NCBI GenBank assembly: GCA_010279815.1
Contig: QEOQ01000141.1
Span: 744,001 to 808,000 of the forward strand
Direction of reading: 5' to 3'
Length of the DNA stretch: 64,000 nt
Source: Brachionus plicatilis
Lineage: Eukaryota > Rotifera > Eurotatoria > Ploima > Brachionidae
In this document: piece after piece, positions 1 to 64,000 of the stretch
How the letters are laid out: each line of letters starts with the position of its first letter
Numbering within the stretch: position 1 is the stretch's first letter
Notes under the pieces: model-generated
The model's database searches: none
Told to the model about the DNA's origin: nothing
Seen by the model: the letters and a program-made list of their open reading frames with translations, nothing else
Position numbers and translations under genes: made by a program

Positions 1-306
1 TGATAGGTTGTTTTACTAAAAAAACTGAGATCTAAACAGGAAAATTCTTAAAAAAATAAAAATAAAGTTTAAATCTTAAATCTAGCCAAAATTTTTTATC
101 TTATGATATTTTTAAATAAATGTGAAATTGAGAGAAAAATAATCGAATACATTACTTTTATTTTTTAAATGATAGTATTGTTTCAATCTATTAAAACTTA
201 GAGGTTCTTTATGTGATTTGGTAATAATATTTTAAAATTCTAATTTTTTTATCTGAGAAGAAAGCTTTATTTATTATTCAAGCCTTATAGGCAAAATAAA
301 TAGTGA

Positions 307-492
307 TGGGAAACGAAGTTAAGGTGGCATTGGTGGTGTCATTTCTTTGAGCTTTTTATTGAAAAAAAATCTTTTAATGAATTGATTTGATCAAATAATT
401 ACAAAATTAGTATAAAATAAAGCATATTATTTTTTTAAAATTTTTTAATTTATTAAAGTAGATTTAAGATGCCACCGCCACTTCGTTTGCCA
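307..492. repeat. Short inverted-repeat element (MITE-like)
   Basis: The arms GGGAAACGAAGTTAAGGTGGCAT (given here as GGGAAACGAAG plus GGTGGCAT) near 308-330 and the complementary ATGCCACC plus CTTCGTTTGCC near 470-491 face each other across about 140 bases of AT-rich sequence. The arms match imperfectly. No coding potential lies between them. This fits a small non-autonomous transposon, but no target-site duplication could be fixed. Confidence 0.45.
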
Positions 493-1893
493 ACATTAAA
501 AATTTAGGCTAATAAAATTTAAAAAAAGTATTAAAATAGAAAATAGGGAATAGAAAAAAGTGTAAAAGATTTGTTATTTGATACTTTAAAATTTTTGAAT
601 AAAAAATGAAAAACTAAACTTTGATGACTAATTTAGAAAAAAATGATCTATTTCTATTTCTTTTTTTTTCAACATTTGTTTAACAATAATTTAAAAATAA
701 TAAAAAATTTTAATTCTAGCAGATTTTTATAATATAAATGACGGAGTTTTAGAAATTTTAATTCATAACTCAATGATTTAATCACTTCTAAAAATTCTTG
801 CGTTATTAATATTCAATAATGTTTTTAATAATCAATCAATTGGTATTATCTATAAGTTTTAAAAGGAATTGTTTCCCGTGATATTAAATTTTACTATTAA
901 GTAGATTATGATGGCTCAGGCAAATACATTCTTTCTAAATTGAATTGTTAAAATAATGAAAAAAAAAGCCCTGTAAAATTGCATAGCTAAAGCACAACGT
1001 CAATTTCATAAGTCTTAAAGATTGAATGATTAGTAATGTTTAATTATTTTTAAGATTCCAACTACTATTATTAAATTAAAAGTACCAGATATAAAATTAA
1101 GATTATTTTACAAAAAAAACACTATAAAATTAAGGTACTTTAAAAATTAAAACATAATTGTACGTTTATTTTTTATGCCTTACTTCATTCAATTTATTTT
1201 CCTTTTCTTCATAAAGAAGAAGAAAAAAGAAAGGAAGAATCACTAAAATAAAAAGAAAGTGAGAGTCGATAAAAAGATAGAAATCATGTAAAAGATATTT
1301 TTAAGTTGTACTGTACAAATTTTATTTTTTATTTTTTTGCTTTTTTAAATTCATAATTTATTTTGTACCTAAATTGCTTACAGTGAACCAATATTTATAA
1401 TATTTCGATTATGAATTTTTATAAAGAGATGAAAAATATTATCATTGTCAATTAATTTTATAAAATAAAAAGATAAATAAAATTAATAGTAGGAATAGTA
1501 AAGTTTAGAACAGCAGTATTCTTTATTCTAGTGCCTTAAGTATTTTACGTCTTGCCGAGCTGCTCTCTTCTTTTTCCGGACAAAAAGTTGTATCTCGAAC
1601 TTGTTCTAGTTATCTCTATCAAAGAGCTTTTTATCATTCTTTCTGAGATTTAAATTTTAGCTTTTGGCAAAATTTACTCAACTTTTCAAATTATTTTCTC
1701 CTTGTTGATTAACTATTTTACTCATTTGCAAAAATTTTCTTCTATCAATAAAATTTTAATAAATTAAAAAAAAATAATTTGTAAATTTGCTCGAATATTT
1801 TATTGTTAATTTTTCTCTTATTATTTTAAATATAGTTTCTAATTTAAATTAATTAATTTCTAAAAAACATTATTCAAAAATTTTCAAGATCTG
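493..1893. other. Intergenic, no gene recognised
   Basis: Very AT-rich sequence with no convincing exon on either strand. A slightly GC-richer patch at about 1530-1625 is open in several minus-strand frames but gives no recognisable protein. Confidence 0.5.
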
Positions 1894-2280
1894 TCAAATA
1901 CAGTGCTGCTACGATACCTTGAATTCACCAAATTTTACGTAAATTATGGTAAATTCACAATATTTTACCATATTTACCGTAAAATATGGTAATCTAAAAA
2001 AGGGTATTTATCGTAAATTAACGATCCATTTTTTCTTTGTTGTTGAATTTTTACCATTGACCTTTTTTCACAAAAATTTATCGAAATTTACGTCAATTTT
2101 CGTCAAAAAATTCAATAAAATTTAAATTTTTTTCCTTTTTCAAAAATTCAAAAAAAAATTTTTTTTTCATGAAAATCGGTTTTTTTCGATAAATTTTGGA
2201 ATTTTTATTTTTCACTGAATCTTAAAATAATTTAGGTAAAATTTGGTGAATTCAAGGTATGGTAGCAGCACTGTATTTGA
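1894..2280. mobile_element. MITE with 45-base terminal inverted repeats, TA-type target
   Basis: The first 45 bases (TCAAATACAGTGCTGCTAC...) are the reverse complement of the last 45 (...GTAGCAGCACTGTATTTGA) with one mismatch. Inside, short blocks such as TTTTACGTAA and GGTAAA recur in both orientations. If the element proper starts at CAGTGCTGCTAC it is flanked by TA on both sides, as in Tc1/mariner-type elements. There is no transposase frame. Confidence 0.75.
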
Positions 2281-2893
2281 TTAAGTTTAAAAAAATCTTA
2301 AACAAGAAAAATTTTAAGCAAAATTCATGATTATTTTTAAGTCAAATAACTTTTTAAAAATAAACAAAATTAAATCGCTTTAATTTTTTAATATATAAAG
2401 TCAAGTCTTTATACTTGACTTAAATCTGAATTTTTACTTAAACTCAAGTGTGGTAAAAATATTAAAAATAATTGCATTTCTCAGTGATTGCATTATTTGC
2501 AATAGATTCATCATCTAATTAAGGTTCTCTAGATTAATTGAACAAAAAATGTTATCAGCTAAAAAGAAAATCAGAGTGAGTCGATTTTGCAAGGCTATTT
2601 ATTTGATAATGTAACACGTTGACCATAAAAATTATTATTTATATTTTAAAGTTCTCTTTTGATTATGATAATGATTACTGATTTTTAATAGCTTTCAGAA
2701 AATAAAAATGATTCAATAATTAACTAACATGCAATAGTGTTTTTATTATTATAGCAGAAAATCTATTTAATTTAGTAATCAAGTAAATTTTTTTTGTTGA
2801 AAAATTTTAATTCTGTTCTAAATGAAAACAAATACATTATTTTTAATTTTTTTAAATCCTCAAATAAACGATTTGCAAAAGAAGTGACAAAAT
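2281..2893. other. Non-coding stretch downstream of the orphan exon
   Basis: I searched the minus strand here for a second exon of the SUPV3L1-like gene and saw none. The short plus-strand frame at 2794-2982 is low-complexity and overlaps the antisense exon, so it is not called. Confidence 0.4.
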
Positions 2894-3286
2894 TTAATAA
2901 TTACATTTTTCTAGTTTGCCACCAAGTTCTAATCCAATATTTTCGTCAACACTTGTTAATGGTTTCACTTCAAGAGGCTTAAAAATATCTTCAGTCGTTT
3001 GTTTTTTTTCTTGATTAGAAGAAGTTTTTTTTTTGGTTGTTTCATTTTTTTTTATCTTTTGGGGTAGATTTTTATTTTTTGGATTTTGTTTTTTTGGAGT
3101 ATCTCGTGCTAAGTTTCGGTTTTGAGTATAATTACTTATTTCATTGGCATATGAGTGTATTTTTTGTTTTTCAAATTGTGAATATTGTATAATGGTCGAT
3201 AATACACGATAATTTTTAATTCCCACTTTTAAATTGTGTAAGGCATTCAGATTTTTAATTAGGAATTTGTTACAACAACGATTCAT
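2894..3286 (-). CDS. SUPV3L1: First exon of a SUPV3L1-like mitochondrial RNA helicase (partial)
   Basis: A minus-strand frame of about 128 codons starts at 3286 with a basic, mitochondrial-presequence-like N-terminus, followed by a Lys/Gln/Thr-rich low-complexity stretch. It ends in IFKPLEVKP then NIGLELGGKLEK. From memory, human SUPV3L1 has the same pattern (LFVPLTVKP then VGAELTRPLDK) just after its leader. The frame then meets a plausible donor (GAAAAAT, GTAATT) near 2905, and the stop at 2894 would be intron read-through. The helicase core is not visible in the remaining 2.9 kb to the window edge, so either the next intron is long or this is an orphan fragment. The start lies only 115 bases past the GEMIN6 stop on the same strand. 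The identity rests on one short motif. Confidence 0.45.
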   Translation of the reverse strand: MNRCCNKFLIKNLNALHNLKVGIKNYRVLSTIIQYSQFEKQKIHSYANEISNYTQNRNLARDTPKKQNPKNKNLPQKIKKNETTKKKTSSNQEKKQTTEDIFKPLEVKPLTSVDENIGLELGGKLEKCNY

Positions 3287-3401
3287 TCTAAGTAAAAAGA
3301 GACTTAAAATTTATTTTTAAAATTTAACTCAAGAATATTTAAAAGCTTTTTAAAGTGCTTTTGAAATATAAATAAAAAAAAGAGAATTTTCAAAAATTTA
3401 T

Positions 3402-3970
3402 TTAATTTAAATTTTTGATCAAACTTCTCACTTTGTCCAAAATTATCTCGTTTGTAGATTCACAATTTTTTTCTTCATAAGGAGCTCTTATTTGAACAGT
3501 GTCCAAAATGTTAATAATGGGAAAATCTGAGCCTTCAGCTGATTCTATTTTTAGCGGAAGGCGATTTTTTTGCAACCAGTCTACCAACTGATCTCTTCGC
3601 CTGGTTATTAATTCAACTGTAGGCTGTAATTGTTCTTGATCGCTGTCACTAAACAAGGTTTCTAATTTTTCCAATATTAACTGCTGTAAATTTGTATCTT
3701 GAACAGGAGAGGGTAATATTTTTACACTTTTTACTTCTTCGCCCATTACCATTGTTGCCTGATCGGGTTCATCGCCATCAAATGTCACCAAAACATAACT
3801 GTTTTAAATTAATGCAGCGAGTTTTAAGTTTTAAAATTACATTACAGCTTTTACCTTGATGAAACAGGATCAATTGTGAAAACCCATCCGATCAATTTAT
3901 CAGGACAAGACTTCAATTCGATTTCGACATATTTTTTCATAAATGCATACAGACTTGATGGATCATTCAT
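3402..3970 (-). CDS. GEMIN6: Gem-associated protein 6 (SMN complex)
   Basis: GEMIN6 is an Sm-fold subunit of the SMN complex that assembles Sm rings on spliceosomal snRNAs. There are two exons, 3855-3970 and 3402-3798, joined across a 56-base GT-AG intron and giving 170 residues (human protein 167). The N-terminus carries the Sm-like strand pattern (WVFTIDPVSS then YVLVTFDGDE). The C-terminal domain ends in APYEEKNCESTNEIILDKV, which matches the human PPYGPENCSSSNEIIL block closely. ATG 3970 is the only methionine in frame with these motifs that gives the family length. It is divergent from SCAPER, with about 0.9 kb between their starts. Confidence 0.88.
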
Positions 3971-4896
3971 GTCTAAAAAAATTCAAAATAAACAAAATTT
4001 TAATGAAAAAAAAGAAAATGACCTACTAAAAGGACTTCCTAAATTTCAAAACTAAATTTTACCAAAAAGAATGATCACTTTTTAGTTAATTTCTATTGAT
4101 ATGAGAAATAGATTAAAATTTTTTATTGGTTTTGTTCAATAAACTATGCGGATATTTATTTGTTTGAAAAATTCTTTGCTAAAAATTAAATTTGTTTTGA
4201 TAGCATAAATTTTGCTTCAAGGATTTTTTATTAAAGGGTCATCTTAGCGTTGAAGATTTAAAAAAGAAACTCATTATTAAGACCCTAATTATTAGCTTTA
4301 TCCTGTTTTTTGTGAATTTAGAAGTTAATTTAGAAGTTTATTCAAAATGAGATGAATTAAAGTAGAATTTAAAATTTACCAAAATTTCCAAGAGTATCGT
4401 GAAATATTGCAAAAATATGACCAAGCAATTTTCGGACTGAAGTCTGCTAGAAAGTTTATTCTTAAAATAAATTCGTATGTTGATAGCTGATTTTAAAATT
4501 CACATTGAGGATTAAATAAAAAAAATGTTTAAATATTTTATTAAATAATATAATAAACAGAAAATAATTTGAAATTATCTAATTTTCAGCAATGTATTTG
4601 TGATTGAATAGCTTGCAAGTGTTCAAAATTAAGTCGACAATTTATCAAGGAATGATCTTTTGAAATTTAAAAATTTTTGCAATATTAACCAAACTTTGAA
4701 AAAAATGTTATACCCGTCTGTCTTAAGATAATAGCTCACTATATTATAATTAAAATTAAATTCATAGATAATTTTTGTTTGCTTTAGGTCTAATCTTGGA
4801 AATTGATTATCTCAGGCCTAAGTAGAGCAATGGATGATTTTTAGATTTTATCTTTAAATAAAAACCTAGACATCCGCACAGATATTTAAATCAAGC
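3971..4896. promoter_or_regulatory. Shared intergenic region between GEMIN6 and SCAPER
   Basis: This 0.9-kb AT-rich region separates the divergent GEMIN6 (-) and SCAPER (+) start codons and must hold both promoters. I could not identify specific elements. Confidence 0.35.
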
Positions 4897-7800
4897 ATGA
4901 GCAATTTAGATAATCTAATACGATACATTAATGAAGGTGAATTGTTATCTAAGGTAAATTTCGTAATATTAAAAGCTGAATATTGTTAATTTTGACGGAT
5001 CTTTCGTTCTATTTGCGTTTCCATGGTTATTCTTGTTCTTTGATAAATAAAACGAAAAATCAAAATTAAATATTAATTTTTTTGAAATTTCGTTTTTCTC
5101 TTAAGGAGTATGAGGCTAGAATGAGTGTTTTAATGTCAGGTATAAACTCGAATTTGGACCAAAATTTAAGAAAAGGTAAAAAAAAAATTATGCAACACAA
5201 TTTAACTCAACAATCAACAAGAGGCCAAGCAAACGGCTTGGTAAACGAAAAATCAGCCACTTTTCTAACCGAAGAAATTTTGAACCTTAGCCTCGAACGG
5301 GCTAATAGCAAAATTTCAACAAATTCCAGCCAGTCTGACATTGTATCGGCCGAGAAAAGACCGAACAGAAACAAATTCAGACAAAAGCAGCAGCAAACAA
5401 CCAAAAAGCCGAAGGAACTTCAGAAAAAAGCAAAAAAAAATAGCACCATTTGTGTAAGTACCAAAATTGAGGCCACATCCAGCACCACTACACCATCGTC
5501 GAACGATTCTTATAAAAACCAGAATACAAGTGTCAAAAAACCAGACATTCGCTCAAGATATTGGGCTTATTTGTTTGACAATCTGAAGCGAGCTGTAGAC
5601 GAAATCTATCAAACTTGTGAAAACGATGAAAATGTCAACGAATGCAAAGTAAATAATTTAAACTAAGTTGGAAAAAAAATTTTTTTTAATTTTTACAGGA
5701 GGTAATTTTAATTTTGGAAAATTGTGTGCACGACTTTCGCTCATTGATAAGTCGAATTCAAACAATTCGGGAGCATGAAAAGCTTAAGGCCAACCAAAAG
5801 CCAGTGGCTTGGGAAGTTAGAAAATCGTCACCGAGAAAAACCAACAACCTTGTAAATTACTCAAGTAGTCAATTTAGTGAAGTTCAAGACTACAACAAGG
5901 AAATAAATAATTACAGAGATCAATCCACAATAGGCTTTAGGGACTTTAACCCTGGTCAAAATTTAGAGAATTGTTTTAGCAAAAATTTTAATGAATACAA
6001 CGATGAAGATTCTTACTTTGACGAATTTGATTTTGACAAAACTAACAAGTAAATTATTTAAATCTAAAATAATTATTTTTATGGATTTTTTCATTTAGTC
6101 AATATTTTTTTTTAATTATTTTAACTCAAACGTTAAACTTTTAAGGTTTCTAAAATTTTATTTTTTCTCTCTAGCGATCCCATTGATTTGCTAAACCATG
6201 AAACTTTTAGCGATTTACAATCAATAAGTAATAATATAAATATTTTTGGCAAATTAAGTTTATCATCAAAATTTAGCGACCATGCTCAAAATTGGCTGTG
6301 GATTAAAAACAAATAAAAAGAGATTTAAATAATTAAAATGTTGTCCCGTAAAACTAAAATTTTAAATTTAAAGCGATGAAAAAACATTAAAAAAATTTTT
6401 TTGAAAATTTAGTCATAAAAAAATATGAAGTCAAGAATTAAAAAAAAACACTCAAAATGAATTTTGAGTTTTAGAGCAATATAATTGTCAAATATCACTA
6501 ATTCGTGACTCATTTAAAAGATTTTGGATATTTTAAAAAATTTAAATTTTCATTCTCTTTATCAAATTTGTAAATTTTCAATTTAAAAATAGCTTAAAAA
6601 TAATAAATTTAAATGAAAATATTTAAAAAAATGAGAATCCAAAGAAAACAATTTAAAATACTTTTGATAGATTTAGTTGTATGCATTGGTTTTTTAATTT
6701 TACTTTTTTATTTGTTTTAATCCTCACCTCTCGAAAATTAAAATTAAAGTTTTTTAAATATTTTTTTTGTTAAAAAATTTATTGCAGAAGCATTTTTTTC
6801 TTTTAAACATTCAATCCTTTAATCGATTTATAATATATGCAAATCTTTGAAAAAATTTTATTGATGCAGAATAGTTCATAATACTTGGTTTTGTTCAAAC
6901 ATAAAAATGATATCTCTGCATTAAATTTTTCAACTAAAAATTAAAAAAAATTTTTAATAAAATTTGAAATTTGAGCATGGTGAGTAAATTTTGATCAGAA
7001 ATTTCAATTTGCCATACTTTTTAGATTTAATTTAAAAATAATTTATTTTAGACACCGATGATGTATCATTCAATACAACGTCTCCATTTATGGCTCAAAG
7101 TTTGTCGAATATTCCACCATCTAGCATCAATCACCTATCTGTACAGACGAATTATTTCAATAGTTTGCTAAATCAACAGCCTTGGATTACCAATTTGAAT
7201 CCGATCCAGTTGTCATTGATGCAATGTCAGTCCTTGAACCAAAATCAATTGATGAGCTACAGTAACATTATTTCCAATCCGTCCGAGCTGTCTCCATTCA
7301 ATAACAATCTAGCTAATCCAAGCCAGGCGTTTAATAGCGGCTTACTGAATGAGTCATTCGAGAATGTTTCTCTGTATGATGACTCTTTTAGAAATTTTAC
7401 GGTAAAAAATGCCAAGCAGAATGAAGTGGATGATGAACAGGGCGCTGATGATGAAGACGACGAGGCAGAAGAAGTTGATGATGAGGATGATATATTGGGA
7501 TATGAGTTTTTAAAGAAGACAAAGTTATCAAAGCGAAATGCCAATCAACGTCATGATAATATTTTGAAATATTATGAAGAAGAAGAAAAAACTATTGTAA
7601 TGGAAATTAAACAAGACGAAAAATTGCTTTCTTTTTTGAATGAAGAGGCCAAATTGACAAAACAACTGTCTTTTGATCAATTGATGCATTTTAGTCACCA
7701 ATATGACATCATTAAGGATAAAGGAAGTAAAGATAGTATGGCTAATGATTACGAGAATGAGGACTTAGTGGTAAGCTGTTTTATATGATCAAGATATCTT

Positions 7801-10800
7801 AATTTAAATGTGTATTTGAAAAAATATAAAATTGACTTATTTTCCAAAATATTTAATTAATTTTGTTATGAAAAATTAAAAAAATTTCAACATTCTTTAC
7901 CCTTTCTTACTTAATTTTACGTAAAATTTGGTAAAATTTATATTTTTCTTACCAAAATCCTCATTTATTGGCTGTAGAACGATTTACTAAAATCTACGTA
8001 TTTTAATGTAAGTTTACGTAATTTTTCGTAAAATTATAAATTTTTACCGACTAATATTCACGTAAGATTACTTAAGCTTACTAAAAATAATTTAAAATTA
8101 CGTAATATAGCCCATTCTTCACCTTTTATAAAAGCACTGTACTTTTGAATTAATAATTTATTTTTAACTCCTGAATCGGCTTCTGTACTCACAGTGTTAA
8201 GTTGATTAACAATAACAATATAAATTCGATTTTTAAATAATAAAATTTGTTTAAAAACTGAAAACAAGAAAAACAACTTCCAAAATGCATATAACTAATA
8301 GAGTTTTATAATTTATGTTTTTTGTGTGCTGAATTCTACAAAACCCTAACAAATTAAAAAGTTGAATTAATGTGTTGATTAACAATTTCAGATCAATCGA
8401 TCATACTCAAAAGTTGCTATGGAAAGCCTGTTTTTTCATAATAAAAGAATAGAAAAGTAAATTAAAATAACTTATTTTTATTTATTATGAATAGAATTTA
8501 GATAAAACAATGATAAAAAATGCAAATATTTTTAATTAGTTACGAGAGAAAGACATCTTTTAGAATTACAATAATTTTAATTGCTCGATCTTATTAATTT
8601 GATTATTTTGAAAGAAAGAGCAATAGATATGAGCTTTTTTTTTGAAAATTCGCATTTATATTTTAAAATACAAAAATGGGTTTTGTGAAGTTAAGTACAA
8701 AAGAACAGAACAAAATGATAAAAAATTGAATAATTTTTTTGCTAAAAGTTTAAAATTAATTCCGTAAATGCAACATGTTGCAACTGTCAAAGTCTGCTAA
8801 TGATGTGCAGAATCTCTGCAAAATGCACTGCTCTTGAACACATTTAAATCTAATTTCTACTAAATTTGCAGAGTTTTGCAGACCTTGATAGCTGACGCAA
8901 CTTTGAAAGTTGCACAATGTCGTAATCACGAAACTAATTTTAAACTATATTTGTGAAAAGAAATTGTTTTAAGCTCTAGAAAACTTTTCAAATCAAAAAC
9001 AAATATATTTAATTTTTCTAAATAAGAACAATTTAAATTTTTTAAGATTTATTGTTAAAAAAAATCATTTTAAAGAATTGTCAGAATTTTTATTTCAATT
9101 ATTTTTAAATAGAGTTTCAAATATAAATGTTTTATGCTAAATTTAAATTATCTAGTTAATTTTGCATAACTCCAATTTTACAAGTAACCTAAACAATTTT
9201 TATTTTCTTGTTAATTAACTCATTAATGTTTCATAAGATTAAGAATTGTTATTTTGAATTTTTAATATTTGGATTATTTTATTAAAAGCTCTTGAAATTA
9301 AAAAAATCACACATTCTATCATGAGAAAGTAGGAAATTAAATCTTCCAAAATATTCAATTAAAGAAGAGTTATTTTTAAACTTTGGTTAAATTTAATTTT
9401 TATTACTTTGATCTATTTTTTAACTTACAGCGAAAAACAGTCAAAATTTGTCTATTTAATTTTTATTTTAAGAATAGCAAATTTTCAACGGATTTAGAAA
9501 ATAATGATACAGAAAGAAACACACCTTTAATCGACTATTGGAAAAAAGTCAATCATCAAGGTAACTTATTAAATTAAGTTCAAAATTATTTATTAGAAAA
9601 AAATTTTAATTAAAAACCAGATGATGGAGAGTACGAATTCGAATCGAATCGCACTCCAGGCCGAGCCATTCACGTTCATGAAAAGCTCATGTCCATGCCG
9701 AGAAAAGAATCACCAAATGAAAGACGGAGAAAACATGAAGAAAAACAAGCCAGAGCCCAGGAAAAACGAGAACAATTTTATCAAGAGCGGCTTAATAAAC
9801 TAAGAGAATTGACTAAAAAAATCGAAAAAGTATCTGACTTGAAAAAAAAATTATTAAGAACCAAAAAGGTGACTTTGTTGGCAAAATTAGAGCGTGCCGA
9901 AGAGAAGCGACAGTACTTGCTTAATTTAAAAGCAACCAAGGCAGCTGCTGAAGAACAAAAAGCCCATGAAATCGCTTTTATCAACAATCTAGCTGCCCAG
10001 AATAGAAAGCTGTCAATTCTTGAAAAACACGAGCGACGAAATGAGGTAATCAAGCACAACATTGAAGAGGAACGCCTACGCAAACAAGAAGAACAAAAGG
10101 CCAAGGAACAAGCTGCTGAATTGAGGCGCAAAAAGTTGGAGAATCAGCGAATGGCAAAAATAACTGAAATAATGGAAAAACGAAAGCAAAAACAATCAAA
10201 AATTGAGCAAACTCAGCTTGAAAAAGAAAAAGAAAGAATGGAAACCGCTAGGGCAAAAGTGAAGTCAAGAGAAATGAAATTGGCTCGAAAAGAGGCTCAG
10301 TTCCAAGCCAACAAGCAGCAAGTCAAAAAGCGTCTCATGCAAAAGCAAGAAGAATGGGGTAAGCGTCACGAATTAAATTTGGAAGAAATTAGAAAAAAAG
10401 CTTTCGAAATGAGTGTTATGCATTTTTCTGGCGAGGACAACTCTGGCGAAGCGCCCGCACCGCATCCTTATGATAAACCAAAGTATTGCAAAGTGTGCAA
10501 TGTGACCATAAATTCGGAAGTTCAACTAAAATCTCATCTGCGTGGACTTAAGCATCAACAAGTGATGAACGAGTCCAATCAAGGCAAAAATTTGACTCGA
10601 TCCGAAATCGAAGAGTACAATCTCAATTGCATCATAGACATCCCAAAAGAAAACAACGACAAAGAGTCGCTGGCCAGCGAAGAGCGCAAGCGACAACTTA
10701 AAAAGCGCCTAAAAAAACTAAAGGCAAAATTGTCCTCAAAAGGCTCAGAATATGAAAACAACAACCAGGACAACTTGACTCCCGGCGAAGTTAGTTCACT

Positions 10801-12476
10801 AAAGGGTCTAAAAAATTCCAAAGTTCCCAAATTGGTAAAAGAAATGGAAAAAAATGCCAACAATATTCCAATGTTGAGCAAACATAGCAGCGAAATGGTC
10901 AGAATTATCCAAAAAAATTCACTAGAGGCCACACTATTCCGACAAGTCAATGGACCTTCAATTATTATAAAACTTTTAGAACAAGTTTCTTTGCTCTCGG
11001 CTCAGCAGCCCACTGCCGAAATAAACTCTAAATGTGCCAACAATTTGATAAGCATATTGGTTAATGTGGTCCAAAATTGTCTCAACTCATCAATTGACTT
11101 TGTTTTGAGCAATAAATTAATGAGCCTGGTGGAAATTCTCAATGACCATTCGAACATAATGCTTTTGGACATTACTGGCTTCGATTTTGGCTCCACTTCT
11201 TCAAATAAAAATAAAATTTCCAACAATTGGTTGATTTGTTCCAGCTTGTTTGAGTTGATCAGCTCCATTTTCAGCTCGTTGAATTCAGAATTTGGAAAAA
11301 TAAATATGCAACATCAATCTTGTGATTCCAGCTCGATATCTACGGATGAAGACTGTAAAAAGATCGATCATGTTTTTTTCATACAAAGGGCCACAGATCT
11401 TGCCGGATTGATGATTAGCTACGGTTTGGTAGATACATTGAGTATTTTTTTCAGCAATATTCGCGGACCTTTGGATAATGACCAACATATGGCCGAAATT
11501 TTGAAGAGTTGTCTCAAATTTTTAGTAGAAATAACAAAATTTTCAAATAAAAGGTAGTTTTTTTTTGTTTTTTTTTTGTTTTTTTTTTTGGTTTATTATT
11601 TTGTTAAAGAAAATATAGTGAAACTTTTACGGATAAAAAATCGGATGACAGCACTGGTATTATCAATACGCTAAAAGCAACAAATTTGGCCAATATTGTG
11701 TCAATGCTGTACGGAATGCTTCACAAAGACGCGTCAACACCAGTCAAATTGAGCCAGCTAAATTGTCAAAGTATGAAAAAATTGTCCACAAACACCTTTG
11801 GTTTATGCCTACTAAGTTTGAAACTTTTGAATCAAATATTAGTTCTAGATCTGACACTTTTTCAAGTAAGAATTCTAAAGAAATTTTGAAAAAAATTTTT
11901 TTAATTTTAATTAAGAATGTTCTGGGCGAAGACAGCTTGTCATTGCAGGTCAGACATATTTGTTCCTATCTGATTTGGTACTTTAAGACTTACAGCTCTG
12001 AAGACTTGCTACACGAAGTCATTCTATTGATTGGATACTTCACTGCATTAAATTCTGAAAATCAAGTAACTTAAAAATTTTGTAAAAATTTATTTAATCT
12101 TTGAAATAAAGCGTAAAATTGTTCTTGGTACTCCACCAACTATTCTGCAACAATTGTGTAATTTACCGTTCAACTACTTTTCTGACAAACGCTTGGTATC
12201 AATTCTTTTTCCTACACTAATAAGCTGTTGCTTCAACAACGAAAAAAATAAAAGTGTTCTTACTAATGAACTAAGTGCCGATATGTTGGTTAATTTTATT
12301 CAAGAAAAACTTGGCTATAACGAAGAAAAAACAGTGAATAAACAACTTGATGGTATTTTGAATATAAAATAATTATTTTTTAGTTTTTATTTTCATCGAA
12401 TTTAGATAAATTTCAATTTGACAAACGATTCCCATCAAAACTTTGGCAAGAAGCAATAAATTATTTTACAATGTGA
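4897..12476 (+). CDS. SCAPER: S-phase cyclin A-associated protein in the ER (SCAPER)
   Basis: SCAPER is a large zinc-finger protein linked to cyclin A and, in animals, to ciliary function. I assemble 12 phase-consistent exons: 4897-4953, 5106-5648, 5699-6048, 6175-6227, 7052-7770, 8392-8456, 9478-9560, 9621-11553, 11610-11865, 11916-12065, 12112-12352 and 12406-12476, for about 1,506 residues (human about 1,400). The N-terminal family block RYWAYLFDNLKRAVDEIYQT is clear, followed by an acidic and Asn-rich region. The large exon encodes RAIHVHEKL, a long charged coiled coil (HEEKQARAQEKRE onward) and a C2H2 finger CKVCNVTINSEVQLKSHL near 10490-10560. The C-terminal blocks NLPFNYFSDKRL and RFPSKLWQEA match the family end. 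The joins around 6227/7052 and 8392-9478 are the least certain; 9431 is an alternative acceptor. Confidence 0.92.
7890..8141. repeat. Degenerate ACGTAA-rich repeat in a SCAPER intron
   Basis: This intronic stretch repeats TTTTACGTAA, GGTAAAATT and ACGTAAGATTACTTAAG. Its right end reads, on the minus strand, TACAGTGC then GAATGGGC then ATTACGTAATTTTA, resembling the ends of the MITE at 14322-14753. The left end does not pair well, so it is a decayed or single-ended copy. Confidence 0.4.
8676..8942 (-). repeat. Dispersed repeat, copy 1, in a SCAPER intron
   Basis: The reverse complement of this stretch aligns by eye with 34965-35236. Shared blocks include GGGTTTTGTGAAGTT, GTACAAAAGAACAGAACAAA, CTGCTAATGATGTGCA and GCAACTTTGAAAGTTGCA-like ends. 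Each copy also has internal inverted repeats built on TGCAACTTTGAA. This is a non-autonomous transposon family. Confidence 0.6.
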
Positions 12477-13242
12477 TTTTCAAAAAAAACAGATTGATTA
12501 TTTTATCTTAATTAAAAATTTTTTAAAAACTATTTATTTCAATTTTTTCGTCAGCTAGGCCAAATAAAAATTGGAAAAAAAAAATTTTTTACACAAAAAT
12601 TTTTCTCCGAAAAAATTCTAAAAATCTTTTTTTAAAGCTGATTTAAATGCAAATTTAGAAAGTTAAGAATATTTTGGAGAAAATGACAATAGCCAGGAAA
12701 TACTCAACACAATTATATTTTCTGTTATTAATGATAAATGAATTTATAGTTCTAATGCATCAGAATATATTGAGAGATACCTTCCGATTCAAATATGTAA
12801 GGTTCCGGCAATTGAAAAATTTCATACTATCAATACTTTTCAAATCAGATTCGGAATCTAATTACGGAAAAAAACACAGAAAATTTATTTTTTATATTCC
12901 CAAAAAATAGTTTGGACCTCCATCAATATAAAACATAATTTGGTTGATCATTGTTTCTGATCGATATCTAAGCTATTTGATAATGAATCATATATAGTAG
13001 GAACATATTCTGAAAGCTCATATTCTAATCTACAAGACGCTGTGTTAAATATTGTTAAAAAAAATTCTGAGTTTTTATCCCAGGCAAAAAGATGAAAAAT
13101 GCGCATAACAGTAAAATCGAAACTCATTCTTCAAAATATCCATTTCTCCCAAATTTTATAATATACTGTTAAACAAGACAAAATTCTGAACAAAATTTTG
13201 GGATAAGTTTTTTATATTTTACTTTATTTTCCAAATAATTTT
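12477..13242. other. Non-coding region after SCAPER
   Basis: SCAPER 3' flank. The small open frame at 12674-12910 has no recognisable motif and AT-driven composition, so it is not called. Confidence 0.4.
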
Positions 13243-13733
13243 AGTCAAAACATTGGGCATTGTGAATTTTGGTACAAAATATAAAATATATCAAAGCTTA
13301 AGTTCTGAAGAACCAAAATATGTACTGTAAATTCTAGCAACTGATACATCCTTTGTACCACCCATATACTGATTCTGCAAAATTCTGCAAAATTGAGAAC
13401 ATTGTGAATTTTAGTACAAAAAACAAAAATAAAATATAAAAGACACCAGAGCTTTAATTCGGACCGACCGAAACATGCTTTATAAATTGTAGCAACTTAT
13501 ACATCCTCTGTACCACCACTTAAAGTCGAGTCGGATTTTTTTTGAGTCGAATTCACAATTTTCTGTATTTTGCAGATTTATTGCAGAGTTTTGCAGTATA
13601 TTAGTGGTACAAAGGATGTATCAGTTGCTACAATTTATAAAGCATGTTTTGGTCCTTCAGAACTTAAGCTTTGGTAAATTTAGTATTTTGTTTTTGTTAT
13701 TTTGTACCAAAATTCACAATCCCCAAAACATGA
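13243..13733. mobile_element. Foldback element with long inverted repeats and an internal duplication
   Basis: The left arm (about 13250-13395) and right arm (about 13590-13732) are near-complementary: ATTGTGAATTTTGGTACAAA, AAGCTTAAGTTCTGAAG, AACTGATACATCCTTTGTAC and CTGCAAAA blocks recur in order on the opposite strand. A second direct copy of the left arm lies at about 13400-13540. No protein is encoded. This looks like a foldback or MITE-like element with a tandemly duplicated arm. Confidence 0.65.
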
Positions 13734-14321
13734 TTATTTTTTGTTTAAATATATAAAAAAAGCTCAAATGGAATTTAAACTAAAGTTAATTTATTATTTT
13801 TAGCTAGTGCTATATATTTTCAAGTGTTCTTGATATTTTTAAATTAAATTTTAATAAATTATTTTTAAAAAAAGCTAAATTTTTTTCTCATGGAGAAATT
13901 TTTTTGGAGTTTATTTTACTAAAAGAGTTAAGGATTTTGAAATCAAATCAAAATTTATTAAAAAAAATCGTATAAACCTTGAACTTTGGACCGGCTTGGA
14001 CCGGCGGTTACCATTGGTCGAACGGCCGGCGGGTTTTTGAACTGGTCCTTTTTGTTGTTGCGTTTTTAATAGAACCGCTCTAAATCAAATTTTTTATTCT
14101 ATTCAAAAGAGGACAAAGGATAAATATTTTAAAATCAAATCAACTAATTTATGAATTTAATCTTAAATTAGATTCATTGCCAATTTAATCTTAAAAAATT
14201 AAATCTTAGATTAGACCACGATAGAAAGACAATATATTTGAATTAAAACGAGAGATTCAACAAGAAACTGAAATTTTCAAAATAGAAAAGTAAATGAAAC
14301 AAATTTAAAAAATGACAGAAG
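13734..14321. other. Non-coding, with a GC-rich islet at 13980-14050
   Basis: AT-rich, with no gene. It contains a short patch built from repeated GGACCGGC/GGCCGGCGGG-like units that stands out from its surroundings. Confidence 0.35.
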
Positions 14322-14753
14322 TACAGTGTTTAAATTTAAACTGTATAATGGGGAAGATTAAATCATTTTACGTAATTTTACGTAAAATTACACTAGTTTA
14401 AGAAAGTTTCGTCAAAAAAGCTTACGACCAAAAAAAAACTGAATTTTAGAGGAAAAAGTGAAAAATTAATAAAAATTTGAATTTTATAAAAAAAATATGG
14501 GTACTTTCCTAATATTTACATTGATTAAAAAATATGACAGAAAATTACATATTATTACATTGTAAGAGGGCTAATTGAAAGAAAAAGTACTAAACTAGTG
14601 TAATTTTACGTAAAATTACAAAAGAATATATTATCTTACATTTTCTTACATACAAGAAGTGATGTAATATTATGTAAGCTTACATTTTCTGACGTAAAAT
14701 TACGTAAAATGTTGTAATCTTACCCATTATACAGTTTAAATTTAATAACTGTA
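14322..14753. mobile_element. MITE flanked by TA, ACGTAA-rich interior
   Basis: The left end TACAGTGTTTAAATTTAAAC is followed by TGTATAATGGGGAAGATTA and ATTTTACGTAATTTTACGT. The reverse complement of the right end repeats this order with few changes. The outermost TA on each side fits a Tc1/mariner-type TA target. The first 22 bases of the arm are themselves almost palindromic. There is no coding capacity. Confidence 0.7.
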
Positions 14754-14867
14754 TGCTAAAAAATACATCAATTAAAGTAACTGATGTAGTTAAGAGAGAA
14801 TATTCTGAATCATCGCAGTCGTTTCAATAATTTTAGTAATTTTTTTGTTACCTCTTAAAGTTATTTA

Positions 14868-15072
14868 GTTTTTTAAAGTTCAAATATGGACTTTTATATA
14901 AATTTAAGTCCAACTCAAGGACTTTCAGGTAGTTATTGTGGCGGCCTAGTTAAAGACCAAGTCACTAAAATTAAAGTCAAAGTCCGGACTTAAAAAATAA
15001 AAAAAATTAAAGCCTATGACTTCGACTTAGATTTAGACAAAAGTCCGGACTTGTAACTTTTAAATAACTCTG
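14868..15072. mobile_element. Degenerate hAT-type MITE
   Basis: The right end, ACTTTTAAATAACTCTG at about 15056-15072, is close to the terminal repeat of the intact elements at 16601 and 36619. The interior has the same AAGTCCGGACTT blocks. The left end near 14868 is weakly preserved and no clean duplication was found. Confidence 0.4.
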
Positions 15073-16312
15073 AAAAGAAGAGTCAAATATATTTTGAATT
15101 TTAAAACTTCAAAAAAAGTAAGAAACTTTAACTCAGGATGGAAGTATGTCAAATGAAACGTGACAGATAATGTGTTTTTAATTTAAAATTAAAATTCTTG
15201 AATTAATGCAAAAACTTAACTTGAATTTTAAATATTATTCAAAATGTTTATAATATTTTTTTATGACTGACTTTATGTATTAAAAAGATGTTTCTTTAAC
15301 TAGCTCAAGCTCAAATAGTTAGACAAATGTACGTAAAACCATAAGTTTTTATCATTTTATTTTATCCAGATCCTAAAAGCCCAGTCTAACCGTATGTGCA
15401 TTTTGTGGTCAAGGACATAAACCCGCCCTATATACCCAGGCGCGTCTTTTTGAAAACGTTTAGGGCTATTTGTCTCAGAAAGTTTCCGAGAGAGTTTGGT
15501 AGGCTATAACGAAGCAGTAGTTAATTCGTAGCAGTAATTTAAAGCAAAGATATTTTGATTTAAAATTTGTGAAGATGGTTATGAATAGGATCATCAAGCT
15601 ACCTGTATGATGCAAAAAAACAGAACTCATTATCTCTTTTATTTACTTAGTTACTTAATCTTTAACTTTTTCGGATTACTTAGGCATCGGAAGCTAACAA
15701 GATACAAAAATTAATCAATTAGATGAGTCGATTACTCTGAATTGAATTAGATTTGTCTTAAAAAAGACAAAGTCATAATACATACTTGATTTAACTTAGT
15801 AAGTCAAAATTTTTTTTAGTTTTTTAACTTTCTGGTAACTAACTGGCTATAATTTTTTATTAATCAATTAAGATCACCAGTGAATTAAAAAAATAATTTT
15901 ATCTTTTTTAAACAATATAAATGTTTGACTAATTTTTAATTAAAATTCTAAATATTAGAAAATCTTAAAAAATAATGTTATAGGTTGCTTGGCTGGTTGA
16001 TAGAAAATAGAATGAATTTTGAAAAATATTTTTTAATTGGAAAATAAATAAGAAGTTTATTTTTGTCATCACCGAATCTGGCGTAATTTTTTAATTAAAA
16101 AAAATAAATAATTGATATTAAATAATTAATAATTAAAATAGTCTTCTAAAATTATACGAAAAGATAATATAAAATAAGCTTGGCTAGCGGAACTAGGGTT
16201 AATATTCCTAAAGCTATGGCAGATGTGTTATACATCAAAAGATTAAAAATAAAAATATCAATAAAGCTTAAATTTTAACAGTCTTGGTCTTTAAAAATAG
16301 AAAAAAAAAGAA
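15073..16312. other. Non-coding stretch with a GC-richer segment at 15390-15560
   Basis: No gene. At about 15395-15440 the plus strand reads CAFCGQGHKPALYTQARLF before a stop. The CxxCxxxGH spacing recalls a zinc knuckle from a retroelement, but the match is too short to call. Confidence 0.3.
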
Positions 16313-16830
16313 GTCAGTAGTAGTAGTAGTAGTTTTGACCGTAGCTGGCTAGCCAGCGAGTGTGCCGACAAGGCACACTAAGACAGCTTACTGCTTACCA
16401 TTGATAAAGTATGGAAAATTTTTGTACTTGTGAACACAGTGAATGACCACGCATTTTGATTTATTGAAGAAAAGTAGCCAATCTTGAGTATACTTGAAAA
16501 CTAAATCTAAATCTTGTTTTAGTTTCGCTGTACTCATTTCAGATAACGCTTGGGAGAAAATTTTAGAATACATTTTGACAACATTCTCGATACCTTTTGG
16601 CAGAGTTGGTTAAAAGTCACAAGTCTCAAGTCAAGTCCAAGTCCGGACTTTTTTTTAGGACTTTTAAACAACTCTGCCTTTTGGTATACAAAACGAATAA
16701 TAGTTGACCAATCACTGATCCCATGATGGTCACTGACACTGCTAAAAATCTCTTCCCAATCCGACACAATTTCATCTTGGACAACTCGTTGCCTTCTATT
16801 TTTCAGGTAAACTTCAATCCATTTTAGTGT
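16313..16830 (-). pseudogene. Dead non-LTR retrotransposon (LINE) reverse-transcriptase fragment
   Basis: On the minus strand, NRRQRVVQDE then VSDWEEIFSSV leads into a scrambled palm domain, then MYSKIFSQ and LKQDLDLVFKYTQDWLLFF, then NKSKCVVIHC. These are landmarks of a Jockey/CR1-like reverse transcriptase. The PQGS motif is disrupted and the catalytic aspartates expected in the MY(A/S)DDSK block are missing. A 76-base hAT-type MITE interrupts the frame at 16601-16676. The 3' tail holds an 8-bp hairpin at 16359-16379, a 14-bp palindrome at 16344-16357 and a terminal TAC trinucleotide run (16317-16333). Confidence 0.75.
16601..16676. mobile_element. 76-base hAT-type MITE with perfect 8-base target duplication
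   Basis: Terminal inverted repeats CAGAGTTGGTTAAAAGTC and GACTTTTAAACAACTCTG bound the element. CCTTTTGG is duplicated directly outside both ends (16593-16600 and 16677-16684). Eight-base duplications and CAGAG-type ends are hallmarks of the hAT superfamily. The interior repeats AAGTCCGGACTT-type motifs. Confidence 0.88.
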
Positions 16831-17420
16831 AAGTTAAGTAAAAACACTTAAAAATATTTTTTAACATAAAATGTGTTATGGTATATCACCGACTTTCCAT
16901 GGTTTTGTTATTATTTACATTTATTTAAACAGTTAATTAATATTTATGGATAATATTTAAACTATTTCTGTCTTTTTTCTATTTTATGTTAAATTTTCAC
17001 AAAGTTTTTCGAGTACTTTAAAAATCAATTATGCTTATTTTTTCAACATAAAAAAAAATATTTTCAAATATTTCTAGTACAATGGAAAAAAATGAGAGAT
17101 TTATTTTTTATTAAAAAAAAATACAAAGACATAAAATTTTACCATTCTTTTAAAGATCAATTTGAAAATAATAAGAAAAATTTAAATTTAATTTTATTCA
17201 AATCATGCTTAAAAAACATAATTAGAACAAAGTATTTCAAATACGTTCAAATTATAAAGTTTGCATTCAATAGGGAATTTTTATAAAAAAAAACTCGTAC
17301 TTTTTGCTTTATATCATTTCGACAAGGTGTCTTGGAAACGTCATTTCGAATCATCTAACAATAAATTTTTAATTTCTAGATCGAAAGTTTATTAATTTAG
17401 GGTCAATTTTAGAGCACAAA
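16831..17420. other. 5' flank of the GDP-fucose transporter gene
   Basis: AT-rich sequence. The plus-strand frame at 17092-17286 is Lys/Asn/Phe-rich with no domain and is taken as chance. Confidence 0.35.
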
Positions 17421-18723
17421 ATGAATGGGAAAGAAGACTCTCTGGCCAAAAAAACCAGTGCTATTATTTTTGCTGTCAGTTTATATTGGTAAAATGAAAT
17501 TGCTTTTTGCCCATTGTTTAATCAATTTAAATAAAATTCTATTCTAAAGGACGGTGTCCATTTCTATGGTATTTGTGAACAAATACCTATTAAGTTCAAC
17601 CAATTTACAAGTAATATTAAAAAAATATTTAAAATCAAACTATAAATTTAATTTAAAGTTCGATGCCCCGTTATTTATAACATGGTTTCAATGTGTGGTC
17701 ACTGTCGCCTTATGCTGGCTCCTTGCACAGTTTGCAAAATACCAGCCGGGTCTAATTAAATTTCCAGCGTTTTCAATAGATCCTAAGATAGCCCGAGAAG
17801 TAAATATAAAATATTCAAAAAATTTATTTAATAATTAAAAAAAAAAAAGATATTGCCATTATCTGTCGTTTTTGTGGGTATGATTACTTTTAATAACTTA
17901 TGCCTAAAATATGTGTCAATATCATTTTACATGGTGGTTCGATCTCTCACTACAGTTTTCAATGTTGTAAGTATTATTTGCTAAATAAAAAAAGAAAGAT
18001 TTATTTTTTTATTCATTTTTGTCTGAATAAAAGATTTTGACTTATATATTTTTTGGAGAGAAAACATCCCATAAAGCATTAGGCTGTTGTGCCATTATAA
18101 TAACGGGATTTTTGATGGGCATTGATCAAGAAAAAGGACTTGGAAGTCTTTCAATTGCAGGCGTTTTTTTTGGTATATCAGCAAGTTTGTTTGTGGCAAT
18201 GAATGCCATTTATACGAAAAAATCTCTAAACTTTGTTGAAAACAATATCTGGAAGCTAACCATGTACAACAATGTAAACGCTTGTGTGATATTCATTCCA
18301 TTTATTTTATTATTTGGCGAACATAATGAAATTTTTGATTTCCCTTTAATTTTTGACTCATTTTTCTGGTTCACAATGATCATCGGAGGAGTGCTAGGCT
18401 TTTCGATGGGATATGTGACTTCATTGCAAATTCAGGCAACTTCTCCATTGACGCACAATGTTAGTGGAACGGCTAAAGCTTATGCTCAAACTTTGCTTGG
18501 TGTATTCTACTTCAATGAAGTCAAAACTTTTCTTTGGTGGATCAGTAATGGATTTGTCCTATTAGGAGCTGCCTTATACTCTCATGTTAGAAACCAGGAG
18601 ATGAAGGAACGCCATAAACAATCTCTAGAAGTTCCTCAAAAAGATTCAGGTATCAATAAAGTTGATAAACAAGATAATCATAGCATTATTTCTGAAAATA
18701 ATCCTTCAGAATTTAAAAATTAG
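17421..18723 (+). CDS. SLC35C1: GDP-fucose transporter (SLC35C1 family)
   Basis: A Golgi nucleotide-sugar antiporter that imports GDP-fucose for protein fucosylation, including that of Notch-type proteins. Five exons (17421-17488, 17550-17610, 17659-17799, 17850-17966, 18034-18723) keep frame and give 358 residues (human 364). Diagnostic blocks are [55 protein letters not shown] and [17 protein letters not shown], spread over about ten predicted membrane segments. The hydrophilic C-terminus faces the cytosol in this family. ATG 17421 gives a short N-tail followed directly by the first membrane helix. Confidence 0.94.
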
Positions 18724-20230
18724 ATTCAAAGTAGATGAATTTTTTTAGCATTTTGATACTTTCAATAGCATTTTTAGACAAATCAGCTTCTAATTTATTT
18801 AAAATCTTATAAAATTAAAAACTCATCTTATTTTTTTATTTTTATTTCAAGGTCTTAATGTACGAAGTAATTGAGTTATAAAAGTATACACTTTTTTTAA
18901 CAATTTATTTTATATTGTTCTTTTTAATCAAAAGTAAATTATTAATAAAACTAATTAAAAAAAATATGTATTTTTAAATTTTCCTTTGACATGTTAAACG
19001 AAAATTGCTTGGGACTGAATCCATATCAAAATAAAACAAATTTACTTTTTATTTCCTGAAACTTTATTATTTTTTATATTTTCCTTCATCCCAAATTTGT
19101 CCAAATATATATTTCAATTAAAAAAATTTATTAAATGTGAGCATGAATTTTTTTAGCATCAAAAATTAAATAAACTTTATAACATTTAAAATAAATGTCA
19201 AAGGCTTTATCTTTTTCTAAAAAATCATTTGAATCATTAGAATTGCTGGTTTGTTTGATGTCTGATTATTAGCGAAGATATTGTCTTTGAAATTATCTTT
19301 AAATTTTATAAAATTTATTTAATTTTGATGTTTTAAAAAAAAAAATTTAATGTACACATTATGTAAAATTATTCAGATTAAAAGATTGAAAAATTAAAAC
19401 GTGTAAATTGATTCATAACAAATAAGTTAATTGATTTCGAATTGAAAATAAATAAATATAAGATTATTTTTATAGTGGTATCCAAAAGTCCGAAATCCAG
19501 AATAAAAATATTAAATAATTTATCGGACTCAAAGCATGCTAGACTTAAAACCAAGGACTGTAAAAAAAGTGTTGCTCTAGTCATATTTTTATATTTTATC
19601 CCAATGAAATAAAAAACTAGGTCTTTCTTTTTTATTGACATCCTTGTCATAATTTTAATCTAAAAAAGAGACGTAATCGAAAAAATTTGATAAGAAAATA
19701 TAAAACACAAACTGGAAAAAAAGCTTTGAATGGCGAAAAATGTCAATTCTATTGGTGTTAAGTTTTACTCAAAATTTAACTAAACTCTTAAGATGAATGA
19801 TGCAAAAGAAAAAAGATTCTTAAAAATAAAAAATGAAACCTTGATGAACAATTCTTCTTAATCTATCTTCCATTCTTAATTAAGTTATTAGTTTAAATTG
19901 CTTACGAAAGTATCAATTTAAAGATAAATACTGTAACAATTTCTGGTAGTCTAGAATTAAGATATTTCTTTGTTAAGTTTTAAAGTGATCTATTGCTTAA
20001 AGAATTAAAATAATCTCTTTCAATTTAAAACAAACATGATCTTTTTTCAATGAGTTTAAAATTTTTGAATATCGGTTTTTTTTAATTTATTTTGAGTAGC
20101 GAAATTAAACTATTAAGTTTATTTTATATTTTTTTTTAAAATCTAAAATAAATATTTTGTTCATAAAGAAATTGATATTAATAAATTTCTTTGTGAATCA
20201 ATCGTCTAATCACATGTTCAAACGATATGC
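18724..20230. other. Intergenic, no gene recognised
   Basis: 1.5 kb of AT-rich sequence between the convergent SLC35C1 (+) and ATP5PB (-) genes. The minus-strand frame at 19378-19650 is hydrophobic and AT-driven with no family resemblance. Confidence 0.45.
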
Positions 20231-22610
20231 TTATATAGTGTTGGCGTATTTTTTTGACAAAGCTTTTAGGGTACTCAAACCAGATTGGAAAGACTCCTTT
20301 TCCTAAAATTAAATAAAAATTTCAGTTTATTTTAAATCAATATCTTTATTCAAAAAATTACTTGGGCAGGTCCGATAGATTGGTTCACTTGACCAAGAAT
20401 GTAGTTAATAGCTTGTTCTCTTTCGACTCGCTTGAAAACTCCTTGAACAGCTACTTGGTAGTCCAAACGTTTTTTGATTTCTTGGTGAACTTGAGCCAAA
20501 CGTTGTCTGAAAGCGGCTTCCAATTGTAAATCGACAGCTTCCTTTTAGAAATAAATGAATAAATTTTAAAAATTGAAAATTTTTTTGTCCCATGACTTAC
20601 TCTTTTGGCGGCATGGATTATTTGGTTAGCTTCTGGTAGAGTTTCTAGAGCTTGGTTAGCTTGGATTTTTTGGTCGATTTCTTTGGTTTGGTTATCTAAA
20701 TCAGCAACTTGGGCCTTGTTTTGTTTGTCAGCCTCAGCATCAAGGTACTCTCCGAGTTGTTTGCCGTACAATTTAGAAATGGCGATGACACTGGTCAAAA
20801 AAACCAATTGTTCGGCGGTGTCGGCCCAGTAGACGAATACTTCTTTTGACAACAAGGTGGTTACGGCTCCCCAGAACAAAATATACGGACCGCATACTCC
20901 AGTTTTGTCGTACATTGCTTTGAACCATTCATCAGGCACCAGTCCAATTCTGATTTTACCTGCATTTTCGGGTACTCTCAACGGTGGAAAATTGACAAAG
21001 TCTCTCTCTGGTGCGTCATGCGGAAAGCGTCTTGCTTCACCGGCAGCGGCAGGTTGAGCAGCATTGGCATTGTTAGAACTTGTAGCTACACATCTAGAAA
21101 AAAGAATGTCTCACCAACACAATTCACAATTTAAAATATTTATTTGCTCAAAAATTAACAAATTTTAAAAAATAAAAAATGATTAAAAAAAAAAAGGATT
21201 TTTTTTTTGTTAAATTAGAATTATTTTTCCCTATTGATCACTTTATAAATTAAATATTTTAAATAATCAATGTCAGAACTTGGCTTAAGTTTATTTAGAA
21301 TATTGACCGCATTTTCGCAGTATTTTTTAGCCAGGAACCTAGTTTCCTTAATGCCATCGCTTTTTAAAACTAAATTGAACGCTTTTAGCACATCGCCTTC
21401 GTTGGCGAACCGTCTCATGATCATGCCGTTGAGCTCGGGATATTTAGCTGACGCGAACAAAACAGGCGCCGTAGCCAGGCCCAGTCTGAGATCAGCACCG
21501 GCGCCAGGCTTACCCAGCTTGTCCGAATGGGAAGTAAAATCGAGCACATCGTCTATTAACTGAAATGCAATGCCAATGTTTTTACCACACTCATAGGCCA
21601 TTTGAACAAGCTCCTCGTCATTTTTTTCTACACATTGGGGACCATTTTTTTCTACCAACAAAATGGCAACTGCCTTGCAAGAGTTGGCAATCAAACTGGC
21701 AGTTTTGCGGTATGTTTTTACCGAGTAGTGCTCAAAGCGTTCAGAGTCATTTTCTTTGGTGCCGAATTGCATTAGTTCGCCTTTGACCAAGTCCTCAAGA
21801 ACAGTGGATAGTGTCTCAACTACTCTGGTGCTGTCGAGTCTGGCCAAAGCCTTGGAAGACACCGCTAGAACAAAATCACCAGCCAAAGTCGCCTTGTGAG
21901 GCCCCCATTTCAAGCTCACACTCGGCTTGCCTCTTCGCAAATCGCTAGCGTCCACTATGTCGTCATGAATTAAGCTAGCCACATGGATCATTTCGGCAAT
22001 GAGGGCGATCTTCCTCTGTGAGTCCATCAGGATGCAGTCTAATTGAATTTTTTGGTGAGGATTTGAATTTAGCATGCAGTGTACATTGAGAGCCCGAGCC
22101 ATGGAACAAATGATCAATGGTCTAATAGACTTGCCACTTCCGTCAAAGTAGTACTCGCATATTTTTCTCAAGTCAGGCTTTGAGGTTGTGAACATGTTAT
22201 TTATGTCTTGGTGCATATTTTTCAAGTCTGTCTGGACGAACTCTGATGCTTTTTTGTCATCTTGTTCTTGGGTAATGTTGGATAAATTTGACGAACTAAA
22301 GTCAACTTTGACCAAATGTGGACCTGGCTTTTTTACAGATTTTGTCAAACTTGATATAATTTCGAATTTTAAAGATGTTTCATATTTAGTTTAAGATTTC
22401 ACTTAAAAATTAAATTTCAAGAATGCAATAGAAAATGCTCGTGAAACAAATTTAAATTTGAAATTTTACCAAGTTGGACAAGATTTAAGTGAAAATGAAA
22501 TTGCAGGATTAAAATTTAATTTTTGAGCGAAAAAATTTGGGAACTAGTTTGAATTACCTGTAAAGAATTGATTGCTTCTTGACCAAGCTACGAGCAACTC
22601 TGGACAGCAT
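20231..22610 (-). CDS. ATP5PB: ATP synthase subunit b, mitochondrial
   Basis: Subunit b is the peripheral stalk of F1Fo-ATP synthase in the inner mitochondrial membrane. Four exons on the minus strand (22558-22610, 20601-21093, 20362-20541, 20231-20302) keep phase and encode 265 residues (human 256). Exon 1 is MLSRVARSLVKKQSILY, a typical presequence that begins like human MLSRV. Exon 2 has KIRIGLVPDEWF, DKTGVCGPYILFWGAVTTLL and LSKEVFVYW; exon 3 has the amphipathic stalk and KRLDYQVAVQGVFKRVEREQ. Intron 1 (21094-22557, about 1.46 kb) is far longer than its neighbours because it contains the whole PDSS1 frame on the same strand. Exon 1 ends in phase 2 (TAC AG), which matters for the PDSS1 entry. 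Confidence 0.92.
21221..22295 (-). CDS. PDSS1: Decaprenyl diphosphate synthase subunit 1, nested in ATP5PB intron 1
   Basis: This trans-prenyltransferase subunit builds the isoprenoid side chain of ubiquinone in mitochondria. The single uninterrupted frame shows both Asp-rich motifs (HDDIVDASDLRRGKPSV and QLIDDVLDF), the entry CEYYFDGSGKSIRPLI, and blocks close to human PDSS1 (KTASLIANSCKAV, LATAPVLFA, MIMRRFANEGDV). No in-frame ATG lies between the upstream stop near 22408 and M at 22216. Two acceptors (GACTTTAG before 22295; ATATCAAG before 22349) would both join ATP5PB exon 1 (22558-22610) in frame, giving about 375 or 393 residues with a mitochondrial leader. I infer a shared leader exon. 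A start at 22216 would still leave the catalytic core intact. The lack of introns suggests retroposed origin. Confidence 0.9.
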
Positions 22611-23290
22611 TTTTGTTTTAATATTGTATCTAAATAAAAGCGATAGCGGTGATTTACTTGATCAAGGTATGCATTTAAACAAACGCTAAAATTGAGTTTA
22701 TTTTTTTCAATTCTGCAGAAAGCATTTTTACATTAGAGTTAGCACTAGTTTGAAAATTACATAAATTGGTAGAAGTTTTGAACGCAAGCGTTCTCATTTG
22801 CTCTAGTGTATTTAAATTTTTGTTAAAGAAAGCGTTTTAGATTTATTGAATAATTTTAAAAGCTTATGAATGCAAATTTGCAATTTGAATTTGCTTAATT
22901 TTCATTATGAAGCTTCAAATTTGTTTGCAATTCAAAAATAACTTTGAATCAGTTTTAAACCATTTTTTTCAAAAATATGTATATATACAATGCTTTTTTT
23001 TGCAATAGTTGTACTTTTTACAAAACTTGCCTAATCCAAATGGAACCCTATAGAGTTCTCTTATCAAATAATTTTCCATATTGTATCAACCATTAAATTA
23101 TTAATCTCTCGTAATCTCAAATTTATTCGTATTTTAATTTAATCAATTTTTATTATATTTTGTATCTAAATTAGTAAATTAATTTTTGTAAATTGTGCAA
23201 GCTAATGAAACCTTTAGGTGATGCACTTACAGAAGTTGTTTGTAATTAATAAACTTCGTTAAATCTAAATGATCCTCATTAAACTTATCC
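22611..23290. promoter_or_regulatory. Upstream region of ATP5PB/PDSS1
   Basis: Non-coding. It lies between the minus-strand ATP5PB start and the inverted-repeat element, and must include the ATP5PB promoter. No specific element is recognised. Confidence 0.3.
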
Positions 23291-23694
23291 TCAAATTTAA
23301 TAATGATAAGATCAAAATCAATTCAAACACACATTATTCTGATGAAAACATTTTGATTTTTTGTAAAAAATTTATGGTTAATATAACAAGTTTGATGTTA
23401 ATTGAACTTTTTAACCAATATTGGAATAAAGTGATTTTAAAAATAATAAATTGATTAGGAATGAAATTTATTTAATACTCAATAGTTTATTTTAAGCCTA
23501 TTTTTTTTTATCAATAATTTAACTTCACCTGTATTTACTAATATCAATGTAATGACCCAAAAGCAATTAAATTTTTATTTTAAATTTTATTTTGATCTTT
23601 AGCTCGGTACAGATAAAAAAATAAAAATGTTATTGTTTTCATCAGAATAATGTGTGTTTGAATTGATTTTGTTCTTATCTTTATTAAATTTAAT
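23291..23694. mobile_element. MITE-like element with about 60-base inverted repeats
   Basis: The left arm at 23291-23352 (ATCAAAATCAATTCAAACAC then ACATTATTCTGATGAAAAC) is matched in reverse complement at about 23630-23694 with a few changes. The interior is AT-rich, non-coding, and contains AGCTCGGTACA, which recurs just outside at about 23798. Confidence 0.65.
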
Positions 23695-24577
23695 TTCTGG
23701 ATAATTTCTGTTTATTTATTTTTTATTTTATATTTATTATTTAATTTTTTATATTTATTATTTCATTTTATATATTTATTATTCTGAAGGAGCATAAGCT
23801 CGGTACAATTATTTAATACAAAAATCTAAAAAGCTCAAAATGACTTTTAACTCAAAAATACTAATAAAAATACATATAATAGAATAATAAAAAAATTTAA
23901 ATTTATTCATAAATATGAAATCTCAAGCTAAATCTAATGAAAGCTTTCTTGTGGGCATCACTAGTAGACGCCGAACCAATTCTTGATTGCCCAATTGGTT
24001 GCTGATAAACGATAAATTTATCTAAGTTTTTTTTTAATTAAATTGTTCAATTTGTAATAAGAAAATTATTTTTCTATTATAAAAGAGATGAATTCATTAA
24101 TTTTGTAATAATTCTATTAATTATGTTAATTTTTATTTAATAAATTACATTACGTTTAAATTAGATATTGTAATAATAAACTTGTGGTAACTTTTATTAA
24201 ATTTGTTATTTAAAAATATTAAGAGTCAATCTAATTTAATTAATAAATCCAAAATCTAATCCTATCGAATTAAAAAATGTTTAAAACCATGTTTTAATGG
24301 AATTTTGTTCACTTTTTTTTATGCATGTTATATCTTTATATTATTTTCTCACAATTTATGTTCCCATTATTTCAATCTTTTAGCTTAAAATTGAATTTTT
24401 TTTTTTTAATTATATTTTTTTTTTTTTAATTTTTCGAGACTTAAAGACAATTTTGATGCACACTAAACCTCGAATATGATTTTTGCTAAACACGTTGTGT
24501 TAATTTTTGAATTATTTCGAATATTTAATTTTAAATTTAAATTATGCTTTTGATACCAACTTTGTAAAAGAACAAAA
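23695..24577. other. 5' flank of WDR89
   Basis: AT-rich non-coding sequence between the inverted-repeat element and the WDR89 start. No exon is seen. Confidence 0.35.
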
Positions 24578-25915
24578 ATGAATCTTAGTTTGGAATGCCA
24601 AGAATGGACAAATACCAACAAAGATGCTCGTTTGATCAAAACAGCCAAAAAATCAAAACAAAACAAAAATCAAGATTTATCTAATACCATTTATCTACTT
24701 CAGATAGCCCCTTCTAGGAGCTCTAACTCAAAATTAGCATGTCTCATGTCCAATCAATTCGTTAACATCTTTGACCAAAGCAGCCTCAAATTGATCCTTA
24801 AATTCAAGACTCTAGAAGAATCCTCAAAAATAGCTACAGAAATAGGATTTTATAGTAAAAATGATGACTTGGTTTTTGGCAGCTCGGACAATGGTAGCTT
24901 GAAATGCTGGGACTTGAGACAAAACCAATCAACAGAAAAACTCCACGAATGCCTCTGCTTTAAAACTGACGAGGAAAGAGAGTTTCTGTCAGCTGACATA
25001 AATCTTTCGGACAATTTCTTTATAGTAGGAACCAACAAGAATGTTGACAATGCCGTAGTTTATATATTTGATGTCCGAATGAGTGGAAGATTTGTTCATA
25101 AACTTTCTGAATCTCACAGCAATGATATAACCCAAGTTAAATTTGATCCAAGTAATGAGTCGAAATTTTGCACTGGCTCACTTGACGGACTGGTTTGCTT
25201 ATACGACCTGGAACAACAGTCAGAAAATATTGTCAAAATTCCTGTGGATAAAAACGACGAAGAGGATGAAACAGATTCGGATGAAGATCCAGACTTAATG
25301 GAGCAAGTGTTCAATGCTGGTTCATCTATTCAAAAAATTGGATACTTGTCCAGCAAGTGTTCTGGCACGGATCAGCTTTACGCAATTACGTACACTAATG
25401 ATTTATTTGTATGGGATTTACAAAGCCATGATGTTGTTCATCAATTTAAAAGCTCAAATATAGGGACTGTGGGTGTTAGTTCTGATGGAGAGCAAGATGA
25501 AGACTATTTTTTTGATTGTTTCTATATGAAACCGGACTTGATGACCATTTGCAAAGGCTATAAAAATGGAAAATTCAAACTTCTAAATTGCAGTGATTAT
25601 ATGGATGAAATTTGTTTTGAAACTGGCGGTGAAGATAGTTCCAAAAGAATGCACCGGGACATAATCAGAAGCTCATATTGGAATGGACAGAATTTTTACA
25701 CAGCAGGGGAAGATGGATTTTTGTTCAAATGGAAGTTGACTGATAAAAATTCGAAACCAATGGACTCGGATGATATTGAAAAAACAATTTCGAACAAAAG
25801 AGATTTAAAAGATGGTAGTGAATCAGAGAACGAAGAAAAAGATGCTCCAAGCAAGAGACCAAATAAAGAAAGAATACGAAAAAGAAATTTTTTTGTCAAA
25901 AAAAGAACAAAATAA
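24578..25915 (+). CDS. WDR89: WD repeat-containing protein 89
   Basis: A predicted seven-bladed beta-propeller scaffold whose cellular role is poorly defined. The single uninterrupted frame of 445 residues (human about 387) carries WD-type blades with family signatures: FGSSDNGSLKCWDLRQ, AVVYIFDVRMSGRF, SHSNDITQVKFDPSN, CTGSLDGLVCLYDLE, NDLFVWDLQSHDV and TAGEDGFLFKWKL. The SHSDDVTQVRFHPSN-like block is the best match to WDR89. An acidic loop (DEEDETDSDEDPD) and a basic C-terminal tail (KRPNKERIRKRNFFVKKRTK) extend it beyond the human length. It is intronless, unlike most neighbours. ATG 24578 is the first methionine of the frame. Confidence 0.85.
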   Translation: MNLSLECQEWTNTNKDARLIKTAKKSKQNKNQDLSNTIYLLQIAPSRSSNSKLACLMSNQFVNIFDQSSLKLILKFKTLEESSKIATEIGFYSKNDDLVFGSSDNGSLKCWDLRQNQSTEKLHECLCFKTDEEREFLSADINLSDNFFIVGTNKNVDNAVVYIFDVRMSGRFVHKLSESHSNDITQVKFDPSNESKFCTGSLDGLVCLYDLEQQSENIVKIPVDKNDEEDETDSDEDPDLMEQVFNAGSSIQKIGYLSSKCSGTDQLYAITYTNDLFVWDLQSHDVVHQFKSSNIGTVGVSSDGEQDEDYFFDCFYMKPDLMTICKGYKNGKFKLLNCSDYMDEICFETGGEDSSKRMHRDIIRSSYWNGQNFYTAGEDGFLFKWKLTDKNSKPMDSDDIEKTISNKRDLKDGSESENEEKDAPSKRPNKERIRKRNFFVKKRTK

Positions 25916-27449
25916 ATAAAAATTACAATTAAAAAGCAATTTATTTGAATTTAATTATTATTATTATTGTTATAGGGCTGATTTACTAAGTTAGATCAGT
26001 TGTTAAACATTACTCTACTTGTTGATAGATATGATATATTATGGTTATTTAATATATTATATTAATTGGTATTACTAGGCAACTATAATTAATAGCTAGG
26101 AGACGAATATTAATCAGGGATAGTATTTAAAAGGAATAGATTTTTGGTTAAATTGTGGTTCTGTTTGTATAAAATAAAACGATTTAAAACTATCCAATCT
26201 TTTCTTGATACAATGAATACAAGGAAGAAAATCACACAACAACATTATTATTGGTAACAAATTTTGTGTAAAATCTAAAAAGAAAATTATTGCCCCCCAA
26301 TTTTTTTGCTGATTCTAATTTTGCTATAATAAGTCATTTTTGGCTTTTATAATTTTATCTTAATTTTTAATTTTGAAAGCAGAAATAGAATTCGGAAATT
26401 TTTTGTGTAGAAATTGTTTGAATGGTTTTTCAATTTTTTACTTTATCTCAATGGTATTGTTTTTTACAAACGTTTAACAAAAAAAATAAAATTCTTTTAA
26501 AGTTTTACAAAATTATAAAAATAAATTTAATGGTAAAATTCAAAAACATTGAAATTTGCCACAAAATTGATCACTATTAAAGAGTAATATTGTTTATTAT
26601 TTAGCTTCTAAAAATATTTTTAAATGAGCACGAAAAAACTTCCTTTCAATTTTTAACTTATATCGTAAATATCTCTAGATTGTGCCTAGGATAACTTTAG
26701 ATTCCCAGGATTATGGTGCATTTTATTTTTTATCTTTAATTTTAAAAAAAGCACCATTGTCTAAATCAAATTTTTTCTAATATTAAATTCGATCAAACAA
26801 TTCAAATACAATTTAATTAAGAATATCAAAATTAGATTTAAAAAAAAAATTCAATATCTTATTTTCAATTTATTATAAATTTTTATTTATATTATAAATA
26901 AAAAAATTTATTTATTTGTTTATCTGTATCGAGCTAAAGCTACTTCAGATTAAAAAAGAAATTAATAAATCAGAAAAGTAAAAAAGTAAAAATTTATAAT
27001 CAATAAAAAATAAAATTATACATATTAAGTAATAATAAAATATGTAATATAATAATTTATTTTTAAATATTATATTCATTTTGACATTTATAGAATCGAA
27101 AATTTTTAAAAATTTTTTCACACAAAAAATACGCGGTGAGTGTGATTTAAATTCAAATTAAGATTAAGTGTGAGAAATTTGTGAAAGTAATACTGGGTTC
27201 GTATTAATAGTTTGTTTTTGATAAAAATTAGAATTTAAAAATAATAGCAAAAGGAAAAGTAATATTAATATTAAAACCAAAATTGTTCAAAGTTCACTAT
27301 GAGATTTAATTACTATAATATTTACATTTCATTCTCTAAAATGATCCAATCATGATTATGGAATGTCATAAATAGTTATAAAATGTTTAAGTATAAATTG
27401 TCTTGTTAATGGTCATTTTTTGATTCACTTTTTTAGTTTGATATACTAA
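25916..27449. other. Non-coding region downstream of WDR89
   Basis: AT-rich with no exon on either strand. ATTATTATTATT-type runs follow the WDR89 stop. Confidence 0.4.
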
Positions 27450-27662
27450 AACTAAAATATGATACTCCTTCCAATATTTTGCATCATGAGGCCCTGAATA
27501 AACTTAAACTTTTATCAGTCTCGAATCAAATTTGTGAATTGAGTGAAAATATGCAGCGGAAGAACTGAGTCATTCTATTCCATTGGTTACCAAACTCGTG
27601 AAAGAAAATAAAACGGGTTTTGAATCAAGATATATTCTTTTTATTCCTGAACAGGAAAGAAA
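27450..27662 (+). pseudogene. Degenerate LINE reverse-transcriptase C-terminal fragment
   Basis: The plus strand reads LKLKYDTPSNILHHEALNKL, then a frame-broken SNQICELSE, then HSIPLVTKLVKE. It matches the intact-looking stretch at about 37210-37400 (LKLKYETPSNIMHQETFNKL, SNRLFELSE, HSVPLVVRLVKE). This is a decayed copy of the same LINE family. Confidence 0.65.
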
Positions 27663-27883
27663 TTAAAAATGTAGCTCCTATCATCACCTTTTTCAGTTTA
27701 TCTTTTTAATTTTTTCTAAATTTTATTTTAATTTATTTTACGTTTATTTATTTTTATTATTATTTTTAGATTTTTGAGAAGTGTAATGTTAGCTACGAAA
27801 AAAAACTTATCATTACTCAAATTTCTTTTAAATTTTGATAAATCTTACTGTAGTTTATATAGAGTGGAATATGCCTTCTTAAA

Positions 27884-28530
27884 CTTTCTGAAACTCATAG
27901 CAATGATCTCAAGGTAAATTTATCCAAGTAATGAGTAATTTTTGGTTTTTCTCTTTTAAAAATTTCTCTTTAAAAGTCTTTCATTGTAAATTTTTCACTT
28001 AAAACTTTTCCTTTTTTTAAAGAAACAATTTTGGAAGCCAAAAAATAGAAAAAAAAATTTCTTTGTATCGCTCCGCAAATGTCATATTTCTTTAGGAAAG
28101 CTATTTGAATTAGAGATAAATTTTTGGACGAATTAACTTTATGTTTAGAGTAATTTGCTTGGCTTCTATCTTTGTACCCAACGGAATTTTAAGGTCAGAT
28201 CAGTATTTTGTGCTCATAATCCAGAAATCGGTGAAAAATTAAAAAGAAATACAATTTAATGGTTTTCTTCTTCAAAATTAAATTGTATTTTTCTAAACTT
28301 AAAAATTTTATATTTTTTTCCCTAATCGAGAGTCATACATTAATATATCTCTTTTTTAAATAACAAATTTTAGAAGAGAAAAATATAAAAAGGCTACATT
28401 TTTAAGAGGGAAAAAACATTTAAAATCAAGTACTAGTTTGCTTATATCACTTGGAACGAAAACTTAAAACTTAAATGACAAAATTTCTCTAGATAAAAAT
28501 GGCGAAACAGATGAAGATTTAAACAATTTA
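27884..28530 (+). pseudogene. Partial, decayed copy of WDR89
   Basis: Two separated blocks match WDR89 at the DNA level. 27884-27945 (AAACTTTCTGAA then CATAGCAATGAT then ATCCAAGTAATGAGT) matches about 25098-25160. 28433-28530 (GTTTGCTTATA then CTTGGAAC, then GATAAAAA then GAAACAGATGAAGA) matches about 25191-25297. Roughly 480 bases of unrelated AT-rich sequence separate them where the gene has only about 30. Frames are broken. It lies about 220 bases past the LINE fragment at 27450-27662. Confidence 0.65.
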
Positions 28531-28790
28531 GTTAAGAGAAAAATAAATTTAATAAAAAAAAAATCTTAAAAATAAAAATCCCTTTTCATAATTTAACTTT
28601 ATTTTTTTAATTTAGAATTTTTTTTGAGTTTAAAAATTCGCTATTCTCAAATTTTTAATGTTTTTTTTGTTAAAGTAATAATAATTAATGGTCAATTTTT
28701 TTGAAGACTATATTTAGCGAATAATTGCAGCATTAGCTGAATTAAGATTATTTATGGTGTTGGTATTTTTGTTGTGTTATCATCAATAAT

Positions 28791-30651
<1,861 letters not shown>

Positions 30652-32030
30652 GGCTGAATAAAATCAACACTTAAAATATCTATAATAAAAATTAAAAAAA
30701 AAAATTATTTTAGATAGTGAACAGAGGTATATCTTTTATTAGTAAAAAAAATGAAAATTATAGCCGAGCTTTAGCTTGCAATAGCTTGCTTTTTATTTTT
30801 ATATAACATTATAAAAGACTCTTTAGCAAGGTTTAGCTTTTTTTGTTGTTGTGTTCAGCGCTTGCTTAAATTTTCAATTTTAAATTAATATAAGCATTGG
30901 AATTGTTTAGCTGTGGCGTGCGTGAGTTTTTAATTTAGAAGATTATTTTAATTGACGGTAAACTTGCATTCAAGTGAGTTTGTTTGCAGGAATATTTGAA
31001 TTTTGCTAAGCGTTTTTTACACTTGGTACATGCACAAATTTTGAGTTTGGTGCAAAAGTTTGCTTTCAATTTGCTTTTTAAAATTATATTTTAGTCTAAA
31101 ACATAATTATTCGGTATTTTGGATGCTAGAACTTTTGGTATCTTTGTTCTATGAAGATTTTTTAGTAGAATATAGTTGATAGTGGAGCTGAATTATGGGC
31201 AAAGATTGTTTCTAAACGCGCACAAATTTACACACACATATACACAGCGTCGGATAGGAACAGAGAAATTTTTTTCATATCGAGTATTTTTGACTTAATA
31301 AAATTTTTTTTCAATTTATTTTAATATTTTGGCCAAGTTTGAAAGTTGTTTTCAATTTTTTTGAAGAAATTTCTGACGCTTGAAAAATATTCTACTTGAA
31401 AATTATTTTCCAAGATTCTCGAGATCATGTGTCGTTTGTTAATTTAATGCTAAATGTGTCAGTTTTTGAAATTAATGAGAAGAATGAAAAAAATTCTTCT
31501 GATACATTCTTTATGTATTTTGAATAAAGTTAATTTTTTTTTTTTTAAATAATAAGCATATTAAATCGGAAAGTTATTTTTCAAGTTAATTTGTAATCTT
31601 GGTTAACATAAAAATTGAAAGTGTAAATTAAAAATTAGGAATCCATTTTTTTATTATCATGAATACAATGTGATATTTTACAGTTTCGTGAAATTAAATG
31701 CAAACAAATGAAAAAAACTTCATAAATTCTACAAGTGAAAACTATCTTTAGATTGTCCTATTATTCAAAAGTAGTTAAAATGTAAACAGTTTAAACAAAA
31801 TTAATAAATAAAAAGATAAAAATATAATATTTATTTTAAAATAATTAATGTTTTAATTATCTGCCATTTTATTTTTTAAAATTAATTAAACAACTTTTGT
31901 TATACTTTGTTGCATTTAAAGAACTAAGTTTCAACTTGGTGATAAAAATTTACAAAATTTTTTCTCCTTTTGTTTTGTTCTTTTTTAATATAATTGATTT
32001 CTTTCCAAATTCCAAAATATTTTTGTTGAG
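30652..32030. promoter_or_regulatory. Upstream region of ATP synthase alpha
   Basis: Non-coding and AT-rich, with a short ACACACATATACACA tract near 31230. It should contain the ATP5F1A promoter. The frame at 31897-32100 is hydrophobic and AT-driven. Confidence 0.3.
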
Positions 32031-32230
32031 TCTTTCATTCCTAATTGACACTTTGAAACCTGAATTTGCAAGTGAGGCGGCGTCACACCATTTTGGTTAG
32101 ATTTTTTGGGAATATAAAGATTTCAAATGCAGATGCAGAACGATTTTTTTCTGTTTTTAGGAAGATTAAAAATTAGTTGAAGAATTCAAAGAGCCAAGAT
32201 CGACTAATGACACTCAATTTTAAGCATAGA
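32031..32230 (+). pseudogene. Relic of a hAT-family transposase C-terminus
   Basis: At about 32121-32172 the plus strand reads ISNADAERFFSVFRKIK, followed after a stop by RLMTLNFKHR. This is the conserved dimerisation motif of hAT transposases (S-N-A-D-x-E-R-x-F-S). The preceding sequence is in another frame and interrupted by a stop, so only a dead fragment remains. It is of interest because hAT-type MITEs occur elsewhere in the window. Confidence 0.55.
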
Positions 32231-32769
32231 ACCAGAGGAAGCTGATATTTTAAATGCCAATAAAATTTTAGAAATTATTTTGAAAAGTAGAAATAGACGA
32301 TTAAATGTTTTTTTTAAATATCTATATCCTTTTAAAATTAATTATTAATTAGTGAATTGTATATTTTTGTTAATAAAATAATCGTAATATTTTTGTACCC
32401 ATTAAAATCCTTCTATTAAAAAAAATAGAAGTTAATTCAAAGAAAAAAAAACCTAAAAATGACGGAAAATAGAGACTACAATGTTGAATGGTTTTCGGAC
32501 AGCTTTTTGGATTATACTTATTAAATTTTTAAATTTTAAGTTTAAAACGAATAGCTATAAATAAAATAAACGAAAAGCAGAGTCTTTTTTCGTTTCATTT
32601 TTTGTATTTTTCATTAGAAGTCACAAGTCCTAAGTCAAGTCAATTCATTGACTTTTTAAAATGAATTTAATCATTTTTCCTATTCATTTTAAACCCTTTA
32701 ATTAAAAAATGAAAAAATACAAATCAAAAATTATTATTTGTTTTATTTTAATATTAATTAGGATTCTAC
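32231..32769. other. Non-coding stretch with a hAT-MITE-like scrap
   Basis: AT-rich. Around 32617-32655, AAGTCACAAGTCCTAAGTCA resembles the interior of the CAGAGTTG MITE family, without recognisable ends. Confidence 0.3.
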
Positions 32770-32950
32770 GGTACAATTTAAAACTAACTTGTACATTTCC
32801 TTTCCTCAACTCTTTCTCAACTTTTCCTTTCCCCACTTTTCCTTTAGGAAGAGTTGAAGAAAAGGAAATGTACAAGTGCAGATCGAAATGTACAAGAAAG
32901 GAAAGAAAGGAAATGTACGAGTATGAAACAAGTTAGTTTTAATTTGTATT
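32770..32950. repeat. Nested hairpin repeat
   Basis: Outer arms ACAATTTAAAACTAACTTGT (about 32772-32791) and its near-complement AACAAGTTAGTTTTAATTTG (about 32927-32946) enclose inner arms. The inner arms are ACTTGTACATTTCCTTT then CTCAACTCTT on the left and GAAGAGTTGAAG then AAAGGAAATGTACAAGT on the right. A third GAAAGGAAATGTACGAGT copy follows. The stem is pyrimidine-rich on one strand. Confidence 0.6.
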
Positions 32951-33936
32951 GTATTTTTAAAATATTGCCAAAAATGATGCATAATTTATTTATTAATTTA
33001 AATGATCAAAGTCTCAGTATGGATCAAAGCATTTCTTTTCAGCTTAGCGATTGAATAAAATCGTGTACAAAACAAAAACATTCTAAATAAGAAATTGAAA
33101 AAAAAATTGAAAGTACAATAATCTAAAAAAAATTAATTATTTGCCTTATTAAAAATTAGTTAATTGACTAATTTCTCATTGATCTCTAGCTCAAATTTTG
33201 AATTTTTTAAAAATGTATAAAATTTGTGGTTCGAAATAAAACATTTAAGTCATTTAAGATGCATTATTATTTTTGAAGAAAATAATTTCAGATCTACTGG
33301 TTCCACTAAATTTTACAAAACCCATCTCATTTAATGCAAAATTCTTTGCAGAATTATTCCCATAGTATTCATCTCTTTTTTTGTCTCATTTATCTCAAAA
33401 TAAATAATTTATTTGACAATTTAAAATTAATTTTATTAATTTCATTTTAATCTTCAGTTGGGCAAATATTCGGCAAAAGAAACGTCATTTCTAATATATT
33501 TCTAAGCTATAATTTCTTTTTAAAAAACTTTAGAGACTGTTGAGCAAAATTTTTCTTGGAAATTATTTTTAATTCAAATTTTTAGAATTAATTCCTCTAA
33601 ACAAATGTGGAATATTAGAATTTAGTTGAACATAATTCTTGATATACGAATTCAAACTAACCTGGTTACAGCATATATTTTTTAAAAAGCGAGTGTATAT
33701 AAATAAAATTTTGAATTTTTTTTTCGTTTTCATTCAATTCTAGTTTTTTATATTTAACGACTTAAAAATGAGGCTTAAAAATATATTGCCATGGAAACAA
33801 AATTATTAAATAAATCATAAAAAAATTCAACTTTTTTATTATATTGAAAGAATTTTAAGTAATTGGAAAATATTACTCTAAATCATTTAAATATTTTAAT
33901 TAATAAATAGATAAAAAAAGTTTATTCATTATCAGG
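32951..33936. promoter_or_regulatory. 5' flank of enkurin
   Basis: AT-rich and non-coding. It must hold the ENKUR promoter; no motif is recognised. Confidence 0.3.
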
Positions 33937-34822
33937 ATGCCTTCAAACCAATATCAGCAGGAAGAGAGTATCTACAACTTGATACCCCAAGAAAAAGTCA
34001 TTCCACCAAAGCCACCAAGGTTGGTTTTTGTATTTTTTTTACACAAGTTAATGATTTAAGTCGGTTATTTTGAAGATACGAGTCAAAATTTAAAGAGACA
34101 GCAAAGGATGAGCTGAAAAAAGTAAAACAGGATCATAGAACAATGGGTTATTCTAAGGAACCAGTTCCAAAGCCAAATGAGTATTTGAAAGCCCATGAAA
34201 AAGAGCCGAAACTTCCGGACCCTCAAAAAACCGGACGTATCAACGACAAAATTAAGCCAAGTGTACCAGATCCAGTGAAAGACAGACCTCTTCTTGGAAT
34301 AAAGACAAACAAAAATTTCATTTCTCAAAACGCCGTAGACACAATAATGGCTGTTCCTAAGAAACCAGAAAAAAATTTTGTCGACACTCGAAAAGGAGAC
34401 AAATTCAAAATTGAGCCCAGTGGCCTAGAGCCGGTGTACGTCAAAAAGAAAGTAACTTTGATAGAAATTTTGGTAAATTTAAAATATCTCAGCTCATTAT
34501 TTAGACTTTTGGTACGGTTCCCACTTATATAATTGATCGAAACGAGGAGCGATCTAAAGCCAGAGCTGAATACGAGGCTTACATGCAAGAGTACTTTAAA
34601 AAGGGAGCTATGCGAACCATGTCCAACGAGGAAAGAGAAGCTATTCTACAAGGTTTAAAAAAAAATTGGGATGAATTGCATCATGCTTATCAGTCGTTGA
34701 GTGTCGTAATTGATACATTGCCGAAAAAAATGAAAAAAGAAAAAATTGAAAATGAAATGAAAGCTTTGGAAAAAGATATTGACTTGCTACAGAGACATCA
34801 AATGATTTACATTGCTGATTGA
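33937..34822 (+). CDS. ENKUR: Enkurin (ciliary TRPC-binding / microtubule inner protein)
   Basis: Enkurin binds TRPC channels and calmodulin, and lies inside ciliary doublet microtubules. Three exons (33937-34019, 34076-34451, 34505-34822) encode 258 residues (human 256). The N-terminal ESIYNLIP matches human ECIYNLIP, followed by PPKPPRYESKFK. The middle carries DRPLLGIKTNKNFISQNAVD then KKPEKNFVDTRKGDKFK. The C-terminal enkurin domain has NEERSKARAEYEAYMQEYFK, SNEEREAILQGLKKNWDELH, SLSVVIDTLPKKMKKEK and the terminal IYIAD. All introns are about 50 bases. Confidence 0.94.
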
Positions 34823-34964
34823 GTGATGGTGAAATACGCTTTGAAATATCTGTTGACTAAATAATCAGTTCTTAAAACTTTTTTATATTTTATTCGAATA
34901 AACTAATTTATATTTAATTAAATGTTTTATTTTATTTTTATTTAAATTTATTCTGTGAATGGAA

Positions 34965-35236
34965 CATAGTGTAACATTCAAAGTTGCATCAAATATCAAG
35001 ATCTGCTAAATTTGCAGAGTTTAGCAGAAATTAATCAAATTTCAATATAATCGAGCGTAGAACATTTTACAGAGATGTTGCACATCATTAGCAGAGTTTT
35101 ACAGTTGATGCAACTTTGAATGTTGCACCATTCTGTATCTGCAAAATTAATTCTAAGTTTTTAGAAAAAAAGTTATTTAATTTTTTTACACTTTGTTCTG
35201 TTCTTTTGTACTGAACTTCACAAAACCCTGAAACAA
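34965..35236 (+). repeat. Dispersed repeat, copy 2
   Basis: Inverted relative to copy 1 at 8676-8942. This copy has clear terminal inverted repeats: GTAACATTCAAAGTTGCATC near 34972 and GATGCAACTTTGAATGTTGC near 35113. AACTTCACAAAACCCTGAAA lies beyond the right arm and is also shared with copy 1. Confidence 0.65.
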
Positions 35237-35488
35237 AAATTTCTCTAAAAGTAATTCGAAGAAAAATTAATCACCGTTAATTAAATTCATCTATTTTATT
35301 TGTTTTTATGAAAGTGATTATTGAATATTTAATATCTTATTACATAGATGCCACAGTCATGCTTTAATAAGATGACATTTTTATCAAAATTAAATCAATT
35401 TCTTTAATTTTATTCATAAAATAAATATAAAAATGAATTTTCAATACAAAAATAAATTTGAAATATTTAAATTAATTTTAAAGTTTAA

Positions 35489-35634
35489 TTATTTTTTGAG
35501 GTATTCTGTGTTTTTTTTAGATAAAAACACAGAGTAATTTTCGGGAATTAAGGGCTTTTGTACTGTTTCAATAAATTCATCATCATATTTATAAAATTGT
35601 TCTGATTTAGTTTTTTTGTTCTTTTCTTTCATTT
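35489..35634 (-). CDS. Candidate terminal exon of an unrecognised gene
   Basis: A minus-strand frame follows a GGGCTAG acceptor and reads MKEKNKKTKSEQFYKYDDEF then IETVQKPLIPENYSVFLSKK and ends at 35489. The composition is more protein-like than the surroundings. Other short minus-strand frames upstream look coding: 36184-36186 start MSVSTMFAIKANVSSGHIEI; near 36020 MDDYLKLKQIRAFSINFHDY. I could not join them in phase, so this may be a small multi-exon gene or a decayed one. No family is recognised. Confidence 0.35.
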
Positions 35635-36488
35635 CTAGCCCATTAGTATTTAGATTTTATCAATGAAAAATCCCATTAATATGCAAAGGGATGAAAAAAT
35701 TTCAAAATATTTTCGGATTTAAAAAGTTTAAATTGGCACTATTTTTTCAGGCCAAGTGCTTTCTAATTCGTTTCAAGAAACAACTGGATAAACTGGAGTT
35801 GGAAGCTTTACTAAATCTTCTGTATTCATCAGTTAATAATTTCATAAACTTTGGATGCAAAATCTTGATGAAGTTTAAAACCATAATTTTTATTCAAATT
35901 TTTTTTTGACTTTTCATCAAATGTTTTTAAAAGATGGTTTTAGTTTTAACGGCAATGAGCAAGATAATCATGAAAATTGATCGAAAAAGCTCTAATTTGT
36001 TTAAGTTTTAAATAGTCATCCATTGATTTAATTTATTTAGATAGAATTTAACTTAGGCGTATCAATTTTATCTATCAGATTACAATCGATTTGGCGTCAT
36101 ATTTTTTGAACAATATTGATCAATTCAATTTCAATGTGTCCAGAGCTGACATTAGCCTTTATTGCGAACATGGTGGACACACTCATTTTTTTAAAAAAAT
36201 TAACTTTTTTTAATTAAAATTAAATTGTTTTAATCTGTAATATATTATGAATTTAAATAAATAGAATAAAAAAAAAAAGAAAAAAGTGAAGGAGAGAGAA
36301 AGGCGATTTAGTTTTTTTTTTTAAGTTTGGCTTTTTTTCTGTATTTTACATATTTAAGGAAATTTAAGGAGATGTAACCTATGTGAAATTTGGGAAATAT
36401 TTTAATAGACTCAATAAAGTCTAAATTTACATTATTAATTTATCTTTCTTTAAATAGAGAGAAATTTAAATATAGATCATTTAGTGCA
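35635..36488. other. Region with scattered short coding-like frames
   Basis: Holds the short minus-strand frames mentioned with the candidate exon at 35489-35634. An alternative plus-strand frame follows a TTTTTTCAG acceptor at about 35750 (AKCFLIRFKKQLDKLELEAL). Neither strand gives a confident gene. Confidence 0.3.
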
Positions 36489-36942
36489 AAATTTCTATCA
36501 GAATTTCTTTCTTTTTGACGTACACCGGCTCTAGGACACTGGGCTCAATCTTGAATTTGTCTCCTTTTCGAGTGTCGACAAATTTCTTTTCTGGTTTCTT
36601 AGAAACAGACATTATTGTCAGAGTTGTTTAAAAGTCTCAAAAAAAGTCCAAGTCTGGACTTTTTTTTAAAATTTGCTAGATCAGGCTTCATATCAAAAAA
36701 TTTACATACTAATGGGTTGTCTAATGCAATAGATTTGCCAAATATCAGAATTTTCTTGCAATTTTAGCATAAATTTCTTCACAATTTTTCTTCAGTATTC
36801 AAAATTTTAAAGCCTGGACTTGGACTTGGACTTGACTTGTGACTTTTAAACAACTCTGATTATTGTGTCTACGGCGTTTTGAGAAATGAAATTTTTGTCT
36901 TTATTCCAAGAAGAGGTCTGTCTTTCACTGGATAGCAATTTA
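36489..36942 (-). pseudogene. Inverted partial copy of enkurin exon 2 and adjoining intron bases
   Basis: Outside the inserted MITE, the reverse complement of this stretch nearly matches ENKUR from about 34271 to 34482. It includes CCAGTGAAAGACAGACCTCT, TTCTCAAAACGCCGTAGACA and AGCCGGTGTACGTCAAAAAG. The similarity continues past the exon 2 donor into intron 2 (GATAGAAATTTTG), so the copy was made from genomic DNA, not from spliced mRNA. Its upstream edge adjoins a LINE fragment at about 36943 directly. Confidence 0.85.
36619..36858. mobile_element. hAT-type MITE with 8-base target duplication, inside the enkurin copy
   Basis: Ends are CAGAGTTGTTTAAAAGTC and GACTTTTAAACAACTCTG. ATTATTGT is duplicated exactly on both sides (36611-36618 and 36859-36866), and the parental enkurin sequence has a single copy at that spot. 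The internal ends carry the AAGTCCAAGTCTGGACTT motif seen in the 76-base relative at 16601-16676, but this copy retains a 240-base body. Confidence 0.9.
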
Positions 36943-37629
36943 AATAAAGAGGAAAAAGTCAAATTCTTAGGAATCACATTAGACTCAAAACTTACATTTA
37001 GTCCAATTGTGGATGAATTAAAAGAGCGCTGTAATTCAAGGCTCAACTTAATAAAATATCTCTCAAATAGAAAATGTGGTCTAAAACCAAAAACATTAGG
37101 TAATCTTTACAAATCCTTAATAGGATCAATTTTTGATTATTCTTTTCCTTGTTGAAATTCATTCTCAGAAACTAACATCAAAAAAATACAAGTTATTCAA
37201 AATTCAGCAGTTCGATTTATTTTGAAGCTGAAATATGAAACCCCCTCCAATATTATGCACCAAGAGACCTTCAATAAACTAAATCTACCAACAATTTCAA
37301 ATCGACTTTTTGAGTTGAGTGAGATATATGTCAGGGCAGGATTGAGTCATTCTGTTCCACTGGTCGTCAGACTGGTGAAAGAAGGTTTCGAATTAAGATA
37401 TATCGAATATCCAACTTCATTGTGTAATTGCTACTTAGTAATTTCTTCTTTTTTTCTTGAACTATCAAATATTCAAACATGTCTTATCTCTAGTTATTTC
37501 AAAATATCATTTTTAATTTTCTTTCGACTTTTTTATAATTTTTTATTTTATCTTACCTTATTTAACTTTATTTTATTATTTTTATTCTGTGGCTTTTTGT
37601 ACTTGATATTTTTCCAAAAGAAGTTGTAA
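36943..37629 (+). pseudogene. LINE reverse-transcriptase C-terminal fragment
   Basis: The frame reads KVKFLGITLDSKLTFSPIVD, NSRLNLIKYLSNRKCGL, KSLIGSIFDYSFPC, one in-frame stop at 37153, then IKKIQVIQNSAVRFILKLKY and SHSVPLVVRLVKE. This is the region after the palm domain of Jockey/CR1-like non-LTR elements. The catalytic part is absent, so the insertion is 5'-truncated. The 3' part runs into hydrophobic AT-rich codons and ends at 37629. Confidence 0.75.
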
Positions 37630-39488
37630 ATAGTTTAATATGCTAGAATTTATTTGTGTTATTTAAATTTAAAAAAAATTATCAACAAAATGCTTCGAAG
37701 TATCAACAACTCGGCAATTTTAGGGAAAAAATTCGTATTCGTGATGATTAAAGAACCAAAAGTTGAATACTTTTGGTTGATCTTTTTTTTTTGAAAAAAA
37801 AGTCTAGTTGATTTAGTCAAGTTAATTGTCTCACTTATAAAGTTAAATTTTAAAAATTATTTTAACTATTTTTATTTTTTATAATATATTTATTAAAGGG
37901 TATTAATTAACTGATCAGTACATAAAAATAAATATGAGCAGATAATAAACGATTGGTAAATTACAGATAAAACACCAGTAAAAAATGAATGAATGATCAG
38001 TACCAATAATTTTTATCTAATTAGATTTAAAATTTTATGCAAGTAAAAAATAGAAAAGTATAAAATAATTTGCAATATATATGTTTTTTTTCAAAAAAAA
38101 ATAGAAAGCATGAAAAAATCATTTACTCAACAATAAGAGCTTTTGTTGATTAAATTTGTATGCCTCTTTTACGCTATTCTCCTATTGACACTTCTGAATC
38201 CGAGAAGTAATTCGGAATGTTTGAAGCCATATCACTTGTTGTAATTTAAAAATTGTTAAATTGAATTTCATAAAAGTTTTTCAAGTCTCATGGGCACAAG
38301 AAAAAGATACAGTAATAATACAGTAATGGTGTACTAAGAATCCATGTAGTTTGATGCAAAGTTTATAAAACTTTCCTATGGAGGACAGCTTTAATAAATA
38401 TTTTAAAAAAAATTAACCAAAAAACAGTAAACAAGGATATTTAGATCGTTTAATGTAAAACTTTACTGCCTTTTTTCTTTTTAGTTATTAGAGTATTAGA
38501 AAGAGAATTTCAAGATTTATTTTAACAAGTCCGAAAAAAAGATACTTAAGAGGTGATTTATTTAAATTATTAAAAAGTTAAAAATAATATTGAATAAGTC
38601 GGACTTGAAAATAAATTTTTTGAGTCCAAATTCTGAAATTGTATGAAATTTTATCAAATGCAATCTTATATTATTAATCCAGGAAATTAAAAAATAACAA
38701 ATTTCTAAATTCAACAATTTTCTAAACTAAAAATTTTCGTTTGAATTAATAAAAATCAAATGACTACCAAAAATGTTTTGTTATTCAAAACTTAAGTATT
38801 CGATACGAAAAAATTTTATGAAATAAAAACAATATTTTACTAAAATTAATCTAAGAAAAATTATCGAAAAATCATAACATGAAATATTTATTTATTTAAA
38901 TTTAAATTTTTTAAGTGTATCAAATCAATTACAAAGTAAAATATGTTTGATTTAATGAGACAAAAATTTTAAATTTTAATTATTAAGTAAATTAATGTTA
39001 AATTAATTTGAATCTTGATATAGATATTTTGCAATTTTATTTAGCTCTCTTGATGTTATTCAAATTTCTTACTCTTAATTTTATCATACTTTGATTTTAT
39101 CTTAAATATGGGATTAATCCATTTTGATACAAAAAATAGCCCGAATTTAAAAATTGAAAATTAATTTTTTTAAAAATAGAGAATAATATTTGAATAACAT
39201 TTTTTCTTTGATTTAAAAAAATTAACTTTTAAACCTAAAGAATCTTTTTTTAAATATTATTTAAATATTTGATCATTTAATTTAAATTATCAAGAAATAA
39301 TGTAAAAGATCAAGATTTCAAAGCGAAATCAGAATTGGAGATTAACTTGAACTATCTTAGTTATTTAAAAAAGGCATGAATTAATCAAGGCCAAATAATC
39401 AATTGGGAATAAAAAATACAATAATTAAAATTTTTGAAAATTTTACGTTTATTTTATTAAAATAAATGAAAAATTTCCAAAATTTTTT
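37630..39488. other. Intergenic, no gene recognised
   Basis: 1.9 kb of AT-rich sequence between the LINE fragment and RPL37A. No exon, inverted repeat or RNA gene was seen. Confidence 0.45.
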
Positions 39489-39978
39489 TTATTCTCTCAT
39501 TTCTTTGACACGTCTGATGGTCGATCTTACTGTTTGAGCAGCAGTAGTACTTAAAAAAAGAAAATTAGACTAAATTACGATTATTTAAATAAAAACTTGG
39601 CTCACCTGAATACATACGCACCACCAGCAGCAGTAATACTGCATTTTTTACAGCTCCAAATGCCCACAGAAGTACGCTTCATTTGGTCCTTAAATAAATT
39701 AATTTTTTTTAATTTAATCAAGAGTGTGGAATAAAACGAAGTTTACTTTGCCGCAGAATGTGCATCTGTATTTGGCGTGTTGTGTCACTTCCATCTTTTT
39801 GATCATTTTACGCAAAGATGAACCATATCTGGTACCGTATTTACCAACAATTCCGACTTTCTTGGTTCTTTTGGCCTGAAATAAGCAAAAATTTCTTTAA
39901 CGATCTATCGATTGACATTGATTCTTGCCGATCAAATTAATTAATACGGCAAGATTAAATTGGATCGAAACTTACCAT
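39489..39978 (-). CDS. RPL37A: 60S ribosomal protein L37a (eL43)
   Basis: A zinc-binding protein of the large cytosolic ribosomal subunit. Four exons: 39976-39978 (the ATG alone), 39747-39875, 39606-39688 and 39489-39549, giving 91 residues (human 92). The sequence runs [20 protein letters not shown], then RCTFCGK, then [13 protein letters not shown] and AAGGAYVF. The two CxxC pairs (CTFC and CKKC) form the expected zinc site. The start codon is immediately followed by GTAAGT, so exon 1 contributes only methionine, a layout common in animal ribosomal protein genes. Confidence 0.95.
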
Positions 39979-40497
39979 TTTTATTCAAATTTCTCTCTTT
40001 CGAGTTCTTTTCTAATATAATTCACAATTTTCAAAATATTTTTATTGTACCTTGCCACTAGTTTTAGATGCAGTTTAAATATGTTAAAAAAATATATGGT
40101 GCATACATATTTGTGCTTTTTTTTGCACTAAAAATTTAAAAAGTGCACTTTTGCAAACTAGTTTTTAATGTCTCATAAAGACAAACTGAAAAAGTATTCT
40201 TTTTTTCTCAAAAGATATAGAACCAAATTTTAGTCTCATTTTTTTAAATAATCTCTGATATTTTTCATATTTTGCATGGCCTTTAAAACAATTTTTATTT
40301 GAGTTAATACAATTCAGATTAGATCATTTTTGGAAAAAATTTCAAAATTTTGCTGACAATAGTTTTTGAAATAATTTTGTTAATAAAATTTTATTCATTC
40401 TCTTTATTTTTTTGACATGTAAATACTTATGCTAAAATATAAATTAATATAAGAATATAGCTTTTAAAGGAATTCAAACTCGATCTATCAGTTGAAA
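39979..40497. promoter_or_regulatory. Compact divergent promoter between RPL37A and VPS45
   Basis: Only 519 bases separate the two start codons. On the minus strand a GAAAAGAACTCGAAAGAGAG tract precedes the RPL37A ATG. No core elements are certain. Confidence 0.35.
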
Positions 40498-43262
40498 ATG
40501 AATGTTGTCAATGCAATTCGGTTTTATGTCAAAAAATTCACTGAAGAGAGTGGAGCTGGAATGAAAATTTTACTCTTAGACAATGAAACGGTTTGTCAAT
40601 TCTTATGAATGCTATTTTTATTTTTTTTTACAAGTTTGCTGATACAATTGACTTTAATCTTTACTGATTACAATTTGCTTAATTATATGAGTATTTTTGT
40701 TTGAATACGAATTTAATTTTTTTGATAGTCAATATATTATCATTAATGATTCAGTAATTTTAAAAAAGAATTAATTAAGAAAAGTTTAAATCATAAAATT
40801 AAGAAAAAATTTTTTGGGCCAACCTCGTTTAGCGATCATTAAACCGTTTATGAGATGAAAATTTAAAATTAAAAAATTTAATTCAAAATAGATTAATTAA
40901 ATAATAGTCTGTTTAATAAAATTAAAAGAAATTTTAAATGCTTTTTGTTATACTTTAAAAATTCAAGAGACAATTTATTTTTTAAAAAGCTTTGTAATAA
41001 TTTAAAATTTTATAACATTATTGAATTTTTGGTCATTTAATTTTGAAATTTTGAACACCTATACGGTTTAAGTTTTTTTACTGTAATCAGCCTTGATCAC
41101 TAACCAAATGATCATAGCCTCACATATTATGTAATTTTATAATCACAAAAACAAGGTTGACCCGTAATCTTTATCTAAAAAATGTTAGAAATTATTATTT
41201 TTTTTTAGAAAAGTATTGTGAGTGTGGCATTTAGTCAATCTGAAATAGCCAACAAAGAAGTGTATTTGTTTGATTTGTTGGAAAATCAAAATAGAGACCA
41301 CATGAAACACTTAAAATGTATATGCTTTTTGCGACCAACAAAACAAAATTTAATTAATTTGAGCAGGGAGCTAAAGAATCCAAAATATGGCCAATATTAT
41401 ATTTGTATTTGGACAAAAGAATTTAATTTTTTGAATTTAATTTAATTTTTGAAGATTTTACGAATACAATAGAAAAAATGGATGTAAAATCTTTAGCCGA
41501 AAGTGATGAACAAGAAGTTGTCAGAGAAGTACAAGAATATTTTGCAGACTATGTTGCTCTGGGATATCATGTTTTTTCATTGAATATTCCCAAGTGTGGT
41601 GAAGTAAATATCATAATTAAAATTAAAAATTAAAATTAAAATGAAAATTAGCTAAATAAATGGAATGAAGCTAATTTAAAGCGAACAGCTCAAGGCTTGA
41701 TTTCTGTACTTCTTTCTCTTAAAAAATCGCCAGTAATACGATACCAGGCTTCTTTTGAGATGTGTCGAAAACTTGCAGAATCAGTCCGAGTAAATCATTT
41801 TTTTTATTTAAAAAAAATTTATTTATTTAAATTTATAATGTTTTATTAAGAACATAATATCAAGAGATTCAAATTTATTTGATTTTCGGCAAACGGATCC
41901 AGCTCCAGTTTTGTTGATAATTGACAGAAGAGAAGACCCAGTCACTCCACTTCTTAATCAAGTAAAATTAGATTATATTTATTTTTTAATTTTAGAAATT
42001 TATTGTTTGCTTAGTGGACTTATCAAGCAATGGTCCATGAACAATTTGGTATTCGGAATAACATTGTAAATCTCAAGGAAGTTCCAGGAATCAGCAAAGA
42101 ACTTGAAGAAATTATTTTATCAGCTGAATATGATGATTTCTACGAAAAAGTCAGCTTATTAAAAATAAAAGCTTTTTTTTTAATATTTCTTATAGAGCAT
42201 GTTTTTAAATTATGGCGAGATTTGTATCAAAATAAAGGAATTAATGGAAGATTTTCAAAAAAAGTCACAAAGTAATACAAAAGTAGAAACCATTGCTGAC
42301 ATGAAGGTAATTTTAAAAAGAAATTATTAAAAAATCTCTATTTACCACAATTATTTGAGGCATTTGTGGAAAATTATCCTCAATTCAAAAAAATGTCTGG
42401 AACTGTTGCCAAGCATGTAACATTAGTCAGTGAATTATCCAGACTTGTGTCTGAATATAATTTATTAGAAGTCTCTGAAACTGAGCAACAATTGGCTTGT
42501 CAAGAAGACCATTCTGACTCTCTTCAAGTAATTAAAAAAAAATTATTTACAAAAAAATTAATTGTATCCTAAAGAAAATTCGAAATTTAATAAAAAATCC
42601 CCGAGTAAGAACCTATGACATTCTTCGTTCTGTTTGCCTTTATGCATTGAGATACGAAAAATCGAATAATAGCGGACTTAATAGCTTAAAGAATGCGTTG
42701 TTAGAACGCGGTGGATTAACTAGTGACCAGAAAGATTTTTTAAACAGAATATGCTCTTATGGTGGAGTCAACTACCGTGAAGCTGATTTGTTTTTGAACC
42801 AAAATGCCATGGCTTTTACAAAACGTATTCTCAAAGGATTTAAAGTAAATTTTGTTTAGATTCTTTTTCGTGACTTTAGATTTTTTATAGGGGGTTGATA
42901 ATGTTTATACTCAGCATACACCATTGGTAAAAGATCTAGTCGAACAATTAATTAAAGGAAGACTTAAAGAAACAAGTTATCCATTTTTAGGAAATACTAT
43001 TAGAGACAAGTAAATTGATTTTTTTTCTCAATAATATTTATTTAATTATTTTAGGCCTCAAGAAATTATAATCTTTGTGGTCGGAGGAATAACATCTGAA
43101 GAAACTTTGGCTATTCATAATATAAACAAAGCTTATGCTGGAAACATTAAGGTTATAATCGGAGGAACATATCTTCATAATTTTAAAACCTTTATTGATG
43201 AAGTAAATTCTCTAGTGAATGATTTTAAAGATAGAACAAGGGCTAATGTACGTAATTTGTGA
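40498..43262 (+). CDS. VPS45: Vacuolar protein sorting-associated protein 45 (Sec1/Munc18)
   Basis: A Sec1/Munc18 protein that controls syntaxin-16-type SNARE assembly in endosome-to-Golgi traffic. Eleven phase-consistent exons: 40498-40590, 41209-41404, 41455-41603, 41652-41789, 41851-41961, 42015-42149, 42196-42306, 42360-42527, 42575-42844, 42891-43009 and 43055-43262, for 565 residues (human 570). Family blocks include [81 protein letters not shown] and [18 protein letters not shown]. Intron 1 (618 bases) is the only long one. ATG 40498 gives [14 protein letters not shown], close to human MNVVFAVKQYISKM. Confidence 0.95.
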
Positions 43263-44330
43263 AAATTTCAAAATTTTGAGATCAGTACCTTTTTAATCTA
43301 ATTTTGTGTATAAGACATACAAGAAATATTTTTTAAACGTGATGGCTTAATTTTTTAAATTGAAAATTAAAATTTTTAAATAAATATTTAATGAAATTTT
43401 TTTAATTAAAATAAAAAAAATGGAAATTTTCTGTTTTCTCATATTTTTAAAAATACTTGGATATTACTTTTTAAGATTAAACAACATAAATAATAAGAGA
43501 AACACATAAAAGAAAAACATTTTGTTCAAAAAGAGAAAATTCTCAAAAAAATCATTTTTTACATAAAAAAAAAATTTTGAATCCGTGAGTTATAGGTAAG
43601 TTTACGCATATGTCTAAATAAAGTAAAATCATATAAAAAATAAAAATACACGTAGAAATTTTTCAAATTAAAGACAAAGTCCTGCTTTTAGAATTATTGA
43701 TTAACTTTTATTAAAAAATTTGTCGTCGACGCATTTTATATGTCTAATTAATCTAAAATTTTTATCTTTTATAATTAAATTTTGATCGATTTATATGTTT
43801 TAAAAATTTCAAGATTTTTTTATTCAAAAAATTGAATAGATTATGCTTAACAATCTTTTTTTTTCGCTTTTTAAGAAACTAATTTTGAATTTTTTTATGT
43901 GTTGTTTTTATTACACAATTTTTGAAATATTTTTTTTCATTAATAAATTAAAAAATGCTAAAAGATTTTTTCATTTTAAAAAAATCAATTTTTTTTAATC
44001 TTTAATTTTATGTAGAAAGCAAATTCATGAAACTAGTCAATTTAGAGAAAAAATAAAAATCAATAAGTAAACATTTTTCTTTGATTTAACTTTTTATTTT
44101 AAGCTTAAAAAATCAAACAAAAAAAATTACTTTCTTTTTATATTTAAATACACACAATGATAAAAGATCAATATAAATTTATTATTTTTTTATTCAAATA
44201 ACCCGATATAAAAGCATTACATTTACATCAAAATTTATAATTATCTAAAATCTATGCTTTGGATAAGGATCAAGACATAAAATAAAAATTTAAGTGAAAA
44301 AAAAAACATTAATTTTTAAAGTTTTTTATT
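43263..44330. other. Intergenic between convergent genes
   Basis: About 1.1 kb of AT-rich sequence holding the 3' ends of VPS45 (+) and the repeat protein (-). No gene or repeat is seen. Confidence 0.4.
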
Positions 44331-45516
44331 TTATTTCTTTTTTTTGTTCAGTCTTTTAACGAATGCTTTTCCTTCCTGAAAACATAAAAGAAATTAGAAA
44401 TTCAATTTACATTTTAAAATTACTTTTGCTGTTTTTTCCATTGTTTTGGTTTTTCTTAGTTTTGGTTTTTGAGTTTCTGGTTCTGCAGCTTTCTGAGCTT
44501 TAGCTTTAGCTGATCTTGTTCTTAAAGGCTGATTCTCTAAAATCTCGAGTGCCTCCTTTTAAGAAAATTATTTTGAAATTTTTCAGCATTGACATTAAAT
44601 TTTTGATTATTTACTTTTGCTGTTTGAGCCATTGTTGACGATCTTTTTAATTTTGATTTTGAAGTTCCACTGATTAAATTTTTAATTTCTTTTGTTTGAT
44701 TTCTTGTTTTAGCATCAGAATCAATACTAGTATTTTTAAGCAATGTCTCACTTTCCTGAACATCAGTTAGAACTTTTTTAAATGAAAAGTAGAAAATACC
44801 TTAGCAGTTGCAAGCATGGTTCTATTTTTAGACATTTTCGGTTTTTTGCTTTCAATCAACTCATTTATTTTTTTAGATTGTTTTCGAGTTTTTGCATCCG
44901 AATCAATTTTTGAATCTTTTAGAACATCTTTACTATCTTTAGCTGTAGCAATCATTGTTTTATTCTTCGCTATTCTGAGCTTTTTTCTAGGTGGTTCATT
45001 TTTTTCCTCTTCTTTTTCATCATCAGTCTTATCTTCTTTCGGGTCATTTTTTTCCTCTTCTTTTTCCTCTTTATTTTCATCTAGTGTTTTCTCTTCAATC
45101 GGTTCATCAATTTTTTCCTTTTCTTTTTCTTTGACTTGATTATCAGTTTCCTCAACTTTTTCATCATTTTGGTTAGTTTTATCACTTTTTTTCTCTTCGT
45201 TTTCACTAGCTTTTCTTTCTTTCAAATCATCCTTTTCCTCAGTTGAATCAATTTCTTTTTCTTTAATGTTTTTTTCGGCTTCAGTGATTTTGTCGCTCGA
45301 AGACGCTTCAGTTGTTTTTTCCTCTTCTTTATCAGAAGTTTCAAGCGAATTGACCTTTTCATACTTTTCTTCACCCCATGATCGCTTTAAAAAGTCTTTG
45401 CCTTCCTTTCAAGAATTGTTTATTTAAAGCTAATTTAATTTTAGATTTTTTATTCATACTTCGGCAGTTTTTTTCATTGTATTCGCCTTTCTAAGTTTAG
45501 GACTTTTTCGCGCCAT
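44331..45516 (-). CDS. Unrecognised Lys/Glu-rich protein with exon-phased TM-TAK repeats
   Basis: Five phase-0 exons (45460-45516, 44800-45405, 44615-44755, 44424-44555, 44331-44375) encode 326 residues. I do not recognise a family. A motif of form K(L/M)-x(3-5)-TM-x-x-TA-(K/E) occurs five times: KLRKANTMKKTAE, KLRIAKNKTMIATAK, KMSKNRTMLATAK, KLKRSSTMAQTAK and KLRKTKTMEKTAK. In four cases the exon ends exactly after it, and the next exon starts with Glu. Between the second and third copies, and again between the third and fourth, lies IDSDAKTR(K/N)Q(S/T)K then LI. A long acidic Lys/Glu region precedes copy two. No signal peptide or membrane segment. Basic motifs spaced along an acidic, disordered chain suggest a nuclear or cytoskeletal binding protein, but that is a guess. 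Confidence 0.75.
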
Positions 45517-47250
45517 TATCTAAATTAAAACAAATGATTAAGTTTAAGAATGAAGATTTGATTTTTCGTGTGCTCTAGGCTGCCTTTTGTATCGCAATGC
45601 CTTGAATTTAGCATAATTTTTGACTAATATATTTTTAAAAATTTCTAAACAAGCTTTTATACGAAATACCTTTTGCTCATAATTTTAGAAACCAAAAAAT
45701 CGACAAATCACAAAATTTTTAACTAAAAAATTTTAATAATAAATAACTTAACTAGTTGGATATGGGCCTAGTTACGATTTTAACTATACTTATACTATCT
45801 TATCTATCAAATAAAAGCTATCAAGTAAAGATGATCGAAACAGCAGAAAAATTAAATTAAAATAAAAAAATATAAAAATAAAAACTAAATTAATTTTAAA
45901 TCGAAAACTAATTTCGCTTTTTAAAGATTTTTTGGCAAAAAGAGTCAAATAATTTAGAACTTTTTCCCCAACAACAAAAAATCGAAATTTTTTAAATGCT
46001 TTTATTTTAAATTAAAAAAAAGCACACTTCTGAAGGAAAAAAATAATTAATTTTTTTTAATAAATTAAAAAGGATTCTACTTGATATCTTTACTTCTTTC
46101 TTTAGATATTTTGTATTTATATCTTACATTTTTGAACAATTGAAAACTTATCACTGAAAATATAGACTTATAATTTTAAATTTATATTTTAGCTCTTATT
46201 AACTATTAGCTTAAATTTCTTTTATTTACTTAAGCTTTTAACCTTAAATTACTTAAATCAATTCAATACTTTTTATTTAATAAAACACTTCAAATGCTCG
46301 TTAATAAAATTACTGTTAAAAAAATAAGTTAGATCATAAAGTTTTTTTTTTAAATGTCAATAAAAAAAATTTAAAAGAATACTTTCTCTGTTGGTAATCA
46401 AAACTTAACTAAACATACTAAAATAGAATGTCCAACTAGAATGGTGTTCGAAACCTATACGCAAATAAACATTTGATATTGCCTAAAATTAAACCATAAT
46501 CTAAACATATTTTTCCTAATCCTTCTTTTTGTTCACTTATTAAATTATTTTAAAATAATTTTTTTAACATAATACAGAATTGAAAAGGAGATTTATGAAC
46601 ATCTCAAACTGGCCTCAAATCTCCTCATATTATTCTAATAAAAAATTTTTTTAATTTATTATTATAATATGGAGTACAAATCTGTCTCTTTTTAATAAAC
46701 TATTTTTTTTAAGACGCTAATTCCAGGTCATGGAAGTCTTATGATAAAAATTGTGCGCAACGCAAAAAATCTAACTAAATGTTTTAATCATACTAATTAC
46801 TGCTAAATTTTTCAAAATCATTTTTAAATTAAAAAAATTAGTTCAAAATGATATTTGTAAAGAATAAATTGAAATATTGATAACTTTTTGAAAAAATTGA
46901 AAAAATTCTATTCTGGTCTAATTTATCTCTTAATTAATTACAAAATTTTAAAATAACTTTATTCGTGTTAGATCAATTTTGACCAATTTTCGAAAGCCAC
47001 TAAACCTTAATTCTTCTCAATCTTTTATTTTAAAATAATACATGCTTTTAACCTATTTTCAGACTTAAAAAATAATCTAATCTTTTTCGTTGTAGACCTT
47101 TTTTGATATTTTCTCAAAAATAATTTTTGGATTTTAGAAATTTATTTCATTCAAATTGTCTTCTAAATGTCTTGATACCATGGAAAAATTGCTCTCATTA
47201 TGCATAAATTAAAATTTGGCTTTTTTTCAAAATTTAATCAATTTTAAAAA
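45517..47250. promoter_or_regulatory. Long divergent intergenic region
   Basis: 1.7 kb between the repeat-protein (-) and TEDC1 (+) starts. AT-rich, no exon recognised; promoters for both genes must lie here. Confidence 0.35.
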
Positions 47251-49618
47251 ATGTCACAAATTCAGGTTAAGCAAATAATATCTAGTTTTTGTAAAATATT
47301 GGAATATTTTAACTTTACCAAAGTAACGCCTGAAGATTTAAGACTTGCTAAGTTCAACAAACCGGATGCCGTAAATTTATAAAATAAAAGATTTTTTAAA
47401 ATAAAAAAATGTTTAAATAGCTTGACCAAGTCTGGAGACTTTTATTTGAACTGATTATTTATTTAAAAAGCGAGAATAAGAAAACACTTGATCGTGAATT
47501 AAAAGAAAAATTTATCAAGTTAGGACCAGGTTAGTTTTCTTTCATTTAGAATACTTTTTACACTAAAATTTTATTAAGAAAAGACGATTAGATATATAAA
47601 AGAAGAACTCATGAAATTGGGCTATATTTGTCATGAATTTTTTAAACTCAGTTCATTCAAAACTTCTTGCTCGAGCCGTGAAGTTTTGATTGCCATTGGC
47701 TGGTTGGTTTATACTTATGAAATAATTTACATATTTATTGAAAATTCGAACTGCCCATTAGACGAAGAATATTACAAAGAAAATGCACTCAAAGTAAAAT
47801 TCAAATAAATATTTTTTAAATAAGTTTATAAATGTTTTCGCACAAAGAAGATAGACAAAGATGAATTTAGAAAAGAATTTGAAAGTTTAAATAGTAAAAT
47901 AAACCCAGAGAAAAATAAAGACTTGCTGGTTCAAATAAATAATTTAAGAGTTTTGGATGGATATTTTAAAAGTAAGATTAACTCACTACATTCATGTTTG
48001 ATGGAAAAAGCCAAATTAACTTATCAAGCAAGTGATAATATTTTTCCTTAATGAAAAAATTTAACAATTTGTGTTTTTTTTAGGCCCATTCTGAATCTTC
48101 TGATCGGTTTTCGTGTTTAGAAATTTTTTTATTAAAACATCCAGAAAAAATTACAACAGTAAGTGAATTTTTAAAGTTTGAAATTTTCCTAATTTCTATT
48201 CTAAGTTCGAAAAGCTTGTTGAAAATAAAATTGAAGTTCAAAAAAATATTTTAAATTGGATCAAAAATGAAGAATTATTTTGGACTTGGATGGTAATGTC
48301 TTTTTAATTTTTAAAAATATTTTGTTTAAACATCTATTGGCAAAATATTCAGAAAATTACTTGAAATTTTGAAAGGTTTTTGAGATTTATCTCAAATTTT
48401 CCTAATAAAGGTCAGACTAATTAAAGAATCAAAATTCCAAAAATGAAAATTTTATATTTTTGATACTTAAAACACGACAAAATTTTCGAAAATGTTAAAA
48501 ACTCTTAATTAAAAATTAGTATCTACCGGTCTCTGCTAAAACTAACTTGAAAATATTGATCTAAAGAATTCAAAAATCATTTTTTTTTTTTTTTAAATAT
48601 CCATTTTTTCATGAATCTTAATTTCATAGTCTAATATTAGAAATATATTTTTGTTCATCTTTCTTTTAATTAAGATCTCTTAAAAATTTTTTCAAGAAAA
48701 TAAAATTATTTAATTCTTTCAATAATTCAGTTTTGCTGTTTATTTATCTGGCCAAAAGTCGAATTATAAGTTTTAAGTTTTAAATTAAAATGTTTCACAG
48801 CCATAACATTTACTAATTATATACCTGAAAAGATTGGATTCAATTATTTTGATTTTAAGTGGCATAGTTTTCTTTAAATTTTTACTTAGTAAAGTTAAAT
48901 TGGTCTGAGATTTAAGAATCTGAGAAAACTTCTGAATCAAATGCATTCATTTTTTTGGATTAAAAATAAAGGCAGCTGGTAAAAAATTGACCATGAAAAA
49001 AAGCTAATTTTTTTTAACTATTATTCGATTTTTTTTTCAATAGAAATTTAATTTTGTTTAATATTTTTAAATAAGGAAAGTGTTGTGGATGAAAATTTTT
49101 CTAGTTCTGAAAAGTTGACAGAAAACGAATCTGAAGCAAGCATAGATGATCATTATTTGGATCAAATTTTGAATCAGAACTTAAAATCAGCGGCACAAGA
49201 GTATCACAATTTAGAAAAAAATATTCGAAAAATTGATGGACTAGTTGAAGATTTCAAGAGCAGACTTAAAAGTGACAATAAAAACGAACTGAATGAAGAA
49301 AATTTAAAGGAATTGAAAAAATTCGAAAATGAGACCATTGAAAATTTTCAAAAAATAATCAACGATCAAAATTTTAGAGTTTTGGGTGTAGATAACAATT
49401 TTCTTTTGGATAAATTTGAGTCAAGACTATTTCATGTTGATGAAAAGTCAAAAAAAGTTATAACAAATAATCTGATCATGCTCAATGACATTAACAATTC
49501 AATTGAACAAGAAGCTAAATATTTGGAAAAAAAGTTCTTCCAAGTTAAAAATGAAGCAACTCAAATATGCGAAGAATTGTCTTCTAAATTAAAGGATTGC
49601 TATGTAGTTCACAAATAG
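47251..49618 (+). CDS. TEDC1: Tubulin epsilon and delta complex protein 1
   Basis: TEDC1 works with delta- and epsilon-tubulin in centriole triplet stability and ciliogenesis. Seven exons (47251-47370, 47421-47529, 47579-47793, 47848-48027, 48084-48158, 48206-48301, 49076-49618) give 445 residues. Family landmarks are RLAKFNKPDALDQVWRLLFE near residue 33, SSREVLIAIGWLVYTYEI, and FWTWMESVVDEN, which aligns with the VFWRWMDTVL block of human TEDC1. The C-terminal exon is a long coiled coil. Intron 4 appears to use a GC donor (CAA, GCAAGT at 48028). Intron 6 is long at 774 bases. Identity rests on three short blocks remembered from the human protein. Confidence 0.78.
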
Positions 49619-49972
49619 AACAACAATGTATTAAATTAACCTGTTTTTCTTGAAAAATTATTAATAAATAAAATTTCATTTTGTAGTAAAATATTCTATT
49701 TTTTCCCTTCTCAAATAAAATCAAGATTCAAATTATTTAGGCAAAATATTAAAATTAATTCCAAGAAAATGAAAATTTATTATGCAAAATATATTTTTTT
49801 GGAAATATTGTGGTGGATAAATTAGTTTTATTAAAATCAGCTCATAAAATTCATACTAGAAATCGATCCTAAAATCTTGTACAAAATTCTCACTTGGAAC
49901 TTATTTTACACCCATTATTTTCTCTCAAGTTAAACATTTTTTCAGAAAATATTTGTTCGCCAAAGCTATGCA
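49619..49972. other. Short gap between TEDC1 and PDPR
   Basis: About 350 bases between the TEDC1 stop and the PDPR start on the same strand. It contains an AATAAATAAA polyadenylation-like sequence near 49663. Nothing else is seen. Confidence 0.4.
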
Positions 49973-52900
49973 ATGCTAAATACTAAATTTTTACAAAATT
50001 GGATAAAAATAAGAAAAAAAATAAATTTAAAACGGGATAATCAAATTAAACTTAGCTTAGCATTCAATGGATTTTATTCTACTCAAAGCGAACCAAATCA
50101 GTCCATACCGAGTTCAACCAGGGTAGTGATTTGTGGCGGTGGGCTCATCGGTACATCCATCGCTTACCATTTAGCTCAACTTGGATACAAAGATGCGATT
50201 CTAGTAACCAAAAACAAGTTAGCGAAATAAAAAAAATTTGAAATTATTTTTCTATCTTTTATTCAGATTAGGTAGTGGTTCATCTGCTTATTCAACTGGA
50301 GTTGTTGGAACTATTAAGCTGTCAAACCCCGAGACATTATTTAGTAAATACTCTGCAAATCTTTACGAAAAATTACAAAATGAATCAAATATTTTGAGTA
50401 GTTTTAGATTTTTTAAATGTTTAAATTTTTTTTAAATGACAATAAATTTAGAATATGATAAAGTTGGAAGTCTTGGACTTGCCGCCTCAAAAGATCGATG
50501 GTATACTATTAAAAGATTGTTATCTGAGTCAAAACCTCAAGGAGTCAATTGTGAACTTTTATCCGTCGAGGAGTGTCTAGAAAAATTTCCTCACTTAAGC
50601 AATGATGACATTGAAGTAAAATTTATTTTTATTATATTATTATTAACAATAGTGTTAGCTTTATTATTTAGGGAGGTCTTTGGGTTCCGGATGATGGGCT
50701 TATATCTGTTATGGATTATCTTAATTATTTTGCTAATCATGCCAAGAATCATGGTATCAGAATAATCGAACATTGTGAAGTGCAAAAAGTTCTCGTAAAG
50801 GAGACCAAAAATGGACATTATCACAAAGTCCGAGGTGTCAAGACAAATCTAGGTGAAATTGAATGTGATATTTTTGTAAATTGTGCTGGAATAGTAACAA
50901 ATAAAAAAAATTAGTAAAACAATTTTTAATTTTTAAATTTAATAAGAGAGCTCGCGAACTTGGGAAGTTAAGTGAGCCAAGAGTGAAAATTCCTATCCAT
51001 CCATGCGAGCACTATCATTGTATTCTGAAGCCATTTGGAATGCAGCCTAAAATGCCAGGTATTTTTGATTATTTTAACTTAATTTTCTAAAAATTACATA
51101 AATTAATTTATTTTTTAAACCTTTAAAAATTTGGCAACTTTAAGTTCATGATCATGATCACATGATCAAAGCTCAATTATTAAAAAATAAAAATAATGAA
51201 ATTAGCTTATTTTATTTTTTTGATCAAAGATAAAATATCCATTTTTTCAATTAAAAAAAAAACAAATAATTTTTTTCTAATTGAATTAAATTGATTATTC
51301 TATAATCTTTATTTGAAAAATTTAAAGACAAATTTAAAATCAACATTTAGATACCCAAATTAAGTCTCAAACGAACGCTTAAATGATATTAAATGAAATA
51401 TATGAAAGCGAAACTAAGTTAAATTTTGTATTCAAAAATTTCAAAATATTGATTTAGATTTTATTTTTTTGAGGAAAGGTAGAACGTAACATATAAAAAG
51501 AAAAAAAAACATATAACCGATTTTATAAAAAGATAAAAAAAAATAAATTCAAAATTCAATTTTTTTTATATTTTTAGTTTAATAAAATAGTTTTAGTTAA
51601 AAAAAAAACATAGAATCAATTTAAAATTAATGTCTTTTTCTCTCTTTTTATGTTTTTTTCTACCTCACCCATTTTTTAGATAGATAAAGATTCATTTAAA
51701 TGTTAATGATTAACAATCGTTGGTCATGTAATGCTATCAAAACACAAAAAATACCTATTTTTTTTAATTTAAAACTAAAAATTTTTATTTGAAATTTACA
51801 TTTGATCATGAACTTCAATTTACCTAGAAATTTTGCCAAATCAAAAGAGATAAAATGTTTCTTAAAATTTTTTAAGATTTTGTTTATTAAAAAAATAAAA
51901 TCTAACAATTGAAATCGGCATCTTGAACTTGATGATCAATTCAAAAAGTTTATTTTCAGATATTAAAATTAACCTATAAATTAATTTAAACAATTTAAAT
52001 GTAAAATGATTAACATGTTATGCAGATTTAAAAAATAAAAAAAATTTGAAAAAAAATTTTCTCAATCCATTGTTAAAATCGATTTTTATATCTAAATGTA
52101 TTAACTGATTTTGTAAAGTTTAATTGAATTTTTTTTTCAAAAGTATTTGTATCTAGAATTTAAAATTAAACTTTAAAAAGAAATTCAAAATAATGAATTC
52201 CAAATAAGTAATAAAATGAAAATAAACTTTAAAAAAAATCAGTTAAATAAATTAAAAATCGATTTGATAAATGGACAGAGAAAATGTTTTTTTAATTTAT
52301 TTTTTAATTTTTTAAACCTACATAACATGTTAATCATGAAACATTAAAATTATTTAAATTAATTTAAAGATTAATTTTAATATCTAAAGATAAAATTTCT
52401 GAATTGAAATGAAATTTGAATTGATCATCAACTTCAAGATGCCTTAAAATCAGTGATGTATCTAGGCAAATTATTATCGAATTACAAGTTCAATAAAAAA
52501 TACGTAAAAAATTGCACATTTATTGTCAAAATATTATCAAATTAAACTATAATTATAGGGTCCTGACAATTTTAAGCTTCCACACTATCAAAACTTTAAT
52601 AATAATAATATGTACTTTTCTATCCTTTTCTATCATAATGGGACATATTAAACAGAACAAAAAAATCCAAATATTAAATTAAAAATCTTAAAAAAATATC
52701 TAGAATAATTTTACATACACAAATTCAATTGCAGTCTGTCTTCAGATTTTTAAGAAAAAAAAATCTACAAACTAAATTAATTTTTAAAAAATCTTCTAAT
52801 CCCTTCTGTAATTTGAATAATTAAAAAATCTTAATTTTAGTTATTCGAGATTATGATAGTCACATCTACATGACATATAATGAAGGAGGTGGTCTTTTGT

Positions 52901-54873
52901 TTGGTGGTTTTGAAAAGGAAGCTAAGCCAATTTTTCATGAGAGTATTCCAAAAGATTTCGAAAATTTCTCTCTTAAACCAGACCTGGACCATTTTTGTAA
53001 TTATTCTATCTAAATTTTAATTTTTATTAATATTTTTTGTTAGATCCCTTAATAAAAAATTTAGTAGCTAGAATCCCTATTTCAGTAGATGCCGAAATTG
53101 ACAAAGTAGTTTGCAATGCAGAAAGCTTTACACCCGATACCAAATTAATAATAGGGGAATCATCAGAAGTAATTTTTTAATTTTTAATTTTTATTACAAA
53201 TTGAATAAGAATTATAAAAAATGATTAGATAGATAACTATTTTGTAGCGGCCGGTTCAAATGCAGACACAGCATCCTTGGCAGGTGGCATTGGCAAGTAT
53301 ACTGCTGAGCTAATAGCTTTTGGTGAGACCGATATACAAGTATGGCCGATTGACATTCGAAGATTTGTTAAATTGCATAACAATCGAAAATTTTTGCGAG
53401 ATCGAGTAAGAGAAACTGTTGGCAAACAGTATTCTCTTAAGTATCCGACCTATGGAATGAGCTTGTACAAAACTGGTCGAAAGCTGAGAACATCGCCACT
53501 TTACACCCGTCTTCTATCACACGGCGCTGTTTATGGAGAAATTCTGGGCTATGAGCGTCCACTTTTATTTGACAAAACACTGAAAGATTTTTTCTACGAA
53601 GATTCTGGCAAAGGCACTTTCGGTAAACCTCAATGGTTCGAAAGAGTCCAAGAAGAGTATACTGCATGTCGAAAAGGTGTTGCTGTCATAGACATGTCAT
53701 CTTTTACAAAATTTGAGCTCAAGTCAGCTGGAAGAGAAGTTGTCGACTTTTTGCAGCATATTTGTTCAAATGATATTGACTGTCCAATTGGTACAGTTGT
53801 GCACACTGGTATGCAAAATCATCGTGGAGGCTACGAAAATGATTGTTCCGTAGTTCAAACTGAACCTAATTGGTAAATTATTTTTTTCAAATAAAATTTA
53901 AAAAAATGTTTATTTTATTTAATTTTTTTTTCAAGTTTTTTGGTTATAAGTCCAGTAACTCAGCAAACACGAAGCATTAAATGGTTAAGTGAACATTTTC
54001 CAGAGGACAGTAGTGTTTTAATGAGTGATGTAACCTCTTTGTACACAGCTATAAATCTTTTGGGGCCAAAATCAGTCGAGTTGCTTAGCGAATTGACAGA
54101 TGAGTCGCTTTCCAAAGCCGATTTTCCCTTGTTTACTTGTAAAGAGATAGATGTGGGATACGCCAGCGGAATTAGAGCCATGAGATTGACTCATACTGGA
54201 GAAGAGGGTTTTATGCTCTATATTCCGACTGAGTATAGTTTGCATGTTTATGATACCTTAATGGAAAAGGGTAAAAATTATGGCATTGTGAATTCAGGCT
54301 ATTATGCTTTAAGATCGCTTAGAATTGAAAAAATGTTTGCTTTTTGGGGCCAGGATCTTGACAAAAGAACAACACCTTACGAGTGTAACCGTGAATATCG
54401 AGTTAAACTGGAAACGAAAGACTTTATTGGTAAAATGGCTTTGATGCAGCTCAGAGATCAAAGGGTTAGAAGAAAATTCTGTCAGTTTTTACTGGAAGAT
54501 CATAATTTGTATCAGGACCCTTGGCCATGGGGTATCAAAAATTTAATTTTTTTAAACAATTGGTTTTATTTAAATATTGTCATGTAGGCTCAGAATCAAT
54601 TTACAGAAATGATAAATTTTGTGGATTTGTAACCAGTGCTTCGTTTGGATTTAGCTTAAGGAAACAAGTATGATCATTTAATGAAATTTGTATTGGAAAA
54701 TTTAATGCTTAATCAAGGTATGTTTGGGTTTTGTGCACAATTTCGATGAACAAACCGGTGAAAGGCTTCCTCTAACGATGGAATATCTTACCAAAAATGC
54801 TCATTACGAAATTGATATCGCTGGAAAAAGATACAAGGCTAAAATTAACTTATATCCTCCTAATTTGAGATAA
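49973..54873 (+). CDS. PDPR: Pyruvate dehydrogenase phosphatase regulatory subunit, mitochondrial
   Basis: An FAD-linked protein of the DMGDH/SARDH family that tunes PDP1 phosphatase, which reactivates pyruvate dehydrogenase in the matrix. Eleven exons: 49973-50217, 50267-50397, 50452-50615, 50672-50893, 50947-51058, 52841-52996, 53044-53168, 53229-53872, 53936-54531, 54588-54667 and 54718-54873, for 876 residues (human 879). The Rossmann motif is VVICGGGLIGTSIAYHLAQL. PDPR-specific blocks include KLRTSPLYTRL, CRKGVAVIDMSSFTKFEL, GGYENDCSV, SGYYALRSLRIEKMFAFWGQ and CLGFVHNFDEQTGE. The first 40 residues are basic and Ser/Asn-rich, as in a presequence. Intron 5 (51059-52840) is unusually long and carries inverted-repeat elements. 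Confidence 0.93.
51128..51838. repeat. Weak inverted repeat in PDPR intron 5
   Basis: AATTTGGCAA then TTTAAGTTCATGATCA near 51130 is roughly complementary to TGATCATGAACTTCAA then AAATTTTGCCAAA near 51802-51841. The arms are short and imperfect. Confidence 0.35.
51917..52444. mobile_element. MITE/foldback element in PDPR intron 5
   Basis: GGCATCTTGAACTTGATGAT then CAATTCAAA at the left end is mirrored at the right end (TTTGAATTGATCATCAACTT then CAAGATGCC) with a single change. Similarity between the arms continues inward for over 100 bases, including GATATTAAAATTAA and GATTAACATGTTATG blocks. No coding sequence. Confidence 0.7.
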
Positions 54874-55184
54874 TTTTGTTAATAATATATTTACGAATAT
54901 AAATATTTTAGTTCGATTTTAAGTAAAATTTATAGATTTAATTTTATGTTTTAAAGCTAATATAGGTTAGTCTGGTGCATTTAAATTAAATAAAATTATA
55001 TATAAAATAAACATTTCGATCATTTTTTAGATTTTTTTCCTAGAATTTCTTAATCAATGTTCAATAAATTTTCTGCACTAAACTTGTTTTAATTTTTTTC
55101 TAAAAAGATGTTATAATTTAGCTAAATTTTCCAAACTTCGTATATTGATTAATCCAATCTTTAACTTTAAAAAAATAAATAAAT
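54874..55184. other. 3' flank of PDPR
   Basis: AT-rich non-coding sequence between the PDPR stop and the first SWIM-bearing foldback element. Confidence 0.4.
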
Positions 55185-55855
55185 AAGGGTCGACCTTTTT
55201 AACACAAAAAAATAACCATTCAACACAATTTCAAAACGCTCAGCACAAAATGATTTCTTCTCAACACAAAAATTAAAATTTGAAAAAAATACTTTTAGCA
55301 CAAAAATTAAAAATAAAATAAATGCATTCAACACAAAAATTAGTGGCTTGATGAGAAAATTTAAAAAAAATTTATTCAAGAACTGTTATAAAGTTCAGCT
55401 TAACAGTAAGAAATGTTCTTGCAAGTTTTTCACTAAATTAGAATATTGTGCACATTTATTGGCATTAAAAGAATTTTTTAAAAAAAAGGACCAATTTGTC
55501 AATAAACCTATAAGAGGTAGAGCAAAAAATGCGGGAAAATGGTTTTCTAGAGACTAATTTTTTTAATTTCTTTTCTTTAAGCTTCGAAATTTGCTTTATT
55601 TACCTAACTTCCACTGATAAATATCATTAAATAAAATTTAAAATTAAAAAAAAATTAATTTTTTTATAAATATTTTTGTGTTGAAAAAAAAATTTCCTTT
55701 AAGAATTATTTTCAAACACAAATTTTTTGTGTTAAATGTTTTTTTTTTTAAATATAATTTTTTGTGCTGAGAAGAAACCGAATTGTGTTGAATGTTTTTT
55801 TCATTGTGCTAATCAGAAATTGATTGTGCTGAAATAATATTCCCAATAAATAATG
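55185..55855. mobile_element. Foldback, MULE-like element carrying a SWIM zinc-finger frame (A)
   Basis: Long, diverged inverted arms (about 55190-55345 and 55675-55850) are built from repeated CAACACAAAA / TTTTGTGTTG units. Shared blocks include CATTCAACACAATT and TTTCTTCTCA(A/G)CACAAAAA. Between them, 55348-55557 (+) encodes NSKKCSCKFFTKLEYCAHLL. That is a SWIM finger (CxC-x(n)-CxH), followed by a basic tail RGRAKNAGKWFSRD. SWIM fingers and long terminal repeats are typical of Mutator-like (MULE) transposons. The DDE transposase domain is missing. Confidence 0.6.
55348..55557 (+). pseudogene. SWIM zinc-finger remnant of a MULE-type transposase
   Basis: This 69-codon frame contains CSCKFFTKLEYCAHL, with both cysteines of CxC and the Cys-x-His pair intact, then a Lys/Arg-rich tail ending SRD at a stop. 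It is only the C-terminal piece of the usual protein. A homologous remnant sits at 56472-56591 on the other strand. Confidence 0.6.
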
Positions 55856-56309
55856 GGTAAATAAAATAATTTTTTCAAACTTTAACCAAGACAGGCCTTA
55901 TTTAAGAAATATTATTGTGCTGTAAATATTTTTTACTTAAAGGCTTAATACATAATTACGGAAAACGGCAATACATAATTAACATAATTTTTGTTTAAAA
56001 TCGATTTGATTTTTTAAATTTTAAAGATTAAAACCTTTTTTTAAATAAAAGAGAATTTAAAAAAAAAAATTATTTTAAATTGAAAAAAAAAATTTTAATC
56101 TTTAAAATATAAAAAAATCAAATCGATTTTATAAAAAATTATATTAACCGATTTTGCATACTTATTTGGAATTTTAAAAATACATCAATTCTATTCATAT
56201 GAAAATTCAGGAAAAATGGCTACTTCAAAATTAGTGAAGCAAACGTCGTCACTTCAAAATCTGTATTTTGCATGAAAAAAATTTATTTTTTTTTAAGAAT
56301 ATTGTTTCC

Positions 56310-56792
56310 GCACAAAGAAAAATATTTTCAACACAAAAAAGTCTGTTCAGCACCAAGACCCCTCTTCTCAGCACAAAAAATCTAATAAGTCTAAAAAAGT
56401 TTTTTAGCACAAAAATTTTGTGTTGAAACCATAATTTTTTTTAAATAAAAAAAAATGCAAAATATTTATATTTATTTTGATGTCATTAAATGAGAACAAT
56501 AGGCATATTTCACAAAGTATTTGCAACTACATGTATTTTCTTTTGTATTCAAGGTGTAATAACCATTAAAGATATAACTTCTTTTTCCCATTAGTTTGAA
56601 ATTATCTATATATAATATCTATAATAATTATTTATAATAGTATTTTAAATTCATGCAAAATAAAATTATTGTTTAAACACAAAATTTTTGTGCTAAAAAG
56701 CTTTTTTAGATGATTTAAATTTTTTGTGCTGAGAAGAGGGGTCTTTGTGCTGACCAGTTTTTTTTTGCGCTAAAAAGATTTTTGTTTGTGCG
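56310..56792. mobile_element. Foldback, MULE-like element carrying a SWIM remnant (B)
   Basis: The arms (56310-56435 and about 56672-56792) match well in inverted orientation: CGCACAAA ends, CAGCAC(C/A)AAGACCCCTCTT, TCTCAGCACAAAAAAT, and TTTTTAGCACAAAAATTTTG then TGTT. The CACAAAA motif is the same as in element A, so the two are related. The centre encodes a SWIM remnant on the minus strand. No clean target duplication was found. Confidence 0.65.
56472..56591 (-). pseudogene. Second SWIM zinc-finger remnant
   Basis: A 39-codon minus-strand frame, MGKRSYIFNGYYTLNTKENT then CSCKYFVKYAYCSHLMTSK, ends at a stop. All four SWIM ligands (C-C-C-H) are present and it aligns with the remnant at 55348-55557 (CSCKFFTKLEYCAHL). 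It is too short to act as a transposase. Confidence 0.6.
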
Positions 56793-57197
56793 TTTTTTGT
56801 TTTTTTAATTTTTTTTTTACAGTGGTAAAACTTAATAAATTTTTAATACAATCTGAAAGAAGCTAAGTCAATGATAAACATTTGTCTTTTTTAATATTTT
56901 TTTTTTGTTGGGCTCTTGAAGTCACATTTAAATTAAAAAAAAAATGATTTAACAATTTGTGTTTGTGTTTTAAAGTTTTGGGATTGGATTCCACGGAATT
57001 AATTTAACTTAACTTCTAATTAGAAGAAATTTGAAAAAAGAATTTTGGACAAAATTAGCGTTTTTACAATATTTTAATTTTTTTAATCTTAATAAAATAA
57101 ACAATAGATTTTCAAAAATCTTTTTAATAATATTAATAAATAAAGAAATCAATGAATCATCATTTATTTTTGACATTTTCCGAACAATATTTGATTT
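56793..57197. other. Short gap before C1GALT1
   Basis: Non-coding, with T-rich runs. It holds the 3' flank of the minus-strand C1GALT1 gene. Confidence 0.35.
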
Positions 57198-58357
57198 TTA
57201 TCGGCTATTTTTTGCTCCATTGGCTATCTTTTTATTTTTTTTCTTTTTTGGAATTTTTTTCTTTGTCGTCATTGCCTTACTGATGTTCACCCAATACTTG
57301 ACCATTTCTCTGTCAATTTTCTCGTATTTTATAAAAGTTTCAACTACATCTTTGAATGTCGGCCGAATCACCGTTCCACCAGTATTGTTTATGTTCAATA
57401 AAAAGGTCAATCTTTCAATAACAGTTGCTAAAATTGTCATTTTTTTTGGTGTCATGTAATGAACTGAAATAAAACTATCACTACAGCAATCTGTTCCCTA
57501 AAATAAATCATGTTAAAACAAAACAAAAAAGTTTGTAGCCTTACATTTCGGAATTGATTAGCAGAATATTTTTTGAGCCAGTCGGGTACCATACCCATAT
57601 AAAACCCAGGTAAATTAAGAGGTATAAATCGTTCTCTTCCCAATTCATCAATTGACTTGTTCGGAAAGACATCCACTTTTCGCAGACATTTAGCAACATC
57701 TACATCTTCAATGCCGGATTTTATGCACAATTCTGGCCGATTATGCAATGTCCATCCTAAACGTGTGAGTGCTTCTTTGCTCATTAAGTAACCGGCCCCT
57801 CCAGAGTGGTATCCTTTATCTACAATCACCTTGAAGTCGTATCCATATGTCACCGGACTATTTGGATCTTTGTCCCTAATAAACTTTCTCAAATTAAACA
57901 TTTCGATGAAAGTATCATCGTCTGTCTTCAAATACCAATCATAATTTCCAAACTCGGTATAAATTTGTTTTATGGCAGAGAAAACTTTTATGGTCAGTTT
58001 GCTATATTTGTCCTCGACTATCTCTCTGGGATGCATAATCAAATAATTAATATCATTTAATATTGATTGGTTTTGGATCTTTTTTATTCCATCTGTTGTA
58101 AGTGATATAAATTTAAAATTGTCACATTTATGCGCCCAAACATTAAGAGTAGCTTGAGCTCGTAATTTATCAAAACCTTTAGGAGTTGTCAGTATCATGC
58201 AAAAAAGAGTGGGATATTTTTTGACTTGTTTTGGATAAGAGACCTTGTCATTCGGGTAGTGAAAATTTAAGCTGATTGTTCGATAGACAAAAAATATTAT
58301 GGACAAACTCAATAGAAGAAAGAGCAATTTTTTCTTTAAAAAACGTAATGAAAACAT
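57198..58357 (-). CDS. C1GALT1: Core 1 beta-1,3-galactosyltransferase (C1GALT1 family)
   Basis: This type II Golgi enzyme adds galactose to GalNAc-Ser/Thr to make core 1 O-glycans (T antigen). Two exons, 57545-58357 and 57198-57497, encode 370 residues. After a short basic tail comes one membrane anchor (LLFLLLSLSIIFFVYRTISL, residues about 11-30). The catalytic domain has TLNVWAHKC, the metal-binding DxD in YLKTDDDTFIEMFNLRKFI, GYHSGGAGYLMSKEAL and IEDVDVAKCLRK. Exon 2 has GTDCCSDSFISVHYM, matching the CCSD..VSFHY block of the human enzyme. The C-terminus ends in a Lys-rich tail (KKKIPKKKKNKKIANGAK) instead of the usual short aromatic end. Which member of the family this is cannot be settled here. 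Confidence 0.88.
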
Positions 58358-58860
58358 TATGAAATGATTTGAAAGCTAGAATAATTTACTCGAGAGTAAC
58401 AGAAGTCTAAAGATAAGATTGAGTGATAAGAATTTTGATTCTACTTGAGAGAATATTCTACAATAACTGAATTTTTAATTTTTGATTTTTTTTGAGTTAA
58501 ATTGTGAAAACAAATTAAGATCACATTTTTATTATTTTTAATTCTAAAAAAATTTAAAATTGCTCGAATTTAAATGATTCTTTTTAAAGTAATATTCTGA
58601 CTAATAAAACTACAGCAATAGAGACATTTTAAATGTATCATTTTTATATTTTTTAAAAATTGAGTATTTCAAAAATTTATTTGTTTAATAAATTTTACTT
58701 TTAAAATATCAAAAACTGACTTGAAATTCTTGATAAATTTCTTTGAATAATTTAAAAATAAATTTACTCTAAATGATTTAAATTTTTTAGTAGCATATAT
58801 TTGCAAAATCGATTTTTAAATCAGGAAAAAAACCATCAAATCATCATTAAAACCATCAAA
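58358..58860. other. Upstream of C1GALT1, no gene
   Basis: AT-rich non-coding sequence between the C1GALT1 start and the LINE tail. Presumed promoter region. Confidence 0.35.
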
Positions 58861-59600
58861 TACAGTAGTAGTAGTAGTAAAAATAATCTACAACTTGAAT
58901 AAGATTCAAGCAAGCTCTACTGAGCTGTAGCAGATACTTCACGATTTTCAATGAGCCACTTGTCAAGTTTCGATTTGAAACAGTTCAAACTTCTTGCTTC
59001 GACCACATCCACCGGAAGACTGTTCCAAACGTTCACAACCCTATTAACAAAAAAGTTAAAATTTGGTAAACAATTCCTAACTTGCTCTCGATGCATTGAT
59101 TTTATGTGCCTTCTTAAATTTTAGCTTGATTCATAACCGATATTTAGTCCAGCTACAAAATTTACTTTCTCTAAATTGTTTGCCAATTTGTTCATTTGAA
59201 TTAAATCTCCCCCGTAGTCTCCTTTTTTTTAGATCACTAAGTCCAAGTTCTTTTAAACGTTGCGCATAGTCAAGGTTTTTAAGCCCTGAAATAAGTTTTT
59301 TGGCTCTTCCCTGCACCTGTTCTAGTTCAATAACGTCTTTCTCGAGATACGGACACCAAGTGCTAATAGCGTAATCTAAGTGCGGTTTCACTAACGATGT
59401 ATAAAGAAGCTTGATATTATTTTTTTCTTGGAATTTAAATGCTTTCCTAATCATGGCTAATATTTTGTTTGCTTTTGCTGTACAGTTTCGTATTTGGACG
59501 TTCCATTTTAAGTCATGATTTATATACATCCCAAGATCTTTCTCACAATCTAACTTGGTTAATGGTTTTTTAAAGTGATGTTCCATTTTTTGTTATTTTT
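58861..59600 (-). pseudogene. 5'-truncated LINE (CR1/L2-like) 3' portion
   Basis: Minus strand, 59586 downward: LDCEKDLGMYINHDLKWN, KANKILAMIRKAF, LLYTSLVKPHLDYAISTWCP, VQGRAKKLISGLKNLDYAQR and LKELGLSDLKKRRLRG. After frame disruption near 59130 come NFFVNRVVNVWNSLPVDVVE and LNCFKSKLDKWL. This order is typical of the reverse-transcriptase C-terminus of CR1/L2-like LINEs. The tail ends in a TAC trinucleotide run (58864-58881). The polymerase core is missing. Confidence 0.8.
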
Positions 59601-60735
59601 TGTTGTAAGTTTTTCAAAATATAGTAAATTTCTCTTAATTTACGTAAGATAAGGTATATTATGGTAAATTTACAAAAGTAAAAAATCAAAATTTTATCAT
59701 ACTAGATGAAGCAGAGCTTTAAATATGCGAGTAACGAGACGTTATTTAATAGTTGTGGATGTGGTCAGAGCAAACAGGTGCATTTGGCGAGAGGTTTTTT
59801 GCGATCATTTTTTGACCGTATTTTCGAAAACACGTATAATAAGGATTGTCAAAAATACCGTCAACTTTTTGGTCACAGTCATTAGTCCGGCCAAAAATTT
59901 CGAAATGTCATTTTTTAGCCGTATTTTTTTCATGGAAATTGTTTTATCATATTATATCTAAAATAAAATAAAATTTCAATATTTTACGTAAATTTTTGTA
60001 AAAAAAAATGATCATTTTAATACAATTAGTAAAATTCAATTTTTTTAGAGTACCTAATGGCAAGTTTTTTTTTTCTATTTAACTTTTTTGAAATTTTGAA
60101 ATTACGCTGTTAAATTTAAACTAAATAATTAAGCATGCTAACATTTGAAATTTAATTACGCAATCATTTCTAAAAATTTAAAGTAGAAAATAAAACTTGC
60201 CAATGGTAAAAAATTAAAATATGAATTTTTTTTTGTAAAAAAACTTAAAAAAACAGTTTTTCTTGTTTTAAAGAAGAATAATATTCATTCAAAATAAATT
60301 TTTTAAAGAAGATTATACTAAAATTAAATTCAGTTTCGGTAAATTTTTTAATAAATTTTTCTTTACCGAAATTTACCGTCTTTTCTATAAATTTCTGTAA
60401 AAACTAAAATCTCCAAAATATTGAATAGTACAAAATAAAGCGGATAGTAAAATGATGTTCGGCTTTTCGTTTGGCTGAAAAAATTAATGATCAAAATAAA
60501 TAAATAATATAGAATGAATAAAAAATAAATTAAAAAAATATTCTTTTAAAAATTTATTTAAGAAAGAAATCGTCGATGAAACATTTTGTTGGAATATTCA
60601 AAAATAAAATTTGATAGATTTTTAATTTACAACTAAATATCATCACCGTGCTTTTAAGATAATTGAAAATTGTAAATTTAAAAAACAATTAATTTGTTCC
60701 AATCAATTGATACAATTTTTTTATTGTTATTTCAG
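59601..60735. other. Repeat-rich non-coding stretch
   Basis: Contains TTTACGTAAG / GGTAAATTTAC blocks like those in the TA-target MITEs (59635-59680 and 60340-60400). The plus-strand frame at 59725-59961 has no family resemblance and sits in repeated TTTTTGACCGTATTTT-like sequence. Confidence 0.35.
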
Positions 60736-60831
60736 TCAAAACCTTCATACTTTTATCCTTCTAAACCCAAGCCAAAGCAGCGTCACTTGGATTCCCGATT
60801 AGCGATAACGAATGAATTCAAGTCACATTAA
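60736..60831 (+). CDS. Orphan terminal exon, unrecognised product
   Basis: After a strong acceptor (TTGTTATTTCAG) a 31-codon frame reads SKPSYFYPSKPKPKQRHLDS then RLAITNEFKSH and ends at 60831. GC content and codon choice are higher than the surroundings, so it looks genuinely coding. No upstream plus-strand exon could be found between C1GALT1 and this point. It could be the last exon of a gene with short exons, or one more gene fragment of the kind seen for ENKUR and WDR89. Confidence 0.4.
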   Translation, partial: SKPSYFYPSKPKPKQRHLDSRLAITNEFKSH

Positions 60832-61240
60832 GGCTCCAGCTTCCAGAGTTAAAGCTTTTTGATTTAGAATGTTTTATCAATTTAAATTGATGTTTTTAAA
60901 TGCTAAACATTTATATCCAGTTATTTTAAAATAAAATTTTAATTTAAGTTGTTTTCAAAAATCATAAATTAATTGTCTATCATAATACTTATATGTATTT
61001 TTATTTATTAAGGTATAAGGCGTATTGAACATGAACTCTGTAAATAATGATTTGATTTCCAAGAAATATTAGAATGATCTTCATATTATTTAAAAAAATA
61101 GTTTCAAGTGGGAGATTTTTAAGATAAGATGAACTAAAAAAATTAAATTACAAAAAAAAATTTATTAAAAATTATCGGTTTAATTTAAGGTTATTAAAAA
61201 CCATCTAAAACTCTAGAGATAAATCTTTGAAATAAAATTT
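60832..61240. other. Non-coding, tail-to-tail gap
   Basis: AT-rich sequence between the orphan exon (+) and the ANKFN1-like stop (-). No feature seen. Confidence 0.35.
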
Positions 61241-62970
61241 TTAAAATTGTTGTAGATTTTTTTTGGATAAATTTTTGGAATCATCTTTATTTCTCAAATA
61301 AATAACTCCATTTAACCACGGTTCTTTAATATTCGACAAGACGCAATTATTTGCCAGTATTTTTTCGTTCGAAAAATTATTTCCCAAACAAATGACCAGA
61401 AAATACAAATTTGCATTTTCATCAAGTGTCGGAATGCAATTAATCTCTTTTCCATTAGAGCCTCTCATTTTACTCCCTCGCAAATCAATGCCAGACACCA
61501 GAGTCACTAAATTTTCTCCATTTTCCAACGGTTCACCGTCAACTCCTTTGTTAATCTGATTGAACGAGTTAATAAAACAATTTATTTTTTTGACCATGTG
61601 ATAAATCAAATCCTTGCATGTGGTTTTACCATTGATTGTGCATTCAAAATTGAGATCAATTTTCAATCCGGTCTCAAAATCAACCAAAACATTCAATTTT
61701 TTGATGTTGCTTTTGCCACTTGTTCCAAGAGATTGCCACGACTCTGTTTTGTTTCCGTTCGAGGGCGATGGCAAGTTGGAGTCATTTTTAGATGAATAAT
61801 AGCCTGACGAAGATGAAGTAGACAGTGGACTCTCGATCAAGTGCTCTTTTGTTGTCTGATTTGAGTTAACAGAACCAGCCGATGAAGTGAAGGAATTTTG
61901 AGTTAATTTTGGATTTAGAAATTTGTAGTCAATTGATGTTTTTGAGCCTGTTAGATCCTCGGTGCTCAAGTTTTTTGGCGTACTGGGCGTTGTTGGAGCC
62001 GATATGTACAATTTACTCACTAGTTTGTTGATAGTTTTGCTACTGGTCTCATTTACAAAAACTTTATTAAATGGATTTTGGTAAAAAGTGAAAGAATTTA
62101 AAGAATCAATAGATTTGTCCTTTTGACAATTGGTGCAATTCTTTTGGCAGTCTTCACACAAGTTGCACTTTTTGCCAGTCAAATCTTCTACTGAGCCAAA
62201 GTTTTCCGCAAAACTGTCATTCAAGCTTTCCATCACTACATTGCTTATATCTTCATCATCAATTTGAACTGAGTCGATGTGGTTAAAACTATTTGTTTTG
62301 AAGCCAATTGTTGTTAAGATGTTTTTAAGGGTGTCTTTTTTTTGGTCACAATTACACTTGGCCAATTGAGGTAATTGAGTTATGTGATTGTAAATGTTCT
62401 TCTTGTCAAGATTGTTGTTGTAGTCGAAATGGCAGTTGCAGCAGGACTTTGATTGCTTTTCTTCTTGCACTTTTTCAATGAAGTCTTTCAGGTGGGTGAA
62501 TCGGATTGAAGTTTGAGCTTGTTGGTTGGCTTTGTCGCGGGCGTTGTTGATACAATTGATTATCCATCGCGACTCTTTCCAAATGTCCTCAAGGGAACGC
62601 TGATATTTGGAGACAAGTGAGAGAATTTTTTTAGCCTGGTCTATTTCATCATTTGAAAAAGCTTCTCGGTAGAATTGATTTGATGCGAACAATTCTAGTT
62701 CCAACTTAATCGAGATTTTCACATAGGTTCTTATAAAATCTAGATTATAGGCTCCCAAGTGTACGGCTTCGAATAATTGGACAGGTATATGAATGTACTC
62801 GAAGTCGTTTTGAATTTTAGATGGAAGTGATCTTGTACTCTCGTCGCTCAGCTGCATTGTGCATGTCTGTTCTACTGATGGACAAATTAGTAGCAATGTT
62901 ATGTCTTGATTTATTTCAATTAACTCTCGAGTTATAAGGCGCGAATTTTCAATGTCTTCACCACTAATTT
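61241..62970 (-). CDS. C-terminal part of an ANKFN1/wide-awake-like protein (partial)
   Basis: One long minus-strand exon of about 576 codons begins after an ATATTAG acceptor at 62971 and ends at 61241. It opens with SGEDIENSRLITRELIEINQ, then YIHIPVQLFEAVHLGAYNLD, LELELFASNQFYREAFSNDE and LEDIWKESRWIINCINNARD. These resemble the region after the fibronectin-III domain of ANKFN1 (Drosophila wide awake). Two Cys-rich clusters (CCNCHFDY; CNLCEDCQKNCTNCQ) and a Ser-rich linker follow. The C-terminal domain (LNVLVDFETGLKIDLNFECT to EPWLNGVIYLRNKDD) fits a Ras-association-like fold. Ankyrin and FN3 exons should lie upstream, beyond 63058 or outside the window. Methionine 63058 lies in intron read-through, so it is not the start. 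Confidence 0.65.
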
Positions 62971-63739
62971 CTAATATAAAAATCATTAATGTTATTTTTA
63001 AAAAAATTAATTTGAAAAATATAAATTTAGCATTTTTTTTTAAGTCCTTAGAATTCAATTTTTTTAATTAATTATTATTATTATTATTTATACTAAATTT
63101 CATTTTTCTGCTACTAAAAATATTTAAAATGATAATAATTTTAGTTTTCATGATCCGAGAGGTAGATCTCGCAAAAATTCAATCAATGATTAAAGTAAAC
63201 CTGCGAAAAAATAATCTTGAAACAATTTATTTTTTCAGTTTTTTTAATATCATCAATAAAAATAAATATCATTTTTTGATAATATGTATTAGTTAATTTT
63301 TTGTTATCATAAAAATAAAATTAGTATCTTTTTTATTTGTGTAGCAGAAAAATAAATTCACTATCACCTCAAATGCATGCCTTTAAAAACAAGTTTAGAA
63401 CTTTTAATCTAGTTTTTTATTATAGAAAAAAACTGTATTTGTATAATGTTTATGTTCGATACAAATGACAACTTCTTTTCCAAATTAATTTATTCTTTTA
63501 ATTAAATGACCAAAACATAGACTTTTATTGCTTTAAAAAATAAAAAATTCGAATTTATTTTTTATTTATATTGAAGACTAATAGTTTTTATCATTTTTAG
63601 TTTCAAAGATTTAATTGTACGAAAGTTGGAAAAAATAAAATTTTTAAATAAATAATCGAATCAGAAAATTATTTTTCTTTCATTACCTTAAAAATTAAAT
63701 TACATATTATAGTCTTGGCTTACATAATTTTTCAAATTT
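62971..63739. other. Intron or 5' flank of the ANKFN1-like gene
   Basis: AT-rich. No upstream ankyrin or FN3 exon was found here on the minus strand. Confidence 0.35.
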
Positions 63740-63845
63740 TTTATTCCACATTATTTCTTTGGTAAACTTTTCTTAATTTATTCAAGAGTTGTTCGAGTGC
63801 TTTATTACATTCATGCTTGGGATCAAACTCTTTGGAATCCTTCAT
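63740..63845 (-). CDS. Candidate short terminal exon, unrecognised
   Basis: A minus-strand frame reads MKDSKEFDPKHECNKALEQL then LNKLRKVYQRNNVE and a stop. ATGAAG precedes GAT, so the AG could be a splice acceptor instead of a start codon. The protein-like composition contrasts with the flanks. It would be the end of a gene starting beyond the right edge, or lie inside an intron of the ANKFN1-like gene. No family is recognised. Confidence 0.3.
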
Positions 63846-64000
63846 TATAAATCAATTGAGACATATTTTTAAATTGAAAATTATTTTTGATTTATTATTA
63901 CGTTAACTTAATCAAAATAAAAATTAAAATATCAATTTTAGTAAAATAACCAAAACATTTAGCTTTTATTATATTAAGAATTGTATTTATTGTATTGTAA
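63846..64000. other. Window end, no feature
   Basis: AT-rich sequence with no exon recognised. Confidence 0.3.

Follow-up and report, generated by a model that had tools for sequence, protein, structure and literature searches.

We found that the gene for PDSS1 in Brachionus plicatilis lies inside the first intron of ATP5PB and has no usable AUG of its own. Among the models that we compared, the best explanation, and in our judgment a probable one, is that alternative splicing would give PDSS1 the leader encoded by the first exon of ATP5PB.

Results

The window, which is the whole stretch of 64,000 nucleotides that was analysed, covers positions 744001-808000 of contig C12 in a 102.9 Mb assembly of 173 contigs. 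Its G+C content is 0.267, and the values given in PMC11954553 for nine monogonont assemblies range from 24.95 to 31.14%. ATP5PB is encoded on the minus strand. Exon 1 (22558-22610) is 53 nt long, encodes MLSRVARSLVKKQSILY plus AG, and ends in phase 2; the coordinates and phase assigned to it in an earlier, sequence-only reading were correct. It is the proposed shared first exon. GTAATT follows directly on its 3' side, and the donor at 22557 scores 9.4 bits, which beats 115 of 115 reference donors under splice-site models derived from 115 introns outside this locus. The acceptor AG of exon 2 (20601-21093) lies at 21095-21094 and scores 8.0 bits (77th percentile). Exon 3 spans 20362-20541, and exon 4, with its stop codon, 20231-20302.

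Several observations support the identity of the host gene. Searching the species' own genome returned a Mt_ATP-synt_B domain at this locus in one stretch (43.6 bits), and the relative P0121, which is 91% identical to the spliced ATP5PB of the window, contains the same domain at 82.9 bits. The residues M1, R4, S14, and R18 of exon 1 were invariant across 47 aligned ATP5PB proteins. When the best candidates from a search of the assembly were scored, only the window locus matched the ATP synthase b domain, giving a single ATP5PB locus. Upstream of ATP5PB, and divergent from it, an uninterrupted frame of 445 aa (24578-25915, plus strand) contains WD40 repeats; the generic WD40 model was above its cut-off there, and WDR55 and other specific beta-propeller models were below theirs. 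Another plus-strand frame (18031-18723) is sugar-nucleotide transporter-like (TPT family, 37.7 bits) and presumably resembles SLC35C1. Scanning the window against Rfam returned nothing above gathering scores.

The PDSS1 gene lies within ATP5PB intron 1 on the same (minus) strand as its host. Its frame is intact, intronless, and open from 22390 to the stop at 21221-21223, and the proposed alternative terminal exon would comprise the uninterrupted stretch from 22349 to 21221, including the stop. The frame contains the polyprenyl synthetase domain PF00348 (209 bits) and both Asp-rich motifs, DDIVD and DDVLD. Named proteins among the best 120 of 2405 matches were from vertebrates, mostly fish, were 45-54% identical, and were mostly labelled PDSS1, with some labelled hypothetical and one labelled claudin. 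Neither the PDSS1 nor the ATP5PB matches listed included a named rotifer protein. Because the gene has no introns, it may have arisen by retroposition. A candidate poly(A) signal, AATAAA, is located at 21139-21144 (minus strand), and a G/T-rich stretch comes after it, immediately ahead of the host acceptor. In DNA with so much A and T, a hexamer of this kind is likely to occur by chance, and we claim no significance for it.

A second full PDSS1 gene elsewhere, raised by the sequence-only reading as something that would count against the shared leader, was looked for in the assembly, and none was found among the best candidates scored. The next match, on contig C1, was 32% identical over 117 residues. 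A divergent prenyl synthase frame of 276 aa on that contig (L007, G000:C1:3020715-3021053), with in-frame Mets near its start, is probably the PDSS2-type partner subunit, judging from its sequence. Two further prenyl synthases, each matched in pieces (L002/L003 on G000:C123 and L004-L006 on G000:C3), are probably geranylgeranyl and farnesyl diphosphate synthases.

The sequence-only reading had stated that the PDSS1 frame contains no in-frame ATG before 22216, and this was borne out when the ATGs of the intron were checked. From 22557 to 22216 there are three, only the last of which is in the PDSS1 frame; those at 22383 and 22260 lie in other frames and reach a stop after 4 and 12 codons, respectively. 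The ATG at 22216 encodes Met59, and the 54 residues before Asp55 contain no Met. This Asp, four residues before Met59, was kept in 27 of the 27 relatives whose called protein reaches that position, in an alignment of 32 relatives that included 5 beginning after the Asp and left out P0030 and P0033 from the 34 rotifer-like proteins that were read. Similarly, the twelve best PDB alignments of PDSS1 begin at query residue 50-51, and the match to the solanesyl synthase model TIGR02749, with a score below its cut-off, begins at residue 49. Judging from these alignments, the PDSS1 protein clearly begins upstream of Met59. Since the protein is conserved before its only in-frame ATG, PDSS1 requires either an upstream exon or initiation at a non-AUG codon. 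A start at M22216 was set aside because it would cut off conserved residues, and intron retention was rejected because the frame of exon 1, carried on into the intron, ends at a stop immediately beyond the junction codon.

Before the conserved Asp, 8 of the 27 relatives have an internal Met and hence a certain ATG (P0008, P0010, P0013, P0014, P0018, P0019, P0025, and P0029), 16 have only the M of the called start, and 3 have no Met. The called start is the sole Met before the Asp in P0001, P0004, P0015, and P0016, and some gene callers write M for GTG or TTG starts too.

We then considered which splice acceptors could connect exon 1 to PDSS1. Of the 14 AGs whose exon would start between 22540 and 22216, only those with starts at 22349 and 22295 bring exon 1 into the PDSS1 frame; both joins are open through to the PDSS1 stop, in agreement with the two acceptors singled out from the sequence alone. 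The preferred acceptor (AG at 22350-22351, minus strand) creates a Ser codon from the AG of exon 1 and the T at 22349, and scores 4.8 bits (26th percentile). The alternative (AG at 22296-22297, minus strand; exon start 22295) is less likely and scores 3.9 bits (16th percentile). Among 23,117 AGs, the score of the acceptor of 22349 is equalled or exceeded by 16.6% and that of 22295 by 24.2%. An in-phase AG of such quality is by itself unremarkable; what carries the case is the absence of a start, the order in which the rival models rank, and the linkage of the two genes in other lineages. The minus-strand acceptor at 22401 scores higher (7.9 bits, with 2.2% of AGs as good) but joins exon 1 to a stop, and this AG is possibly a decoy or noise.

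P0001, at 85% identity the nearest relative whose N-terminus is extended, has KKPG-HLVKV-FSSSNL in common with the window. The shared residues start 12 codons before the Ser at 22297, and we favour 22349 over 22295 because the latter would drop residues common to P0001. The called start of P0001 aligns with a TTG at window position 22348, which may reflect the caller's choice of the same TTG or the trace of a start of its own. In P0004, P0006, P0014-P0016, P0018, P0019, and P0023, a Ser that could be the same split codon occurs where the N-termini change character, a pattern that was picked by eye from the proteins and is not counted as evidence.

To rank first-exon models, we enumerated every ATG-plus-donor exon in 24540-22330 that joins PDSS1 in frame, which yielded 25 ATGs and 108 models. 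Their scores, relative ones from a home-made model, order the candidates without proving any of them. Exon 1 joined to 22349 ranked first of 108 (37.6), and exon 1 joined to 22295 ranked second (32.1). The best exon from outside ATP5PB was a 17-nt exon at 22674-22658, which ranked third (29.7). A self-trained hidden Markov gene finder (264 kb, 119 introns, 49 genes) joined ATP5PB exon 1 to PDSS1 by the intron 22557 to 22349 in phase 2, unprompted on the junction although its training data included this locus. It also recovered ATP5PB introns 2 and 3. It further added an intron from 21338 to 21093, which we take for an artefact of its restriction to a single isoform at each locus. Two simple intron-training procedures were discarded, having yielded no credible site consensus and missed ATP5PB introns 2 and 3.

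Over its first 30 residues, the N-terminus that the join would create contains 7 K/R and no D/E, and its first acid is residue 34. A protein starting at M22216 would have 4 K/R and 4 D/E over the same length, and D/E are missing from only 5 of the 281 segments of 30 residues in the PDSS1 body. Helical moment does not separate the start models: the joined N-terminus and the M22216 start both come to 0.53 and one rival to 0.63, where the 95th percentile of the body is 0.44. The N-terminus of ATP5PB itself has a helical moment of 0.59, and its charge pattern fits a mitochondrial targeting peptide. The joined N-terminus is presequence-like, and exon 1 may encode a mitochondrial import signal.

Whether the two genes lie together in other lineages was addressed with the best 120 of 2405 PDSS1 matches and the 110 ATP5PB matches listed, comparing 40 of the former with 102 of the latter, all from assembled contigs. 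Equality of contig size and source, which speaks to linkage and not to nesting, order, or orientation, gave four PDSS1/ATP5PB pairs, at 40067, 9741, 2869, and 2031 bases. In a jittered null, the number of matches above 2500 bases had a mean of 0.015 and a maximum of 2 in 5000 trials, as compared with three observed; over all sizes, three or more matches occurred in 0.0004 of trials. The three pairs above 2500 bases involve P0023/P0190, P0024/P0183, and P0080/P0215. We attributed the 2031-base pair (P0059/P0164) to chance, as it matched a fish-like PDSS1 with a rotifer-like ATP5PB. In the three linked lineages PDSS1 is 62%, 54%, and 62% identical to that of the window, and the 2869-base contig has at most ~1.3 kb outside the two called genes. 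PDSS1 and ATP5PB thus appear to share a contig in three other lineages, and their linkage appears to be old. Four genomic proteins corresponding to ATP5PB exon 2 (P0187, P0190, P0192, and P0195) have, by eye, non-leader residues just before the equivalent of Arg18. Therefore, the position of host intron 1 is probably common to the lineages of these relatives.

None of the 34 rotifer-like PDSS1 relatives (P0001-P0033 and P0080; read by eye) has an ATP5PB-like leader. A protein search with residues 1-48 across the junction returned 3 candidates, none at E ≤ 10, and was a weak search in that P0121 was not among its candidates even though its ATP5PB leader matches at 16 of 17 residues. Judged by length, many of the relatives' contigs look genomic, where a prokaryotic-style caller would not see a spliced leader. 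We consider the absence of a fused leader among these relatives to be weak but real negative evidence. The shared leader may be confined to some lineages, because an internal Met precedes the Asp in 8 of 27 relatives and P0026, P0028, and P0029 look as if they have starts of their own. Among sources of relatives' DNA, a scan of genome contigs with P0080 kept 80 loci whose titles were bacterial or archaeal, and a scan of viral contigs with P0004 returned no relative.

Discussion

The sequence-only reading had proposed that PDSS1 borrows the leader of ATP5PB. In favour of this proposal are its first rank, the choice made by the gene finder, the conservation of residues that precede the sole in-frame ATG, the one copy of each gene found in the assembly, and the contig linkage in three other lineages; against it, no database protein that was read has the fused N-terminus, and the acceptor of 22349 is of ordinary strength. 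We infer the splice itself, the use of the poly(A) signal, and import, as parts of the following scheme. A single promoter upstream of 22610 would give rise to a pre-mRNA with exon 1 as the common 5' exon. Splicing from 22557 to 21093 would produce ATP5PB, and splicing from 22557 to 22349 with a 3' end near the AATAAA at 21144 would produce PDSS1 from an alternative terminal exon. At its N-terminus the PDSS1 product would then bear the import leader of the ATP synthase subunit, MLSRVARSLVKKQSILY-SLTKSVKKPG... Since the host acceptor is the stronger one, ATP5PB would be favoured, which fits a greater need for the ATP synthase subunit.

PDSS1 could instead be expressed from its own promoter or from a separate small first exon, upstream of or inside ATP5PB, in which case the gene would be nested but the leader would not be shared. 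An example is the exon at 22674-22658 (MHTLIN...) joined to 22349, with a donor of 8.5 bits, and the eight relatives with an in-frame Met before the conserved Asp also point this way. This exon begins 64 nt upstream of the ATP5PB ATG, a distance neither required nor excluded by the mean 5' UTR of B. plicatilis, given as 52 bases (SD 35) in PMC1925144. Yet the model scores lower than the exon 1 join, its 17 nt have nearly no coding signal (0.8), and its N-terminus has 4 K/R and 1 D/E in 30 residues as compared with 7 and 0 for the joined one, making a separate first exon unlikely in our estimation. Translation from a non-AUG codon of PDSS1's own transcript, such as the TTG at 22348, would agree with the called start of P0001 and with a frame conserved from about there. 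However, a prokaryotic-style caller may accept TTG, so the P0001 start need not be real, and the N-terminus of P0001 from the TTG-aligned start has a low helical moment (0.33). Given also that a coding exon in the right phase is available and its donor is excellent, we regard a non-AUG start as highly unlikely.

Less probable again is a trans-spliced leader on the PDSS1 mRNA, as in bdelloid rotifers. The bdelloid spliced leader is not known to contain an ATG, and its sequence had 0 matches in the assembly at up to 3 mismatches. Although bdelloids do have spliced leaders (PMC1925144, citing Pouchkina-Stantcheva and Tunnacliffe 2005), the B. plicatilis EST survey described in PMC1925144 reports no spliced leader, its authors leaving room for a small subset of transcripts. 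The shared first exons of ctenophores, as described in PMC8527503, concern trans-spliced leaders. The least probable of the explanations that we weighed is that the nested PDSS1 is silent and ubiquinone is made otherwise, as no other PDSS1 was found in the assembly, the nested gene is intact and strongly conserved with its relatives, and a second-subunit-like gene is present on C1.

The sharing of the ATP5PB leader by alternative splicing can be compared with several known arrangements. In the ChAT/VAChT cholinergic locus of animals, one gene lies in the first intron of another and the two have a common 5' exon. As would be the case for PDSS1, the 5' exon of that locus is shared by alternative splicing, but there it is non-coding. 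Retrogenes can also capture a host 5' exon, with an intronless coding sequence sitting in the host intron. Unlike in such captures, the function of the ATP5PB host is retained, and mitochondria would be the destination of both products.

The parallel drawn by the sequence-only reading was an accurate one: in rice, maize, and wheat, rps14 resides in an intron of sdh2 (SDHB) and obtains the sdh2 targeting peptide through alternative splicing, as described in PMC1543663. Both cases involve the gene of a mitochondrial protein in a host intron and a host leader acquired by alternative splicing. They differ in that the grass guest came from the mitochondrial genome and its splicing was published as observed, whereas PDSS1 is an intronless nuclear enzyme gene of an animal and its splicing is predicted here. 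According to PMC2568002, CPNE1/RBM12 and more than 20 other human pairs share a promoter and 5' exons, and the sharing by CPNE1/RBM12 is conserved in human, mouse, and zebrafish, with the shared part being 5' UTR. As in those pairs, one promoter and the 5'-most exon sequence would be common to two genes with different coding sequences; in contrast, both proteins would take their start codon and import leader from the exon shared by PDSS1 and ATP5PB. Our searches of the open-access literature turned up neither a coding import leader common to two genes nor an ATP5PB/PDSS1 pair described for animals.

We put at slightly better than even the broader reading that PDSS1 depends on the ATP5PB leader throughout monogononts, that one splice choice divides the output of one promoter, and that the arrangement is an animal counterpart of rps14/sdh2 kept through deep divergence. 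If true, one presequence exon would serve two unrelated mitochondrial proteins in an animal, and the supply of the ubiquinone side chain would be hard-wired to ATP synthase expression. It would also account for a class of annotation failure in which an enzyme seemingly has no N-terminus. Rotifers can be cultured, making the shared leader directly testable, and linkage in several lineages would allow the dependence of the nested gene on its host to be dated.
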